Shown piece after piece: positions 1-64,000 of a stretch of 64,000 bases of DNA. Positions within the stretch are counted from its first letter, which is position 1, and each line of letters starts with the position of its first letter. The translations under genes were made by a program, and so were the position numbers. Source of the stretch: Ectobacillus funiculus (GTDB taxonomy: Bacteria; Bacillota; Bacilli; Bacillales; Bacillaceae_G). Location of the stretch: positions 186,001 through 250,000 of the forward strand of contig NZ_SCFM01000012.1 in assembly GCF_004138295.1 (NCBI RefSeq). The letters run 5' to 3'. A model generated the notes under the pieces. The model did no database searches. It was not told the origin of the DNA and saw only the letters and a list, made by a program, of their open reading frames with translations.

Positions 1-306
1 TTCCGCTGTTCCTAAAACCTGCTCCATGGAAATAATAACTTCCTGACCTGTTTTTAATTCCGCTTGTCCATTCTCAAAATCGTGCGTACGAATTTCAGGG
101 CCCTTTGTATCAAGCAAAATTGCAATTGTTTTTCCTGTTTGCTTTGCCGCTTCACGAATATTAGTAATACGTGCTGCATGCTCCTCGTGACTGCCATGTG
201 AGAAATTCAAACGAGCAACATTCATACCTGCTTCCATGAGTTGCGTTAGCTTCTCAATACTTTCACTTGCCGGTCCAATAGTACATACTATTTTCGTCTT
301 ACGCAT
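1..306 (-). CDS. pyk: Pyruvate kinase, N-terminal part (cut by window edge)
   Basis: Pyruvate kinase converts phosphoenolpyruvate and ADP to pyruvate and ATP, the last step of glycolysis. Only the first 102 codons are in the window. They begin [14 protein letters not shown], the typical N-terminus, followed by [11 protein letters not shown], part of the phosphate-binding start of the barrel. The ATG at 306 is preceded by a good ribosome binding site (GGAGGT). It lies 66 bp downstream of pfkA on the same strand, the usual Bacillus pfkA-pyk operon, with a cre-like palindrome in the gap. The identification is secure; the rest of the gene lies outside the window. Confidence 0.95.
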
Positions 307-326
307 ACAATACCTCCGCTTTTTTA

Positions 327-340
327 TGGAAACGTTCCCA
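327..340 (-). promoter_or_regulatory. Candidate cre (CcpA operator) between pfkA and pyk
   Basis: TGGAAACGTTCCCA is nearly palindromic and keeps the CG centre and flanking A/T pattern of a catabolite-responsive element, with deviations at two degenerate positions. It sits just upstream of the pyk ribosome binding site. A CcpA role is inference from the motif. Confidence 0.4.
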
Positions 341-372
341 ATTTTGACGTACCAAATTTCAATTATGTCCTA

Positions 373-1338
<966 letters not shown>

Positions 1339-1420
1339 TCACCTCGAAAGTTTATTTGCCCTCTAATAAAATACCATGAAAAATTACGGAAGCACAATGG
1401 GAAGATGCATATTTGAGAAG

Positions 1421-1459
1421 AAAAAACGTGCATTCTGAGAAAGGAATGCACGTTTTTTT
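1421..1459 (-). terminator. Intrinsic terminator after accDA
   Basis: A 15-bp stem (AAAAAACGTGCATTC paired with GAATGCACGTTTTTT) with an 8-nt loop and T-runs on both sides. It lies downstream of accA and upstream of pfkA. Confidence 0.85.
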
Positions 1460-1647
1460 CTATTAAGTAAGGGTGTATAGCTTTTGGAATATCGTCTAGC
1501 GTATGCGATCTACTTCAGTCCCCAAATTGTTCTCACACATAAAAGTTCCTGAACCGCATAGAACATATGAAAAGATTCCATACTCGGCTTCACTACAGAG
1601 ACACGCTTGTTTGCCTGTCGACTAAACAAAACAGGGAGCTTACGCTT
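1460..1647. other. Intergenic stretch without a recognised feature
   Basis: Between the accA stop and the terminator no promoter, repeat copy or RNA structure is recognisable. On minus the accA frame stays open for about 45 codons past the stop, but there is no separate start or ribosome binding site, so no gene is called. Confidence 0.4.
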
Positions 1648-2622
1648 TTATTGTGCCCCAATTGATTCCTCAGCAAACGAAACCTGCCCCATTTTCATAT
1701 ACTTCTCATATCTTTGCTCAAGAAGCTCTTCTTCGGTCATCTGTCTTAGCTTCTCTAGTGACTGCCTCAGCACTTCATCCATGAGTTTCGCCTGCTGCTT
1801 CACATCACGATGTGCTCCTCCCCGCACCTCAGGAATGATTTCATCAATAATGCCCAGACGCTTCAAATCCGCTGCCGTAATGCCCATCGCCTCTGCTGCT
1901 TCCTTTGCTTTGCTTGCATCTTTCCAAAGAATAGTTGCGGCCCCTTCTGGAGAAATAACAGAATACGTTGAATTCTCCAGCATATGCACATAATTCCCGA
2001 CACCGAGTCCTAATGCGCCGCCGCTTCCTCCTTCACCAATGACAATACAGACAATCGGAACGGCTAGGCCTGCCATTTCAAACAAGTTACGCGCAATTGC
2101 CTCACTTTGTCCGCGCTCCTCCGCTGCCATTCCCGGATATGCGCCCTTCGTATCAATAAAACAAACAATCGGACGCTTAAATTTTTCAGCCTGTTTCATT
2201 AAACGAAGTGCCTTTCGGTAGCCTTCAGGATGGGGCATACCAAAGTTACGGCGAATATTCTCCTTCGTATCCTTCCCACGCTGATGTCCAATTACCGTTA
2301 TGGGAGTGCCTTTGTACTTGGCGATCCCTCCAACAATAGCAGCATCATCTCCAAAAGCACGGTCACCGTGGCACTCGAAAAAGTCTGTAAACAGATGTTC
2401 AATATAATCTAGAGTTGTCGGTCGCTCCGCATGACGGGCTATTTGTACCCGATCCCACACCTTCATGCTGCCGTATACTTCGTTCTCCAAATTCTCGAGT
2501 TTCGCCTCTAGAATACGAATCTCCTCACTAAAGTCCATTTGGCTGTTATTCGTATATTCTTTCAGTTCGCGAATTTTATTTCGCAGCTGGACAATGGGCT
2601 TTTCAAATTCTAATTCTGCCAC
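1648..2622 (-). CDS. accA: Acetyl-CoA carboxylase carboxyltransferase alpha subunit
   Basis: With AccD it transfers the carboxyl group from carboxybiotin to acetyl-CoA, giving malonyl-CoA for fatty acid synthesis. The protein has 324 residues, the usual Bacillus size. It begins with a helical region ([15 protein letters not shown]), then the crotonase-fold core with [31 protein letters not shown] and [15 protein letters not shown], which bind CoA and form the oxyanion holes. The start at 2622 overlaps the 3' end of accD by 13 bp, so translation is probably coupled and gives equal amounts of the two subunits. A strong terminator follows. Confidence 0.97.
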
Positions 2623-3479
2623 TGCTCCGTCCCCCCTACATGATGAATCCCTACAATCGTACTCAATGTTTCCTTCATTTCAAGACGGTTCACCACTGCA
2701 TCTAGCTGCCCATGCTGGAGCAAAAACTCCGCAGTCTGAAAATCCTCTGGCAGCTCCTCGCGCACCGTTTGTTGAATGACACGTCGTCCTGCAAACCCAA
2801 TTAGAGCACCAGGTTCCGCTAGGTTATAGTCTCCAAGTGATGCAAAGCTTGCTGAAACACCGCCCGTAGTTGGGTGAGTCATAACAGAAATAATAAGACC
2901 TCCGTTTGTACTAAAACGTTTTAGCGCAGCACTTGTTTTTGCCATTTGCATTAGACTCAATACACCTTCTTGCATTCTTGCACCGCCTGATGCTGTGAAA
3001 ATGAGGAACGGCACTTGCAGTTCCCCTGCTTTCTCAATCGCGCGCGCAATCTTCTCTCCGACGACTGAACCCATGCTCCCCATACGAAAACGCGAATCCA
3101 TTACCGCGACAACAACAAGCATCTCATCAATTGTTCCCTCGCCCGTTACAACTGCTTCATTGAGCTTTGTTCGCTTGCGGTCTCCCTCTAACTTTTCCTC
3201 GTAGCCTTCAAACTGGAGCGGATTTGCCGAAATCATCTCTTGATCATATTCTACAAACGACTGTTCATCCAGTAAGCTGTCTAGTCGCTCCCATGCATTC
3301 ATCGGATGATGATAGCCGCAGTTCGCACACACCTTTAGGTTTTTTAGAAGCTCCTTTGTATACATAATTTTTTTACACTCTGGACACTTGGTCATTAGGC
3401 CGTCCGGAACATCTCTTCTCATTTGCTCTGAAGGAATTGCTGCATATTTCTTTTTCTTAATAAACAAATCTCTTAGCAC
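2610..3479 (-). CDS. accD: Acetyl-CoA carboxylase carboxyltransferase beta subunit
   Basis: Partner of AccA in the heterotetrameric carboxyltransferase. Its 289 residues carry the N-terminal four-cysteine zinc ribbon (CPECKKIMY and CANCGYHHP, residues about 33-56) that marks bacterial AccD, then the crotonase-fold core with [12 protein letters not shown] and [17 protein letters not shown]. The start is an ATG at 3479 preceded by AAAGGAGGGGT. It is first in the accD-accA pair; the gap to the upstream GntR regulator gene is 115 bp and holds its promoter region. Confidence 0.97.
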
Positions 3480-3594
3480 ATTACCCCTCCTTTATAATAG
3501 ATACAGCTTTATCCATATCGAAAACAAGCTGACCTTTCTCTTTACCTTATATGTTGCTAAATAGGATTGATGTCGTTTCGGTATGTTCTAAAAC

Positions 3595-4233
3595 TTACAT
3601 GTGCACCAGGATTACTTTTGAAGCCTCCTCGTAGCAATGCATTATCTGTTCCATATCCTTGTTTTCTATTGCTCTATAAATGTTCTTATAAGAGGTTATA
3701 TCTTCCAATGGCACTTCGGCTTTATAGGAAAATGTTGCTGCATACTCGCTCACAATAAGCCAAATACGGTATAACAGATGATTATCTGTAAGCTCAACAG
3801 CCTGCTTAAAAAATGCTTGATGAAAAAGGAGTAACGATGTTTCATTGGAGGAAAGAAGCTCCGAAAGCGGCAAAAGCTGTTCTTTTGTTTTGCCAAGCAA
3901 AAGGCTCAATATATTTCGTTCGAGCAGCATCTTCACCTGCAGTAAATCTTGCTTTGTCTTTTCATCTTGCAGCAAAAAGGCTGCAATTAACTGGACAAGA
4001 CCGTTCTCGTAAAAGCGCTTCACAAACGTCCCTTCCCCGCGGCGTGTTTCAATTAACCCTACAAGCTCTAGTGCGCGAAGCGCCTCACGTACAGAGGAAC
4101 GCCCCACATTCAGACGTGCACTCAGCTCCCTTTCTGAAGGGAGACGGTCGCCGGCCTTGAGACCATCTCCCTCCATAATGGAACGAATTTGATGAACGAT
4201 TTCTAGATATATCTTCGATTGTACTGCTGTCAA
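3595..4233 (-). CDS. FadR-type GntR-family transcriptional regulator
   Basis: A 212-residue DNA-binding regulator. Residues about 5-75 form the GntR winged helix (GDRLPSERELSARLNVGRSS, VREALRALELVGLI, then the wing RRGEGTFV). The remainder is a helical FCD-type ligand domain ending in ENKDMEQIMHCYEEA. It lies between the malic enzyme and accD genes on the same strand, starting 14 bp after the malic enzyme stop, which suggests a role in carbon or lipid metabolism. In the B. cereus group a GntR/FadR gene occupies this place. The ligand and targets cannot be read from the sequence. Confidence 0.85.
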   Translation of the reverse strand: MTAVQSKIYLEIVHQIRSIMEGDGLKAGDRLPSERELSARLNVGRSSVREALRALELVGLIETRRGEGTFVKRFYENGLVQLIAAFLLQDEKTKQDLLQVKMLLERNILSLLLGKTKEQLLPLSELLSSNETSLLLFHQAFFKQAVELTDNHLLYRIWLIVSEYAATFSYKAEVPLEDITSYKNIYRAIENKDMEQIMHCYEEASKVILVHM

Positions 4234-4247
4234 TGAACATTCCCCAC

Positions 4248-5486
4248 TTATTGTTTTCCTATAGTCGCCAATCTTCTTGTTTTCTCAGCTACTTCGTCTG
4301 GATTCACCTTCCGGCGCGCTACACCCGTCTCCATCGCTGCCTTTGCTACATATGCCGCGACCTGAGGAGCAACACGTGGATCAAATGGTGCCGGGATAAT
4401 ATAATCAGCCTGTAGCTCCTCATCTGATATGAGTCCTGCAATCGCCTGTACAGCAGCAACCTTCATCTCTTCATTAATTTGCGTCGCATGCACATCAAGT
4501 GCCCCGCGAAAAATTCCTGGAAACGCTAATACATTGTTCACCTGATTTGGGAAATCAGATCGTCCCGTTCCGATAACTGCTGCACCCGCTGCTTTCGCAT
4601 CTGCCGGCATAATCTCCGGCACAGGATTCGCCATCGCAAAAATGATTGGCTGACGATTCATCGTTTGCACCATCTCTTTCGTGAGAGCTCCCTCTGCCGA
4701 TACACCAATAAATACGTCTGCACCTTGAATAACATCAGCAAGCGATCCTTGCTTACGATCACGATTCGTATATTTTGCTATCTCATTTTTTACTGTGTTC
4801 ATGCCAATTGGACGCCCTTCGTAAATAGCACCTTTTGTATCACACATAATAATATCGCGAACACCATAGTGATATAACAACTTCATAATCGCAATCCCAG
4901 CGGCGCCCGCTCCATTTGCGACAACTTTAACTTCAGACATCTTTTTACCTACTAATTTCAAAGCATTCACAAGTCCTGCCACCGTAACAATTGCAGTCCC
5001 GTGCTGATCATCGTGAAACACAGGAATGTTTATTTCCTTCTTCAAGCGTTCTTCTATAACAAAACAGTTTGGTGCTGCGATATCCTCAAGGTTCACGCCG
5101 CCAAATGTTGGTTCCATTAACTTAACAGTTTCAATAATTTTTTCTACATCGTTTGTATTTAAAGCAATTGGAAATGCATCAACACCAGCAAAGCTTTTAA
5201 ACAACACCGCTTTTCCTTCCATAACAGGCAGCGCCGCCTCTGGACCTATATTCCCTAAACCCAATACAGCTGTGCCATCCGTTACAACAGCGACCAAGTT
5301 CCCCTTCACTGTATATTCGTACACCTTGCTTTTATCGTCATAGATAGCTTTGCACGGCTCTGCCACGCCTGGTGAATACGCAAGACTTAAATCCTTTGCA
5401 TTTGCCACCTTAACCTTTGAAACTGTTTCAAGCTTTCCTTGGTGTACTCGGTGCATATGTAAAGCTTCATCGCGAAGTGTTGACAA
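4248..5486 (-). CDS. ytsJ: NAD(P)-dependent malic enzyme
   Basis: Oxidatively decarboxylates malate to pyruvate with reduction of NAD(P)+. It has 412 residues, matching the short bacterial malic enzymes such as B. subtilis YtsJ (about 410). Motifs: LAYSPGVAEPCKAI, TDGTAVLGLGNIGPEAALPV, the divalent-metal segment VFHDDQHGTAIV and the Rossmann loop VANGAGAAGIAIM. A TTG start at 5486 is chosen because AGGAGAG lies 10 nt upstream and the product then begins (M)STLRDEALHMH like relatives; the open frame extends 33 codons further upstream without support. It lies between dnaE and the GntR regulator. Confidence 0.93.
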   Translation of the reverse strand: MSTLRDEALHMHRVHQGKLETVSKVKVANAKDLSLAYSPGVAEPCKAIYDDKSKVYEYTVKGNLVAVVTDGTAVLGLGNIGPEAALPVMEGKAVLFKSFAGVDAFPIALNTNDVEKIIETVKLMEPTFGGVNLEDIAAPNCFVIEERLKKEINIPVFHDDQHGTAIVTVAGLVNALKLVGKKMSEVKVVANGAGAAGIAIMKLLYHYGVRDIIMCDTKGAIYEGRPIGMNTVKNEIAKYTNRDRKQGSLADVIQGADVFIGVSAEGALTKEMVQTMNRQPIIFAMANPVPEIMPADAKAAGAAVIGTGRSDFPNQVNNVLAFPGIFRGALDVHATQINEEMKVAAVQAIAGLISDEELQADYIIPAPFDPRVAPQVAAYVAKAAMETGVARRKVNPDEVAEKTRRLATIGKQ

Positions 5487-5594
5487 AACGCTCACTCTCC
5501 TCATATTGGATTGCTGCTTCGTTTTTCTGCTCTCCAAAGTGGTCTGACCACGAGCTTCATTATTACTATAATGGACAAGATACAAAAAAGTCTA

Positions 5595-8500
5595 TCACAT
5601 TTTTAATGCAACGTTATCCGCACCTGAAATTTCCTTTAGCACTTTTATACACTCTTCATTAGGATGTACAGAAAAAGGACGGGATAACTGTACCATTTTA
5701 TGTTCTTTTTCATAGTAAATAAATACTTGGGCAAGTCCCGGATAATGCAATAAAGTTTTCGTGATTTTTGCAAACAGACCTTTGTCATATTGAGACGGGA
5801 GTTTGATATACAAACGTTTATTCTGTTCCGCTTCGTATTCCTCTATGCGTTCGAGTGGATATATACCACTAACTACCCACTGCTTTCGGCCATTACGTAC
5901 ACTCATCGCCCCTTCAAGCAGCAATGTGCTATCCTCTTGCACAATAGAACGGAACTGCGCATACGTATCTGGAAATACGACTGCCTCCCATTCTTCCTCT
6001 TTATCACAGATAGTCAAAAAGGCCATATTTTGCATTGCTTTTGTCCGAATTACTTTCACCTCTACTATAAATACAATCGAACGAATACTTTTACTTTGGC
6101 TTTGAACTGCCTCCGAAAGTGTCGGAATTTGCAACTCCTGTATAAAGGATTCATATTCCTGCGTCGGATAACCAGATACATATAAACCTAGCGTTTCTTT
6201 TTCTAAGCGAAGCCGTGCCGCAAATTGCATCGGGGGTGCTTCTGCATACGACGGTTTCGGTACAAGATCCTCATCCAAAAACATCTCAGCTTGGTTTGCA
6301 TCATCCGGTCTAACAAGTGCGGCATATTCTAATGCCGTATCTATGCTTGCAAGCAAGGAAGCCCGTTCTACTCCAAAACAGTCAAAGCAGCCTGCTCCAA
6401 TCAGCAATTCTAGATGCTTTCGATTTGCTGTTCGCGACGGCAAACGGACACAGAATTGAAACAGGTCTGTAAATGCCCCTTTGCGCCGCTCCTGCAAAAT
6501 ATCTCTTACCGTTGCGCTGCCGATACCGCGAATGCCAAGCAAGCTATATCGAATTCCCTCTTCCTCCGGGTAAAATCGGTAATCACTAGTTTGAATAGAG
6601 GGAGGAAAGATTTGTACATTCTTTCGCTTTGCTTCACGTACATACTGCATCATGCGTTCTTCATTGCCGATCGCGCTTGTTAAAAGGGCTGCCATAAAGG
6701 CAATGGGGTAATTCGCTTTTAAATACGCAAGCTGATAGGCAATCATACTATAGGCGACAGCATGACTTCTATTAAAGCCATAATTAGCGAAACGGACAAT
6801 TAAATCATATACAGCCTGAGCCGTCGCTTCGTCATAACCCTTATCTAAACAGCCGCTTACAAACGGCTTCCTCTCTCGATCCAAAATCTCATGCTTTTTC
6901 TTGCTCACTGCTCGGCGCAGCAAATCTGCTTCACCAAGAGAAAAACCTGCCATCTTAGAAGCAATTTCCATAATTTGCTCTTGATATACTACAACGCCAT
7001 ATGTTTTTTTCAAAATCGGCTCTAGGTCCGGATGCGGGTATTCCACAGTTCTCTTTCCGTGCTTCGCTTCAATAAAAGCAGGAATTTGTTCCATTGGTCC
7101 AGGTCTATACAGAGCATTGACAGCGACAATATCCTCGAACACAGTAGGCTGAAGCGCCTTCAAGACATTGCGCATCCCTGATGATTCAAGCTGAAACACC
7201 CCTGTCGTATCCCCTTGTCCAAGCAATGAAAAGGTTGCTTCATCATCAAGAGGCAGGCGCTGCAAATCAACTACTTCCCCGCTCGTTTCAGTAATAAGGC
7301 TGCAAATATTCTCTAAAATCGTAAGATTACGCAAGCCAAGAAAATCGATTTTAAGTAATCCAAGCTCTTCTAATACCTCTGCAGGGTACTGTGTAATATA
7401 GACATCATTATGCCCCTGCTGCACTGCTACACTATTTGTAAGCGGAGCAGCGCTTAAAATCACGCCTGCTGCATGGATAGATGTATGCCGCGGCATTCCC
7501 TCTACACGCTTAGCAACTGAAAACACACGCTCGTATCTTGGATTGCTTGCCGTATACTCCCGCAAAGCTGCGGAATCCTCATATGCCTGCTCCAAAGTAA
7601 TCCCGACGCGCGAGGGAATAAGGCGTGAAAACTGCTCCATTTCGCGCTGTGACAGCCCCATCACACGCCCGATATCACGTACTGCAGCTTTTGCAGCCAG
7701 CGTACCAAATGTAATAATTTGTGCTGCATGCAGCTGACCATATTTCTGCGCAACATACGAAATAATTTCGTCGCGGCGGACATCAGGAAAATCAATATCA
7801 ATATCAGGCATTGTTACACGCTCTGGATTTAAAAATCTCTCAAATAATAGCCTATATTGAATAGGATCAATATTTGTGATTTCCAATACATACGCAACAA
7901 GCGAGCCAGCAGCCGACCCACGGCCCGGTCCCGTTAACATACGCAGATTATGTGCATACTTCATAAAATCCCATACAATCAAAAAGTAATCACTAAAGCC
8001 CATGCGACTAATAACATGCAGCTCATGCTGCAGCCGCCCTCTATGTACATCCGTTATATGCTCATAGCGCTTACGGAGCCCTTCCTCACAAATGCGCCGC
8101 AAAAACTCATCTGACGTTTCGCCCGTATCGATTGGAAACTCTGGCAAACGGCTCTCATGAAAGGTCACTTCAACGCGACATCGCTGTGCAATCTGCACTG
8201 TATGATCGAGCGCTTCTGGAAGAAAAGAAAATAACCCCTCCATTTGTTCTACTGATTTTAAATCATATTCCTCCGTCTTAAGACGAGGCCTGTTTGTGTC
8301 CTCTACCTTTACACCGTGCTCGATGCATAGCAAGCAATCTTGAACAAAGGCATCTGTTTTATCCACATAATGAACGTCATTAGCTGCTACAAGCGGCACA
8401 TGCATGTCCTCACTCAACTGCAGCAAACGTGCTTGCAGCAACCTTTCCTCAGGTAAGCCGTGATTTTGTATACTAAGATAAAAGGACGAAAACATCTCCA

Positions 8501-8951
8501 GATAGTCGGCAATCACTGTCCGCGCCTGCTCATCCTCCTGCTGAAGCAGCAGCTGCTCCACTTCTCCATTTAACCCCGGTGAAATAGCGATTAATCCTTC
8601 AGCGTAACGAGCGAGCCATTTCTTAGGAATCCCGTCCCTAGTTTTCGTCATAATCGTACTTGAAATCTTAAGTAAATTCTGATATCCCGTCTCAGTTTCA
8701 GCCAACAATACGAGCGGATATGACGAAGATGCTCCTTCCTCCAATACGGAGGCTGTTAACCCGATAATTGGATGTATACCCGCTGCCTTGCATGCTTTAT
8801 AAAACGGAATCACACCATACATGACGTTTTGATCCGTAATGGCAAGTGCCTGAAATCCTAGTTCCTTCGCACGGCGTACAAGCGGTTCGATTTTGCATGC
8901 GCTTTGCAACAAGCTATACACAGTTTGACATTGCAAATGCACGAATGTCAC
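5595..8951 (-). CDS. dnaE: DNA polymerase III alpha subunit DnaE
   Basis: Replicative C-family DNA polymerase. In Gram-positive bacteria DnaE extends RNA primers before PolC takes over. About 1118 residues against 1115 in B. subtilis. Order: PHP domain (residues 1 to about 200, FVHLQCQTVYSLL), palm with the catalytic triad segment MPDIDIDFPDVRRDE, fingers (FQLESSGMR, NYGFNRSHAVAYSM), helix-hairpin-helix (LLGIRGIGSATVRDIL) and a C-terminal OB fold. Several PHP metal ligands appear degenerate (LQCQTVYSLL instead of an HxH pair), as expected of this class. A GTG at 8951 matches the family start; a GTG at 8960 (after GAGGAA) is the alternative. Confidence 0.96.
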   Translation of the reverse strand: MTFVHLQCQTVYSLLQSACKIEPLVRRAKELGFQALAITDQNVMYGVIPFYKACKAAGIHPIIGLTASVLEEGASSSYPLVLLAETETGYQNLLKISSTIMTKTRDGIPKKWLARYAEGLIAISPGLNGEVEQLLLQQEDEQARTVIADYLEMFSSFYLSIQNHGLPEERLLQARLLQLSEDMHVPLVAANDVHYVDKTDAFVQDCLLCIEHGVKVEDTNRPRLKTEEYDLKSVEQMEGLFSFLPEALDHTVQIAQRCRVEVTFHESRLPEFPIDTGETSDEFLRRICEEGLRKRYEHITDVHRGRLQHELHVISRMGFSDYFLIVWDFMKYAHNLRMLTGPGRGSAAGSLVAYVLEITNIDPIQYRLLFERFLNPERVTMPDIDIDFPDVRRDEIISYVAQKYGQLHAAQIITFGTLAAKAAVRDIGRVMGLSQREMEQFSRLIPSRVGITLEQAYEDSAALREYTASNPRYERVFSVAKRVEGMPRHTSIHAAGVILSAAPLTNSVAVQQGHNDVYITQYPAEVLEELGLLKIDFLGLRNLTILENICSLITETSGEVVDLQRLPLDDEATFSLLGQGDTTGVFQLESSGMRNVLKALQPTVFEDIVAVNALYRPGPMEQIPAFIEAKHGKRTVEYPHPDLEPILKKTYGVVVYQEQIMEIASKMAGFSLGEADLLRRAVSKKKHEILDRERKPFVSGCLDKGYDEATAQAVYDLIVRFANYGFNRSHAVAYSMIAYQLAYLKANYPIAFMAALLTSAIGNEERMMQYVREAKRKNVQIFPPSIQTSDYRFYPEEEGIRYSLLGIRGIGSATVRDILQERRKGAFTDLFQFCVRLPSRTANRKHLELLIGAGCFDCFGVERASLLASIDTALEYAALVRPDDANQAEMFLDEDLVPKPSYAEAPPMQFAARLRLEKETLGLYVSGYPTQEYESFIQELQIPTLSEAVQSQSKSIRSIVFIVEVKVIRTKAMQNMAFLTICDKEEEWEAVVFPDTYAQFRSIVQEDSTLLLEGAMSVRNGRKQWVVSGIYPLERIEEYEAEQNKRLYIKLPSQYDKGLFAKITKTLLHYPGLAQVFIYYEKEHKMVQLSRPFSVHPNEECIKVLKEISGADNVALKM

Positions 8952-9056
8952 TTGCTGCACCCCATTTCCTCACATATTCACATTCTTTCATTATAGTTGA
9001 TGGTTTGTTGTGAAATCAAAACATACTCTCCAGCTACTGTCCATATACATAGTGAT

Positions 9057-9190
9057 AAAGAAAACTCGCCGACTGGCGAGCCCCACTCTTGGGCGAAGAC
9101 AGAGGCGTAGTTGCACTTATACTGGATTCCTAAAATTCCCCACTACGTCGAATGAACTTCTAGCTGGGCATTTATACTTTCTTACAGTGT
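9057..9190 (+). repeat. 134-bp dispersed element, array A unit 1
   Basis: First unit of a head-to-tail array. It has hairpin 1 (CTCGCC/GGCGAG), a weaker hairpin 2, the CGTAGT/ACTACG pair and the right end CTTTCTTACAGTG. Here the distal pair reads ATTCCCC with TGGGCAT, so three CCC/GGG pairs replace the usual TTT/AAA pairs. Confidence 0.95.
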
Positions 9191-9324
9191 AAAGAAAACT
9201 CGCCGACTGGCGAGCCCCACTCTTGGGTGAAGACCGAGGCGTAGTTGCACTTATACTGGATTCCTAAAATTCCCCACTACGTCGAATGAACTTCTAGCTG
9301 GGCATTTATACTTTCTTACAGTGT
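9191..9324 (+). repeat. 134-bp dispersed element, array A unit 2
   Basis: Period exactly 134 bp from unit 1, differing from it by only a few substitutions (for example TTGGGTGAAGACC in place of TTGGGCGAAGACA). Confidence 0.95.
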
Positions 9325-9458
9325 AAAGAAAACTCGCCGACTGGCGAGCCCCACTCTTGGGCGAAGACAGAGGCGTAGTTGCACTTATACTGGATTCCTA
9401 AAATTCCCCACTACGTCAAATGAACTTCCAGCTGGGCATTTATACTTTCTTACAGTGT
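9325..9458 (+). repeat. 134-bp dispersed element, array A unit 3
   Basis: Third unit, again with 134-bp spacing; nearly identical to unit 1, with single changes in the central segment. Confidence 0.95.
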
Positions 9459-9511
9459 AAAGAAAACTCGCCGACTGGTGAGCCCTGCCCCCGGGCGAAG
9501 ATAGAAGCGTA
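9459..9511 (+). repeat. Dispersed element, array A unit 4 (3'-truncated)
   Basis: Only the left 53 bp remain (both hairpins, to GAAGCGTA). The sequence then passes directly into a startless open frame at 9535-9753, as if one deletion removed the right part of the unit and the 5' part of a gene. Confidence 0.85.
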
Positions 9512-9534
9512 CACAGAGCAGGGATAATTCCTGA

Positions 9535-9753
9535 AGAATACCGTATGTTCCTTACCACGAAACGCAATGTGTACCTGTTCTTATTGTCAGGGGAAGTATT
9601 AGCGTACATCGGACAATAGAGAAGCAAACACAGATTGATTTGCTTTCAGAAGAGAAGGCTCCTAGCCCGCAGAAAGCACTTGTCACAGCGGGTATTGTTA
9701 CGAAAGAGCAATGTGCAATGTGCACCAAACGAATACATTCTGATTTCTTGTAA
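9535..9753 (+). pseudogene. Startless open frame, possible 3' remnant of an unknown gene
   Basis: 73 codons without a stop, following a TGA and ending in TAA just upstream of ytrH. There is no ATG or GTG near the beginning and no ribosome binding site. The composition is protein-like (contains ALVTAGIVTKEQCAMCTKR, with a CxxC pair) and looks more natural than the overlapping frames. I do not recognise the family. It directly follows a truncated repeat unit, which supports a gene whose 5' end was deleted. It could also be a chance open frame. Confidence 0.35.
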
Positions 9754-9766
9754 AGGGGTGGTCGCC

Positions 9767-10102
9767 TTGGAAGTAAAGCAAACATTTTTGTCTCTTCTCA
9801 TTACGAGTTACTTCATTGCCTTTGGCGTTATGCTCGGAGGATCACTGCTTGGAGGCCTCGGATCATTTTTGGCGGGAGAACCGCCGCTTACTATGATTAA
9901 GCGATTCTCAGATAGCCTGCGTATTTGGGCGCTCGTGGCGGCAATCGGCGGAACATTTGATACCTTTTACAGCTTTGAACGCGGTATTTTTCAGGGCGAG
10001 ACGAGAGATATCATCAAACAGGTGCTGTTGATTTTATTTGCTATGGGCGGTATGCAGACTGGGCTTACGATCATTAAATGGCTGACACAGGAGCACGTAT
10101 GA
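9767..10102 (+). CDS. ytrH: Sporulation membrane protein YtrH
   Basis: A 111-residue membrane protein required for efficient sporulation in B. subtilis, where it is made in the mother cell under SigE. Hydrophobic segments: FLSLLITSYFIAFGVMLGG near the N-terminus and VLLILFAMGGMQTGLTII near the C-terminus, with the conserved AAIGGTFDTFYSFERGIF between them. The TTG at 9767 is chosen: GGGGTGG lies 5 nt upstream and the length then matches the family (about 113). A longer upstream frame reads through intergenic sequence and is not credible. The stop overlaps the ytrI start (ATGA). Confidence 0.9.
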   Translation: MEVKQTFLSLLITSYFIAFGVMLGGSLLGGLGSFLAGEPPLTMIKRFSDSLRIWALVAAIGGTFDTFYSFERGIFQGETRDIIKQVLLILFAMGGMQTGLTIIKWLTQEHV

Positions 10103-10599
10103 GAATCCCTCCATTATATAAAACGAGAACATGGCAAATGTTTTTTGCGGGAGCAGCGATTGGGGGCGTACTAAGCTGGATTATTTTTTTGTATATGTAC
10201 GGAATTTATCATGAAGAACAAACATCCACAATTGCAAAGCAACAACTGAAAATACAAGCGTTAGAGCAAGACAAGCATTTGCTGATCGAAGACCAAAAAA
10301 AGCAGAATGAGCAAAATAAACGTATCTTAACGATTCAAGACATTAAAATTACCATCACCAACCATGATGCCTATGATTTAGACGGTCTGGCTGTTCACAC
10401 ACTCACCACTGCTGTACGGAATGACCTGCGGGAGTTGCTTACACAGGACATTCAAAGCGTTGCAAAAAATAAAGCACTTCTAAAAAAGGCAATTGAAAAC
10501 AAAACATATGAGCGAGATGAGCGGCAATATAGATTCAAGGTCGACTCCATCTATTTCGACACGGTATTGGAAATCTCCTTGAAAATTGCAGATAAATAG
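10099..10599 (+). CDS. ytrI: Sporulation membrane protein YtrI
   Basis: 166 residues; partner of YtrH in a two-gene sporulation operon. A short basic N-terminus is followed by one transmembrane segment (MFFAGAAIGGVLSWIIFLYM, residues about 13-32), then a coiled-coil-like stretch rich in Lys, Gln and Glu (residues about 40-75) and a globular tail. The ATG at 10099 overlaps the ytrH stop and has CAGGAG upstream, so translation is coupled. An intrinsic terminator follows within 3 bp of the stop. Confidence 0.88.
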   Translation: MRIPPLYKTRTWQMFFAGAAIGGVLSWIIFLYMYGIYHEEQTSTIAKQQLKIQALEQDKHLLIEDQKKQNEQNKRILTIQDIKITITNHDAYDLDGLAVHTLTTAVRNDLRELLTQDIQSVAKNKALLKKAIENKTYERDERQYRFKVDSIYFDTVLEISLKIADK

Positions 10600-10642
10600 A
10601 AAAAAGCCAATTGTCCCAACCGCACGGGGTAATTGGCTTTTT
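10600..10642 (+). terminator. Intrinsic terminator after ytrI
   Basis: Stem AAAAAGCCAATT / AATTGGCTTTTT with a T-run. An inverted copy of the dispersed element begins at the base right after the T-run. Confidence 0.85.
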
Positions 10643-10775
10643 CGCACTGTAAGAAATTATAAATTTTCAGCTAGAAGTCATGCTGCACAGGCGGAAATGT
10701 TAGGAGTACAGTGTAAGGATAAGGGCAACTACGCTTCTTTCTTCGCCTACCAGCTCGCCAATCAGCAAGTTTTCT
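10643..10775 (-). repeat. Dispersed element, inverted copy after ytrI terminator
   Basis: A full-length but diverged copy, in the opposite orientation to most others. Its right end (CGCACTGTAAGAAA as read on plus) touches the ytrI terminator T-run; its left hairpin (CTTGCTGATTGGCGAG on minus) faces nrnA. Confidence 0.85.
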
Positions 10776-10789
10776 ATAAAAATCCTCTA

Positions 10790-11725
10790 TTATTGTCTGC
10801 AAAGTGCGCGTAAATCTTCAATAAGCGCATCTGCTTCCTCCCATGAATGGACTGTTGCACCAGATGCTAACGGATGCCCTCCGCCATTATATTGAGCCGC
10901 TAGCTTATTAATCACAAGACCCTTGGAACGAAGACGAACACGAATGGATTCCTTCTCCTCAAGGAACAAGACCCATGCACGTATACCCGCGATGCTTCCA
11001 AGTGTTCCAACGACCGATGAAGCCTCCGCTGTTGTAACGCCAAACTTCTCCATCGTCTCACGGGAAATTTTAATATAGGATGCCCCTTCCTCCGTGAGCT
11101 CAAAATTTTGCAAAATATAGCCATTTAAACGCGACAGACTAACGCTCGTCTTGTACATTTCATTATACAGTTCTGGAAAATCAATGCCCATTGCCACAAG
11201 CTGCGCCGCATATTCAAATGTTTTGGGCGACGTGTTGCGGAATAAGAAGCGGCCTGTATCACCAACAATACCGCCAAAGATAAGGCGTGCTGATTCCTCT
11301 GTTAACACAAGGCCTTTGTCTTGTCCGTATAAATAAAACTCATAAATCATCTCGCTGCATGAGCTTGCCGTCGTATCAACCCACAACAAATCTCCGTACG
11401 GCGTTGCATTCGGATGATGGTCAATTTTAATTAACATTTTTCCATTTTTATAACGTTGGTCACAAATGCGATCCTCGTTGGCTGTATCACATACAATAAC
11501 CAATGCATTTTCATATGTACTGTCATCTACATTATCCATGATACGCATATAAGAAAGTGTTGGTTCATTCGCCCCGGTCATATAGATGTTTTTCTCCGGG
11601 AACGATGCTTGCAGCATGGTACCAAGTCCGCATTGTGATCCTAATGCATCCGGATCTGGACGAATATGACGATGAACAATAATCGTATCAAATTGCTTAA
11701 TAGCCTCTAAAATTTGTTCTTTCAT
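10790..11725 (-). CDS. nrnA: Bifunctional nanoRNase / pAp phosphatase NrnA
   Basis: A DHH/DHHA1 phosphoesterase of 311 residues that degrades 2-5-mer RNA and dephosphorylates 3'-phosphoadenosine-5'-phosphate. Visible metal-binding motifs: VHRHIRPDPDALGSQ, VCDTANEDR and the DHH signature IKIDHHPNATPYGD; the C-terminal DHHA1 part has AAQYNGGGHPLASGA. The ATG at 11725 is chosen (product begins MKEQILEAIKQFD); the SD AAGGAG is about 12 nt upstream, rather far. It corresponds to B. subtilis ytqI, which also neighbours ytrI and ytpI. Confidence 0.93.
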   Translation of the reverse strand: MKEQILEAIKQFDTIIVHRHIRPDPDALGSQCGLGTMLQASFPEKNIYMTGANEPTLSYMRIMDNVDDSTYENALVIVCDTANEDRICDQRYKNGKMLIKIDHHPNATPYGDLLWVDTTASSCSEMIYEFYLYGQDKGLVLTEESARLIFGGIVGDTGRFLFRNTSPKTFEYAAQLVAMGIDFPELYNEMYKTSVSLSRLNGYILQNFELTEEGASYIKISRETMEKFGVTTAEASSVVGTLGSIAGIRAWVLFLEEKESIRVRLRSKGLVINKLAAQYNGGGHPLASGATVHSWEEADALIEDLRALCRQ

Positions 11726-11846
11726 AGCTTTATAAATCTCCTTTTCTTCGTAGCTCCTGCTCTTATCATACACGAAAACACTTCAAGCAGCAGGAAAATT
11801 CAGCTAAAATAAAAATAAATGCATATTAACTGGAGGGTTGTGGGTC

Positions 11847-12146
11847 ATGCCTGTATTAGCTGTTTTCATCGTCGTTTCATTTATGTTTTACCTGTTTTAC
11901 AAAACCAAGTATTTTCGTACACACCGACCAATGGAGAAGAGATGGCTTTCTGGAAAATCAAGCATGGCACTTGGACTATTTGTTCTGTTGTTCGGATTAA
12001 ATCAATTTTTTGTCCACCTCTCTACAGTAAGCATCATTGTAGGAGTATTGTTTATCCTGATAGGAGGCGCAAGTGCCTATAACGGCTTTCGCCAATACAA
12101 ACATTTTCTTCCTCTTGCTATAGAAGAAGCTGAAAAATTAAGTTAA
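11847..12146 (+). CDS. ytpI: YtpI family small membrane protein
   Basis: 99 residues, three predicted membrane segments (PVLAVFIVVSFMFYLFY; MALGLFVLLFGLNQFF; VSIIVGVLFILIGGASAY) separated by basic loops such as KTKYFRTHRPMEKRW. Function unknown; conserved in Bacillus between nrnA and ytoI, as here. The ATG at 11847 has GGAGGG 9 nt upstream. A terminator follows 7 bp after the stop. Confidence 0.85.
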   Translation: MPVLAVFIVVSFMFYLFYKTKYFRTHRPMEKRWLSGKSSMALGLFVLLFGLNQFFVHLSTVSIIVGVLFILIGGASAYNGFRQYKHFLPLAIEEAEKLS

Positions 12147-12153
12147 CAGAGAT

Positions 12154-12182
12154 AAAGCTATCTACCCATGGATAGCTTTTTC
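12154..12182 (+). terminator. Intrinsic terminator after ytpI
   Basis: Stem AAAGCTATC / GATAGCTTT with loop TACCCATG and a T-run. Confidence 0.8.
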
Positions 12183-12212
12183 CTTTCTTTGTATCATACG
12201 CACAAATCTTCT

Positions 12213-12347
12213 AAAGAAAACTCGCCGATTGGCGAGCTCTGCTCCTGGGCGAAGACAGAGGCGTAGTTGCCCTTATACTGTATTCCTAAAATTTCCGACT
12301 ATGTCGAATTGGCTTTCAGCTGGAAATTTATACTTTCTTACAGTGTA
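12213..12347 (+). repeat. Dispersed element, single full copy before ytoI 3' end
   Basis: Complete unit. Hairpin 1 is perfect. The long-range pair is CGTAGT with ACTATG (a G-U wobble is kept), and the distal pair is AAATTTCC with GGAAATTT. The right end ACAGTGTA runs into an A-tract at the 3' side of ytoI. Confidence 0.95.
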
Positions 12348-12389
12348 AAAAATAACGGGCATAGAGAGCTAAAATGAAACTCTATTTTA

Positions 12390-13703
12390 CTAGCGATCGA
12401 TTAGCTGCACCATTAAAAGTGCTTTTCCGACAACCGCCCCTTCCTGATACACCTCTACATCTACTTTTCCGAACTTTCTTCCAACTTCCATCACCTTTGG
12501 ATGCACTTCGATAATCGTATCAATTTGCACTGGCTTAACAAAGTAAATTGTTAAGTTTTCTACGACAAGATCTCCCTTTTTATGTACGCGCAGCACCCGA
12601 TTCGTCGCCTCTGTCACGATCGTTGTAAATACACCATATGATAAGGTTCCAATAGAGTTTGTCATTTGCGGTGTAACAGAAAAGCGGTACATACTCTCGT
12701 TCTTCGTTTCCTTTGTATCGATAAATTGATTAGTCACAATGTCCTCGATGGTCTCTCCGACCTGCGGCTGACGTTGAATCATCTGCAGCGCCTGCAAAAC
12801 GTCCTGCCGGCTTAGAATCCCCTGCAGTCTGTTCTGCTCATCAACAACCGGGAGAAGTTCAATGCCTTCCCACACCATCATCCGTGCTGCCGAAGCAACA
12901 GATACCTTGCCATTTACCGTAATGGGGTTTTTTGTCATTACCTTTTCTACAGGTGTTTCAATCGATACTCCGATAATGTCCTTTGCCGTAATAATTCCGA
13001 GCACCTTTAAATTCTCGTCGATAATCGGATAACGACCATGGAGCGTTTCTTGACTATATTCATGCCACTTGGCAACTAAATCTGTCGGTCTAAATGAAAT
13101 GGTTTTTTCGATTGGCGTTAAGATATCCTCTACAAGCACAATTTCTTTTTTGATCAGTTGGTCATAAATCGCACGGTTAATAAGTGTTGCAACTGTAAAG
13201 GTATCATAGCTGCTTGAAATAATTGGCAGCTTCAATTCATCTGCTAATTTTTTCACATGATCCTCTGTATCAAATCCGCCTGTAATCAGCACGGCTGCCC
13301 CGGCTTCTAACGCAAGCTGATGTGCCTGCGTGCGGTTTCCGACAATCAGCAGGTTTCCTGCATCCGTGTATCTCATCATAGCTTCAAGCTTCATCGCACC
13401 GATTACAAATTTATTTAAAGTCTTATGTAAGCCTTCCCGGCCACCAAGAACTTGTCCGTCTACAATGTTAATAACCTCGGCATATGTCAGTCTTTCAATG
13501 TTTTCCTTTTTCTTTTTCTCAATCCGGATCGTTCCAACACGTTCAATCGTGCTCACATAACCTTTATTCTCCGCATCTTTAATTGCTCGGTATGCCGTCC
13601 CTTCACTTACGTTCAAGTCCTTTGCAATTTGCCGCACCGAGATTTTGTGCCCTACCGGCAAGCTATTAATATGCTCTAAAATCTGATTGTGTTTCGTAGC
13701 CAA
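12390..13703 (-). CDS. ytoI: DRTGG/CBS-domain regulator-like protein YtoI
   Basis: 437 residues with four modules: an N-terminal helix-turn-helix (KISVRQIAKDLNVSEGTAYR, about 20-45), a DRTGG domain (about 75-185), a pair of CBS domains (about 195-310, LHGRYPIIDENLKVLGIITA and PVVDEQNRLQGILSRQDVL) and a C-terminal hotdog-like domain (about 335-437). CBS pairs commonly bind adenine nucleotides, so it is probably a nucleotide-sensing regulator, but the target is unknown. A TTG start at 13703 with a modest GGTGA upstream gives the normal family length. Confidence 0.85.
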   Translation of the reverse strand: MATKHNQILEHINSLPVGHKISVRQIAKDLNVSEGTAYRAIKDAENKGYVSTIERVGTIRIEKKKKENIERLTYAEVINIVDGQVLGGREGLHKTLNKFVIGAMKLEAMMRYTDAGNLLIVGNRTQAHQLALEAGAAVLITGGFDTEDHVKKLADELKLPIISSSYDTFTVATLINRAIYDQLIKKEIVLVEDILTPIEKTISFRPTDLVAKWHEYSQETLHGRYPIIDENLKVLGIITAKDIIGVSIETPVEKVMTKNPITVNGKVSVASAARMMVWEGIELLPVVDEQNRLQGILSRQDVLQALQMIQRQPQVGETIEDIVTNQFIDTKETKNESMYRFSVTPQMTNSIGTLSYGVFTTIVTEATNRVLRVHKKGDLVVENLTIYFVKPVQIDTIIEVHPKVMEVGRKFGKVDVEVYQEGAVVGKALLMVQLIDR

Positions 13704-13816
13704 GCAGCTTCACCATACTTTCCTTCCAGCGTTATAATAACAATTATACTACAAAATGAATACTGTTACACTGGAAGTAAGGAGAGCTGTATTCATTTTT
13801 TTATAACACATTAAAA

Positions 13817-13891
13817 GGAGGCGTAGCCCTACTGATACTGTATACCTAAAATTCCCTCCTACGTCGAATGGACTTCTGGCTGACAATGTAA
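13817..13891 (+). repeat. Dispersed element, 5'-truncated copy
   Basis: Starts at GAGGCGTAGCCCTA and lacks both hairpins. It keeps the CGTAG/CTACG pair, lost most of the distal arm, and ends ACAATGTAAAA against the ytkL terminator. Confidence 0.8.
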
Positions 13892-13923
13892 AAAAGAAGC
13901 GCCCCACCTCTAGGCACCTCTTT
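13890..13923 (-). terminator. Intrinsic terminator after ytkL
   Basis: Read on minus: AAAGAGGTGCC, loop, GGGCGCTTCTTT (with G-U pairs), then a T-run that touches the truncated repeat copy. Confidence 0.65.
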
Positions 13924-13931
13924 CCTTTGTT

Positions 13932-14615
13932 CTACAATTCAATTGCTTCCCCCGGCTGTAATACTTTCCCAACGCTGCCTTGCAGCATTTCCACAAAGTG
14001 ATATGGATCCTGCTGAATCGGCGGGAATGTATTATAGTGCATTGGCACGACAACTTTTGCACCAAGCCATTGGGCTGCAAGCGCTGCATCCTCAGGCCCC
14101 ATTGTGAAATTATCACCAATCGGCAAAAATGCTACGTCAATGGCATGACGGGAGCCAATCAGCTTCATGTCCGAAAACAGCGCTGTATCGCCTGCGTGAT
14201 AAATCGTTTTTCCTTCTGCCGTAAACAAAATGCCAGCCGGCATGCCTGTATAGGTAATCGTCTTTGTTTGCTCGTCTATGTAAGCAGAACCGTGAAACGC
14301 TTGTGTAAGCTTTACCATCCCGAAGTCAAATTCACGAGAGCCCCCGATATGCATGCTGTGAGTTTTTACTCCCTGCCATCCCAAAAATGCTGCCAATTCG
14401 GCAGTTGCTACAACCAAAGCATCATTCTGTTTTGCAATCGCCACTGTGTCGCCAACGTGGTCACCATGACCATGCGTAAGTAAAATAGCATCAGCTTTTA
14501 CCTCATCGGGCTTCAAGTCTGTCTGTGGATTTCCTGTTAAAAACGGGTCAATGAGAATTGTAAAATCATTTGTTTCAATTTTGACGACAGAATGACCGTG
14601 ATAAGATACCTTCAT
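13932..14615 (-). CDS. ytkL: UPF0173 metal-dependent hydrolase YtkL
   Basis: A 227-residue metallo-beta-lactamase-fold hydrolase. Metal ligands: [12 protein letters not shown] (HxHxDH), the Asp in [12 protein letters not shown] and the terminal His in [11 protein letters not shown]. The physiological substrate of UPF0173 proteins is unknown. The ATG at 14615 follows a strong AAGGAGG; a longer upstream frame overlaps the divergent peptidase gene and is rejected. A terminator follows the stop. Confidence 0.92.
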
Positions 14616-14783
14616 TTCGTTTTCCTCCTTAAAATCTTTCTTCACCCCTTCTATTCTATAAACAAATTCTCTAGGTTTCAAAACAAATCCTTTAAATCTT
14701 TTATCCCTTTTAACACTTCCTCTCTTGTCATCGCAACAGAGAAACAGTAAAGTTATAATAACGAAACAAGGGAGGGTTGAGAT

Positions 14784-15884
14784 ATGAACCAACGGCTGCA
14801 AAATTTGATGCATTGGCTGCAGGAACGCGATATCGATGTAGCATTTCTTACCTCTACACCGAACGTATTTTACCTGAGCAAGTTTTATTGTGAGCCGCAT
14901 GAGCGGCTGCTGGGACTGTTTATCTTTCCCGAAAGTGAGCCAATTTTAATTTGTCCTAAAATGGAAGAGCACCAAGTACGGCATGCAGGCTGGATGCACG
15001 AAGTGATTGGATACAGCGATACTGACAATATATGGTCGCTCATCTCAAAGACAATCGAAAAAAGAGGGCTTCGTGTTCACACAGCAGCAATCGAAAAGGA
15101 GCATTTAAACGTAGAACGGTATGAAAATCTTCAAAATCTGTTTCAAAATGCTCATTTTATTGCTGCAGAAGCAAAACTGCATGAGCTTCGCCTCATAAAG
15201 GATGAACAGGAGCTTACTATTTTACGCCAAGCTGCCTATATGGCAGACTATGCAATTGAAATAGGCGTAGGTGAAATCGCGGAAGGAAAAACAGAGCTGA
15301 CAATTTTGGCAGCAATCGAAACAGAACTGAAGAAAAAAGGGATTCAACAGATGGCCTTTAATACGATGGTGCTAACTGGCACAAACTCAGCCTTGCCGCA
15401 TGGCGCCCCAGGTGCGAACCGCATTCAGCGTGGGGACTTTGTGTTATTTGATTTAGGTGTAATTATCGATGGCTACTGTTCCGACATTACACGCACTGTT
15501 GCATTCGGAAATGTGACAGAAGAACAAAAACGCATATATGATACTGTACGCGATGCACAGCAAAAAGCAATTGATATGTGCAAGCCTGGTGTACCATTCG
15601 ATACAATTGACCGCGCTGCACGCTCACATATTGAGCAAGCTGGATATGGAAATTATTTTCCGCACCGTCTCGGACACGGCTTAGGAATTAGCGTGCATGA
15701 GTATCCATCTGTTACGGATGCCAACACAACCCCCTTGCAAGAGGGAATGGTGTTCACAATTGAGCCTGGCATATACGTCCCTGCTATTGGTGGAGTGCGT
15801 ATTGAGGATGATGTGTATGTAACAAAAAAGGGTACAGAAATCTTGACGAAATATCCAAAGGAATTACAAATTATTAAAAAATAA
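14784..15884 (+). CDS. M24 family Xaa-Pro peptidase
   Basis: A 366-residue cytoplasmic dinuclear-metal peptidase of the Xaa-Pro dipeptidase/aminopeptidase group. An N-terminal creatinase-like domain (1 to about 130) precedes the pita-bread catalytic domain. The metal ligands are all present: Asp in [13 protein letters not shown] and [12 protein letters not shown], His in [15 protein letters not shown], Glu in [13 protein letters not shown] and Glu in [23 protein letters not shown] precedes the ATG. Divergent from ytkL. Probably recycles proline-containing peptides. Confidence 0.9.
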
Positions 15885-15991
15885 TTATCTTTTTACAGTG
15901 GATTTTGTATATTTCGATACATTACTAGAAGGAATTTCTCTTCTCTATAGCGAAATGTACGAAATGCATTTATGGAAGGGGATCAAACATC

Positions 15992-16255
15992 ATGGAATTC
16001 GAAGGAGCTCTAATTCAAGAAGAAGGTGTGACATTTGCAATTGCCGTTGTAGAAAACGGTCTATTTTATAATTCAGACGACTATATTAATCAAGTCCGGG
16101 ATAAATTTGTACCATATTTTCCAAATGTTCCTATAGTTCTAGTAAGCAAGGATCGGAAAGGCAGACCAGTATATCATGGCAGAACAGAACTCACTTTATT
16201 TCTTGCCGGACTTGATTATCGAAAAATTGACTGGAAACGTTATAACGCCAGCTAA
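15992..16255 (+). CDS. Small conserved hypothetical protein (87 aa)
   Basis: Begins MEFEGALIQEEGVTFAIAVV; no membrane segment or known motif. The ATG at 15992 follows GGAAGGGG at suitable spacing. It lies 107 bp after the M24 peptidase gene and is followed by its own terminator, which supports a real gene. Its alternation of hydrophobic strands and polar turns suggests a small alpha/beta fold. Function unknown. Confidence 0.7.
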   Translation: MEFEGALIQEEGVTFAIAVVENGLFYNSDDYINQVRDKFVPYFPNVPIVLVSKDRKGRPVYHGRTELTLFLAGLDYRKIDWKRYNAS

Positions 16256-16275
16256 TCTTATATAACAACATACAC

Positions 16276-16305
16276 AAAAGGACCTATGATAAAATGGGTC
16301 CTTTG
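16276..16305. terminator. Bidirectional terminator between the 87-aa gene and ald
   Basis: Stem AAAGGACC / GGTCCTTT, loop of 12, T-runs at both ends, between convergent genes. Confidence 0.8.
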
Positions 16306-16310
16306 CGCTG

Positions 16311-17426
16311 TTACGAAAGAAGCGTAACTGCGTCTACATAGGGTAAGTCATGCGCTTGTGCAACAGCCTGATATGTGACATGACCATTTAATGTGTTGAT
16401 CCCCTTTAGCAATGCTTCATTATCAAGACAGGCTCTCTTGTAGCCTTTTCTGGCAATTTGCACTGCATACGGTACCGTTACATTTGTGAGGGCAATGGTT
16501 GAGGTACGCGGCACAGCTCCCGGCATATTCGCCACAGCATAATGAACAACGCCATGCTTGATATAGGTTGGATTGTCGTGTGTTGTAAGATGATCCGTCG
16601 TTTCAAAAATACCACCTTGGTCAATGGCAACATCAACAATTACTGAGCCGGGCTCCATCGACTGAATGATGTCTGTACTTACAAGTTTCGGGGCCTTTGC
16701 GCCTGGAATGAGCACAGCTCCAATTACTAAATCACTTTCTCTCACCGTATGAGCAATATTATATGGGTTTGACATGAGGGTTGTAATGCGATGACCGAAA
16801 ATATCATCCAACTCACGAAGACGCTGTGGATTTACATCAATCATCGTCACATTTGCACCTAAACCTACCGCAATTTTCGCTGCGTTTGTACCTGCCACCC
16901 CTCCGCCAATAATGGTTACCTGACCGCGTTTCACCCCCGGAACCCCACCAAGTAAAATTCCTTTTCCTCCTTTGGGCTTTTCAAGAAACTGGGCTCCTAT
17001 TTGCGTAGCCATTCGACCTGCAACTTCACTCATCGGTGTCAGCAATGGTAATGATTGGTTTGTTAACTGTACTGTCTCGTAGGCTATACCAACTACCTTT
17101 TTCTCGCTCAGCGCTTTTGTTAGCTCGGGCTCCGCTGCAAGATGCAAATAGGTAAATAAAATTAATCCTTCCCGAAAATAAATGTACTCGCTTTGAATCG
17201 GCTCCTTGACTTTCATCACCATATCCATTGACCATGCCTCTTGCGCCGTACGTACAATAACAGCACCAGCTTTTTCATACTCCTTGTCTGTAAATCCGGA
17301 GCCAAGCCCTGCTTCCGTCTCAATATATACCTCATGTCCACCTCCAACGAGATGAATAACCCCCGCTGGCGTCATAGCTACACGGTTTTCGTTATTTTTA
17401 ACTTCCTTTGGTATACCGATTCGCAC
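16311..17426 (-). CDS. ald: Alanine dehydrogenase
   Basis: Converts L-alanine and NAD+ to pyruvate, ammonia and NADH. 371 residues, the family length. N-terminal substrate domain: [20 protein letters not shown] with the conserved Arg and Lys. Rossmann domain with [20 protein letters not shown]. Conserved [16 protein letters not shown] near the C-terminus. A GTG start at 17426 follows AAGGGGGAAGG. In B. subtilis ald supports growth on alanine and sporulation. A remnant of a universal stress protein gene lies upstream on the other strand. Confidence 0.96.
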
Positions 17427-17548
17427 TGCGCCTTCCCCCTTAAGATAATAAAAGCTCGTCTTCTGCTAGCATATGCAACAAAACGAAAAAATATTTAAGG
17501 CCCGTTCCCTATTTTGGATCTTTGTTTACAACTTCACAATCTTAATGA

Positions 17549-17659
17549 AATGCAGTAAAGAGCTTTCTAATCGGCAATGTATCTGAACATATTATTCGCT
17601 ATGCAAAATATGATTTCCTTGCCGTTCGCAGCAAAGAAAAGGAAAAGAGTGAGCTGTAA
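17549..17659 (+). pseudogene. Universal stress protein, C-terminal remnant
   Basis: A 37-codon open frame after a TGA, reading AVKSFLIGNVSEHIIRYAKY then DFLAVRS and a charged tail to TAA. The pattern small-x-SFLxGxVSExhhxxAxxDxLxVR is the end of the UspA fold, which holds the ATP-binding G-x(9)-G-S/N segment. The preceding 85 bp show no further USP sequence and no start. It lies just upstream of ald and directly before a repeat copy (17675), so most of the gene was probably deleted. Confidence 0.6.
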
Positions 17660-17674
17660 GTGAATTATATAGAT

Positions 17675-17807
17675 AAAGAAAACTCGTCGATTGGCGAGCC
17701 CTGCCCTTGGGCGAAGACAGAGGCGTAGTTGCACTTATACTTTATTCCTAAAATTTCTCACTACGTCGAATTCGCTTCTAGCTGGAAATTTATACTTTCT
17801 TACAATG
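17675..17807 (+). repeat. Dispersed element, full copy before argH terminator
   Basis: Complete unit with one mismatch in hairpin 1 (CTCGTC/GGCGAG). CGTAGT/ACTACG is intact and AAATTTCT pairs with GGAAATTT through one wobble. The right end is 1 bp from the argH terminator. Confidence 0.95.
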
Positions 17808-17808
17808 A

Positions 17809-17840
17809 AAACAAGCCAAGGCATATGCCTTGGCTTGTTT
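17809..17840 (-). terminator. Terminator after argH, a perfect 32-bp palindrome
   Basis: AAACAAGCCAAGGCAT followed by its exact reverse complement, ending in TTT on both strands, 10 bp from the argH stop. Confidence 0.85.
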
Positions 17841-17849
17841 CCTATCCTA

Positions 17850-19223
17850 TTATCCCAATACTGCATTTGCTTTCTCAAGCGCTTGACGCACTTGATCAAA
17901 GCCAGTACCGCCTTCACTATTACGACGCTTTACTGCTGCATACGGGTCCAATACATCATACAAATCCGCCTCAAACAACGGACATACCTCTTGATACGTC
18001 TCAAGTGGCAAATCTAATAAGTAAATGCCCTTTTCAATACACATGAGCACTAAACGTCCTACTACCTCATGCGCCTGACGGAACGGAAGACCTTTTGCTG
18101 CCAAGTAATCCGCAATTTCAGTTGCATTAGAGAAGTCTTGCTTTACTGCCTGTCCGAGCTTATCAGTATTTACTTTCATTGTGTCAATCATGCCTGCCAT
18201 TACAAGAAGAGAAGTTTTAATTGTTTTCACCGTATCAAACATACCTTCCTTGTCCTCTTGCAAGTCTTTATTATAGGCAAGCGGCAGACCCTTCATAACC
18301 GTAAGCAGGCTAAATAGGTTTCCGTATACGCGTCCTGTTTTACCACGGATTAACTCCGCCATATCCGGGTTTTTCTTTTGCGGCATAATGCTGCTTCCTG
18401 TAGAGTATTTGTCACTCATTTCAATGAATTGAAACTCCTGACTGCTCCACAAAATAAGCTCCTCGCAAAAACGCGACAAGTGCATCATCAAGATAGAAGA
18501 GCCGCTTAAAAACTCTAGAATAAAGTCACGGTCACTTACCGCATCCATGCTGTTTTCATAAATGCCGTCAAATCCAAGCAATGACGCGCTGTAGCTGCGG
18601 TCAATCGGGAATGTTGTACCAGCAAGAGCACCAGCTCCAAGCGGAGAAAGATTGATGCGTTTTAAGGAATCCTCATAACGCTCAACATCACGCTGCAGCA
18701 TCCAAAAGTATGCAAGAAGATGATGCGCAAACGACACTGGCTGTGCACGCTGCAAATGCGTGTAGCCTGGCATAATCGTTTCCACATGCTGCTCCGCCTT
18801 CTTCACGAGCACCTCTTGCAGCCCTTTCAGCTTAGCAATAATATCGCGAACTTCTTTACGTAAGTACAAATGCATATCCGTCGCAACTTGGTCATTACGG
18901 CTACGGGCAGTATGCAGTTTACCGCCCACTTCGCCGATTTGTTCAATTAGCATTTTTTCTAGGTTTAAATGAACATCCTCATTTTCAACAGAAAATGTCA
19001 ATTCATTGTTGTTTGCTTTCTCAAGAAGAACTTGCAGTCCTTCCTTAATCTTTGCCGCATCTTCTTCTGGAAGGATGCCGGATTTCGCAAGCATCGTAAC
19101 ATGTGCGATACTTCCTTCAAGATCCTCAAGCACAAGCTCTTGATCGAAGAAAATGGATGCTCCGAATTCTTCTACCCACGCTTCGGCTCCTTCTGTGAAG
19201 CGGCCGCCCCAAAGTTTTTTCAC
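17850..19223 (-). CDS. argH: Argininosuccinate lyase
   Basis: Splits argininosuccinate to arginine and fumarate, the last step of arginine synthesis. 457 residues; fumarase/aspartase superfamily signature [15 protein letters not shown] (catalytic Ser loop) at about residues 275-290, with [12 protein letters not shown] and [18 protein letters not shown] upstream. The ATG at 19223 overlaps the argG stop by 4 bp (ATGA), so it is translationally coupled to argG. Regulation presumably comes from the ARG boxes ahead of argG. Confidence 0.97.
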
Positions 19224-20428
19224 ACTTCCACCTTCTTCTGATTATGCAGCTGGCTGTAAACCTTAGTTGGTAATCCGAACAATTCGATAAAGCCGACTGC
19301 TGCTTGATGGTTAAACTCATCTGCTTTCGTATATGTTGCAAGCTTTTCATCATATAGAGAGTTTTCAGATTTTCTGCCCTCTACAATAGCATGCCCTTTA
19401 AATAGCTTCACGCGCACTGTACCTGTTACATTCTTTTGTGTGCTTTCGATGAACGCAAGCAACGCTTTATGCAAAGGAGAGAACCATAGGCCGTTGTAGA
19501 TAAGCTCTGTTAATTTATGAGCGATGATTGGCTTGAAGTGTGCTACATCCTTCGTTAATGTTAAATCTTCTAGCTCTTTGTGCGCCTTGATTAAAGTAAG
19601 AGCAGCTGGGCACTCATATACTTCACGAGACTTAATACCTACAAGACGATTCTCAACATGGTCAATGCGGCCAACGCCGTGCTTACCGGCAAGATCATTT
19701 AACTCTATAATTAATTCATGAAGCTCGTATGCTTTTCCGTTCAATGCAACCGGCACACCTTGCTTAAACTCGATTTCAACGATATCTGCTTGATCTGGAG
19801 TTGCTTCAAGAGGTGCTGTCATATCGTATGCACCCTCTGGAGGAGCAGCCCATGGATCTTCTAACACACCGCACTCACATGCTCTTCCCCAAAGGTTTGC
19901 ATCGATAGAGTATGGATTATCTAAATTGATTGGAATTGGAATGTTGTTTTCTTTCGCGTATTCGATTTCTTCTTCACGTGACCAACTCCACTCACGTACA
20001 GGAGCTACTACTTTTAAATCTGGATTTAAAGCCATGATAGAAACTTCAAAACGAACTTGGTCGTTTCCTTTTCCTGTGCAGCCATGAGCAACTGCAACCG
20101 CTCCTACTTGCTCTGCAATCTCAACAAGCTTTTTTGAAATTAACGGACGTGACAAAGCCGATACAAGTGGATATTTTTCTTCATATAATGCATGGCTTTG
20201 CAGCACTGGAAGAACGTACTCTTCAGCAAATTCTTTTCTTGCATCAATGGAATAAGATTCTACTGCGCCGACCTGTAATGCTTTTTGCTTGATAAACTCA
20301 ACGTCTTTTCCTTCGCCTACATCTAATCCTACCGCTACTACATCATAACCTTGTTGTTGTAACCATTTAATTGCAACGGAAGTGTCTAAGCCTCCGGAAT
20401 ATGCCAACACTAATTTTTGCTTGCCCAT
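19220..20428 (-). CDS. argG: Argininosuccinate synthase
   Basis: Joins citrulline and aspartate using ATP. 402 residues with the N-type ATP pyrophosphatase P-loop [16 protein letters not shown] at the N-terminus, [15 protein letters not shown], and [17 protein letters not shown]. The ATG at 20428 follows AGGAGGATGTCAG. First gene of argGH; two arginine-repressor-like boxes lie 20-60 bp upstream. Confidence 0.97.
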
Positions 20429-20450
20429 CTGACATCCTCCTATATATTAA

Positions 20451-20488
20451 AAGAATAAATATTCATCTAAATTCATTTTCATTCATAG
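20451..20488 (-). promoter_or_regulatory. Tandem ARG boxes (ArgR/AhrC operators) upstream of argG
   Basis: Read on minus, ATGAATATTTATTCTT and TATGAATGAAAATGAATT both fit the ARG-box pattern TGAAT-WWWW-ATTCA with one or two mismatches. Two adjacent 18-bp half-operators ahead of an arginine gene are the normal arrangement for an ArgR hexamer. Repression by arginine is inferred from the family. Confidence 0.65.
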
Positions 20489-20609
20489 TGATACTTTACC
20501 AACTTTTTGCCCACCACGCAAGAATTATTTTTCGCTTTTCTTTTTTCAGACAATTCCTTCGAATTCGCCTAGCCTTTCGTATAGAATATAGGTAAACGGA
20601 GGGGAAATC

Positions 20610-20927
20610 ATGAAACATTATTTTATATTAGATGAACGATTAGGCATTGAAGTTCCTGATTCACAAGAAGATTGGGATGAAATACCAAAGCAAGATCAAC
20701 AGCACATTTTACTGAAATGGGAAAGCATACGCGGACATATTCCCGATCGTATTCAAGAACTGGAACAAACAATTAACCAAAAGCAGCATCAGCTTGATCA
20801 TGAAGCAGATTTTGGGATTTCCTGCAGATTAAATTCAGAAATTGCTAATCTTGCTTCTGTTATTAATGATTTATGGCTGTGGTATCGTATACATCAGGAT
20901 ATATCTGCCGAAAAAACACACTCATAA
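20610..20927 (+). CDS. Conserved hypothetical protein (105 aa)
   Basis: Acidic small protein beginning MKHYFILDERLGIEVP, with a helical, probably coiled-coil middle (IPDRIQELEQTINQKQHQLD, residues about 50-70) and an aromatic C-terminal part (VINDLWLWYRIHQD). The ATG follows CGGAGGGGAAATC, a strong ribosome binding site. Divergent from argG. No enzymatic motif seen; function unknown. Confidence 0.75.
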   Translation: MKHYFILDERLGIEVPDSQEDWDEIPKQDQQHILLKWESIRGHIPDRIQELEQTINQKQHQLDHEADFGISCRLNSEIANLASVINDLWLWYRIHQDISAEKTHS

Positions 20928-21032
20928 TACATCAGTGCCCACATTTCATTCTCATTAGATGCTGCTTACAGAGGGTAGAAAGCTGTAAGTATCTTCATTG
21001 TTCCCTATGCATTATTTCCTAATTTAATACAG

Positions 21033-21085
21033 AAAACTCACTGATTGGCGGGCTCGAAGACCGAGCTGCAGCTGCACTTATCCTT
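21033..21085 (+). repeat. Dispersed element, 3'-truncated fragment
   Basis: GAAAACTCACTGATTGGCGGGCTCGAAGACCGAGC... retains the left end, with hairpin 2 rebuilt as GCTCG..CGAGC, and stops at CTTATCC. The right end is missing; the EcsC-gene terminator lies 16 bp further on. Confidence 0.7.
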
Positions 21086-21100
21086 TGTTTTTTGAACATA

Positions 21101-21136
21101 AAAAATAAGCTTCTGCTGGGGCAGAAGCTTATTTTT
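21101..21136 (-). terminator. Terminator of the EcsC-family gene
   Basis: Stem AAAAATAAGCTTCTGC / GCAGAAGCTTATTTTT, loop TGGG. The gene's own stop codon (21129-21131) lies inside the stem. Confidence 0.85.
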
Positions 21137-21965
21137 GTTTCTCAAGCAAATACCGCATCTGATAGAAGCGATGGGTAAACTCTGTGACCGTGCGGGTTAA
21201 TCGATAGTTTACCGTCGATCCAACCGCAATTCCAAGAAGCGGGATCCCTTGAACGAGCTTGCGGCGAAGCATATAAATAATATACGTTTTAAGCGTCTGC
21301 TTCAAAAGCGCCTGACAGGACTCTGCACCTACAATTTTGTCTTCTCCTGAATAAAAAAATGGCATATCTCCTGCCTCATTAATTTCATCCAGTAATCCAT
21401 GCCAAGCATAGCGCTGTAATCTCGCTGGCAAGATGGCTGCATGAAATACCTTTAAAGCAAGCATCATCTCATAAGGTTTATTCACATCATATCCATACGT
21501 AGTTGCGATCAGCTGAACAGCCTTCAAATTTAAAGTGAGCATGAGTGGAAGATCAGCACTCAGCAATAAGAAACCTCCAGCTCCCGTCGCCCCACCCTGT
21601 AAGAAAGAATAGACACGATGACGGGCAATTTGATGCTCTGCAATATAAATAAGCTGATCAATAGATAATGTACGAAGCTCTTCAAGGTGCTCAATATGCT
21701 CATTAAATAAACGTGCCTCTGATAAAATACGCCCTCTCGCATCTAACTGCGATTGTGAGCTTTGAATAAACGCATGTAAATGAAACAGCCATTGATCCAC
21801 TTTTGCAAAAGCCTCCAGCCTCTTGCCAGCCGGTATTCCATTTACAGCCGCATTCACCCATTTGTCATACAGCATTTGAAAGTCGGTTGATTCCTGCTGC
21901 GATAATTGGTACTCCCAGCTTTGAATTTCATTCCAAACCTTTTGCTCCCGTTCTGTTAATGGCAT
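21129..21965 (-). CDS. EcsC family protein
   Basis: 278 residues. A helical N-terminus (WNEIQSWEYQLSQQESTDF) precedes the EcsC-like region with a hydrophobic glycine-rich segment (GGATGAGGFLLLSADLPLML, about 123-142) and a second one near the C-terminus (GIPLLGIAVGSTVNYRLT). The ecsC gene of B. subtilis accompanies the EcsAB transporter, but this paralogue stands alone beside ackA, as in the B. cereus group. The molecular role is not established; membrane association is likely. Confidence 0.8.
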   Translation of the reverse strand: MPLTEREQKVWNEIQSWEYQLSQQESTDFQMLYDKWVNAAVNGIPAGKRLEAFAKVDQWLFHLHAFIQSSQSQLDARGRILSEARLFNEHIEHLEELRTLSIDQLIYIAEHQIARHRVYSFLQGGATGAGGFLLLSADLPLMLTLNLKAVQLIATTYGYDVNKPYEMMLALKVFHAAILPARLQRYAWHGLLDEINEAGDMPFFYSGEDKIVGAESCQALLKQTLKTYIIYMLRRKLVQGIPLLGIAVGSTVNYRLTRTVTEFTHRFYQMRYLLEKQK

Positions 21966-22156
21966 AGTATCAGCTCCTTATCTGAGAAAGCGTTGCTTGG
22001 CCCAGGCTTGCCCTGCACCATCCTTTTTTTACCACATAGTTCCTAATATTATATCATACTTACCCTAAAGAACATGGCTGTAACTGCCATTCCTTTTTGT
22101 ACTGGAAATTATTCGAGAGAAGGCAGCCTGTGGATCTAAGCAATGATCCGAAACGT

Positions 22157-22230
22157 TATACTTTATTCCTAAAACTTCTCACTCCGTCGAATTTGCTTCC
22201 GGCTGGAAATTTATACTTTCCTACAGCGCA
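22157..22230 (+). repeat. Dispersed element, 5'-truncated copy before ackA terminator
   Basis: Begins TTATACTTTATTCCT and keeps only the right half (AACTTCTCACTCCGTCG... to CCTACAGCG). It ends 3 bp from the A-run of the ackA terminator. Confidence 0.85.
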
Positions 22231-22233
22231 AAT

Positions 22234-22263
22234 GAAAAAAGACGGGATATCCCGTCTTTTTTC
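22234..22263 (-). terminator. Intrinsic terminator after ackA
   Basis: AAAAAAGACGGGATATCCCGTCTTTTTT is a perfect palindrome ending directly at the ackA stop. Confidence 0.85.
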
Positions 22264-23454
22264 TTATACATTAGCCATGCGTACAACGTCGCGTGCAATC
22301 ATTACTTCTTCGTTTGTAGGAATAATCAATACTTTAACAGGTGAATGCGGATAGCTGATAAATGTTTCTTCCCCACGTACGTTGTTACGTGCTGGATCCC
22401 AGTACACACCCATGAACTCTAATCCTTCCAACACACGAGCGCGGATAGTATCACTGTTCTCTCCGATACCTGCCGTAAAGATAATAGCGTCAACACCCTT
22501 CATACGTGCTGCGTAAGAACCGACATATTTATGGATACGGCTTGCAAACACACGAAGAGCTACCTGTGCACGATATTCTCCCTCAGCGCTCTCCTGCTCA
22601 ATATCACGTAAATCACTAGAGAAGCCAGTAATCCCTAACATTCCGCTCTTTTTATTTAAAACATCTAATACTTCTTCTACAGTCTTTCCTGTTTTCTCCA
22701 TAATGTATGGGATTAATGCCGGATCAATGTTACCAGAGCGCGTCCCCATTGTTACGCCTGCAAGTGGTGTAAAGCCCATAGAAGTGTCAATAGATTTTCC
22801 ACCCTCAACAGCCGCAATACTTGCTCCGTTTCCTAAGTGACAAGAGATAAGACGAAGCTGCTCTATTGGACGACCAAGCATTGCCGCAGCGCGTTCTGTA
22901 ACATATTTATGGGATGTACCGTGAAAGCCATACTTACGGATGCCGTACTTTTTGTAATAATCATACGGTAAACTGTATAAAAATGATTCTTCCGGCATTG
23001 TTTGATGAAACGCCGTATCAAACACTGCAACAGCAGGAACGTTTGGAAGTACCTCTTGAAACGCTCGAATACCAACGATATTAGCAGGATTATGTAGCGG
23101 TGCTAAATCGCTCAATTCCTCAATTTCTTGTAGTATCTCTTCCGTAAGCAATACTGAATCATTAAATTTTTCCCCGCCATGTACAACGCGGTGTCCAATA
23201 CCGCCAATTTCATCTAAAGATTGGATGATGCCTGTAGAAGTTAACTTTTCAAGCAACATTTTTACAGCCACTGCATGGTTTGGAATATCTAATATATCTG
23301 TTTGCTTTTCATCATTCACTGTAATCGTGAATACGCTATCGTTTAAACCAATACGTTCTACTAATCCTTTTGTTAAAACCGTCTCGCTTGGCATTTCAAA
23401 CAATTGAAATTTTAAAGATGAACTGCCTGCATTAATGGCAATCACTTTTGTCAT
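22264..23454 (-). CDS. ackA: Acetate kinase
   Basis: Interconverts acetyl phosphate + ADP and acetate + ATP; overflow metabolism. 396 residues, ASKHA fold: [17 protein letters not shown] at the N-terminus, [47 protein letters not shown] and [10 protein letters not shown]. The ATG at 23454 is chosen (AAGGGG about 11 nt upstream; product begins [10 protein letters not shown]); the frame extends 23 codons upstream. ytxK lies upstream on the same strand. The reverse path via AcsA is encoded about 18 kb away in this window. Confidence 0.97.
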
Positions 23455-23530
23455 CTGGTTTTTCGCCCCTTTATATCTTGTTAACGATGTAGAATTTTCG
23501 CAAGTTTTGTCATTTTTTATCACACTACTA

Positions 23531-23559
23531 ATTTAAACACCGTACTCGTTATATTTCAA
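23531..23559 (-). promoter_or_regulatory. Candidate SigA promoter for ackA
   Basis: Read on minus: TTGAAA, 17-bp spacer, TTAAAT, about 75 bp upstream of the ackA start codon. The surrounding 160 bp are very AT-rich. No clear cre was seen here. Confidence 0.4.
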
Positions 23560-23684
23560 GAGAAAAAAATGAAACACTTCATTTTTTTTTATATTACAGA
23601 TTTATAAAAAAACGAAATTCCTGACTTAAATAGTGTAAAAAATTACAATCTTTTCTAACTGTATTATAAAATTGTTTCTATCTG

Positions 23685-24677
23685 TTATATACCTTTATTC
23701 ATTGAAAACCATTGGTTGAGCTGCAACATTATGTTTTCTGTAGCCTTAAGATTTGAGAATGCTGGGAGTTCTACGATCAGCGCCTGCTTCGGCGGTTGTA
23801 TCCCCAGCCCCTTCTTTTGGAGAACAAATATACTTTTTGCATTTTTTTCATTTTTAAACATGGAAACTGCTAACTGTAGTACTCCTTGAATATGACACTG
23901 TTTCCTGATAAACTCTTGCAGCTTTGGTGCCTGATCACTCGTAAACAAGAAGTTCGGAATCAAGAAGAACAAATAGCCACCTTCCTTTGTATGCTTGATG
24001 CTTTGCTCTATAAAAAGATGATGTGCGTATGACAAGCCGTTTTCTGCATGTAGCGCATACTCCTTCGCTCGCTCCTCATTTGGATAATAGCCAACCGGCA
24101 AGTCGCATACCACGGCATCAACCGGGTCAATATAGAGCGGTGCTAGACCGTCTTGATGAAACAGTTCAACTTTATGCTTTTGCAAATTTGCATTCATAAA
24201 GGCAAGGCGAAGCAGCACATCATCAACCTCTACACCGAATCCGCTTATCTGTACGCCCTTTTCTCGATGGTTAAACAAGGTTGTTAGTAGGTTCCCCGTA
24301 CCAACAGCCGGATCAAGAACAGTTAAATCTGTTCGGCCCATTGTAAATTTATTAAATAAATAGCTCACAAACATGCCAACTGCATCAGGTGTCATTTCAT
24401 GCGTAGCCTGTATCCCTTCCTTCATTCCCTTCAGCAGGCATAGCTGAACTGCTTTACGAATATCTTCACTTGTATATGTTCCCTCATGGAATTTTCCATA
24501 TTCCCGTTGCAGGCGTTCTTTAGCAGACTGCCGCAATTCTTCCTGCAAAACAGCTCCCTCGAATATATTATCGCCTGATTCTGCAAGTGCTTCTAAATAT
24601 GTAAAATCCAGCTCATTTCGTAAAATGTTCGTGGATGTATCTAGAATGGAAAATAACACCTCTATTTTAGAACTCAT
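23685..24677 (-). CDS. ytxK: Class I SAM-dependent methyltransferase YtxK
   Basis: 330 residues, related to N6-adenine DNA methyltransferases. A helical N-terminal part is followed by the SAM-binding loop TVLDPAVGTGNLLTTLFN (about 120-137) and the acidic GFGVEVDDVLLRLA. The catalytic motif is DLPVGYYP instead of the DNA-methylase NPPY, so DNA methylation is doubtful. Conserved upstream of ackA in Bacillus. No restriction or specificity gene is nearby, which argues against a restriction-modification system. Confidence 0.85.
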   Translation of the reverse strand: MSSKIEVLFSILDTSTNILRNELDFTYLEALAESGDNIFEGAVLQEELRQSAKERLQREYGKFHEGTYTSEDIRKAVQLCLLKGMKEGIQATHEMTPDAVGMFVSYLFNKFTMGRTDLTVLDPAVGTGNLLTTLFNHREKGVQISGFGVEVDDVLLRLAFMNANLQKHKVELFHQDGLAPLYIDPVDAVVCDLPVGYYPNEERAKEYALHAENGLSYAHHLFIEQSIKHTKEGGYLFFLIPNFLFTSDQAPKLQEFIRKQCHIQGVLQLAVSMFKNEKNAKSIFVLQKKGLGIQPPKQALIVELPAFSNLKATENIMLQLNQWFSMNKGI

Positions 24678-24782
24678 TTTCTACACTCCTCTCAAAAATC
24701 ACAAAACAAACATAGTGTACCACACTGTTTCATATTATTCAGTATTGGCGTACTGCAAGAAAAGCAGACACGATATCTTTCC

Positions 24783-24902
24783 TGCTGATTAGCACTCCCT
24801 TGAATGAAGACAGCGGCGTAAGTTACCCTTATACTTTATTCCTAAAATTTCTTACTACGTCGAATGGCCTCCTGGATAGAAATTTAGACTTTCTTACAGT
24901 AC
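24783..24902 (+). repeat. Dispersed element, degenerate copy before tpx terminator
   Basis: Hairpin 1 is reduced to GCTGATTAGC; the central part (GGCGTAAGTTACCC ... TTACTACGTCG) and right end (TTTCTTACAGTAC) are recognisable. The right end abuts the tpx terminator. Confidence 0.75.
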
Positions 24903-24930
24903 AAAAAAGACCCCCCTTTGCGGGAGGTCT
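24903..24930 (-). terminator. Intrinsic terminator after tpx
   Basis: On minus GACCTCCCG / GGGGGGTC with loop CAAA and a TTTTTT tail. Confidence 0.8.
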
Positions 24931-24948
24931 CGTAGCTTATACCACTGC

Positions 24949-25449
24949 TTACTTCGCAGCTTTTGCAGCTTCAAGCGCTGCTTCGTAGTTTGGATGATTA
25001 GTTGCTTCACTTACATATTCTACGTATGTTACTTGGTCTTCACTGTTGATTACGAACACAGCGCGAGTTAATAAACGAAGCTCCTCAATTGCAACACCAT
25101 ATGCTTTACCGAAGGAAAGATCACGGTGATCCGAAAGCGTAACAGCATTCTCAAGACCTTCTGTCGCACAGTAACGCTTTTGGGCAAATGGAAGATCAAC
25201 GCTAACTGTTAATACTTTCACATTATCAAGACCTGCAGCTTCTTCATTGAATTTACGTGTTTGCGCAGCACATACGCCTGTATCTACTGAAGGCACTACG
25301 CTAATCAACTTCACTGCACCTTTGTAAGTATCTAATGTTACAGGAGATAAATCGTTAGCTAACACCGTAAAATTTGGCGCTTGTTCTCCTACCTTCACTT
25401 CGTTGCCAAGCAATGTAACAGGATTTCCTTTAAATGTAACGTTTGCCAT
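24949..25449 (-). CDS. tpx: Thiol peroxidase (atypical 2-Cys peroxiredoxin)
   Basis: Reduces hydrogen and organic peroxides with thioredoxin as donor; cytoplasmic. 166 residues, the family size. Peroxidatic Cys in [18 protein letters not shown] (about residue 60) and resolving Cys in [14 protein letters not shown] (about 94), the Tpx-type spacing. Conserved Arg in the [10 protein letters not shown] strand. The start follows a strong GGAGGATTTAC. Monocistronic: promoter at 25493-25521 and a terminator of its own. Confidence 0.96.
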
Positions 25450-25492
25450 TGTAAATCCTCCTTTTTTTTACCAAAAAGTATGTACAGTGTCC

Positions 25493-25521
25493 ATGATAGA
25501 GGGAACAGAAATGGAATGCAA
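25493..25521 (-). promoter_or_regulatory. Candidate SigA promoter for tpx
   Basis: On minus: TTGCAT, 17-bp spacer, TATCAT, about 45 bp upstream of the start codon. Confidence 0.5.
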
Positions 25522-25827
25522 CAAAAAGGCTTTCATTTGTCGAAAAATATTGAATTACACCCTACCTTCTTTCCCACAAGGAGGAATTCCGTTAGTCAAA
25601 GGTGGGGATTTTGTACTTTCTTCCTAGGAAGCGAAACACAGAGCCAGGCAACGGGCCTCTCATAGGGCAAATAGAGAGAGCTCACACTTTTTTGTAAGCA
25701 GTGATAGCTGCCTCTCTTTTTTACCCTATCCACGCTGCAGCATGTGCTTGAAGCAGGGGCCTTCTGTCGGAAAATGAGAAAGTCCTCCTCTACCATTCCG
25801 TTTCTTTTTCATGAATCCGCAAAGAGA
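25522..25827. other. Intergenic stretch between tpx and ytfJ, unexplained
   Basis: About 300 bp without a convincing gene or repeat copy. It contains short hairpins (for example GCAG-TGATAG-CTGC at about 25700) followed by CTCTCTTTTTT on plus, which resembles a terminator with no gene before it. Overlapping short frames lack ribosome binding sites. A small RNA is possible but not supported further. Confidence 0.3.
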
Positions 25828-25850
25828 GCTGATGTCGAGCGACATCAGCC
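25828..25850 (-). terminator. Probable terminator after ytfJ
   Basis: GCTGATGTCG / CGACATCAGC with a very short loop, 8 bp from the ytfJ stop; the T-tail on minus (CTCTCTTTG) is weak. Confidence 0.5.
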
Positions 25851-25857
25851 CTTTGTA

Positions 25858-26256
25858 CTAATAAGAATGCGTTTGATCCGCCTCTTGTTTGCTTTTCTTG
25901 AGCATATCCTGTATTTTCTCAACTGCCTGTGGAGCCATGTCAATCACTTTATCAAGTAAATGTGTATTTTCATCAAGATGAAGCACTTTGATCCCTTTCC
26001 CGTTCACAACAAGAAACGCGATAGGGGTAATTGACACACCTCCACCGCTTCCGCCCCCAAACGGCCGCTTTCCTCCACTATCTTTACCGAATTCACTTCC
26101 GCCAGCTGCGAAGCCAAAGCCTACTTTAGAAACAGTTAAAATCACGCTGCCGTCTGGAGATTGAATAGGTTCTCCAATAATTGTATTTACATCAACGAGC
26201 GCCTTTAGATTTTCCATAGCTGTTGTCATTAAGCTTTGAATCGGGTGCTCTGCCAT
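25858..26256 (-). CDS. ytfJ: GerW family sporulation protein YtfJ
   Basis: 132 residues; glycine-rich middle (FGFAAGGSEFGKDSGG then FGGGSGGGVSITP) typical of the YtfJ/GerW family. In B. subtilis the protein is made in the forespore and found in spores; GerW relatives are linked to germination. The ATG at 26256 follows GGAGGAGGTCCAG. ytfI lies 64 bp upstream on the same strand, the normal pairing. Confidence 0.88.
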   Translation of the reverse strand: MAEHPIQSLMTTAMENLKALVDVNTIIGEPIQSPDGSVILTVSKVGFGFAAGGSEFGKDSGGKRPFGGGSGGGVSITPIAFLVVNGKGIKVLHLDENTHLLDKVIDMAPQAVEKIQDMLKKSKQEADQTHSY

Positions 26257-26320
26257 AATCTGGACCTCCTCCAGCTTTTATTTACCATTTATTCCTATCG
26301 TTTTATCACACCGACAGTTC

Positions 26321-26947
26321 CTATTGATGCAGCTGCTCTGTTTGACCAATCAAGACAGAACGATGTTTCTTGATATACCGAAGCAGCTTAATTGCCGTAA
26401 AAATAACTGGACCGCTTCGAAATGAAACAGCGCACTCAAGACGAGTGGCTGCCGCTGTTCCTTGAAACACAGGATGCACCTCTAGCTGAGGCTGCCCTAC
26501 GACACGCATATAATGACTGATCAGTCCAATTGCTATTCCTTTTACAGACCAAACCTGTCCAGCCAGTATCCCAGTGGCTGCCGCATCGCCTGTGCCAATA
26601 TGAGAGCTCCATGAAAACTTCTTTACCTTGATTTTCTGAAGAAAACCCTTAAGTATAGTATGGATATCTCCGGCGCTTTTTATCAAATTCGGCATTCTTT
26701 CAAGCCATTCTGATACAGAATCCTCCGAGGCCTCCTCCTGCTTCGGCTCCTTATTCTGCTTCTCCTTCCGTTTTTGCAACAGTTTCAGCACATCAATCGT
26801 AAAGGGAATAAACCATACACGTACACGAAGGACTACTTGCCTTTCTAGTGGTGTATACAAAATAATTGCCTTTATGGAAATTTTCGTTATGAAAATGACT
26901 AAACATAATAAAATCAAAATCGCAGGGACTATAGTGTACCAAGTCAT
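26321..26947 (-). CDS. ytfI: DUF2953 membrane protein YtfI
   Basis: 208 residues. One N-terminal transmembrane segment (IVPAILILLCLVIFITKI, residues about 6-23), then a strand with RVRVWFIPFTID, an acidic/lysine-rich linker (about 60-80) and a C-terminal domain containing WSSHIGTGDAAATGI and GQPQLEVHPVFQG. Function unknown. Genes of this family are consistently followed by ytfJ, as here, which suggests a sporulation-linked role. Confidence 0.83.
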   Translation of the reverse strand: MTWYTIVPAILILLCLVIFITKISIKAIILYTPLERQVVLRVRVWFIPFTIDVLKLLQKRKEKQNKEPKQEEASEDSVSEWLERMPNLIKSAGDIHTILKGFLQKIKVKKFSWSSHIGTGDAAATGILAGQVWSVKGIAIGLISHYMRVVGQPQLEVHPVFQGTAAATRLECAVSFRSGPVIFTAIKLLRYIKKHRSVLIGQTEQLHQ

Positions 26948-27016
26948 ACGCGTTCATCCTTTCATTCCGTAACCAGTATGGACGGAAAAAAAAGGAAATA
27001 AACCTTCAAAAAGCAG

Positions 27017-27047
27017 AAAACCGGACAAGCCTCTATGTCCGGTTTTT
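27017..27047 (-). terminator. Intrinsic stem-loop upstream of ytfI (both strands)
   Basis: AAAACCGGACA / TGTCCGGTTTT with an 8-nt loop and T-tails in both directions. On minus it would end transcription arriving from ytcI. Confidence 0.75.
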
Positions 27048-27107
27048 AGCGTTTATATACAGCGGTTCCCGATAGGTATTTCGGTCACATCCGAAAATAC
27101 GTGAGAT

Positions 27108-27241
27108 AAAGAAAACTCGCCGATTGGCGAGCCCTGCCCTTGGGCGAAGACAGAGGCGTAGTTGCACTTATACTTTATTCCTAAAATTTCTCGCTACGTC
27201 GAATTGGCTTCCTGCTAGAAATTTATACTCTCTTAAAGTGT
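27108..27241 (+). repeat. 134-bp dispersed element, array B unit 1
   Basis: First of six head-to-tail units. Hairpin 1 occupies unit positions 9-24, hairpin 2 positions 29-38, CGTAG 50-54 pairs with CTACG 87-91, and AAATTTCT 77-84 pairs with AGAAATTT 110-117. This unit has GCGTAGTTGCACTTATAC; the following units have GCGTAGCCCTACTTGTAC. Confidence 0.97.
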
Positions 27242-27777
27242 AAAGAAAACTCGCCGATTGGCGAGCCCTGCCCTTGGGCGAAGACAGAGGCGTAGCCCTA
27301 CTTGTACTTTATTCCTAAAATTTCTCGCTACGTCGAATTGGCTTCCTGCTAGAAATTTATACTCTCTTAAAGTGTAAAGAAAACTCGCCGATTGGCGAGC
27401 CCTGCCCTTGGGCGAAGACAGAGGCGTAGCCCTACTTGTACTTTATTCCTAAAATTTCTCGCTACGTCGAATTGGCTTCCTGCTAGAAATTTATACTCTC
27501 TTAAAGTGTAAAGAAAACTCGCCGATTGGCGAGCCCTGCCCTTGGGCGAAGACAGAGGCGTAGCCCTACTTGTACTTTATTCCTAAAATTTCTCGCTACG
27601 TCGAATTGGCTTCCTGCTAGAAATTTATACTCTCTTAAAGTGTAAAGAAAACTCGCCGATTGGCGAGCCCTGCCCTTGGGCGAAGACAGAGGCGTAGCCC
27701 TACTTGTACTTTATTCCTAAAATTTCTCGCTACGTCGAATTGGCTTCCTGCTAGAAATTTATACTCTCTTAAAGTGT
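27242..27777 (+). repeat. Array B units 2-5 (four apparently identical 134-bp units)
   Basis: Unit boundaries are at 27242, 27376, 27510 and 27644. By eye the four units show no differences, implying recent amplification or ongoing homogenisation. All carry GCGTAGCCC with CTCGCTACG, which lengthens the long-range pair by one base (GCGTAGC/GCTACGT region) compared with unit 1. Confidence 0.97.
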
Positions 27778-27911
27778 AAAGAAAACTCGCCGATTGGCGA
27801 GCCCTGCCCTTGGGCGAAGACAGAGGCGTAGCCCTACTTATACTTTATTCCTAAAATTTCTCGCTACGTCGAATTGGCTTCCTGCTAGAAATTTATACTT
27901 TCTTAAAGTGA
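27778..27911 (+). repeat. 134-bp dispersed element, array B unit 6
   Basis: Last unit; differs from the inner units by CTTATAC for CTTGTAC and by TATACTTTCTT for TATACTCTCTT, like the single dispersed copies. Unit 1 also keeps CTTATAC, so both outer units look older than the inner ones. Confidence 0.97.
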
Positions 27912-27935
27912 AACAGAAGCTCTCTGTCTTCTCAC
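27912..27935 (-). terminator. Possible terminator after ytcI
   Basis: On minus ACAGAGAGCTTCTGTTTCACTTT: a 5-bp stem and short loop, T-poor tail, immediately next to the right end of array B. Confidence 0.4.
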
Positions 27936-27956
27936 GCACTTTTAGTTATACAATAG

Positions 27957-29525
27957 CTACTGTTCGCGCTGACGTAATTCTACACGTCGGATTTTCCCAG
28001 ATGCTGTTTTTGGAAGCTCACTGACGAACTCTATTTTACGTGGATATTTATACGGTGCCGTGAATGTTTTTGTATGCTGCTGCAAAAGAGGAATAAGAGC
28101 AGCATCTGCCTCTATCCCTTCCTGTAATACAATAAACGCTTTTACAACATTCCCCCGTATTTCATCAGGACTTGCTACTACTGCACATTCTTTTACATAT
28201 GGGTGCTTTACAAGCGCATCTTCTACTTCAAACGGTCCGATCGTATAACCGGAACTGATAATAATATCATCATTTCTTCCCTCGAACCAGAAATAACCGT
28301 CTTCGTCCTGCCTTGCTCTGTCACCTGTTACATAGTAGTCGCCTCTAAATTGCTTTTCCGTACGTTCAGGATCCTTATAGTATTTTTGAAAGAGGGCTGG
28401 TGTACTTCTATGCACCGCAATATCTCCCACTTCACCCACTTCAAGAGGATTGCCGCTTTCATCGATAATTTGCACTGCATTTCCGGGAGTTGGCTTTCCC
28501 ATAGAGCCTGGCTTAATATCCATCCCCTTCATTACACCAACAAGCAAAGTATTTTCTGTCTGACCATAGCCATCGCGCACCGTAATATTAAAATAACGAA
28601 GGAACGTATCGATTACCTCGCGATTTAGCGGCTCCCCAGCCGACACAGCGCTATGAAGCGCGGATAAATTGTATTGCTCTAAATTCTCCACCTTTGCCAT
28701 CAAACGATATTCTGTCGGCGTACAGCAGAGCACCTGAACACCATAATCACTTAACAGCTGTAAGTATGTACGCGGCTCAAACTTTCCGTGGTACACAAAA
28801 CCTGTTGCACCAGAACCGAGCGTCGCTAAAAATGGGCTCCAAATCCACTTTTGCCAACCTGGACCTGCTGTTGCCCATACAAGGTCTCCTTCTCTAATAC
28901 CGAGCCAATTCGGGGCACTTGTACGCAAATGAGCATAGGCCCAGCCATGTGTATGCACAACACCCTTTGGATTTCCGGTCGTACCGGATGTATAGGATAA
29001 AAACGCCATATCATCGCGTTTTGTCGGCGCTGTCTCAAGCACATCACTTTCCGTGTGCAATCGCTCTGTGAGATTGACCCATCCATCGATAGCTACTTCA
29101 CTAATTATAAATCTTACAAGTGAATGAATTGCAGCAATTCCATCAAACTGGCCAACGTAAGGAGCACAGCTAACAATTGCTTTTACATCCCCATGGCTAA
29201 TTCGATATTCAATATCTTTTTTACGAAGCATTTCCGAACTGGGAATGACAACTAAGCCCGCTTTAATAGCACCAAGGTATGTCATGTACGCTTCAAGAAT
29301 TCTCGGTACCATAATCAGCACCTTATCTCCCTGTTGCAAACCTTCACGCAAGAAGGCATTCCCAATCCTATTTGCGCCTCTTATCAGCTGATCATATGTA
29401 ATTTCTCGTCTATCGCCACTTTCATTTTGCCAGATGAGCGCAAGCTTTTCTTTGTCTGCAGCATAACGCTCCATCTCCTGCACAAGATTATAAGATTCCG
29501 GTGCAATTAACTCTTCATGATCCAT
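27957..29525 (-). CDS. ytcI: Acyl-CoA synthetase (AMP-forming) YtcI
   Basis: 522 residues of the ANL adenylating superfamily, close to medium-chain acyl-CoA or acetyl-CoA synthetases. Motifs in order: FLSYTSGTTGNPKGVVHTHG (P-loop), RDGYGQTENTLLVG, VTGDRARQDEDGYFWFEGR, DDIIISSGYTIGPFEVE (hinge) and the catalytic Lys in LPKTASGKIRRVEL. The exact acyl substrate is not readable. The ATG at 29525 follows GAGGAGGAACAAAAA; 15 upstream codons in frame are discounted. It corresponds to ytcI, next to sspA. Confidence 0.87.
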   Translation of the reverse strand: MDHEELIAPESYNLVQEMERYAADKEKLALIWQNESGDRREITYDQLIRGANRIGNAFLREGLQQGDKVLIMVPRILEAYMTYLGAIKAGLVVIPSSEMLRKKDIEYRISHGDVKAIVSCAPYVGQFDGIAAIHSLVRFIISEVAIDGWVNLTERLHTESDVLETAPTKRDDMAFLSYTSGTTGNPKGVVHTHGWAYAHLRTSAPNWLGIREGDLVWATAGPGWQKWIWSPFLATLGSGATGFVYHGKFEPRTYLQLLSDYGVQVLCCTPTEYRLMAKVENLEQYNLSALHSAVSAGEPLNREVIDTFLRYFNITVRDGYGQTENTLLVGVMKGMDIKPGSMGKPTPGNAVQIIDESGNPLEVGEVGDIAVHRSTPALFQKYYKDPERTEKQFRGDYYVTGDRARQDEDGYFWFEGRNDDIIISSGYTIGPFEVEDALVKHPYVKECAVVASPDEIRGNVVKAFIVLQEGIEADAALIPLLQQHTKTFTAPYKYPRKIEFVSELPKTASGKIRRVELRQREQ

Positions 29526-29744
29526 TTTTTGTTCCTCCTCTATCTCGGTGATACTTCCCTTATTTATCATAAAGAATTTACATTATTTTTAAACACTCTT
29601 TCATCCGAGAAATTTGTTTATTTCCTGACGAACTGGTAACAATAGTAGAGGTTTTCCAGCAGCACTTGTCTCTATGATTATAAATTATATTACAAAGAAC
29701 CTCTATTTCTGTGCTCTCGTTATGTCAGCATTTCCCCCAACAAT

Positions 29745-29776
29745 TAAAAGAGAGCGGGGGAGAAGTCCCGCTCTCA
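29745..29776 (-). terminator. Intrinsic terminator after sspA
   Basis: GAGAGCGGG / CCCGCTCTC with loop GGAGAAGT, then TTTTAATTG on minus. Confidence 0.8.
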
Positions 29777-29794
29777 AAGCCAAGTTATATATGA

Positions 29795-29995
29795 TTATCG
29801 ACCAAAACCACCTAATTGTTGCTCAGCCATTGCGACTAAACGCTTTGTAATCTCGCCACCGACAGAACCGTTCGCACGAGATGTAGAGTCAGCACCAAGC
29901 TGTACACCAAACTCTTGTGCGATTTCGTATTTCATTTGGTCTAATGCAGATTGAACGCCTGCAACTAGCAATTGATTGCTGTTGTTGTTTGCCAT
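29795..29995 (-). CDS. sspA: Alpha/beta-type small acid-soluble spore protein
   Basis: 66-residue protein that coats spore DNA and protects it from UV and heat. Family landmarks: Asn/Gln-rich N-terminus, [20 protein letters not shown] containing the germination-protease (GPR) cleavage region YEIAQEF, then the conserved [19 protein letters not shown]. The ATG at 29995 follows AAGGAGGTG; the 14 codons upstream in frame are excluded. In B. subtilis this position, next to thiI, is sspA. Forespore expression by SigG is expected, though I did not identify the promoter. Confidence 0.95.
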
Positions 29996-30075
29996 GTGTG
30001 TTTCACCTCCTTGTGAGTATAGAGTGTGAAAAAACACATAACTTCATTCAAAAAATATATTGGTAATTTATGGTT

Positions 30076-31293
30076 TTAAAAGAGTTCTTTAAATTCCTCG
30101 ACCACTTTATCCTCTGCTGCCTGTATAAGTATCGTTTCTGTTTGTTCGATTGCTTCCTGTAGCAATGGTTCAAAATCCCCGAACCCTTCAAATCGGCTCG
30201 CCTTCTCGCGCTTTGGCTTCGTGGAAGGATTCGGCGGTGTAAAGATTGTGCAGCAATCCTCATAAGGAAGAATTGAAATATTATAGGTGTCGATATGATT
30301 TGCAACCTTCATAATTTCCAGTTTATCCATTGTAATAAGTGGACGAAGAATAGGATAATTCGTAACCTCATTAATCGTATGCATGCTGTCGAGCGTTTGG
30401 CTTGCCACCTGCCCAAGACTCTCTCCTGTCACAAGTGCCAATGCACCGCGCTGCTGTGCAATACGCTCTGCAATACGCAGCATCATCCGTCTCATAACGG
30501 TCATCGTATAGCTATCAGGAATTTGCTTATGAATAGCCTTTTGCAATTCCGTAAAAGGAACGACGTGCAAGCTAATTCTTCTGCAATACTTCGTAAGCTC
30601 TTGCGTCAAATCAATAACCTTTTGCTTTGCCCGTTCGCTCGTAAACGGCGGACTATGGAAGTGAATAGCTTCAAGCGTTACACCGCGCTTCATCGCCAAA
30701 TATCCTGCTACCGGGCTATCAATGCCACCTGACAAAAGCAGCATAACCTTACCGCCAGCACCGACTGGCAAACCGCCAGCTCCCGATTGCTCATCGCACA
30801 TAATGTACGTAAAATCAGAGCGAACTTCTACGCGCACATTTACATCAGGAGTATGAACATCCACTGTAATATTGTCCGTATTTTGTAAAACGTATCCACC
30901 AATTTCACGGTTCAATTCATTTGTTTGCAGCGGAAAGTGCTTATACGCACGATGTACAGACACTTTAAAAGTACGCACGTCCTTCTTCTTCTGGGTTTCT
31001 AAAAATGCAGCAAGAGCGCCCTGCTTCATTGCCTCAAGCTCAGTGTCCACTTTTAAGGATAGGCTAAAGGAGTGAATGCCAAACACTTCCTTCAGTCGCT
31101 CTGCAACTGCCTCATGGTCTTCCCCGTTCAATTGAATATACATGCGGTCCCGCGTTGCCTCATATTGCAAGCTTGTAAACTTCTTAAGTCTGTATTTAAT
31201 ATTTTCCTTTAGAATACTAATAAATTTCGAACGATTTTTCCCTTTTGTCGTCAGTTCTCCGCCATAACGAATCAATAAATAATCATACTTCAT
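30076..31293 (-). CDS. thiI: tRNA 4-thiouridine synthase ThiI
   Basis: Adenylates U8 of tRNA and transfers sulfur to make 4-thiouridine. 405 residues: N-terminal ferredoxin-like and THUMP domains (1 to about 165), then the PP-loop domain with [20 protein letters not shown]. It lacks the C-terminal rhodanese domain of the E. coli enzyme, as in other Bacillus, so it depends on its own cysteine desulfurase, encoded just upstream. The thiI ribosome binding site overlaps the stop codon of that gene (GAGGTAAAG), indicating coupling. Confidence 0.95.
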
Positions 31294-31297
31294 TTCT

Positions 31298-32437
31298 TTA
31301 CCTCGTCACTTCATATAATTTTGGAATTACTTCTTGGACAATCTGTTGAAACTGCTGAATTTCAGACATAGTATTTTCTACAGATAAACTAATCCGAATC
31401 GCACTTTCTGCCGCCTCACGCCCTCTTCCCATCTCGAGCAAAACATGACTCACTTCCTTTGCCTTTGATGAACAAGCAGACTTTGTCGATACAAATATGT
31501 CTCGTTCCTCAAGCGCATGCACAATTACCTCTGGCTTTAAACCTGGAAAAGAAACATTCACAATATGGGGGGCAGAAGCGTTAGGCGTATTCAATATAAC
31601 ATTTGTCATACTGCCAAAAAAAGAAAGCAATGCCTGCTTCATTTCATTCAAATGCCGTATTTTGTTTTCCTGCTTTTCAAGCGTCATCCGCAACGCCTTT
31701 GCCATCGCAACAATGCCAGGTAAATTCTCCGTTCCAGCTCGGTACTGGCTCTCCTGCTGTCCTCCTGATAAAATCGGATCAAGCAACACGCCCTCCCTCA
31801 CATATAAAATTCCTGTTCCCTTCACTCCATGGAATTTGTGCCCAGAGATTGTGCAAAGATCAATATTTGCGTCATAAAAAGCAAGAGGGACTTTTCCAAC
31901 ACCTTGCACATGGTCTGTATGAAAGCGCACCTTTGGGTGTTTACGCAACAGCCTGCCGATTTCTGCAATTGGCTGTACGGCTCCTGTTTCATTATTAACA
32001 TGTATAATAGATACGAGAACGGTATCATGACGCAATGCCTGCTCAATGCTCTGTACTGAAACAGCTCCATTTTCATCAACAGGTACATATGTTACTTCAA
32101 AGCCGAGCGTCTCTAATTGCTTAAACGCCTCGGACACAGATGCATGTTCCACAGCTGTCGTAATAATGTGGCGACCTCGGGAACGAAGGGCAATTGCCGT
32201 TCCTTTAATTGCCAAATTATTCCCCTCTGTGCCACCAGATGTAAAGACGATTTCTGTATGCTTTACACCAAGTAATCCCGCGATAACAGAACGAGATTGC
32301 GATAGCAGCCGCTCCGCTTCCCCCCCGAGCGCATGAAGTGAGGACGGATTGCCAAAGTAGTTTTGTGCAACCGTTATATAAGACTGCAGCACATCATCAT
32401 ACGGCTTTGTCGTAGCGCTATTATCTAGATAAATCAT
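31298..32437 (-). CDS. nifZ: Cysteine desulfurase (NifZ/IscS-like) paired with ThiI
   Basis: A PLP enzyme of 379 residues that removes sulfur from cysteine and hands the persulfide to ThiI. PLP Lys in [16 protein letters not shown] (about residue 200); [16 protein letters not shown]; the active-site Cys in [17 protein letters not shown] (about 325). The adjacent thiI, only 4 bp downstream, shows which of the several desulfurases this is. The ATG at 32437 follows GGGGGAAGC. Confidence 0.92.
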
Positions 32438-32655
32438 TAAAGCTTCCCCCTAATTCATTTTACAGGCTGTGTGCGGCATCTCTTGCTGTTTTCCATACGG
32501 TTACACAACCAACTATACACTTACTAAGAACAGATGATTCCGTCCTGCCCTACATTTAGTTTTGGTCGCCCATCAAGAGGGCATACATGGGAGACTCGAA
32601 AAGCAGCCGCAGGAGCTAGACAACTTGCATCAGCCTTTCCTATCTATCCACAACA

Positions 32656-32692
32656 AAAGGAGGTGATTCCATTGAACCACCTCGCGAAATAG
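32656..32692 (+). other. Perfect Shine-Dalgarno followed by a 6-codon frame
   Basis: AAAGGAGGTGAT is fully complementary to the 16S rRNA 3' end. After 4 bases comes TTG AAC CAC CTC GCG AAA TAG. The CACCTC of this mini-frame could pair with the SD itself. It may be the start of a deleted gene, a leader peptide, or chance. No gene on plus follows. The remaining 200 bp upstream show nothing recognisable. Confidence 0.3.
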
Positions 32693-32738
32693 ACCGTCAT
32701 GCAAAATCCTATAACATAAAGGACTTCCGTGACGGTCT
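32691..32738 (-). terminator. Probable terminator after ezrA
   Basis: AGACCGTCA / TGACGGTCT stem with a 30-nt internal region containing a second smaller stem; tail ATTTCG on minus is T-poor. Confidence 0.45.
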
Positions 32739-32760
32739 GTTTCACATACCTTTTTGTATA

Positions 32761-34461
32761 TTACTCTGTTTTGATGAACTCCTCAATCTTTTGGACCACA
32801 CCCGGCTCCAATTGCTCTAACAGCCCAGCTGCTTGTTCAAGTGCTGCTTCATATTCAAATTGTCGAAAACGTTTCTCTGCCTGTTCTAATTCCTCAGCAA
32901 TACGCATATCCTGGCTTCGATATCGGTTCCCATATTGAATCACCTTTTCTACCAAGCAGGCCTTTTCAATGAGTGCAGCTGTATCTGCATAAGTACTATT
33001 CACAAGCGAAAGCGCTTCTTCCAAAGCCCCATTTACTGCTTTCATATTTAAAGGCTTGTGCTCTAGCTGCTCGTATACCCTCTGCACAGAAAGCTGGGCC
33101 TGCTGCACACCGCCTAAAAAATGCTCCGGTAAACCTGGCAGATTCGATCGCTGTAAAAGACGTTTCGTTTCCATCATCGTGCCGCGCATATGCTGTAACG
33201 CTTCACGCGCCTGAAACTCTTCTTTTCGCAGCGTTTGCAGCATTTCTTTATAGTGTTGATGTGCGCGTTTAACCGCCTCAACTTGCTCATGAATATCCTC
33301 AATTTCCTCACGAATGACGGAAAATGCAATATCCTGCTGTGCAATCCGAAGATGTAGTGCATCATATCGTTTGAGCAACACATTGATCTGCTTTTCAATA
33401 TATTTTTGCATCTCTACATCTTCATCCCTTAATTCGTAGCTTTGCTTTACGAATTGGGTTTCTTCCTTCGTCTCTGCTGCCTTTTCGCGCACATCCTCCA
33501 GCATATCGTGCAAAATATATGATTCCTTATCGACATAATGCTTGGACGTAGCCTCGACCTCTAATTGATCATATAATGTATCCAGCTTCTCCTTTAAAAA
33601 GGCGATACGCTCCTGTACTTTCACAGTTTCCACATTTTGAAGATCTATAGTACACTTTTGCAGCTCTTCTCTCAATTCTTGTACTTCCCGCGGAATTTCA
33701 AGATGCTCCAGCATATATCCTTGTCTGCTCATCTCTTCATATCCATTTAGCAAATCATCCAATTGACTAGGAAGCGCTGATTGACATTCAACTTGTAAAT
33801 CTGGAATTTCAGTGATTAAAAACTGCATATACGAAATACTTTCCTCCAAGCCCAGCACAATGTCACGCGCCTCCAAATAGTTCCCTTTGCCGGTCTCTTC
33901 TTCAAAGGTTTGAAACTTCTGCAAAGCTTCATCTAACAGCTCCTCTAGTTTATATTCTGCTATGCTGAACATGTGGCGATACGCGAGAACATTTTTCTTC
34001 ATCTCCCGGTAGGCCTCGCGAAGCTGTTCGATTTGGTTGCTATTTTTCTGCTGGCTTTCAAGCAGATTATGTAACTCATGTAAAATCTGATCCGTCCGCT
34101 GATCTGCATCCTCCAGCAAGCCAAGAACTTCATTGAGCACAGCACGCCCTTTTTTAAAGGAAAATTGGGCTGTGTGGCTCTCAGCCTTCTGCAGCTTTCG
34201 TTCTGCCTCAGGAATCGTTACAGTCAAAATCTCATCCCAGTCATGGCGCCATTTCTCAAAAAACGCCTCTGTTTGACCGGTTATATTCAAATCTTTTACC
34301 TTTTTCAGTTCATCGGCTATCGGCTTTTCTTTCAGTTCTTGCTTATACTGCTTCCCCTCTTGCAAATCTTTATGTAAACGATTTCTTATCACAAGCTCTA
34401 TCGTAAGCAGTATAAGGATAAAGCTCACTACAGTGATAATGATCGTCAGGATAGAACCCAT
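32761..34461 (-). CDS. ezrA: Septation ring formation regulator EzrA
   Basis: Membrane-anchored inhibitor of FtsZ ring assembly and division protein in low-GC Gram-positives. 566 residues (B. subtilis 562). N-terminal transmembrane anchor (ILTIIITVVSFILILLTIEL, residues 4-23), then spectrin-like coiled coils over almost the whole cytoplasmic part. The C-terminal patch YGNRYRSQDMRIAEELEQA resembles the conserved QNR motif. The ATG follows GGGAGGAAAATGG. It neighbours refZ, also tied to FtsZ control. Confidence 0.95.
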   Translation of the reverse strand: MGSILTIIITVVSFILILLTIELVIRNRLHKDLQEGKQYKQELKEKPIADELKKVKDLNITGQTEAFFEKWRHDWDEILTVTIPEAERKLQKAESHTAQFSFKKGRAVLNEVLGLLEDADQRTDQILHELHNLLESQQKNSNQIEQLREAYREMKKNVLAYRHMFSIAEYKLEELLDEALQKFQTFEEETGKGNYLEARDIVLGLEESISYMQFLITEIPDLQVECQSALPSQLDDLLNGYEEMSRQGYMLEHLEIPREVQELREELQKCTIDLQNVETVKVQERIAFLKEKLDTLYDQLEVEATSKHYVDKESYILHDMLEDVREKAAETKEETQFVKQSYELRDEDVEMQKYIEKQINVLLKRYDALHLRIAQQDIAFSVIREEIEDIHEQVEAVKRAHQHYKEMLQTLRKEEFQAREALQHMRGTMMETKRLLQRSNLPGLPEHFLGGVQQAQLSVQRVYEQLEHKPLNMKAVNGALEEALSLVNSTYADTAALIEKACLVEKVIQYGNRYRSQDMRIAEELEQAEKRFRQFEYEAALEQAAGLLEQLEPGVVQKIEEFIKTE

Positions 34462-34736
34462 CCATTTTCCTCCCCTTTTGCTCTTATCTCTTGTATGAGG
34501 ACTTCCTTGATAACTATTGTCAAAATAACTAAAACGGCCCTGCGATGCAATGTTTATCCTATTTCGAAATCAATAATATTTCTTGTTTATATGTATCAAT
34601 ACTTGGAAAATGTCAATGTACTAATGATACCATGTTATATACTGTTTTTGACCTCATTTTTTATATTTTTTTCAGGATTCGTCTTTCGCTGTACAAGCCT
34701 GTTGATCCGTTTCTTACATACAGTGTAAAGAAAACT
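34462..34736. other. AT-rich upstream region of ezrA
   Basis: No gene. Its right end (TTTCTTACATACAGTGT at about 34720-34736) looks like the right end of a lost repeat unit directly joined to the copy at 34737. An ezrA promoter must lie here but no clear -35/-10 pair was chosen. Confidence 0.4.
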
Positions 34737-34841
34737 CGCTGATTGGCGAGGACAGAGGCGTAGTTGCACTTATACTTTATTCCTAAAATTTCTCGCTACG
34801 TCGAATTGGCATCCAGCTAGAAATTTATACATTAAGTGTAA
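34737..34841 (+). repeat. Dispersed element, copy lacking hairpin 2
   Basis: After hairpin 1 (CTCGCTGATTGGCGAG) the sequence goes straight to GACAGAGGCGTAG: the whole second hairpin is cleanly absent. The rest is intact (CTCGCTACG, AAATTTCT/AGAAATTT), and the right end (ATTAAGTGTAAAA) abuts a terminator. Confidence 0.9.
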
Positions 34842-34882
34842 AAAAGAGCCAATGTAAGAGCAGCAAAGACGCTTTTACATGG
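34841..34882 (-). terminator. Terminator downstream of refZ (distal)
   Basis: On minus GCCATGTAAA / TTACATTGGC, then TCTTTTTT. A second stem closer to refZ lies at 34985. Confidence 0.65.
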
Positions 34883-34984
34883 CCCCTTTCATTAAAAGCA
34901 CAGGGAGGATTCCAACATTTTAAGTTGGTCCTTCCTTCTGCAGAATAATCGGGTGGTATTTACACTTTTTATATTTGTGGGCGT

Positions 34985-35013
34985 AAAACCACGATACCTT
35001 TAGATTCGTGGTA
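34985..35013 (-). terminator. Terminator after refZ (proximal)
   Basis: ACCACGA / TCGTGGT stem with an 11-nt loop and TTTTACG tail on minus, 6 bp from the refZ stop. Confidence 0.6.
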
Positions 35014-35018
35014 GTTCA

Positions 35019-35657
35019 CTAAAACTGAGCGGCTGCGGGCATTGGCACTATTGATGGTTTGTACAGTGCATGAGCTAACCAGCTTTCAACCTCCTTTGCA
35101 TAACGATCTGCAAAATAGGGCTCCGTCGGAAACGCGTACAGTACCTCCGCAATATATTGCGCATGTAAATATGGACTTTGCAGCATCCCTTTTAGCTGTA
35201 CCATAAATACAGGAAATGAAACCTTTTGAAATTCGCCCTGCTGAATCCCCTTATGAATGATCGTTTGGAAATAATATTTTTCTCTTACTAAATATGTTGT
35301 CATAATCTCTCGAATTAGTACGCTATCTAAAGAAATTTCACGATAAAAAAAGCGGGTGAGCTGACGGTGATTTGACTGATAATGAAGAATTTGGCGGACA
35401 ATAACAAGCAGCATCTCCTTTGGCGATAAACCATCTTGTGTAAACGTACTCTCCAGGATCCGAATATACTCTTCCAAAAAATTGGTGACTACATACTCCA
35501 ATAATCCCTGCTTTCCAGAAAAATAATAGGAGATATTTGCTACGTTCACATTCGCTTCCTTGGCAATCTCTCTTACCGTAGTGCCATCATAGCCTTTCGT
35601 ATTGAACAACATAATCGCCGCATCGATAATTTTCTTCTTCGTATTCATCTGTGTCAC
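35019..35657 (-). CDS. refZ: TetR-family regulator of FtsZ, RefZ (YttP)
   Basis: 212 residues. N-terminal TetR helix-turn-helix (GYDGTTVREIAKEANVNVAN then ISYYFSGKQGLLEYV, about 22-57) and an all-helical C-terminal domain. In B. subtilis RefZ binds motifs near the origin and inhibits FtsZ during asymmetric division in sporulation. Position beside ytsP and near ezrA matches. GTG start at 35657 has GGGTGA 6 nt upstream; an ATG three codons later is the alternative. A symmetrical sequence at 35720-35747 could be its own operator. Confidence 0.85.
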   Translation of the reverse strand: MTQMNTKKKIIDAAIMLFNTKGYDGTTVREIAKEANVNVANISYYFSGKQGLLEYVVTNFLEEYIRILESTFTQDGLSPKEMLLVIVRQILHYQSNHRQLTRFFYREISLDSVLIREIMTTYLVREKYYFQTIIHKGIQQGEFQKVSFPVFMVQLKGMLQSPYLHAQYIAEVLYAFPTEPYFADRYAKEVESWLAHALYKPSIVPMPAAAQF

Positions 35658-35719
35658 GTCAATTCACCCTTTCGTCGACACTCTCTGCATTCTAACTTCT
35701 TGACTTTTAAGACAAATTC

Positions 35720-35747
35720 CTTTAACTTTCTATCGACAAAGTTAAAG
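35720..35747. promoter_or_regulatory. Palindromic candidate operator between refZ and ytsP
   Basis: CTTTAACTTT, 8-bp spacer, AAAGTTAAAG: perfect 10-bp arms in the divergent intergenic region, about 60 bp from both starts. Size and symmetry would suit a TetR-type dimer pair; which protein binds is unknown. Confidence 0.4.
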
Positions 35748-35805
35748 CGAAATACACGCTTTTTGCCAAGACTCTACACATTCCGTGACGAAGGGAGACA
35801 TTTTG

Positions 35806-36285
35806 ATGTTTCATACAGAGACATACAGCGGATCACGAGAAAAAAATTACGACACATTGATTCGACAATTAGAAGCATTAATTGCAGGAGAGACGAACGC
35901 AGTAGCTAACATGGCCAACGCTTCCGCTCTCTTGCATCAATTTCTTCAAGATATTAACTGGGTGGGCTTTTATGTAACAGAGGGTAATGAGCTTGTGCTC
36001 GGACCTTTCCAAGGCCTTCCTGCTTGCGTACGTATTCCATTTGGCAGAGGGGTCTGTGGAACAGCTGCGGCAACGAAAACAACGCAGCTCGTGGCGGACG
36101 TACATCAATTTCCTGGTCATATCGCGTGCGACGCAGCTTCGAATTCCGAAATCGTCGTGCCGTTAATCAAAAACGGTGAAGTAATTGGTGTACTTGATAT
36201 CGACAGCCCTAGTAAAAGTCGTTTTGACGAGTTGGATCAAACATATTTAGAGAAATTCGCACAGTCTTTAGTAAAGGGTCTGTAA
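35806..36285 (+). CDS. ytsP: GAF-domain free methionine-(R)-sulfoxide reductase YtsP
   Basis: Reduces free Met-R-sulfoxide; 159-residue single GAF domain. Three cysteines of the fRMsr family are visible in PACVRIPFGRGVCGTAA and HIACDAASNSEIVVP, including the catalytic one, and NWVGFYV and GVLDIDSPSKSRFDELD complete the signature. The ATG at 35806 follows AAGGGAG at good spacing; a frame extending 7 codons upstream uses a GTG placed before the ribosome binding site. Divergent from refZ; rpsD follows on the same strand with its own promoter. Confidence 0.92.
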   Translation: MFHTETYSGSREKNYDTLIRQLEALIAGETNAVANMANASALLHQFLQDINWVGFYVTEGNELVLGPFQGLPACVRIPFGRGVCGTAAATKTTQLVADVHQFPGHIACDAASNSEIVVPLIKNGEVIGVLDIDSPSKSRFDELDQTYLEKFAQSLVKGL

Positions 36286-36312
36286 CAACAGTTATAGCAC
36301 CTATAAACACAC

Positions 36313-36385
36313 GCTTATTTCTCCTAAAATCTCCTGCTACGACGAATTCGCTTCTAGCTGGAAATTTATACTTTCTTACAGTGCA
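36313..36385 (+). repeat. Dispersed element, 5'-truncated copy before the rpsD promoter
   Basis: Right half only (CTCCTAAAATCTCCTGCTACGACG to CTTTCTTACAGTGC). It ends 12 bp upstream of the rpsD -35 box, one of the few copies not beside a terminator. Confidence 0.85.
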
Positions 36386-36396
36386 AGGAAACTGCC

Positions 36397-36425
36397 TTGA
36401 CTCTATTTACAGAAAAGGATATAAT
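36397..36425 (+). promoter_or_regulatory. SigA promoter of rpsD
   Basis: TTGACT, 17-bp spacer, TATAAT: near-consensus. It gives a leader of about 185 nt before the rpsD start codon. Confidence 0.8.
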
Positions 36426-36431
36426 AGCGTT

Positions 36432-36616
36432 TGTGTAAAATAAAAAGGCAGCCTTTGAGAATATATTTATGTTTGTATTTTATTCCTCCGAGGAGGTGTA
36501 TCGTGTAACTCCCTGCTGCTGGAGCGATGGTACATGAAAATAAAATGCGCATAAACGGAAGTCTCACGTCTGTTTTTATTTTACGTAAAATAAAAACATT
36601 GAAGGAGGAGCTATTT
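36432..36616 (+). promoter_or_regulatory. rpsD leader, probable S4 autoregulatory RNA
   Basis: Long untranslated leader. It contains a perfect 26-bp palindrome at 36572-36597 (GTTTTTATTTTACG and its complement) just upstream of the rpsD ribosome binding site at about 36602, plus an earlier GGAGGTG with no gene. In B. subtilis rpsD is repressed by S4 binding its leader; that this leader works the same way is inference. Confidence 0.5.
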
Positions 36617-37219
36617 ATGGCTCGTTATACAGGTCCATCTTGGAAACTTTCTCGTCGTCTTGGAATCTCTCTAAGCGGCACAGGTAAAGAATTAGAAAAA
36701 CGCCCTTACGCACCAGGTCCACACGGCCCAGGTCAACGTAAAAAATTGTCTGAATACGGTTTACAATTACAAGAGAAACAAAAACTTCGCCATATGTACG
36801 GCGTAAATGAGCGTCAATTCCGCCGCACATTTGATATCGCTGGCAAACAGTCCGGTAAACACGGTGAAAACTTCATGATTCTTCTTGAATCCCGTTTAGA
36901 CAACCTAGTTTACCGTATGGGTCTTGCTCGCACTCGTCGTGCAGCTCGCCAATTAGTAAACCATGGTCACATTACTGTTGACGGCGCTCGCGTAGACATC
37001 CCGTCTTTCCGCGTAAAGACTGGCCAAACAATCGGCGTACGTGAAAAATCTCTTAACCTAACTGTTGTTAAGGAAGCTCTAGAAGTAAACAACTTCGTTC
37101 CTGAATACCTAACTTTCGATGCTGACAAGTTAGAAGCTACATTCACTCGCTTACCAGAGCGTTCTGAATTACCAGCTGAAATCAACGAAGCATTAATCGT
37201 AGAGTTCTACTCTCGTTAA
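36617..37219 (+). CDS. rpsD: 30S ribosomal protein S4
   Basis: 200-residue primary 16S rRNA-binding protein of the 30S body. [20 protein letters not shown] at the N-terminus, then the S4 domain [20 protein letters not shown] and [18 protein letters not shown]. It lacks the N-terminal zinc-binding cysteines, so it is the C-minus form. The ATG at 36617 follows GAAGGAGGAGC; a frame reaching 30 codons upstream reads the leader. Codon choice is strongly biased (CGT, GGT, GTA), as for highly expressed genes. Strong promoter and terminator, monocistronic. Confidence 0.98.
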
Positions 37220-37223
37220 TAAT

Positions 37224-37260
37224 AAAAATACCGACACCTGCGTGTCGGTATTTTTATTTT
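37224..37260 (+). terminator. Intrinsic terminator after rpsD
   Basis: AAAAATACCGACAC / GTGTCGGTATTTTT, loop CTGC, T-rich tail. Confidence 0.9.
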
Positions 37261-37320
37261 GACTTTATGTTTAGCCTTAGCAACAAATCAGCAACGGAAA
37301 TTAAATACCCTTATCTACAT

Positions 37321-38007
37321 TTAGTATAGAAATGGAACAAGAAGCGGTGCAACAATAGAGGTGAAAATGGCAGCAATCCCCATCGCAACGCCCGCTATTG
37401 CTCCTTGCAACTCTCCTTCAGTCGCTGCACCGGCTGTACCTTGTCCATGTGAAATCGTCCCTAAAGACAGACCTCTTGATAATGGATGGGAAATTCCCGT
37501 CTTGTTCATGAGCCATGGTCCAATCATTGTGCCTGAAATTCCTGTACCAACAACAAATGCAGCCGTTAAAGCAGGGTCCCCGCCAATAATTTTTGCTGCT
37601 TCGATTGCAACTGGAACAGTTACAGATTTTACACTAATGGAGGCAAGGATTGTTTTGGATAAATGGAACAGTTTGGCTATCAACACAGCCGATAGTATTG
37701 TGGCAAAAGATCCAACAACTAGTCCTATCCCGGCAGGAGCCAGGTTTTTCAAAATTATATTTTTGTTTTTATAAAGAGGAACCGCTAAAGCAACTGTCGC
37801 GGGACCAAGTAAAAAGGTCATAATGTCTTTAGCAGGCTCATATTCAGCATATGTCACATTACTAAGAAGCAGTATGGTTATAATAATCGTTGTACTGAAG
37901 AAAACGGGTGTGGTAAATGGAGATGGATATCTCCTTGCGGCTTGGCGTGAAATAAGATACGCTCCAACAGTAAGGGTGATACTACATAGCGTTACGATGG
38001 TGTTCAC
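37321..38007 (-). CDS. LrgB/CidB family membrane protein
   Basis: 228 residues, about six hydrophobic segments (for example FFSTTIIITILLLSNV, FLLGPATVALAVPLY, GLVVGSFATILSAVLIAKLF, ISGTMIGPWLM) and the family block LSLGTISHGQGTAGA. With its LrgA partner it forms either a holin-like murein hydrolase regulator pair or, as B. subtilis PftAB, a pyruvate carrier. A GTG at 38007 with GGGGGAG upstream is chosen; longer frames overlap the partner further. It overlaps the 3' end of the LrgA gene by 26 bp. Confidence 0.85.
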   Translation of the reverse strand: MNTIVTLCSITLTVGAYLISRQAARRYPSPFTTPVFFSTTIIITILLLSNVTYAEYEPAKDIMTFLLGPATVALAVPLYKNKNIILKNLAPAGIGLVVGSFATILSAVLIAKLFHLSKTILASISVKSVTVPVAIEAAKIIGGDPALTAAFVVGTGISGTMIGPWLMNKTGISHPLSRGLSLGTISHGQGTAGAATEGELQGAIAGVAMGIAAIFTSIVAPLLVPFLY

Positions 38008-38374
38008 CAACACTCTCCCCCTTTTTTGACGCCAGCTTTTGAGATGTGAATCCTGTAATAAGCATCCCAATGGCAGCGCTTCCTATTATAGCTGTAATAA
38101 AGGCAACACCGTTTTGCAAGAAAAGGTCTCCGAAATTCATAAGGCCAACCGCAATTGGGATGAAAAAAAAGGCAAGATGCTTAATCAATAGCCCGGAGGC
38201 CTGCTCAATCCAACGTAACGGAATGGTTTTAGTTGCCAGCAAAGCAAAAAGAAGCAGCATTCCCATGACATTCCCTGGAAGAGGAAGCTGAAGGGTTTCT
38301 ACAATCCAATAACCCGCTTCATTGAGGAGCCATAAGCCGAGAAGTTGGAGAATGAGAAAGACAAAATTTTTCAT
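37982..38374 (-). CDS. CidA/LrgA family membrane protein
   Basis: 130 residues with four transmembrane segments (FLILQLLGLWLLNEAGYWIV, GMLLLFALLATKTIPL, LAFFFIPIAVGLMNFG, FITAIIGSAAIGMLITGF) and the family sequence LPLPGNVMGMLLLF. First gene of the pair; the ATG at 38374 follows TAGGAGCTGCG. No LytS/LytT-type two-component genes are adjacent, so pyruvate-responsive control cannot be read here. A symmetrical ATAAGGTT..AACCTTAT upstream may be an operator. Confidence 0.87.
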   Translation of the reverse strand: MKNFVFLILQLLGLWLLNEAGYWIVETLQLPLPGNVMGMLLLFALLATKTIPLRWIEQASGLLIKHLAFFFIPIAVGLMNFGDLFLQNGVAFITAIIGSAAIGMLITGFTSQKLASKKGESVGEHHRNAM

Positions 38375-38402
38375 ATTCGCAGCTCCTAGTCTAGTAAAAT
38401 TT

Positions 38403-38425
38403 TATAAGGTTAATAATAAACCTTA
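38403..38425 (-). promoter_or_regulatory. Palindromic candidate operator upstream of the lrgAB-like pair
   Basis: ATAAGGTT, 7-bp AT spacer, AACCTTAT, about 30-50 bp upstream of the LrgA start codon. The regulator is unknown. Confidence 0.35.
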
Positions 38426-38491
38426 TTTTATATTGTTTCAATCTCTTCCTACTCGTAAGGGAAGACTTTCTTTATATTTCTTCATAATCTG

Positions 38492-38525
38492 AGAACAAGC
38501 CGATGCAGTTGCATCGGCTTGTTCT
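38492..38525 (-). terminator. Intrinsic terminator after mscS
   Basis: AGAACAAGCCGATGCA / TGCATCGGCTTGTTCT with a 2-nt centre. Confidence 0.75.
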
Positions 38526-38569
38526 AGATTAGGATCCCCTGCCTTGCTTAGCTAGAGATTCTCCTTCCT

Positions 38570-39292
38570 TCATTGCGGTTCCCCTTGCTTTTCCACCGCA
38601 TCACTCCCTTTTGGGGATGATTCTGCCCCCTTCTCTAATGATTCTAGAGGCTTAATAGGCGCCTGAACTGCCGCAGACTGTGAGGGAGATGGTGTTGGAG
38701 TTGTCGGCGTTGCTGAAGCTTCACTATTCTTCTCTAGCTCCCTTCCACCCAATGTATAATTTGCAACCTTTGTAATTGTGCTATTTGGAAAGAAATAAAT
38801 CTCACCGTCCAACGCCTTCAGCTTTGTCGTGCGTAGCCCAACCTCTTCCACTGTTCCACCCACGTCATTAATTTTAACCTGATCTCCAACAGAAAATTGA
38901 TCCTCGAAAATAATTAAGAAACCCGTTACAATGTCCTTCACTAAGTTTTGTGCACCAAAGCCAATCGCAAGCCCAGCAATACTAACACCTGCCAACAATG
39001 CAGTGATATCAACGCCAAGAGCTTTGATTGCAGTAATAATCGCAATAAAATACGTAGCATAAGTAAGGATATTTTGGCAAAGCTTAACAAGCGTCGCTTC
39101 CCGCCGCTCACTTTGACGCAATGGTCCTTTTAAACGAATCTTAAACATTTTCTCTACAGTCATGTTGGCAAAATATAAGAAAATGCGGGCTGCAACAAAA
39201 ATAAAGATAATCTCCACAATCGCTCCGCCAAATGCTACGAGCTTATCTGGATTGAATACGTACTTCTGAAACCAATGCTGTATGTTTACCAC
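38570..39292 (-). CDS. MscS-family mechanosensitive channel with shortened C-terminus
   Basis: 240 residues. Membrane helices: VAFGGAIVEIIFIFVAARIF, a second at about 70-90 (ILTYATYFIAIITAIKAL) and the pore helix LLAGVSIAGLAIGFGAQNLV, followed by the beta domain (FEDQFSVGDQVKINDVGGTV to PNSTITKVANYT, about 128-178). After this, the usual roughly 90-residue alpha/beta cage domain is missing. It is replaced by a low-complexity tail rich in Ser, Thr, Pro, Ala, Glu and Lys (about 185-240). GTG start at 39292 after GGGGGAGAG. Probably still a tension-gated channel, with altered cytoplasmic vestibule. Confidence 0.85.
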   Translation of the reverse strand: MVNIQHWFQKYVFNPDKLVAFGGAIVEIIFIFVAARIFLYFANMTVEKMFKIRLKGPLRQSERREATLVKLCQNILTYATYFIAIITAIKALGVDITALLAGVSIAGLAIGFGAQNLVKDIVTGFLIIFEDQFSVGDQVKINDVGGTVEEVGLRTTKLKALDGEIYFFPNSTITKVANYTLGGRELEKNSEASATPTTPTPSPSQSAAVQAPIKPLESLEKGAESSPKGSDAVEKQGEPQ

Positions 39293-39322
39293 TCTACTCT
39301 CTCCCCCTCTAATAAATAAAAT

Positions 39323-39350
39323 AAAAGGCGTAAGAAAATCTTACGCCTTT
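39323..39350 (-). terminator. Intrinsic terminator after tyrS
   Basis: AAAGGCGTAAG / CTTACGCCTTT, loop AAAAT, 8 bp from the tyrS stop. Confidence 0.8.
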
Positions 39351-39357
39351 ATTATTG

Positions 39358-40614
39358 TTAGTACTTAATCAAGAAATATTTCTTTTTACCACGGCGAATG
39401 ATTGTAAACTGTCCTTCGATTCGGTCTGCAGCCGTAATAATACGGTTTACATCCTGTTCACGCACTCCATTTACTGATACAGCGCCGTTCGATACGTCTT
39501 CACGTGCCTGGCGCTTGGAGGAAACAATTTTACTTGCAACAAGCAAATCAACTAAAGAAATCTCTTCCCCTGTATGCTCATAAGATGGAACATCCTTAAA
39601 GCCCTGCTGAATTTCCTCTGCTGTAAGTTCTGCTACAGAGCCGCTGAAGAGTGCCGCTGAAATTTTGATCGCTTGCTCTAATGCTGCTTCCCCGTGCACA
39701 AGCTTCGTCATTTCTGCTCCTAATGCTTTTTGTGCCGCACGTTGCTCTGGCGCTTCTTGCATTTGCTTTTCTAATTCGTTAATTTCTTCATGGGACAGGA
39801 ATGTGAAGTATTTTAAATATTTTACAACATCACGGTCATCCGTATTAATCCAGAATTGATAGAACTCATATGGCGTCGTTTTTTCCGGATCAAGCCAAAT
39901 CGCTCCACCTTCAGTTTTACCGAATTTTGTACCGTCTGATTTTGTTACAAGCGGCACTGTTAAACCAAATACCTTCGCATCTTCCTCTGATTTACGAATT
40001 AATTCCATGCCGGCTGTAATATTGCCCCATTGATCACTGCCGCCAACTTGCAGTCTGCAGCCATGTGTTTGATATAAATTTAAAAAGTCATAAGATTGTA
40101 AAATCATGTAGCTAAACTCTGTAAAGGAAATACCTGTTTCTAAACGAGCAGAGACAGACTCCTTCGCAAGCATATAGTTTAATCCAAAGTTTTTTCCGAT
40201 ATCACGCAGGAACGTAATAACATCAAGCTTTCCAATCCAATCATAGTTATTGGCAACAGTTGCTGGATTCTCTTCTTTTTCAAAATCTAAGAAACGGGAT
40301 AGCTGCTCCTTAATACGCTGACTGAACATTGCTACTGTTTCTTTTTCATTAAGCTGACGCTCTGCCTTCTTTCCACTCGGGTCACCAATTAAACCCGTGC
40401 CGCCGCCGACAAGCGCAATTGGCTGATGTCCAGCCTGCTGAAAGCGGCGTAAAATAAGAATAGGCAGCATATGACCAATATGCAGACTATCTGCTGTCGG
40501 GTCAAAACCGCAATACAGCTTTACTACTTCTTTGTTTAATAACTCACGCAGTCCTTCCGCATCTGTCTGTTGGTTAATCAATCCTCGAAACTCTAAGTCC
40601 TGTAAAATATCCAT
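39358..40614 (-). CDS. tyrS: Tyrosyl-tRNA synthetase
   Basis: Charges tRNA-Tyr. 418 residues, class Ic: YCGFDPTADSLHIGHMLPIL (HIGH motif), the tyrosine-binding VGGSDQWGNITAG, the KMSKS equivalent GTKFGKTEGGAIW and a C-terminal S4-like RNA-binding domain (LVASKIVSSKRQARED). The ATG at 40614 follows GGAGGAGAG; 7 further codons in frame upstream contain this ribosome binding site and are excluded. Expression is controlled by a tyrosine T-box leader. A repeat copy lies between the attenuator and this start codon. Confidence 0.97.
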   Translation of the reverse strand: MDILQDLEFRGLINQQTDAEGLRELLNKEVVKLYCGFDPTADSLHIGHMLPILILRRFQQAGHQPIALVGGGTGLIGDPSGKKAERQLNEKETVAMFSQRIKEQLSRFLDFEKEENPATVANNYDWIGKLDVITFLRDIGKNFGLNYMLAKESVSARLETGISFTEFSYMILQSYDFLNLYQTHGCRLQVGGSDQWGNITAGMELIRKSEEDAKVFGLTVPLVTKSDGTKFGKTEGGAIWLDPEKTTPYEFYQFWINTDDRDVVKYLKYFTFLSHEEINELEKQMQEAPEQRAAQKALGAEMTKLVHGEAALEQAIKISAALFSGSVAELTAEEIQQGFKDVPSYEHTGEEISLVDLLVASKIVSSKRQAREDVSNGAVSVNGVREQDVNRIITAADRIEGQFTIIRRGKKKYFLIKY

Positions 40615-40637
40615 TGTCTTCTCTCCTCCATTCAAAT

Positions 40638-40737
40638 AAAGAAAACTTGGCGATCGCCTAGTTGTGCTTATACTTTCTCCTTAAAAACTCCTACTACATA
40701 GCCTCTTAGCCGGAAATTTATAATTCTTTAAAGTATA
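40638..40737 (+). repeat. Dispersed element, shortened copy inside the tyrS leader
   Basis: Left end AAAGAAAACTTGGCGATCGCC (hairpin 1 remodelled to GGCGATCGCC) is joined after a deletion to AGTTGTGCTTATACTTT; the right end (TTTATAATTCTTTAAAGTAT) touches the T-run of the T-box terminator. As mRNA it would be transcribed antisense, between the attenuator and the tyrS ribosome binding site. Confidence 0.85.
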
Positions 40738-40738
40738 A

Positions 40739-40998
40739 AAAAAATCGCCCCTTCTTAAAAAGAAGGGACGATTGAATATATAATCGCGGTACCACCCTAG
40801 TTGTGACATATTGTCACCGCTCCATTTTGATAACGGCTCGTGCCGTCCTTCCCCTCTTGCGTAATAATTCAATCGAAGAAGAATGCTCCAGGGTGTAATT
40901 CGTAATCATTTATGTGCTGATTCACACCGACCATCAGCTCTCTGTGACAGGGAAATGATTGCTACTAAATCCTTTCAACGCGCAAATATTCATGATTT
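40739..40998 (-). promoter_or_regulatory. T-box riboswitch (tyrosine) of tyrS
   Basis: Read on minus: a structured leader, a candidate specifier TAC (Tyr) at 40897-40895 in GAATTACACC, the highly conserved T-box core AGGGTGGTACCGCG (40798-40785), and a terminator CGTCCCTTCTT / AGAAGGGGCG with an 8-T tail (about 40771-40739). The T-box core can pair with the 5' side of the terminator to form the antiterminator. Uncharged tRNA-Tyr should promote readthrough into tyrS, the standard T-box mechanism. The specifier assignment is inferred from position and from the gene. Confidence 0.9.
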
Positions 40999-41004
40999 AC
41001 TATC

Positions 41005-41034
41005 TTTATACCATTGATAGCGGTATCATGTCAA
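41005..41034 (-). promoter_or_regulatory. SigA promoter of the tyrS T-box transcript
   Basis: On minus TTGACA, 18-bp spacer, TATAAA, placed a few bases before the first T-box stem. Confidence 0.7.
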
Positions 41035-41053
41035 ATACAGCTTTCTACAGTAT

Positions 41054-41188
41054 AAAGAAAACTTGCCGATTGGCGAGCCCTGTTCTTGGGCAAAGACAGA
41101 GGCTTAGTTGCCCTTATATTGTATTCCTAAAATTTCTTGCTGCGTCAAATGGCCTCCCGGCTAGAAATTTATACTTTCTTAAAGCGCA
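41054..41188 (+). repeat. Dispersed element, full copy before acsA terminator
   Basis: Complete unit (CTTGCCGATTGGCGAG; GGCTTAGTTG; CTTGCTGCGTC) in which the long-range CGTAG/CTACG pair has decayed, while AAATTTCT/AGAAATTT is perfect. The right end is 2-3 bp from the acsA terminator. Confidence 0.93.
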
Positions 41189-41190
41189 AG

Positions 41191-41228
41191 AAAAACCAAG
41201 CCGAACAGGATGCTCAGACTTGGTTTAT
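41191..41228 (-). terminator. Terminator after acsA
   Basis: On minus AAACCAAG, interior loop, CTTGGTTTTT. Confidence 0.65.
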
Positions 41229-41239
41229 TTACAATAGTA

Positions 41240-42958
41240 TTAATCTTCTAAAGTAGAGAGGTCGCCTGTTGGCAAGTTTAACTCCCAAGCCTTCAAGACA
41301 CGGCGCATAATTTTACCGCTGCGCGTCTTCGGCAGCTTATCACGGAATTCAATTTGACGCGGAGCCGCGTGGGCAGCCAGACCTTTCTTTACAAACAAAC
41401 GAATGTCCTCAATGAGCTCCTCGGAAGGCTTGTAGCCTGCGCGAAGCGCGATAAACGCCTTAATAATTTCGCCGCGGACCGGGTCAGGGATACCGATCAC
41501 ACCAGCTTCAGCAACAGCCGGATGCTCAACAAGCTTGCTTTCGACTTCAAACGGGCCTACACGTTCTCCCGCTGTCATAATCACATCGTCAATACGACCT
41601 TGAAACCAAAAATAGCCATCTTCATCCATATAAGCAGAATCACCCGATACATACCAATCGCCTGGCATGAAGTAGGATTCATATTTCGCCGGGTTGTTCC
41701 AGACGGCCCGCATCATAGACGGCCAGCCGCTCTTAATTGCGAGATTTCCCATTGTATACGGCGGAACCTCTTTGCCCTCATTATCAACAATAGCAGCTTG
41801 TACACCTGGTATCGGCTTACCCATGGAGCCGGGACGGATTTCCATACACGGATAGTTACAAATGAGTTGCGCACCCGTTTCTGTCATCCACCACGTATCA
41901 TGAATCCGAAGATTAAATACCTTAACGCCCCAGCGTACAACCTCGGGATTTAAAGGCTCACCTACACTTAAAATATGACGAAGAGAGGATAAATCATATT
42001 TTTTAATCACATCCTCGCCGGCACCCATTAACATCCGGAATGCGGTCGGTGCGCTGTACCATACGGTTACACCGTATTCCTGCAGCGTTTCATACCATGT
42101 GTCAGGGCTGAAACGCCCGCCTAAAATAACATTGGATGTTCCTGTTAGCCAAGGGCCAAAAATACCGTAGGATGTTCCGGTTACCCAGCCTGGGTCAGCA
42201 GTACACCAGTATACATCATCTTCTTTTAAATCAAGAACCCATTTGGCTGTTTGATGATGTTGAATCATTGCATTTTGTACGTGAAGAACACCCTTTGGCT
42301 TTCCAGTAGATCCAGATGTATAATGAAGAATTAAACCATCCTCACGGCTGAGCCATGTGATGTCGAGCTTTTTAGCGGCCTGTTCGAATAGTGGGTTGAA
42401 CGCGATAATTTTACCGCCTTCTTCTATGTTGTCACCTATCACAAATACTGTTTTTAACGCAGGAAGATCATTGAGCGGAACGCGTGAAAGAAGCTCTGGT
42501 GTTGTAACAAGTACCTTTGCTTCACTGTCCTCTAAACGATCGCGCACGGCTACCTCCATAAAGGCTTCAAATAACGGTCCAACAATTGCACCGAGCTTCA
42601 TCGCGCCGAGCACTGTAAAATACAATTCCGGAGAGCGGGGCATAAAGATAAAAACACGGTCACCTTTTTCGATCTCACCGTAAGTTTTTAACACGTTCCC
42701 AGCCTTGTTGGATTGCTCCATCATTTCCTTAAATGTGTATTTTTCCTTACGATTTGCATCTTGATAGTAAAGGGCAATCTTATTTTTCCGGTGGGATGCA
42801 GCATGTTTATCAATTGCTTCATACGCCATATTTACTTGTCCCGTTTCGTACCAAGAAAAATCCTTCTCTGCTTCTACCCAGTCAAAGCTGTTATACGTGT
42901 CTTCATAACTAAGTAGATTGCTATCTCCTTTCATTACAGGAAGCGCTTCCACCTTCAT
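41240..42958 (-). CDS. acsA: Acetyl-CoA synthetase (AMP-forming)
   Basis: Activates acetate to acetyl-CoA via acetyl-AMP. 572 residues, as in B. subtilis AcsA. ANL motifs: ILHYTSGSTGKPKGVLHVQN, HDTWWMTETGAQLICNYP (Trp of the acetate pocket), VSGDSAYMDEDGYFWFQGR, and the C-terminal LPKTRSGKIMRRVLK whose Lys is the family acetylation site, the target of AcuA and AcuC encoded divergently. The ATG follows AAGGGGGATTTAAC. A cre-like palindrome lies within codons 3-7. Confidence 0.97.
   Translation of the reverse strand: MKVEALPVMKGDSNLLSYEDTYNSFDWVEAEKDFSWYETGQVNMAYEAIDKHAASHRKNKIALYYQDANRKEKYTFKEMMEQSNKAGNVLKTYGEIEKGDRVFIFMPRSPELYFTVLGAMKLGAIVGPLFEAFMEVAVRDRLEDSEAKVLVTTPELLSRVPLNDLPALKTVFVIGDNIEEGGKIIAFNPLFEQAAKKLDITWLSREDGLILHYTSGSTGKPKGVLHVQNAMIQHHQTAKWVLDLKEDDVYWCTADPGWVTGTSYGIFGPWLTGTSNVILGGRFSPDTWYETLQEYGVTVWYSAPTAFRMLMGAGEDVIKKYDLSSLRHILSVGEPLNPEVVRWGVKVFNLRIHDTWWMTETGAQLICNYPCMEIRPGSMGKPIPGVQAAIVDNEGKEVPPYTMGNLAIKSGWPSMMRAVWNNPAKYESYFMPGDWYVSGDSAYMDEDGYFWFQGRIDDVIMTAGERVGPFEVESKLVEHPAVAEAGVIGIPDPVRGEIIKAFIALRAGYKPSEELIEDIRLFVKKGLAAHAAPRQIEFRDKLPKTRSGKIMRRVLKAWELNLPTGDLSTLED
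42938..42951 (-). promoter_or_regulatory. cre (CcpA operator) inside the acsA start region
   Basis: On minus TGGAAGCGCTTCCT, palindromic and matching the relaxed cre consensus, located within the first codons of acsA. B. subtilis acsA is known to be CcpA-repressed; a site inside the transcribed region would act as a roadblock. ccpA itself lies 2.4 kb away. Confidence 0.6.
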
Positions 42959-43080
42959 TGTTAAATCCCCCTTCGTTATGGAATCTAATGCTTATTATAA
43001 TATAAACTATTCCGAACTTTCAGTATTTTTCTTACAAAATTTTATATTTTTTTACAATATCCTAAATTACTGCAGAATAT

Positions 43081-43108
43081 TTTACATAATTCTGACGATA
43101 TTTATAGT
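43081..43108 (+). promoter_or_regulatory. Candidate promoter of acuA
   Basis: TTTACA, 16-bp spacer, TATAGT, in the AT-rich acsA/acuA divergent region about 85 bp before acuA. Confidence 0.35.
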
Positions 43109-43192
43109 TCACTTCAAAGTTGTTTTACGCTACTATGAAAAGAAGATACAGTTAGATTGTTTGCTTCCTCTCCAAAAAGGTGGTGAGATTAA

Positions 43193-43825
43193 TTGATTCA
43201 CAACAAGGTGTATCATTCACAAACGCTACAGGCCTCAAAAGGTAACCTCATCATAGAAGGACCAGTCCCTGCTCTTACTTTAGAAAATTGTGAATTTCAC
43301 GAGGATTTAAAGGCTTTTCGACCCGCACATCAGCAGCATCAAGCCATCATTGAAATTTCAACCCTCCCGGAAGCACGTGTTATTATCGCACGGCATGAAC
43401 ATACGATTGTAGGGTATGTCACATATTTGTATCCTGACCCGCTTGAACGCTGGTCAGAGTCAAACATGGACAATTTAGTAGAATTGGGGGCCATCGAAGT
43501 AATTCCGGAGTTTCGCGGATGTCATGTCGGTCAAAATATGCTCCAAGTCTCCATGATGGACGATTACATGGAAGACTACGTTATTATCACAACCGAATAT
43601 TATTGGCACTGGGATTTAAAAGGAACAGGCTTAAATGTGTGGGAGTATAGAAAGATAATGGAGAAAATGATGAACGCTGGCGGGCTTATTTGGATGGCAA
43701 CGGATGATCCTGAAATTTGCTCACATCCAGCTAATTGCTTAATGGTACGAATCGGAAAACGTGTTAACCAGCAATCTATTGAAATGTTTGACAGAATTCG
43801 TTTTCAAAATCGTTTTATGTACTAG
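43193..43825 (+). CDS. acuA: Acetyl-CoA synthetase acetyltransferase AcuA
   Basis: GNAT-family protein acetyltransferase that inactivates AcsA by acetylating its active-site lysine. 210 residues, identical in length to B. subtilis AcuA. The GNAT core shows GAIEVIPEFRGCHVGQNMLQ (acetyl-CoA loop) and TTEYYWHWDLKGTGLNVWEY. A TTG start follows GGTGGTGAG. First gene of acuA-(acuB remnant)-acuC, divergent from acsA. Confidence 0.95.
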   Translation: MIHNKVYHSQTLQASKGNLIIEGPVPALTLENCEFHEDLKAFRPAHQQHQAIIEISTLPEARVIIARHEHTIVGYVTYLYPDPLERWSESNMDNLVELGAIEVIPEFRGCHVGQNMLQVSMMDDYMEDYVIITTEYYWHWDLKGTGLNVWEYRKIMEKMMNAGGLIWMATDDPEICSHPANCLMVRIGKRVNQQSIEMFDRIRFQNRFMY

Positions 43826-43838
43826 AGGGGGAAAGTCT

Positions 43839-43988
43839 ATGATGGTCGAAGAAACTATGAATACAACATCTGCAACGCTCCGCTCGACAAGCAGAACTGA
43901 AACAATGCATCCCCTAAAAATCAGCGAGTATTTACACAAAAAAGACTGTAAGGTACTATGGTCCGACTTGGTGGGAACATCATCATGA
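43839..43988 (+). pseudogene. acuB: acuB remnant: in-frame internal deletion leaving 49 codons
   Basis: Between acuA and acuC, where AcuB (CBS-CBS-ACT, about 214 residues) normally lies, only a 49-codon frame remains. It starts after GAGGGGGAAAG with MMVEETMNTTSATLRSTSR, which resembles the AcuB/CBS N-terminus (MxVEExMNTxxxTLxxT), and ends HPLKISEYLHKKDCKVLW then SDLVGTSS, resembling the end of its ACT domain. Both CBS domains are gone. The last codons overlap the acuC start (TCATCATGA), so the frame may survive to couple acuC translation. Assignment of the C-terminal half is by resemblance only. Confidence 0.65.
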
Positions 43989-45154
43989 AGAATGTCTTTG
44001 TTTACTCCGATGCGTTTCAGACCTATCGATTTAGCCTTGAGCATCCATTTAATCAGTTACGTGTAAAACTTTCCTATGATTTACTGCAAAAAGGGGGATT
44101 CATTCGTGAAGAGCAAATCGTTGTGCCACGTATTGCGACTGAGGAAGAAATCGCTCTTATCCATGATCAAAACTATATAGAGGCAATAAAAAAGGCTGGC
44201 GAAGGGAAACTCGATAAACAAACAGCTCTGCAATATGGACTTGGCACCGATGATGTGCCCATGTTTGCAGGCATGCATGAAGCGAGTGCACTGTTAGTAG
44301 GAGGAACGTTAACAGCGGTCGATTATGTATTAGAGGGAAAAGCAGAGCACGCCTTAAATTTAGGCGGAGGACTGCATCATGGCTTTCATAATAAAGCCTC
44401 CGGTTTCTGTATTTACAATGACAGCGCTATCGCCATCAAATATATACAGAAAAAATACGGACTGCGTGTCATGTACATTGATACAGATGCCCATCATGGG
44501 GATGGTGTGCAAGCATCATTTTATGATGACCCAAATGTGTGCACTGTATCTATCCATGAAACAGGCCGATACTTGTTTCCGGGAACTGGAGATGTCAATG
44601 AGCGCGGGCAAGGTGCCGGCTATGGATATTCCTTCAATGTCCCTTTAGATGCATTCACAGAGGATGAATCTTTTCTTTACACATATCGTACGCTAATTCG
44701 GGAAATTGCGGCCTACTTCGAGCCAGATGTTATTCTCACGCAAAACGGTGTAGACGCCCATTACTACGACCCTCTTACCCACCTTTGCGCTACTATCAAT
44801 GTCTATCAGGAAATTCCAAAAATCGCTCACGAAATTGCTCACGAATACTGCAATGGGCGGTGGATTGCGGTAGGAGGCGGTGGATACGATATTTGGCGTG
44901 TTGTACCTCGTGCATGGTCGCTTATATGGCTTGAAATGAATCATATGCGCAATGTTGCATCAGGACTCTTGCCTCTTGAGTGGGTGAATGCATGGAAACA
45001 GCAAGCGCCTGTACAGCTTCCCTTGCATTGGGAGGATCCAGAGAATATGTACAAGTCCATTCCACGCAAACAGGAGATTGAAGAAAAAAACTATCTATCC
45101 TTAACAAAATGTCTCGAGCCGCTCCGAACAAACCTGAAAAATATGATTATGTAG
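43985..45154 (+). CDS. acuC: Protein deacetylase AcuC (class I HDAC family)
   Basis: Removes acetyl groups from AcsA lysine, restoring activity. 389 residues. Histone-deacetylase active-site features: NLGGGLHHGFHNKASGFCIY (catalytic His pair), YIDTDAHHGDGVQASFYDD (zinc Asp/His), SIHETGRYLFPGTGD, QNGVDAHYYDPL (second zinc Asp) and VGGGGYDIWRVVPRAW (Tyr). The ATG at 43985 overlaps the end of the acuB remnant, with GGTGGGA upstream; a frame beginning 9 codons earlier lies within that remnant. Confidence 0.96.
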   Translation: MKNVFVYSDAFQTYRFSLEHPFNQLRVKLSYDLLQKGGFIREEQIVVPRIATEEEIALIHDQNYIEAIKKAGEGKLDKQTALQYGLGTDDVPMFAGMHEASALLVGGTLTAVDYVLEGKAEHALNLGGGLHHGFHNKASGFCIYNDSAIAIKYIQKKYGLRVMYIDTDAHHGDGVQASFYDDPNVCTVSIHETGRYLFPGTGDVNERGQGAGYGYSFNVPLDAFTEDESFLYTYRTLIREIAAYFEPDVILTQNGVDAHYYDPLTHLCATINVYQEIPKIAHEIAHEYCNGRWIAVGGGGYDIWRVVPRAWSLIWLEMNHMRNVASGLLPLEWVNAWKQQAPVQLPLHWEDPENMYKSIPRKQEIEEKNYLSLTKCLEPLRTNLKNMIM

Positions 45155-45156
45155 CT

Positions 45157-45286
45157 AAAGAAAAGCGAGCCCTGCCCTTGGGCGAAGACAGAGGCGTGCG
45201 TAGTTGCACCTTATACTGGATTCCTAAAATTTCTCACTACGTCGAATCGTCTTCTAGCTAGAAATTTATACTTTCTTAAAGTGTAA
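45157..45286 (+). repeat. Dispersed element, copy lacking the hairpin 1 left arm
   Basis: AAAGAAAAG is followed directly by CGAGCCCTGCCCTTGGGCG: the left arm and loop of hairpin 1 are deleted while hairpin 2 is perfect. It starts 2 bp after the acuC stop and ends at the shared terminator. Confidence 0.9.
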
Positions 45287-45287
45287 G

Positions 45288-45325
45288 AAAAAAGCGGATG
45301 CAGTTTTACTTGCATCCGCTTTTTT
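45288..45325. terminator. Bidirectional terminator between acuC and ccpA
   Basis: AAAAAAGCGGATGCA / TGCATCCGCTTTTTT, 8-nt loop. Repeat copies lie on both sides with their right ends toward it. Confidence 0.9.
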
Positions 45326-45326
45326 A

Positions 45327-45379
45327 CTTAAGAAAGTGTAGCCACGCTTCTATCTTCGCCTAACAGCGAGCTTTCTTCC
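45327..45379 (-). repeat. Dispersed element, inverted and internally deleted copy
   Basis: On minus it reads GAAGAAAGCTCGCTGTTAGG, GCGAAGATAGAAGCGTGG, CTACACTTTCTTAAGT: both ends are present, but part of the hairpins and the centre are missing. Its right end faces the bidirectional terminator and its left end reaches the ccpA stop. Confidence 0.75.
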
Positions 45380-46381
45380 CTATTCCCTTGTAGAGTTACG
45401 GAACTGGATACGGTGTGGCAGGATTACATTATGATCTCCTACCGATTCCTTGTTCATATACTTAGTGAGCAAACGCATCGCAACCGCACCAATATCATAC
45501 ATTGGCTGTACGACAGTTGTTAATTGCGGACGCACCATTGTTGCAAGACGTGTATTATCAAAGCCAATTACTTCTAATTCACTAGGAATATGAACACCTT
45601 GGTCCTGTGCTGCATGAATAACACCAAGTGCCATTTCATCTGAAGATACAAATACAGCTGTTGGCTTGCTTTCAAGCTCTGCTAATTTCTCATATGCCTC
45701 CATTCCGGAGTCATATGTGTAATCTCCTTCGGCTACAAGCGCTTCATCATAAGGAATACCAGCCTCTGCAAGCGCCTTTTGGTACCCGAGCTGCTTTTTA
45801 TGGTTAAGGGCCGCTTCTGCATATGGACCGGAAACAAAGCCAATTCGAGTATGTCCTTTATCAAGAAGATGCTTAATTGCATCATAAGCTGCCTGCTCAT
45901 AATCAATGTTTACGGATGGCGTGATGTTTTCTCCGTCAAAAGAAGCCGCAAGTACGATAGGTACCGGTGATTTTTCAAACTCTTCTACGTGCTCCTTCGT
46001 GATGTTTTCACCCATAAATACAATGCCATCTACTTGCTTTCCAAGCATCGTATTTAACAAGTGCATCTCTTTTTCCTTGTTTTGGTCAGAGTTACTTAAA
46101 ATAATATTGTATTTATACATCGTTGCAATATCTTCAATACCGCGTGCCAGCTCAGCATAAAAAATATTAGAAATATCAGGAATAATTACGCCGACTGTTG
46201 TTGTTCTCTTGCTCGCCAATCCTCTTGCTACTGCATTTGGACGGTATCCAAGACGATCAATCGCTTCAAGTACTTTTTTTCTTGTTGTAGGTTTCACATT
46301 AGGGTTACCATTTACAACACGCGAAACAGTTGCCATGGATACATTCGCTTCACGTGCCACATCATATATTGTAACATTCAT
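45380..46381 (-). CDS. ccpA: Catabolite control protein A
   Basis: LacI/GalR-family master regulator of carbon catabolite control; binds cre sites with HPr-Ser46-P. 333 residues: helix-turn-helix and hinge [20 protein letters not shown], then [20 protein letters not shown] and the periplasmic-binding-protein-like core ([20 protein letters not shown]). The CcpA-type hinge [13 protein letters not shown] distinguishes it from other LacI members. The ATG at 46381 follows AAAGGAGCG. Candidate targets in the same window are acsA and pyk. Confidence 0.95.
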
Positions 46382-46670
46382 CAGGTCATACGCTCCTTTT
46401 ATAAACTTGCTCTATGTAAAATTGTTCTTTATCCGTTTACATAATGAGATGTATTTAAACATACTAAAAATATTATACATACATCTTTAATCATACGATA
46501 TAAATACTTATTCAGACAATATTTTCCCTCAAATGTACAAAAAAAATTCTTAAATTTTGCGTAAAAAGTATAAAAACCAACAAAAACATCCATTCTTTTT
46601 TGTGCAATTTCACCAAAAAGAAAATTTTTGACCTTCCTGAAGCTGTAAATACTTCAAGCAGCTGAAATTT
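46382..46670. other. AT-rich region upstream of ccpA
   Basis: About 290 bp with no frame or repeat copy. It must carry the ccpA promoter; no confident -35/-10 pair was picked. Confidence 0.4.
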
Positions 46671-46745
46671 TATTCTCATACACTTTGTTCTTGAAAATTT
46701 CTGTTACCTCGAATTCACCCCTATCTGGAATATATCTCTAATGGG
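46671..46745 (+). repeat. Dispersed element, decayed 3' half
   Basis: TTGTTCTTGAAAATTTCTGTTACCTCGAATTCACCCCTATCTGGAATATAT can be aligned, with gaps and changes, to the right half of the element. A decayed copy next to the aroA terminator is the likely reading. Confidence 0.5.
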
Positions 46746-46747
46746 AT

Positions 46748-46803
46748 ACAAAAAAGCCGAGGAACAGCTGAATTATATCCAACCACTCCCCGGCCCTTTT
46801 TAA
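46748..46803 (-). terminator. Probable terminator after aroA
   Basis: AAAAGCCGAGG ... CCCCGGCCCTTTTT: G/C-rich stem with a large loop and A/T ends. Confidence 0.4.
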
Positions 46804-46889
46804 GAAGATAAGAAAGCATTGTTCTAGCCACGCTAGTGCCTGGCCTTTCGCAATCAAATAAGCTGCCTGTTGCTGCTAAACGGTGTCAC

Positions 46890-47981
46890 TTATACTTTCC
46901 TTGTTTGCACATTTATGTTTTTAAATGCCTTTAGTTCATCCATAAATGAATGGAATTGCGGAATATTCATTTGCTGAGCAGAATCGGACAATGCCACGGC
47001 TGGATCTGGATGCACCTCTGCCATGACAGCGTCCGCACCAATTGCGATTGCTGCCTTTGCTGTTGGAAGCAGCAAGTCCCTGCGTCCCGTCGAATGTGTA
47101 ACGTCAACTACAACAGGTAAATGCGTTTCCTGTTTCAAAATTGGTACAGCGGAGATATCAAGCGTATTTCGCGTTGCACGCTCATATGTACGAATGCCGC
47201 GCTCACAAAGAATGATTTCACCATTTCCCTGCGCGATAATGTACTCAGCTGCGTAAATAAACTCTTCAATCGTAGCAGAAAGACCTCGTTTTAATAGGAT
47301 CGGCTTCTTCACATCACCCGCAGCTCTCAACAAATCAAAGTTTTGCATATTGCGCGCGCCGATTTGAATCACGTCGACATAATCCAATGCCATTTCAATG
47401 TCCTTTGGATTTAAAATCTCGCTTACGATAGCAAGACCATATTCATCACCGACCTGGCGGAGGATCTTCAAGCCCTCCACGCCTAGCCCTTGAAAATCAT
47501 ACGGAGATGTACGAGGCTTGAAGGCACCACCTCGCATGAGTTTTAATCCCTGCTTCTGCAGCGCCTGACCAACGCTCCTTACCTGCTCATAGCTTTCCAC
47601 TGCGCATGGTCCCATAATGAAATGAACCTGACCGTCACCGATCTTCTCACCATTGATTTCAACAATTGTATCTTCCGGTTTCTTCTTACGAGAGACAAGC
47701 AGTGCCTTTCGATTGTCATCTTCCTGCAGCTCAAGACTCATTTGGAAAACTTGCTTAAAAATATGTTGCAGTGTAGACGTCTCAAATGGTCCATTATTAT
47801 TCTCTGAAATCATATCGAGCATTTTACGTTCACGCACAGGATCAAACCGCTTTACACCTTGCACTTCCCTTAGCTTATTAATTTCCTGTACAACCTTGCC
47901 GCGATCATTTAACAGCTGTAAAATCTTTAAATTGATTTCATCCACTTGCAAGCGTAATGTTTCCAAATCTTTTGATGACAA
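46890..47981 (-). CDS. aroA: Bifunctional chorismate mutase / DAHP synthase
   Basis: First enzyme of the shikimate pathway (DAHP synthase, PEP + erythrose-4-phosphate) fused to an N-terminal AroQ-type chorismate mutase that gives feedback control by prephenate. 363 residues: mutase helices ([20 protein letters not shown], 1 to about 90), then the barrel with [53 protein letters not shown] and [17 protein letters not shown] start at 47981, with AAGGGGGT 7 nt upstream, gives the B. subtilis-like N-terminus; 50 upstream codons in frame are excluded. Confidence 0.95.
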
Positions 47982-48234
47982 GGTAAAGACCCCCTTCAGA
48001 AATGGTATACCAAACATTATGAATAGCTGTTCTAGCCTAGCAAAAAGGGAAATTACTGTCTGCAGTCTCTTGTATACATCCCTTACACTATCACGCTGCA
48101 ACTTCACACACAGAAATTCCATTTTTTCCATTTAATACTATAAATGTAGAGCTCGTCAATGTATTTTTCTGAAAATTTACAAATCTTTTCATAAAAATCA
48201 TTTTTCAAGTAATGGGCTTGCTCTAATTATTCAT

Positions 48235-48708
48235 TTATTCACCGCGTACCCGCACCGGAGGCCTCTCCTGTTTGCGCTCCCGTTGCTCGTCCTTTTCAAG
48301 TTTTCGTTTTCGAAGACGGCCATATACCTCAATCGCTGCCGTACTCCACTGCATGACCTGTGCGACCTTATCTGCATTTTGCTCTACCTGATGGGTAACA
48401 GAGTTCGTCGCCTGAGCCAGCTTACCGTTAATAGAATCAATTGTTGTGCCAATGCCTTCTACTGACTTTACTACCTTATTCAGTGACTGGGATTTCTGCT
48501 GAATGTCTTCAGCTAATGCATTTGTTTTGTGAAGCAGCTGCTCTGTTTCATATGTAACACCCTGTAATTGCTTCTCCAGCGCAGCTGTTGTACGCGCAAG
48601 ACTTAGCAGCGTTTTGCGCATTGCCACGAGTGTATTGCCAAGGTACGCCGCCAGCACCGCAAATGCAATAGCTGCAATTAGCGCACTTACATATAAAATG
48701 ATTTCCAT
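48235..48708 (-). CDS. ytxG: DUF948 membrane protein YtxG
   Basis: 157 residues: N-terminal transmembrane helix (IILYVSALIAAIAFAVLAAY, residues 2-21), then a methyl-accepting-protein-like coiled coil (about 25-125) and a basic C-terminus rich in Arg and Lys. General-stress protein family in B. subtilis, where ytxG-ytxH-ytxJ form an operon. Here ytxH and ytxJ are not between it and aroA. The ATG at 48708 follows GAAGGGGTG. Confidence 0.83.
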   Translation of the reverse strand: MEIILYVSALIAAIAFAVLAAYLGNTLVAMRKTLLSLARTTAALEKQLQGVTYETEQLLHKTNALAEDIQQKSQSLNKVVKSVEGIGTTIDSINGKLAQATNSVTHQVEQNADKVAQVMQWSTAAIEVYGRLRKRKLEKDEQRERKQERPPVRVRGE

Positions 48709-48898
48709 ACGGTTCACCCCTTCGGCTCTATTGTTAGTATTATACAACGATTTTTGTTGCTATTCTAATCTTCTCATAAGATGACCCGAAACGATACAAA
48801 CATTTCATTTTTTTGGAAAATAGCTAGCATCTTAGTAAACAAACGAGAAAAAGTGGGTTACAATAGTTTTGATATCTCAATTTAGGAGGGGTACACAT

Positions 48899-50014
48899 AT
48901 GAAAGATCCACGTATTGAAACGTTAGCGAACAACCTCATTCATTATTCTGTAAAACTAAAAAAAGGTGAAAAAGTTTTAATTGAAAATTTCGGGCTTGAG
49001 CGTGAGCTAGTCAGTGCACTTATTAAGGAAGCATACGCAGCAGGAGGCTATCCATTCGTATCCTTAAAAGATAACCAGGTGAACCGTGCATTAATGATGG
49101 ATGCCTCAGAAGAGCATTTTTCGCAAATTGCAGACTTTGAAGCAGAAGTCATGAAAAGCATGGATGCTTACATCGGACTTCGCTCCGGCAGCAATGTTAA
49201 TGAACTGGCAGATGTTCCAAGTGACAAGATGAAGATTTACAACCAAACAGTCGGTCAAAAGGTACACCGTGAGATTCGTGTCCCGAAAACAAAATGGGTC
49301 GTCCTTCGCTATCCGACAGCTTCTATGGCACAGCTTGCAAAAATGAGCACTGAAGCATTTGAGGACTTCTATTTCGATGTCTGCAACCTTGACTACGGCA
49401 AAATGAATGAAGCGATGGACGGACTCGTTGAGCTGATGAATCGTACAAACAAAGTACGAATTACGGGCCCTGGTACTGACTTAACATTCTCCATTCAGGA
49501 CATCCCGGCCATTAAATGTGCGGGCGAAATGAACATTCCAGATGGTGAGGTGTTTACAGCTCCAGTAAAAGACTCCGTAAACGGAACCATTACATATAAC
49601 ACACCGTCTCCTTATAACGGTTACACATTTGAAAACGTAAAGCTTACATTTAAAGATGGTAAAATCGTGGAAGCAATGGCAAATGATACTTCAAGAATTA
49701 ATGACATTTTTGATACAGATGAAGGTGCTCGTTTTATCGGGGAATTCGCTATTGGTGTTAATCCTTACATTCTCCATCCAATGGGCGATATTTTATTTGA
49801 CGAAAAAATTGACGGCAGCTTCCACTTCACACCAGGCCAAGCATATGACGAAGCCTATAACGGAAACAACTCTAATATCCACTGGGATTTAGTTTGCATT
49901 CAGCGTCCAGAATACGGAGGCGGCGAAATATACTTCGATGATGTACTCATTCGAAAAGACGGCCGTTTTGTAATTGCTGAGCTAGAAGCATTAAACCCTG
50001 AGAATTTAAAGTAG
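48899..50014 (+). CDS. ampS: M29 family aminopeptidase AmpS
   Basis: 371-residue cytoplasmic metallo-aminopeptidase. M29 features include ITGPGTDLTFSIQDIPAIKC, GEMNIPDGEVFTAPVKDSV (metal-binding Glu), EFAIGVNPYI and the C-terminal FHFTPGQAYDEAYNGNNSN and HWDLVCIQR with metal ligands. About 40 residues shorter than the roughly 410 of some family members, mostly in the middle. The ATG at 48899 follows AGGAGGGG. The last codon and stop form the left edge of a repeat copy. Confidence 0.88.
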   Translation: MKDPRIETLANNLIHYSVKLKKGEKVLIENFGLERELVSALIKEAYAAGGYPFVSLKDNQVNRALMMDASEEHFSQIADFEAEVMKSMDAYIGLRSGSNVNELADVPSDKMKIYNQTVGQKVHREIRVPKTKWVVLRYPTASMAQLAKMSTEAFEDFYFDVCNLDYGKMNEAMDGLVELMNRTNKVRITGPGTDLTFSIQDIPAIKCAGEMNIPDGEVFTAPVKDSVNGTITYNTPSPYNGYTFENVKLTFKDGKIVEAMANDTSRINDIFDTDEGARFIGEFAIGVNPYILHPMGDILFDEKIDGSFHFTPGQAYDEAYNGNNSNIHWDLVCIQRPEYGGGEIYFDDVLIRKDGRFVIAELEALNPENLK

Positions 50015-50139
50015 ACTCGCTGATTGGCGAGTCGCCAGATGAAGACAGAGGCGTAGTTGCACTTACACTGCACTCCTAAATTTTCCAACTACGTCGAATT
50101 CACTTCTAGCTGGAAATTTATCCTTTCCCAGGGTGTAAA
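50008..50139 (+). repeat. Dispersed element, full copy starting at the ampS stop codon
   Basis: Left end AAAGTAGACTCGCTGATTGGCGAG includes the ampS TAG. Hairpin 2 is altered. The long-range pair is extended to 8 bp (CGTAGTTG/CAACTACG) and the distal pair is TTTTCC/GGAAA. The right end abuts the ampS/murC terminator. Confidence 0.93.
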
Positions 50140-50175
50140 GAAAAGAGGAAGCGGAATTTCCGCCTCCTCTTTTCT
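50139..50175. terminator. Bidirectional terminator between ampS and murC
   Basis: AGAAAAGAGGAAGCGGAA / TTCCGCCTCCTCTTTTCT; the stem reaches the murC stop codon. Confidence 0.8.
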
Positions 50176-51478
50176 ACTTCACTTCGACTGCCTTCTCGTA
50201 GGCTTTTTGGAACTTCTGAATATCTCCTGCACCCATAAAGATCAGCACAGCATCATGATGCTTTTTCAATACATCTGTTGTCATGACGCTAATAAGCTCA
50301 GAGCCATCAATCCTTTGCTGCAGGTCACGGATGGAAAGTTCTCCTTGATCCTCTCGTGCAGAACCGAAAATGTCACATAAATAGACTTGATCTGCTTTCT
50401 GCAAGCTTGCTGCAAATTCATCTAGAAACTTTTTCGTACGCGTAAATGTATGCGGCTGGAATACTGCAACAATTTCGCGCGTTGGATATTTTTGCCTCGC
50501 TGCTTCAATCGTAGCATTTATCTCTGTAGGGTGATGGGCATAATCATCAATGATAATTTGTGTGCTAAACTTCTTCTCGCTAAAACGACGCTTTACGCCC
50601 CCAAAGGTTGTTAACTGCTCCTTCACAATATCTATAGATATATTTTCATAGTGACATAGTGCAATAACTGCCAGTGCGTTTAAAACACTATGGTTGCCAT
50701 ATCCCGTAATCTGAAATGTTCCATAGTGCGTATTTCGTACAAACACATCAAAACGTGTTCCATCTGTTCCCTTTTGGATGTTGCGCGCTTGAAAATCGTT
50801 ATGCTCGTCAAAGCCGTAGAAGATGACAGGTACCTTGGCCTGCATTCGCTGTAGCTGCTCATCGTCACCGCAGGCAATAATCCCTTTGTTCACTTGCAGC
50901 GCCATTTCCTGAAACGCGCTGAACACATCGTTAATGTCCGCAAAATAATCCGGATGATCAAAGTCGATGTTCGTCATTATTGCATAATCTGGGTGATAAG
51001 ACAAAAAGTGTCTCCGATATTCACATGCCTCAAACACAAAATATTTGCTGTCTTCTACGCCTTTTCCCGTTCCGTCACCAATTAAATACGACGTTGGATA
51101 TGCGCCCTGTATCACATGGGAAAGCAGACCGGTCGTAGATGTTTTACCATGTGCACCGGAAACAGCAACGCTCGTATAACGGCTCATTAGATCACCAAGG
51201 AAATGATGATAACGATAAATCGGCAAATCCAGCTCCTTCGCACGCTCAATTTCTTCATGCGTATCTGGAAATGCATTACCAGCAATAATCACTTGCCCCT
51301 CTTGAATATTATTTTTATCAAAAGGCAAAATTGCGATTCCACGTTTTTCAAGCTCTGTTTGGGTGAAAAAATGCTTATCCACATCAGATCCTTGAACGGC
51401 ATAGTTCATATCATGCAGGATTTGCGCCAACGCACTCATACCTGTTCCTTTGATGCCTACAAAGTGATAAACTGTCAT
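50174..51478 (-). CDS. murC: UDP-N-acetylmuramate-L-alanine ligase
   Basis: Adds L-alanine to UDP-MurNAc, the first amino acid of the peptidoglycan stem. 434 residues with the Mur-ligase domains: [18 protein letters not shown] (UDP binding), the ATP loop [44 protein letters not shown] and [14 protein letters not shown]. The ATG at 51478 follows TTGGAGG; the 44 codons upstream in frame are excluded. Monocistronic, convergent with ampS. Confidence 0.97.
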
Positions 51479-51713
51479 TTTAAAGAACCTCCAACATCTA
51501 TAACTAATACAACGGCCTATCTGTAAGACAGTATATGATGGTGTTTTCGTTTTTGGGAATGACAATAAAAATTCTTCCTGTATTGTTATCTCGAAACACG
51601 AAACAAACACATAACGTAGCCATTATAGACAATTCCCCAAGCTGCATAGGACTAAGAAACAATGCTGCAACCGGTTCGGCCGAGAAAAACACAACTGCTT
51701 CTTAACAATCTGG
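51479..51713. other. Region upstream of murC, no gene seen
   Basis: About 230 bp with no recognisable repeat copy, RNA or frame with a ribosome binding site; presumably holds the murC promoter. Confidence 0.4.
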
Positions 51714-51756
51714 GGGCGTGCTGCAGGCACAAAAAACTGTACCCTGCAGCACGCCC
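51714..51756 (-). terminator. Long stem-loop after the nicotinate phosphoribosyltransferase gene
   Basis: GGGCGTGCTGCAGG / CCTGCAGCACGCCC: a perfect 14-bp GC-rich stem. The T-run is in the loop rather than the tail, so termination is likely but not canonical. Confidence 0.5.
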
Positions 51757-51791
51757 AAGCACATCTGAAATCATAACAAGCACAATCAGTG

Positions 51792-52922
51792 TTAGAATTC
51801 ATATACCTCTTGTTTTTCTAATAACTCAACACGTTCTAACCGCGGGTTCGGACGATATTTTCGTCCAGCCTTCGCTTGCGGCTCTCCATTAAGCTCCACA
51901 TTATCCCCTGTAAAGCCAATATTCATTTTAAGCAAGCTGCTTCCCACCCCGTACATATCCACCGGGACATCCTGTGACTCAAATGCACGGATTCTCTTCT
52001 CATCAAATCCGCCGGTTACTACAATTTTCACGTGCTCATAGCCCTCTACGTCAAGCGCCTGACGAAGCGCAAAAACAAGCTGCGGGTTCACACCACGCGG
52101 GTCGAAAGTGCCGAGCACCTCTGGATGCCGAATGAAATATTGGTCAATCATTGTACGAGATGTATCAAGGCGCACACCTTTTAAGTCTTGACCAAATTCC
52201 CTCGCCACGCGAAGCGCATCAGTAATCACATCGTTATTATAATCAATCAGCACGATTAAGTCATCCTCTGGAAATTGTTGATAGTAGGCTTTTGTCGCCT
52301 CAACAACATCTCCGCCAAACATTTGAATAAGCGCATGAGGCATTGTACCCATACCGCTTTTTCCCCACCATTCGTTCATCGCATGAGTTGCCTGAGCACT
52401 TGTTCCCCCAATATAGGCTGCATACCCATCTCCTGCCTGCTGTGTAAAATGGTCGTCACGATCCCCCATAAAAATGATTGGCTTTTCTCTGCTGCCGCTG
52501 CGCGCTGCTTGCACAACGTTGTACACATTCGTTGCCACTGATGTACGTCTAGCCAAAATACCGTCAATAACACCTTCTAAATATCCAAAGTATTCATAAG
52601 GTCCACGAATGGTTAGTACTGTTTCAAACGGACTAATTTTATCGCCATCCTTTAAAGAATGGACTTCCAGCTTCTCCGGATGCACCGCAAAAGTTTGCAA
52701 TAACGCAATCGCTTCATCCGTACCGCATAAAACCGCATGCTCCCGCTGGAAAAACTGCATAGTTACTACTGTTCCCGGACGAGTATGCTGAATAATCTCA
52801 CGAGTCTTCAAAAAGTAAACCGCAGAAAACCAGCCTTCTCCAACGCGCTCATCAAACTTAAAGGTTTGATTTGTAAGACGCTTAATTTTGCCTTGTAGCT
52901 TCCATTCTATTTCTTTCATCAT
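51792..52922 (-). CDS. Nicotinate phosphoribosyltransferase
   Basis: Makes nicotinate mononucleotide from nicotinate and PRPP (NAD salvage). 376 residues, type II PRT barrel: FQREHAVLCGTDEAI, GVIDGILARRTSVATNVY, the catalytic-region FMGDRDDHFTQQAGDG, GGTSAQATHAMNEWWG, VRLDTSRTMIDQY and VVTGGFDEKRIRAFE. The start is one of two adjacent ATGs (52922, 52919) behind TAGGGAA; 9 upstream codons are excluded. It lies between sftA and murC as in the B. cereus group. Confidence 0.88.
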   Translation of the reverse strand: MMKEIEWKLQGKIKRLTNQTFKFDERVGEGWFSAVYFLKTREIIQHTRPGTVVTMQFFQREHAVLCGTDEAIALLQTFAVHPEKLEVHSLKDGDKISPFETVLTIRGPYEYFGYLEGVIDGILARRTSVATNVYNVVQAARSGSREKPIIFMGDRDDHFTQQAGDGYAAYIGGTSAQATHAMNEWWGKSGMGTMPHALIQMFGGDVVEATKAYYQQFPEDDLIVLIDYNNDVITDALRVAREFGQDLKGVRLDTSRTMIDQYFIRHPEVLGTFDPRGVNPQLVFALRQALDVEGYEHVKIVVTGGFDEKRIRAFESQDVPVDMYGVGSSLLKMNIGFTGDNVELNGEPQAKAGRKYRPNPRLERVELLEKQEVYEF

Positions 52923-53020
52923 GATTGATTCCCTACCCATCCATCTCATCAGTTCTTTTAGTATAACCCGTCTAATCCAGCTTCCGTGTGTTTATAAACA
53001 GGAAGAGGAGGTCAATGCCC

Positions 53021-55756
53021 TTATCCTTGTCCATTCATATCCTGCATAGCAGCCAGCTCTCCCTCTGTGATGAGAACATCACGCGGCTTTGTTCCGCGAG
53101 CCTCCGAAATAATGCCTTGTGCTTCCATTTCTTCAATAAGACGTGCAGCACGATTATAACCAATTCGGAAGCGACGTTGCACAGATGAGGCAGATGCGCC
53201 GCCCTGCTCCAATACAAACTGACAAGCATCATAAAATAGCTCATCCTCTGCTGCGTGCTGCTCTGCCTTCGCCAGCAAATCATCCTGCTGAAACATATAG
53301 CATGGCTTCATTTGCTGTTTTACATGCTGCACGGTACGCTCAATTTCCTCATCTGATACATATACCCCCTGCAGACGAACCGTTTTTGATGTGCCATTTT
53401 CTAAAAATAACATATCCCCGCGTCCAAGTAATTTTTCTGCCCCTGCAGTATCGATAATGGTCCGAGAGTCAACCTGAGACGATACAGTAAAAGCAATACG
53501 TGTCGGTATATTTGACTTAATGAGCCCAGTAATTACATCCACAGACGGGCGCTGCGTCGCGACAAGCAAATGAATTCCACATGCACGCGCCTTTTGCGCA
53601 ATACGGCAAATAGCTTCTTCTACATCAGCAGCTGCTACCATCATTAAATCTGCCAACTCATCAATTACGATGACAATGTAAGGCAGCTGCTGTCCTGGCG
53701 CTTGCTTTTGCTCAACAAGATCATTATACCTTGTTAAATCACGGGCACCTGCATGTGCAAATGACTCGTATCGACGGTCCATTTCTTCTACAGCCCACTT
53801 CAACGCAGCCGTAGCTGCTTTTGCATCTGTAATCACTGGAGATACAAGATGAGGCACTTCATTATACGGTGCCAACTCGACCATTTTCGGGTCAATCAAC
53901 ATAAGCTTCACCTCATGAGGCATAGCTTTATATAAGATACTTGTCAAAATTGCGTTGATACACACACTCTTTCCGGATCCGGTCGAGCCTGCAATCAACC
54001 CATGCGGCATTTTGCGGATATCAGTTACAATCGGTGCACCGGAAATATCCAAACCAAGCGCAACCGTTAGAGGCGAATCACTTTTTGCAAACTCAGGACT
54101 ACGCAAAATTTCTCGCAAAAACACTGGCTTGCTTTCCTTATTCGGCACCTCAATGCCAACTGCATTCTTGCCCGGAATCGGCGCTTCAATACGAATATCG
54201 CGTGCAGCTAAATTTAGCTTAATATCATCGGATAAATTAGTAATTTTATTAACCTTGACTCCTGGGTCAGGCTGTACTTCAAAACGCGTAACAGAAGGTC
54301 CTTGTGTCAGATTCACAACCTTGGCACCTACATTAAAATTAAAGAATGTTGTATTGAGCAATTCCATTTGCTCCTGCAGCCACTCGTCATCATTCACTTC
54401 TAAACGCGATGGAACATGCAATAAATGTATAGGCGGTAGCGTATATAGTGGCATTTCTTGCTTCTTTTGCTCCAAGCGAAGCCTGTCCTGCTTAAGCATC
54501 ATTACGTTATACGGCACAAACCGCTTTCTCTCACGCCCCTCGACCTTTACAGACTGAGGGTTTTCAAGAGGCCCCTTTTCTTCCGCTGCCTCTACCACCT
54601 TAGAAGTCTCTTGTCCCTGCTGCTCTTTAGCTTCCTCTTCCCCCAATAGCTCACTTGTTTCTACTGCCTCTGTCTCTTCAGAAGATTCTTGCTCCTGCTG
54701 CTCTTTAGCTTCCTCTTCCTCCAGCAGCTCACTTGTTTCTACTGCCTCTGCCTCTTCAGAAGATTCTTGCTCCTGCTGCTCTTTAGCTTCCTCTTCCTCC
54801 AATAGCTCACTTGTTTCTACTGCCTCTGCCTCTTCAGAAGATTCTTGCTCCTGCTGCTCCTTAGCTTCCTCTTCCTTCAGTAGCTCACTCGCTACTTCTG
54901 TCTCTTCAGAAGATTCTTGCTCCTGCTGCTCTTTAGCTTCCTCTTCCTTCAGTAGCTCACTCGCTTTTACTGCTTTTACTGCTTCTGCCTCTTCAGAGGG
55001 TCCTTGCTCCTGCTGTTCTCCTTCTGATGCAAAATCCTCCAGCTCAGGTAGCCCCACTGTTTTTAGTTCTGTTAGTGCTTCGTTCTGCACAACTTGCACT
55101 ACCTCTGGCTTTTCATAAGCCTTTTCCACATACTCCTTACTTAAGAGTGTTTGCTCTTCAGTATCTCCGTATGCCTTTTCGATGTGTATCGCTTCCGTCT
55201 TCTCAAAAACTGATACGTATCCATTTTTCTCAAGCCATGCATCCACTACTGATTTTCTTTCATTTGACAGTACGATATCCTCATCCTCAACAGGCGGACG
55301 CTTTTCTTCCACCTGCCCTGGACGTGTATAACCAAAAACAGGCGATGGGACTTCAGTCGGACGAAAAGGAACACGGCTAGACTCTGGCAATTGTGGACGA
55401 GTAAAGACCTGCTCCTCAGGCTGCTGCAATGTAGGTTCCGTTACATGCTGCGGCACAGAAGGCCGTGCTTGTTCAGGCTGCTCCCACTGCAATGAACGAG
55501 GGCGGGGTCTGCTTCTATCCTGTTCTATAGAAGGCTGCCTTTTTACCTGATCAGTTCGAACAGGCTCACGTCTCTCAAGCGGTTCATTAATATCTAGCGG
55601 AAACCGAAATTTCCCCTTTGGGTATTGATAAGTCACTCTAGCCTCTATTTCTTTTTGTAACGGTTCATATTTGTCTATAACAGGCGAATGATCTGTTTGA
55701 GGAGCTTCAGGTACACTCTCCTCCTTCTTCAACAGTTTTTTCATCCAATCTAACAT
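53021..55756 (-). CDS. sftA: FtsK/SpoIIIE-family DNA translocase SftA, with acidic tandem repeats
   Basis: Soluble DNA motor that clears chromosome arms from the vegetative septum. 911 residues without membrane helices, which separates it from SpoIIIE. A variable Pro/Gln/Glu-rich linker (about 20-385) carries five near-identical copies of a 26-residue unit (24 in one), such as SELLEEEEAKEQQEQESSEE, at about 255-382. The motor follows: Walker A AGSTGSGKSVC (about 593), Walker B YIVIVIDELADLMM (about 699), and the winged-helix gamma domain (about 835-911). The ATG at 55756 is chosen; 59 extra upstream codons read into a repeat copy. Confidence 0.93.
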   Translation of the reverse strand: MLDWMKKLLKKEESVPEAPQTDHSPVIDKYEPLQKEIEARVTYQYPKGKFRFPLDINEPLERREPVRTDQVKRQPSIEQDRSRPRPRSLQWEQPEQARPSVPQHVTEPTLQQPEEQVFTRPQLPESSRVPFRPTEVPSPVFGYTRPGQVEEKRPPVEDEDIVLSNERKSVVDAWLEKNGYVSVFEKTEAIHIEKAYGDTEEQTLLSKEYVEKAYEKPEVVQVVQNEALTELKTVGLPELEDFASEGEQQEQGPSEEAEAVKAVKASELLKEEEAKEQQEQESSEETEVASELLKEEEAKEQQEQESSEEAEAVETSELLEEEEAKEQQEQESSEEAEAVETSELLEEEEAKEQQEQESSEETEAVETSELLGEEEAKEQQGQETSKVVEAAEEKGPLENPQSVKVEGRERKRFVPYNVMMLKQDRLRLEQKKQEMPLYTLPPIHLLHVPSRLEVNDDEWLQEQMELLNTTFFNFNVGAKVVNLTQGPSVTRFEVQPDPGVKVNKITNLSDDIKLNLAARDIRIEAPIPGKNAVGIEVPNKESKPVFLREILRSPEFAKSDSPLTVALGLDISGAPIVTDIRKMPHGLIAGSTGSGKSVCINAILTSILYKAMPHEVKLMLIDPKMVELAPYNEVPHLVSPVITDAKAATAALKWAVEEMDRRYESFAHAGARDLTRYNDLVEQKQAPGQQLPYIVIVIDELADLMMVAAADVEEAICRIAQKARACGIHLLVATQRPSVDVITGLIKSNIPTRIAFTVSSQVDSRTIIDTAGAEKLLGRGDMLFLENGTSKTVRLQGVYVSDEEIERTVQHVKQQMKPCYMFQQDDLLAKAEQHAAEDELFYDACQFVLEQGGASASSVQRRFRIGYNRAARLIEEMEAQGIISEARGTKPRDVLITEGELAAMQDMNGQG
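54610..55000 (-). repeat. 78-bp coding tandem repeat within sftA
   Basis: CTCTTTAGCTTCCTCTTC recurs at 54623, 54701, 54779, 54857 (as CTCCTTAG) and 54929: period 78 bp, once 72 bp (two codons shorter). All units stay in frame, so copy number can change without disrupting the gene. Confidence 0.93.
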
Positions 55757-55870
55757 GCAGTACCACTCTTTCTGCAAAATAATAACATCTTTTATTGTAA
55801 CAGCATTATAGCGAATGTGGGAAAAAAAATTATAGGAGACAAAATCCCCTAGCAACACTACATAATATGT

Positions 55871-56006
55871 AAAGAAAACTCGCCGATTGGCGAGCCAGCC
55901 CTTGGGCGAAGACAGAGGCGTAGTTGCACTCATATTACATTCCTAAAATTTCCAACTACACCGAATTCATTTCTACCTGGAAATTTGCGCCTGCTTAGAA
56001 GCGCAA
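55871..56006 (+). repeat. Dispersed element, full copy upstream of sftA
   Basis: Hairpin 1 is perfect; GCCAGCCCTTGGGCG hairpin 2; GTAGTTG pairs with CAACTAC and AAATTTCC with GGAAATTT. The right end is unusual (TTGCGCCTGCTTAGAAGCGC) and abuts a stem-loop. Confidence 0.92.
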
Positions 56007-56043
56007 AAAAGCAAAAACCACCTAGATAGCGGCTTTTGCTTTT
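56005..56043 (-). terminator. Stem-loop terminator between ytpQ and sftA
   Basis: AAAAAGCAAAA / TTTTGCTTTT with a GC-containing inner part; T-rich tail on minus. It lies between two repeat copies. Confidence 0.55.
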
Positions 56044-56087
56044 GAATCCATTTATTAGATGCTACTGCCTTATCGTCGCTGTAGGAT

Positions 56088-56217
56088 AAAGAAAACTTAC
56101 TAATTGGCAAGCCGTTAGAAAAAAGTAGCAGCGTAGTTACACTTACACCTTGTTCCTAAAATTTCTGGCTACGTCGAATTCACTTCTACCTGGAAATTTA
56201 TACTTTCTTAAGTGCAA
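56088..56217 (+). repeat. Dispersed element, full copy after ytpQ
   Basis: Hairpin 1 is AT-shifted (CTTACTAATTGGCAAG); hairpin 2 is lost. GCGTAG/CTACGTC is kept, as is AAATTTCT/GGAAATTT. It lies 43 bp from the ytpQ stop without an obvious terminator between. Confidence 0.9.
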
Positions 56218-56260
56218 AAGCAGTAATTACCTAAGAAAACATAATGGATTCACAGACTTT

Positions 56261-57070
56261 TTACTCTTGCTCATTATCCTTCTGCCGACGTTTTTTCCCT
56301 AAAATAAAAATTGGCTCTAGTTCCTTATTTTCATACATAAAAGAAAGAGCGGTAATTGGAACGCGACCTTCAAAGAAAAATTTCATCGTCATTTGCGCAA
56401 TAATATCGTAGCCAATCTCGTTTCGAAGATCTGCAATGATTAACACATCCTGATGCGGCACCGCAACGACCATATCTCCTTCAATCTGCCCCTTCATATC
56501 TATTAAAAGGGAATCATCTAGCACTCGGCTGGCATCATAACCATCATTTTGATTAAAAAAGTAAAATACATTGCCCGCTACTTCGTCAGACTTTACCTTA
56601 CGCGGCAGGGAGCGAAGGTGAAACAGGGCCATCTCCTTTACCTGCTGTTCATCAAGACCTAGATTTTGAAGGAGACGTTGATCGATGAGACGATATGTTT
56701 TTTCAGAATCAAGAGCATAATAAATCCTTGTTTCTGCTGTGTGCTCTGTTGTAACAAACGGATTTCCTTCCTCTTGCTCCATAGGAAAGGAAGTAGAGCG
56801 GATAACAGGTAAAATCCGCTCTGCCTGTGTCCCTTCTCTATGCATCGCGAGCAGTGCTTCTTCTACGTAATACACGATTTCCTCTACAGCCTTCTCTTGC
56901 TTTTGCTCCCATTTCGCAACGATACCTGGCAAGGAAACTGTAATACCTTTTTTAGTTTCCTTATCCTCGATCCGTAGCGTCTCTTTTTCCCTGTCATATT
57001 GAAACTGCCATTCTGGCCGTTCCAGCCTCCTGATCAGCTCATCCTTCACTTTCTTGCTTGTTATTTTCAT
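56261..57070 (-). CDS. ytpQ: DUF1444 family protein YtpQ
   Basis: 269 residues, soluble, function unknown. N-terminus [20 protein letters not shown], an acidic middle with [19 protein letters not shown] and the hydrophobic [20 protein letters not shown] near the C-terminus. The start codon overlaps the ytpP stop by 4 bp (ATGA), so the two are coupled. ytpR, which lies next to ytpQ in B. subtilis, is not present on either side here. Confidence 0.83.
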
Positions 57071-57387
57071 TGCTTGCGAAGTCCTTCCAAAAATGCCTCA
57101 ATTTGCTCTTGCGTTTTTCGATCCTTATTCACAAATCTCCCAATTTCTGCTCCCTTGCTATAAACAACAAAGCTCGGAATTCCAAATACATCTAGTTCGC
57201 GGCAAAGGTCAATAAACTTGTCACGATCAACAAAAACGAATGTAAAATCACTATATGCCTCTTCCACCTCCGGCATAAATGGCTTAATGAATACACAATC
57301 CGGACACCAATCTGCTGAAAATAAAAATACAACGTTCTGTTCTTGTTGTAATGTCTGGAACTGTTCCACGCTTTCAAGTACTTTCAT
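57067..57387 (-). CDS. ytpP: Thioredoxin-like protein YtpP
   Basis: 106-residue thioredoxin fold with active site [17 protein letters not shown] (WCPDC, in place of WCGPC), cis-Pro in [13 protein letters not shown]. Likely a thiol oxidoreductase; B. subtilis YtpP is reported to take part in bacillithiol/thiol redox balance. The ATG at 57387 follows GAAGGAGAGTG; 31 upstream codons in frame are excluded. Coupled to ytpQ. Confidence 0.88.
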
Positions 57388-57451
57388 ATGTACACTCTCC
57401 TTCTTTCTTCTGCTGTTTACTTTACTCGTCCCAGCGGGCCTTTTGCAACTG

Positions 57452-57955
57452 TTATGCTTTTGAATACATATATTGCCCAACGAGCAGTTTTGCTACATGG
57501 GTAAACATCTCTTCCCGATCTATATACCCATTCGTAAAAATACCAATTGCGCCCTCACTGCTGCGAATATCTCGACGTTTCGTATAATTATCCATAATTT
57601 CACTTAGCTCTTTTCCAGAAAGAAGCGGATGCAAAAATTCATCAGGTAATTGTATACGTGCTCCTCCCGCATAAAACATTTCCCCGTGACGAGTCACAAG
57701 CGCTCCCCAGTTGCATAAAAACAGACCTCGTCCTGTTTCAAGCACACCGCCTTCTAGGCCGATTGCAACATCAGCATCTGTTTGTTCCAAGGCATTTCTA
57801 GCCCGATTCACAGCACCCTGTAATGTCTCCTCATCAGAAAATGGTTGATCAGCTACACCAGACAAAGCAGGAACGGAGACAAGTGTTGCTTCTGGAAACG
57901 CATTCCGTACCGCACCCGTTTTTGTTTTATTTGTAGAACCTACTGCTACCTTCAT
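57452..57955 (-). CDS. DUF84 (YjjX-like) non-canonical NTP phosphatase
   Basis: 167 residues. KVAVGSTNKTKTGAVRNAF at the N-terminus, ADVAIGLEGGVLETGRGLFL and the C-terminal RRDIRSSEGAIGIFTNGYID match the inosine/xanthosine triphosphatase family of ITPase-like fold. Expected role: hydrolysis of ITP/XTP to keep damaged purines out of RNA and DNA. The ATG at 57955 follows CGGAGGAACG. It lies between ytoP and ytpP. Confidence 0.85.
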   Translation of the reverse strand: MKVAVGSTNKTKTGAVRNAFPEATLVSVPALSGVADQPFSDEETLQGAVNRARNALEQTDADVAIGLEGGVLETGRGLFLCNWGALVTRHGEMFYAGGARIQLPDEFLHPLLSGKELSEIMDNYTKRRDIRSSEGAIGIFTNGYIDREEMFTHVAKLLVGQYMYSKA

Positions 57956-58001
57956 CCATCGTTCCTCCGTTTTTAAAACATCAGTAATGCTTACTCTTCT
58001 A

Positions 58002-59075
58002 TTACTTGCTCCGAATCGTTTCAAGTGTTGTACGATCAGTTGCTTTCACAAGCTTTACAAGCAGCTCCTTTGCTGCGGCGTAGTCATCTACGTGCATGAT
58101 TGATGCATGTGTGTGGATATAACGAGCACATACACCAATTACACCAGACGGAACACCAGAATTGCTAGTATGAACGCGCCCCGCATCTGTTCCACCTTGC
58201 GAAACAAAATATTGGTACGGAATCTGATTTGTTTCCGCCGTATCCAAAATAAACTCAACCATTCCTTTGTGCGTAACCATGGAGCGATCAAAAATACGTA
58301 AAAGCGCTCCTTTCCCCAACTGCCCAAACTCCTTCTTATCACCGGCTGCATCATTTGCCGGACTTGCGTCAAGGGCAAAGAAAATATCAGGCTGGATCAT
58401 ATTTGCCGCTGTTTGCGCACCGCGAAGACCAACCTCCTCCTGCACAGTCGCACCAGAATACAGCACATTTGGCAACTTATCATTCTGTACCTCTTTTAAA
58501 AGCTCGATCGCTAAGCCGCATCCATAACGATTATCCCATGCTTTTGCAAGAATTTTCTTGTCGTTTGCCATTGGCGTAAACGGGCATATCGGCACAATTT
58601 GCTGTCCTGGCTTGACCCCGAGAGCCAGCGCATGCTCACGATCATCGGCTCCAATGTCGATGAGCATATTTTTTATATCCATTGGCTTAGCACGCATCTC
58701 ATCACTTAAGATGTGAGGCGGAATGGAGGCAATTACGCCAATAATCGGCTTGTCATCGGTTATAATTTGTACACGCTGCGCAAGTAATACCTGACTCCAC
58801 CAACCACCGAGCGGTTGAAAGCGAAGCATGCCATTTTTCGTGATTTGCGTCACCATGAAGCCAACTTCATCCATATGACCGGCTACCATCACACGAGGAC
58901 CATTTTCATCGCCCTTTTTCACGCCGAAAACACTGCCCAGACGATCCTGAAGGATTTCATCGGAATATTTCTTAAGCTCTTCCTTCATAAAGCGGCGAAC
59001 ACTGTGTTCAAACCCCGATGCGCCGGGAAGCTCCGTTAATGTACGAAATAGATTCAACGTTTCTTGATTCATCAA
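58002..59075 (-). CDS. ytoP: M42 family glutamyl-aminopeptidase-like metallopeptidase YtoP
   Basis: 357 residues, dinuclear zinc peptidase of tetrahedral type. Ligands: His/Asp in [14 protein letters not shown], Asp in [16 protein letters not shown], the catalytic Glu pair in [16 protein letters not shown], Asp in [13 protein letters not shown] and the C-terminal His in [20 protein letters not shown]. Degrades peptides from the N-terminus in the cytoplasm. The start at 59075 follows AGGAGG (AAAGAGGAGGTCATTTG). Confidence 0.92.
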
Positions 59076-59098
59076 ATGACCTCCTCTTTTTGATTAGG

Positions 59099-59226
59099 GT
59101 GAAGAAAACTCGCCGATTAGCGAGCTATTAGAAGCGTAGCGTAGTTGCACTACACTTTATTTCTAAAATTCCTTGCTGCGTTGAACTCGCTTCTAGCTGA
59201 AAATTTATACCTTCTTAAAGTGCAAG
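59099..59226 (+). repeat. Dispersed element, diverged full copy upstream of ytoP
   Basis: AGAAAACTCGCCGATTAGCGAG; hairpin 2 is replaced by a short TTAGAAGCGTAGCGTAG stretch; the right half ends CTTCTTAAAGTGC. No terminator is adjacent. Confidence 0.88.
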
Positions 59227-59356
59227 AAAGCAAAACGAGACGATTCCACTTTTCCCATAGGATACTTTTTCCTATATACTCTGATTCTTATTGTAGCGAA
59301 ATTCTACAAATGTCGCTAGTTTCTTCTTTTTTTGAGGATTTTCGATTATACTTGAT

Positions 59357-59486
59357 AAAGAATACTCGCCGACTGATGAGCCGTTAGGCGAAGACAGAGG
59401 CGTAGTTGCACTTACACTGTATTCCGACAATTTCCGACTACGTCGAATTGACTTCTAGCCGGAAATGTATACTTTCCTACAGTGAA
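59357..59486 (+). repeat. Dispersed element, full copy upstream of ytzB
   Basis: CTCGCCGACTGATGAG hairpin 1 with one mismatch, shortened hairpin 2 (CCGTTAGG), GCGTAGTTG/CGACTACGTC and ATTTCC/GGAAAT. It ends 35 bp before the ytzB start, so it lies in its promoter region. Confidence 0.92.
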
Positions 59487-59520
59487 ATAAAAACCATTCT
59501 GTTCAATAGAGGTGGAAGCG

Positions 59521-59832
59521 ATGAATTGGAAAAGCTTGCTCATCGGTATGGGCTTAGGTGTAACTGCCGGATATTTCGCAGCAGTAAAATTGCAGCAAGG
59601 CAGTCATCTTTCGTCCGAAAAAGCATTGCACATGGCAAAAAAATCATTTGAAGATAAAGGTGAAATTACAGGCTCTTGGATTCACATGGTACCAGAGGTG
59701 TTAGAACGCTACAATTTAACATACGACGTGTATCGCGGTGGCATTACAGCTCTCATCGACGGTATGCAGGAACGATTTGAATTTTTAGTAGATGCCAAGA
59801 CAGGAACAATTTTAGAAGTAATTGAAGACTAA
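59521..59832 (+). CDS. ytzB: PepSY-domain membrane-anchored protein YtzB
   Basis: 103 residues. N-terminal transmembrane anchor (SLLIGMGLGVTAGYFAAVKL), then a single PepSY domain (about 40-103: VYRGGITALIDGMQERFEF, VDAKTGTILEV). PepSY domains are thought to inhibit or chaperone peptidases at the cell surface. The ATG at 59521 follows AGAGGTGG; an ATG three codons earlier has a poorer spacing. Flanked on both sides by repeat copies, the right one starting on its stop codon. Confidence 0.87.
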   Translation: MNWKSLLIGMGLGVTAGYFAAVKLQQGSHLSSEKALHMAKKSFEDKGEITGSWIHMVPEVLERYNLTYDVYRGGITALIDGMQERFEFLVDAKTGTILEVIED

Positions 59833-59965
59833 AAAACTTGCCAACTGGCGAGCCCTGCCCTTGGGCGAAGACGAAGACGTAGTCGCACTTATACCGTATT
59901 CTTAAAATTTCCGACTACGTCGAATTCGTCTCTAGGTGGAAATGTATACTTTCTTACAGTGAAGT
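59831..59965 (+). repeat. Dispersed element, full copy on the ytzB stop codon
   Basis: Left end AAAAAACTTGCCAACTGGCGAG begins within the ytzB TAA. Hairpin 2 is perfect. The long-range pair is a perfect 10 bp, GACGTAGTCG / CGACTACGTC: two positions usually unpaired have changed to complementary bases. Confidence 0.95.
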
Positions 59966-59975
59966 AAAGTCCTTC

Positions 59976-60833
59976 TTATAGGGGCTTTTTATTTCCCTCT
60001 GCTTCCACCTTTTCCGTTAGCACTCCTTCTCTATCCCACTTAACCGCACGGTAATAATAATCGTGATAAAACGTAAACCAAGCTTTCTGTTCTACACCAT
60101 ATGATATCCATTGTTGTTTCTGCGAAATGGATGTCATTGGATAATCATCATACGCCATAACCCAAAGAACATTTTGATGCGCATGCGTTGGCAATAAGTC
60201 CCCAAGATGCAGTAATATTTCTCCCTTGTCCTGCACCAGCACAATTGCATGTCCATCACTATGACCTCCTGTATGCACCATACGTACCTGCTCTGTAATC
60301 CTAATATCCTTTTGAAATGTTTGCACCTGATGCACAATTGGTTCCCAGTTCTCTCTCCAATATGTATTTCGTGAACGAATATTCGGACCGCGCATTTCGT
60401 TCCATTCAACCTCTGATACATAAATCCTTGCATTCGGAAATACTGACGTTAATTGTCCATTTTCCTTCTTTGTTAAACCGGAGGCATGATCAAAGTGCAA
60501 ATGTGTCATGAGAACAATATGAATATCCTGAGGTGTTAATCCAAGCTTTGAAAGGGATTCACTAACAGCAGACTCTGCGGTTACCCCTTGATTCCGCTTC
60601 ATTTTGTCGCTCATTTTATCATTTCCAATTCCCGAGTCAATCAACATATTCCCGTCTTTTGTTTGTAACAAAATTGGATCTGTGCGAAGCGGAATTTGAT
60701 TTTGTTCATTATATTCGTACTTGCGTGACCAAAGCGGCTTTGGCACCACCCCAAACATCGCTCCACCATCTAAGTTGCTCCGCCCGCCTGTAAGCCATGT
60801 GACACTGATTTCTCCTATCTGCATTGTATCCAT
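59976..60833 (-). CDS. ytnP: Quorum-quenching type lactonase YtnP (metallo-beta-lactamase fold)
   Basis: 285 residues. Metal site [16 protein letters not shown] (HxHxDH), [15 protein letters not shown] (His), [13 protein letters not shown] (Asp) and a C-terminal His in [10 protein letters not shown]. subtilis YtnP degrades a Streptomyces streptomycin-inducing signal, and relatives are acyl-homoserine lactonases; substrate here is inferred. The ATG at 60833 follows AAGGGGAGTGG; 11 upstream codons are excluded. Soluble, no signal peptide. Confidence 0.85.
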
Positions 60834-60894
60834 GTTACCACTCCCCTTTTCCAGTAATTGTAACATACCTAAAAGAAGTTATTACACAACAAAG

Positions 60895-60924
60895 CAAAAA
60901 ACCTGTGCTTCATAGCACAGGTTC
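60895..60924 (-). terminator. Terminator overlapping the trmB stop
   Basis: On minus AACCTGTGCT / AGCACAGGTT, loop ATGA, then TTTT; the last trmB codons form the 5' arm. Confidence 0.8.
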
Positions 60925-61563
60925 ATTACGAAATCTTGCTTCTACGCGATAAATACGATTTCCTTTACTTGAGAATTTCTCTTCATACTCCGTCATAATA
61001 TTACCTTCAAAATCGCTGTTATGCAGATCAAGACTAATATAGTGCAGCAGCATGCCATACTCCGCAAGACTCATAAGAGAATATTCAAACAATCCTTGGT
61101 TATCCGTTTTAAAGTGAATTTCTCCATCCTTTACCAGCACTTGCTCATAATTTCGCAAAAACGATTTATGCGTTAAACGCCGTTTTTCATGTCGAGCCTT
61201 TGGCCATGGATCAGAAAAATTCAAATAGACACGATCAATTTCTTCACTTGCGAAAAATACAGTTAAATCCTTCGCATCCTTATTAATCAGTTTCAAATTC
61301 GGCACTTCTTCATCAATCAGCTTTTGTAAGGCATCAACAACCACACTTGAAAATTTCTCAATACCGATATAATTAATATGGGGATGTGCTTTTGCCATTT
61401 CATAAATAAAACGACCACGCCCTGTCCCAACTTCGATGTGAATCGGATTATCATTTCCAAAGAGTTTTCCCCAGCTGCCTTTATAAGCCTCTGGATCGGC
61501 AATTACAAATTGCGGATAAGTTTCAATCATTTCCATTGCATATGGTTTATGTCTAAGACGCAT
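60910..61563 (-). CDS. trmB: tRNA (guanine-N7-)-methyltransferase
   Basis: Makes 7-methylguanosine at position 46 of tRNA. 217 residues, class I methyltransferase: [20 protein letters not shown] (SAM), [14 protein letters not shown], and the family signature [23 protein letters not shown] start at 61563. Monocistronic with its own terminator; a repeat copy begins 31 bp upstream of the start codon. Confidence 0.95.
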
Positions 61564-61593
61564 CAGTATTCTTCCCTTCTTAATCCAACAAAT

Positions 61594-61729
61594 AAAGAAA
61601 ACTCGCCGACTAGCGAGCCCTGCCTTTGGGCGAAGACAGAGGCGTAGCCCTACTTATACTGTATTCCTAAAATTTTCGACTACGTCGAATTCACTTCTAG
61701 CTGGAAATTTATACTTTCTTACAGTGTAA
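61594..61729 (+). repeat. Dispersed element, full copy upstream of trmB
   Basis: CTCGCCGACTAGCGAG, GCCTTTGGGC, GCGTAGCCC with CGACTACGTC, TTTTC/GGAAA, right end ATACTTTCTTACAGTGTAAAA. Beyond it a small hairpin-like ACCAAGT/ACTCGGT follows. Confidence 0.95.
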
Positions 61730-61977
61730 AAAACCAAGTACACGCGCACTCGGTCTTTCTCTCGTATAAAACAAACAGCAATCACGGAAACTACAAAGGA
61801 ACAACAAGCAAAGCAGACACAGCTGAAGTTTCTCCCACAGTAAACGGTTCTTCCCACAGAAAGACACTTTTTCTGTTTATAGAGAAGATGCTTTTACAAA
61901 AAGGGGCTAGACCGAGTCCGCTAGACAAAGCCCCAAATGTTCTACTTTCTTATTCTTTTACAAAAGGATGTGTTGAT

Positions 61978-62256
61978 ATGCCTCTCAACCATGAGCATCA
62001 AATGACTGTATTAAAAGACATTCTAACAAATCATCAGTGTGACTGCTGCGGAACTATAGCCGAATGCGAACAAATGGAACGCATTATCAAGTCACTCATG
62101 ACAAACGACAATGTAGCTGACGATACAAGAACTATGCTGAACGACGTCTATTATTATAGCCAATCAGGAAAATATTCTCCTGATTTAGATCAGCATATTT
62201 CGAATCACCAGAATGAACTTTCTCAATGGATTTCTGGAATAGATAGCCTATCCTAA
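61978..62256 (+). CDS. ytzH: YtzH-like protein
   Basis: 92 residues, acidic, probably helical. It starts MPLNHEHQMTVLKDILTNHQ and has a CxxC pair with a third cysteine (CDCCGTIAECEQMERII) and SQSGKYSPDLDQHIS. Function unknown; conserved next to ytmP. The ATG at 61978 follows AAAGGATG; 30 in-frame codons upstream are discounted. The stop overlaps the convergent ytmP stop by 4 bp. Confidence 0.85.
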   Translation: MPLNHEHQMTVLKDILTNHQCDCCGTIAECEQMERIIKSLMTNDNVADDTRTMLNDVYYYSQSGKYSPDLDQHISNHQNELSQWISGIDSLS

Positions 62257-63056
62257 AAGGAGCGGGAGGCTAGGAGGCTTTCTAAGTAATCATGCCAATA
62301 GGAAGCTTCCTCCTGCTTCCCCTTTGTTGTATACCACTGCAGAGATATAATAGACTGAGCAATAACGTACCATTCCATACGGCGTAAAAGTGAGTTCGTC
62401 ATCTCAATGTCATAATGCTTCAGCCATGATTTCCATTCACTTTGCGGTACATACCAGTATAACAGCATCCCAATGTCTAAAGCAGGGTCTGCAATAACTG
62501 CTCCGTCCCAATCAATTAAATACAACTCATCATCATCAGATAATATCCAATTGTTATGGTTGACATCACAATGACAAACAGCAAGCTCCTCATGTGCAAC
62601 CTCCGCAAGCGAACTACGCAAATATTGAAGCCCTTTTTGTACAGCGCCCTTCTGGCTCACCTTCTCCTCTAATATAGAGAGGAGCTCGTTTAAAATATCG
62701 TTAGCAAGAAAAGGCCTCTTTCCAAGCTTTTGAATCATTTGCAGCAATGCTTGAGACGAGTGAATTTTTTGTAACAAAAGCGCTACACTCTCGTTCTTCA
62801 TTTCTGCAGACTCCAACTTTCTCCCATTTAGCCACGCTTGGGCGGATATTACATCTCCATTTGTCATTCTCTTTGTCCAAAGTAACTTTGGAACAATGCC
62901 TTCAGCCGAAAGCACGGCAAGAAAAGGTGACGAGTTCCGCTTTAAAAACAGCTTTCGTTCCCCCTGCTGAGCAATATATGCATCACCTGTCGCTCCGCCG
63001 GCCGGTGTCACCTTCCAATCTTCTCCTAACCATTGTTCCAACCATTTCATGTTCAT
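62253..63056 (-). CDS. ytmP: APH/choline-kinase-like phosphotransferase YtmP
   Basis: 267 residues, aminoglycoside-phosphotransferase fold. Catalytic loop LAVCHCDVNHNNWILSDDD (HxDxxxxN) and metal site LYLIDWDGAVIADPALD; the N-terminal AGGATGDAYIA resembles a nucleotide-binding strand and LFLKRNSSPFL carries the ATP lysine. Small-molecule kinase of unknown substrate; nothing links it to resistance. The start is ATG at 63056, or the ATG two codons later; the ribosome binding site is weak. Confidence 0.85.
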   Translation of the reverse strand: MNMKWLEQWLGEDWKVTPAGGATGDAYIAQQGERKLFLKRNSSPFLAVLSAEGIVPKLLWTKRMTNGDVISAQAWLNGRKLESAEMKNESVALLLQKIHSSQALLQMIQKLGKRPFLANDILNELLSILEEKVSQKGAVQKGLQYLRSSLAEVAHEELAVCHCDVNHNNWILSDDDELYLIDWDGAVIADPALDIGMLLYWYVPQSEWKSWLKHYDIEMTNSLLRRMEWYVIAQSIISLQWYTTKGKQEEASYWHDYLESLLASRSF

Positions 63057-63321
63057 TACCCGCTAACAATTCCTTTTGTTGTAGTGAATTTCCGATCCAT
63101 CTCTTCCTTACTGTCTCTATCACGTTTATTATTTCACACCCTGTATACGGTACAAAATATAATTGATGATCAGTACTCGTACAGGATTGCAATTTCAAAA
63201 ATATAGCAGACAGCTCTACTCCTAAGTAAAGATTCCCTTGTCATTCTATGATGCTTTACAGTCCATAAATGAAGCAAGCATACAAAATAAAGAGACGCCC
63301 GAGCTGCTCTTTCCTCTATAA
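63057..63321. other. Intergenic region upstream of ytmP
   Basis: About 265 bp with no frame, repeat copy or RNA that I can support; presumably holds the ytmP promoter. Confidence 0.4.
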
Positions 63322-63361
63322 AAAAAGAGAGAGCTATTATGGTATTATGACCAAAATAGCT
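63322..63361 (-). terminator. Terminator after the pullulanase gene
   Basis: On minus AGCTATTTTGGT / ACCATAATAGCT with one mismatch, followed by CTCTCTCTTTTTTT. Confidence 0.75.
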
Positions 63362-63410
63362 ACCTTCATCAATTCTACCTGTATTACATTCTTATCGTCA
63401 AGTAGCGATA

Positions 63411-64000
63411 CTACATTTTCGCCAAGACATAGGCGCTAACTGGTGCAACTGCAAATTCTTCTCCCTCATGACTAGTAATAGGAAGAGAACCTGATTCGGT
63501 CTCATTGACAAGCACCTGCCATTCTCCCGTACTCGGCAATTTCACTACCTTTGGATCCACACCCGTATTAAATAACACGAGAATCTCTTTCCACTGACCA
63601 AAGGCAGCCACATCATGTAAGTGATATAAGATAATAGGTGCAGGAGCAGCTAAGAAAGAACAATGCTTTTGAATAAGCTTGGTTGATGCAAAACGAAATG
63701 CGCCGTGTGACCTGCGTAAACGAATTAGTCCTTTTACATATTCAACTGCCGCACTATTTTGATCTTTTCGTTTCCAATCAATCTGATTAATATGATCTGG
63801 AGAGTTATAGCTGTTTTCAATCCCTTGCTTTGTGCGATAAAACTCCTGACCGGCGTGTAAAAATGGAATGCCTTGCGATAAAAGGGTAATGGCAGTTGCA
63901 AGAAGATGACGGTGCTTGCGCAGCGCTTCTGACTCCTCTCCATTACTTTGAGACAGTTTATCCCACATCGTATGGTTATCATGTGATTCCACATAATTAA
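63411..64000 (-). CDS. pulA: Pullulanase type I, C-terminal part (cut by window edge)
   Basis: Hydrolyses alpha-1,6 links in pullulan, starch and glycogen. About 196 C-terminal codons are present: end of the catalytic GH13 barrel with YVESHDNHTMWDKLSQ (the conserved HDN segment), LLSQGIPFLHAGQEFYRTKQ, NSYNSPDHINQIDW, then an all-beta C-terminal domain. No signal can be judged because the N-terminus lies outside the window. The frame continues to the window edge; a GTG at about 63992 is internal, not a start. Confidence 0.88.
   Translation of the reverse strand, partial: NYVESHDNHTMWDKLSQSNGEESEALRKHRHLLATAITLLSQGIPFLHAGQEFYRTKQGIENSYNSPDHINQIDWKRKDQNSAAVEYVKGLIRLRRSHGAFRFASTKLIQKHCSFLAAPAPIILYHLHDVAAFGQWKEILVLFNTGVDPKVVKLPSTGEWQVLVNETESGSLPITSHEGEEFAVAPVSAYVLAKM

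Follow-up and report, generated by a model that had tools for sequence, protein, structure and literature searches.

What is the 134-bp unit that stands six times head to tail on the + strand at 27108-27911, and what has scattered it over the rest of the window, as the 64,000-nucleotide stretch of Ectobacillus funiculus DNA analysed here is termed? The array is found alike by TRF (27107-27918, 6.1 copies, 98% matches), by nhmmer and by R1, a covariance model of the repeat. The reading argued below, held at slightly better than even chances, is that the unit is mobile, MITE-like and non-autonomous, that selection has acted on its single-strand fold, and that it inserts, with an orientation given by the replication fork, on the 3' side of a hairpin and T-tract. 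It is accordingly discussed among the MITE-like repeats; the mechanism proposed for it is unproven.

Copies and relatives of the repeat

About 30 copies had been counted in the window by the first-pass annotation of this DNA, and both searches bear this out: nhmmer returns 28, 27 of them on the + strand (E ≤ 0.01), and R1 returns 29, 28 of them on + (E ≤ 0.001). The following positions are all R1 matches, on the + strand unless stated. A second array, found by nhmmer too, joins three full copies and a decayed one at 9056-9590. Single copies lie at 10643-10778 (the sole - copy among the 29), 12212-12347 and 17674-17809 (both missing in congeners), 41053-41188, 45156-45285, 50007-50137 and 61593-61728; two copies (55870-56004 and 56087-56217) lie within 55870-56217, and three (59100-59224, 59356-59486 and 59830-59963) within 59100-59963. 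Decayed copies are found at 13778-13898, 24760-24903 and 36248-36385, with a decayed 5' half at 21028-21148 and a decayed 3' half at 22100-22230, beside the terminator-like hairpin of acetate kinase. Inner deletions mark the copy at 34726-34840, and the copy at 40637-40737 has a clean empty site in congeners. Synteny was also used for the copies starting at 12212, 17674, 22100, 24760, 40637 and 41053. At 54586-54973 the window additionally holds a 78-bp tandem repeat that keeps the reading frame, with Glu-rich units of 26 aa, within a 970-aa FtsK/SpoIIIE-family gene on the - strand.

Beyond the window, R1 finds 309 copies in 1,258,763 sampled bases of the source genome, a 5.45-Mb draft in 146 contigs. 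Scaled to the whole genome, and taking the sample as representative, this makes approximately 1,300 copies, a figure that may be high, as the 1.26-Mb sample was chosen partly where matches were already known; in addition, two sampled stretches of contig C46 share 2 kb, and one copy was possibly counted twice. The source genome probably carries more than 1,000 copies. Across the order, the repeat occurs in 77 of 299 genomes and 44 of 116 genera, with an approximately 25-fold spread in copy density between carriers. None was found in the three congeners searched, while a second genus of the same family has it in 12 of 13 genomes, and the matches listed include Neobacillus, Cytobacillus, Metabacillus, Evansella, Scopulibacillus and Pseudalkalibacillus, as well as Gottfriedia acidiceleris. 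Counts of orientation, mismatches, flanks, identity and right-hand tetramers given below draw on alignment A5, which has the best 150 of 205 hits and is missing 55 weak ones.

In a search of the phylum, R1 matches 14 of 398 genomes, and the weak matches outside the order represent a compact relative, which has in common with the 134-bp repeat its start (TAAAGAAAACTTGGC), its core (AGTTGC-CTTAT) and its end (TATACTTTC). With its own model, R2, this relative is found in 33 of the 398 genomes, the source genome included; it too occurs in tandem (L383), and it adjoins hairpins on its right in 7 of 24 cases, versus 0 of 24 on its left. Compact copies at L395 and L372, in G392 and another genome, have approximately 50 extra bases after GTTGCAC, and at L394 and L395, the same site in two genomes, such an extra stretch of approximately 50 bases is present in one only. 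Among 72,556 plasmid records, the 134-bp repeat matches one (CP053689, named Arthrobacter citreus), and in one second-genus genome a copy lies at an identical plasmid position; a single compact-relative query matched no plasmid record. Neither repeat was found in phages, and two exact patterns had no match in viral contigs.

Covarying stems and alternative folds

The first-pass annotation had read in each unit two hairpins and two pairs of interleaved arms, a/a' and b/b', laid out as a pseudoknot, whose covariation was taken as the mark of selection on a folded strand. Inspection of the sequence finds the arms where it had placed them. On 36 copies from many genomes, this fold beats 500 of 500 shuffles, which ignore kinship, and the fit is due mainly to b/b' and hairpin 1. 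The strongest covariation joins b to b' (27318-27325 and 27351-27358 in the second unit, spanning 27318-27358 on +): in 48 distinct rows, none of them from the source genome, its pairs exchange as GC19/UA17, GC26/UA8/CG3 and CG23/UA9. Hairpin 1 (CTCGCC-GATT-GGCGAG, 27250-27265 on + in the second unit), identified by sequence and covariation, has 18 two-sided cells versus 6.3 in shuffled alignments; at least as many changed pairs arise in 98 of 500 shuffles.

When every combination of two columns was scored on 42 of the 49 rows of alignment A6 (sequences from other genomes, with seven rows left out), b/b' pairs came among the top ten together with 21-39, 12-47 and 14-45, which define a long 5' stem: P1 (8-15 with 44-52), P1b (20-22 with 38-40) and P2 (25-27 with 32-34). 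The top list also holds non-pairing columns such as 12-36, as kinship would give. In the second unit this stem, recognised by compensatory changes, occupies 27248-27297 on +, with 27248-27255 opposite 27289-27297 and P1b and P2 inside; the subfamily in the array at 27108-27911 does not keep the two outermost pairs of P1. Taking the 5' stem and b together, 13 of 22 pairs have two-sided changes, with 62 such cells against 21.4 after shuffling; P1 and P1b alone have 17 against 6.2, but 25 of 500 shuffles attain at least as many pair types, and in 34 of 47 rows the two middle bases of P1b do not pair.

Hence the covariation claimed earlier stands for b/b', strongly, and for hairpin 1, and falls for a/a'. 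The a arms are complementary in 88.5% of cells, in an alignment fitted to a model that already contained the a/a' helix, yet they have 2 two-sided changes versus 0.8 shuffled, a number reached by 100 of 500 shuffles. Their most variable pair, 56-87, has no association in the source genome among its four commonest types (TA80 TG47 CA30 CG26; Fisher p=0.25). The pseudoknot is thus unsupported and, for lack of a/a' covariation, rejected: the 5' arm of a/a' is better explained by P1, the compact relative has, by eye, no a' arm, and a pseudoknot is not needed, because b/b' and P1 are not interleaved. The broader claim of selection on a folded single strand survives, as b/b', hairpin 1 and P1 all covary by shuffles that ignore kinship. 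Hairpin 1 and P1 compete, each with its own covariation, and so two alternative folds seem to have been selected.

Computed for one copy, the folding energy does not stand out (z of -1.15 as RNA, -0.19 as reverse RNA and 0.54 as DNA). Among 198 distinct sequences of 254 copies in the source genome, G.T and A.C mismatches in the stems are similar in number (72:56 in hairpin 1, 11:20 in hairpin 2 and 38:44 in b); thus the copies decay, and it was the source copies that were selected, which for single copies overturns the earlier view that the sequence is not simply decaying. In the alignment of other genomes, the stems have G.T versus A.C mismatches of 26:18, a ratio compatible with folding of either strand. 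A constant G.T at 50-93 was considered as proof of the folded strand and dropped, as within P1 the partner of position 50 is 14.

No Rfam family accounts for the repeat. In Rfam 15, the window reaches a gathering score with a T-box alone; one 134-bp unit at E ≤ 10 gives sR53 matches that are weak and fall well short of that score, and eight loci of the compact relative give a T-box only.

Target site and stacking

To the right of the repeat there is typically a run of A: the following tetramer is NAAA in 61% of 123 copies versus 3.5% at random, and TAAA in 55 of the 123. A terminator-like hairpin stands at the right end of 40 of 165 full copies, compared with 2 of 174 at the left end, 1.6% of random places and, where TAAAA sites were drawn at random, 33 of 966; by the score used, approximately three quarters of full copies are without a strong right-end hairpin. 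Hence, read in reverse, the repeat stands 3' of a hairpin followed by TTTTTA. Examples in the window are the hairpin at 17810-17840 (from sequence), which adjoins the right end of the copy at 17674-17809 and follows the gene at 17850-19223 (-), and the A-run and hairpin at 40738-40775 (end approximate; from Rfam and synteny), which adjoin the T-box match. That such hairpins belong to the repeat itself was considered and rejected, as they differ between loci and are lacking on the left side.

The left end has the same character. In reverse, the 134-bp repeat follows hairpin-TTTTTTTA and its own far end is hairpin-TTTTCTTTA; TTTA thus both precedes it (TAAA in the 55 of 123 above) and ends it (TAAAG at the left end of 128 of 173 isolated copies). 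In the second unit of the array, hairpin 1 read in reverse is likewise followed by TTTTCTTTA, presenting, as GGCGAG-TTTTCTTTA, a terminator-like target of the same kind.

At eight syntenic sites, each compared by eye with two or three congeners, the congeners do not have the repeat. One of the eight gives a clean empty site: the copy at 40637-40737, beside a T-box, splits CTTTAAAATAAAAAAATCGCCCC, which is intact in two congeners with a similar sequence in the third, and there is no target duplication. The T-box leader is on the - strand at 40761-40987, and the repeat lies between the T-box hairpin and the gene start, where it might influence that gene. In congener G003 (L226-L228), which does not have the 134-bp repeat, a third, shorter repeat lies at two of the eight sites, beside the same terminators of the acetate kinase and redoxin genes.

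A second family, of approximately 156 bp, has the right-end motif TTATACTTTCTTA in common with the 134-bp repeat. Similarity searches place it at L158, L103, L130, L090, L106, L141, L149 and L157, and the sample holds ten copies of at least 147 bases, the query included. Five of these ten adjoin the left end of a 134-bp copy that has its body, a sixth adjoins a hairpin of the same sequence without a body, and one copy is cut by the end of its stretch. At L149, near 3187, the hairpin-1 sequence has A- and T-tracts on both sides and no body, and is perhaps a remnant, perhaps an original terminator. The second family may also have interleaved arms (by eye).

The head-to-tail arrays of the 134-bp repeat obey the same stacking rule as the second-family copies. 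As the left end is the repeat's own target, on which further copies stack, tandem arrays are explained, although identical units inside an array could alternatively stem from unequal recombination. On the strand opposite to the array's, insertion would occur directly 3' of a hairpin plus a T-tract that ends in TTTA, a combination that is often an intrinsic terminator, and would leave the target unduplicated; with hairpin 1 and TTTTCTTTA as the far end, each insertion would recreate the target, and a copy of the same or another family could then stack there.

Pneumococcal SPRITE, BOX and RUP are likewise small and interspersed, and SPRITE resembles a terminator, according to the parts of PMC3049150 that describe them; by that description they differ from the 134-bp repeat, for which the terminator belongs to the host and serves as target. 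In the open-licence papers searched, neither a sequence string of the 134-bp repeat nor a recognisable description of it was found.

Replication, movement and the mobiliser

GC skew of the + strand is negative throughout the window, and hence its + copies are lagging-sense. The same orientation prevails elsewhere: 169 of 203 clusters are lagging-sense (169:34, p=1e-22; 61 sources, 57 with matches kept), counted in regions with an absolute GC skew of at least 0.03. With neighbouring genes taken as mechanical ORFs of at least 100 aa, the ratio is 93:13 where both are leading, 13:4 where both are lagging, 29:10 where they converge and 27:4 where they diverge. The bias therefore holds in every arrangement, and the orientation of the 134-bp repeat follows the replication fork, not the neighbouring genes; transcription as its cause is rejected, as copies flanked by two ORFs of the opposite direction still have the bias (13:4). 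On complete chromosomes of three other species, 28 of 35, 29 of 34 and 49 of 52 copies are lagging-sense by the nearest sampled GC skew. The second family has the same fork orientation in 7 of 10 copies, as does the compact relative in 8 of 10 in G460 (by eye, with only ten candidates scored).

A shared fork orientation in several genera, and a terminator context in two families, would also be expected of a functional chromosomal sequence, whether a non-coding RNA or a replication-oriented DNA signal, spread by selection. Such a function is very improbable, being difficult to reconcile with absence from the three congeners and from 222 of 299 genomes of the order, with so wide a spread in density between carriers, and with copies that decay without strand-specific constraint. 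Rather, five observations lead to the MITE-like mobile element: firstly, dispersal, with absence at the syntenic sites of congeners; secondly, the target rule; thirdly, stacking; fourthly, fork-linked orientation; and fifthly, the covarying fold. In this mechanism, the strand bearing the hairpin and TTTA is leading-sense, meaning the lagging-strand template, and the fork hence probably presents the target hairpin as exposed single-stranded DNA. The substrate would itself be single-stranded DNA, and the enzyme would be supplied in trans.

The movement was recent in one host, G039. Dispersed copies in the source genome have a best match of 98.5% and a median nearest match of 92%. In G039, where 13 of 14 fetched copies were compared, two from separate loci show no difference across 130 bases and the other eleven are 94-99% identical to their nearest; the family thus moved recently there. 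No autonomous copy was found among three split copies in the 1.26 Mb: the first contains an EcsC-family gene, the second extends over 4.2 kb that include coding sequence, and the third is a 4-base overlap.

A lagging-strand template, a one-sided short target and the lack of duplication are features that the 134-bp repeat shares with the IS200/IS605 family, as portrayed in part of PMC6006769, and the source genome has 13 TnpB matches. The repeat could hence be a miniature derivative of that family, moved by a Y1 transposase since lost in many hosts, but this is decidedly unlikely: Y1 is missing in five carriers (G009, G010, G012, G014 and G015) and TnpB in seven (G009, G012, G019, G022, G026, G035 and G039), though drafts may hide multicopy genes. 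Y1 matches in the source genome are weak (best E 2.9e-6, with stops), and among 40 Y1 or TnpB loci a fragment of the repeat occurs only at L119, approximately 1 kb from a Y1 gene and with unrelated genes next to it.

The best guess is single-strand insertion at the lagging-strand template, with an RNA intermediate as its chief rival. In a SINE-like retroposon, the A-run of a + transcript would be primed by the T-tract of a terminator, on a nascent strand or at a nick, with reverse transcriptase acting in trans; such copying would leave one exact end and many 5'-truncated copies. The truncated copies fit reverse transcription better, as 42 are 5'-truncated versus 22 3'-truncated (p=0.017); the A-run and one-sided target suit it as well, the compensatory changes are those of a structured RNA, and of two RVT_1 genes in the source genome, one lies next to a group II intron RNA. 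The stem-loop target of group IIC introns is often a terminator. These introns also use a DNA stem-loop and lagging strands at replication forks, as stated in part of PMC10190682; the repeat differs from them in being 134 bases long, with no intron RNA domain in Rfam and no similarity beyond chance to 12 reverse transcriptase loci. That lack of similarity weighs against a retroposon too, as do the lack of a conserved promoter-like sequence upstream of the repeat, the absence of RVT_1 from carriers G009, G012 and G013 (again in drafts that may hide multicopy genes), and the two RVT_1 genes of G039, the host of young copies, which are of the defence types UG30 and DRT8; this genome has no TnpB and one weak Y1 match. 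The retroposon is hence rather unlikely, if far from negligible. Defence-type reverse transcriptases were seen at L363 and L364 (UG30 and DRT8, in G039) and at L365 in G035 (UG17 with a SLATT partner).

Y1, TnpB and RVT_1 are thus each rejected as the general mobiliser, as their presence does not follow the repeat: G009 and G012 are carriers without any of them, and congener G003 has all three and not the repeat. In the source genome, with its two RVT_1 genes and 13 TnpB matches, either may still play that part. That no enzyme is linked to the repeat, and that all three are missing from G009 and G012, counts against the MITE-like mobile reading itself; the few copies in these two genomes may be fossils, and a gene's absence from a draft weighs little.

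The closest known kind may reasonably be taken to be the bcr1-type repeats of the Bacillus cereus group, likened by behaviour. The abstract of a 2004 report is said to place TTTAT at each end of bcr1. As characterised in part of PMC3446304, bcr1-bcr3 (group A) are small, interspersed, mostly chromosomal, MITE-like repeats, and 84 of 165 and 62 of 155 bcr copies lie within transcripts. The TTTA at both ends of the 134-bp repeat resembles the TTTAT motif given for bcr repeats in part of PMC6542083, where the first bcr element is described as restricted to the B. cereus group, whereas the 134-bp repeat is also in Neobacillus, Cytobacillus, Gottfriedia and others among the matches listed. A hairpin target, fork bias and stacking are, going by the descriptions in those parts of PMC3446304 and PMC6542083, the 134-bp repeat's only.

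New relative to the first-pass annotation are the attribution of the strand bias to replication, the right-end terminator hairpins and the second repeat family. A wider interpretation is offered tentatively, as a possibility short of probable: that gene-less, tiny elements throughout the Bacillota move single-stranded at replication forks, have a fold that switches between hairpin 1 and P1 and a terminator target that they recreate themselves, need no Y1, TnpB or group II reverse transcriptase, and rely on a new mobiliser or on host replication and recombination enzymes. If the MITE-like mobile reading is right, approximately 3% of the source genome, by the copy-number estimate, would be one element placed and directed by terminators and forks, and the biology of the family would gain an insertion rule, a reason for its tandem arrays, and sets of carrier and non-carrier genomes in which to hunt for the mobiliser.
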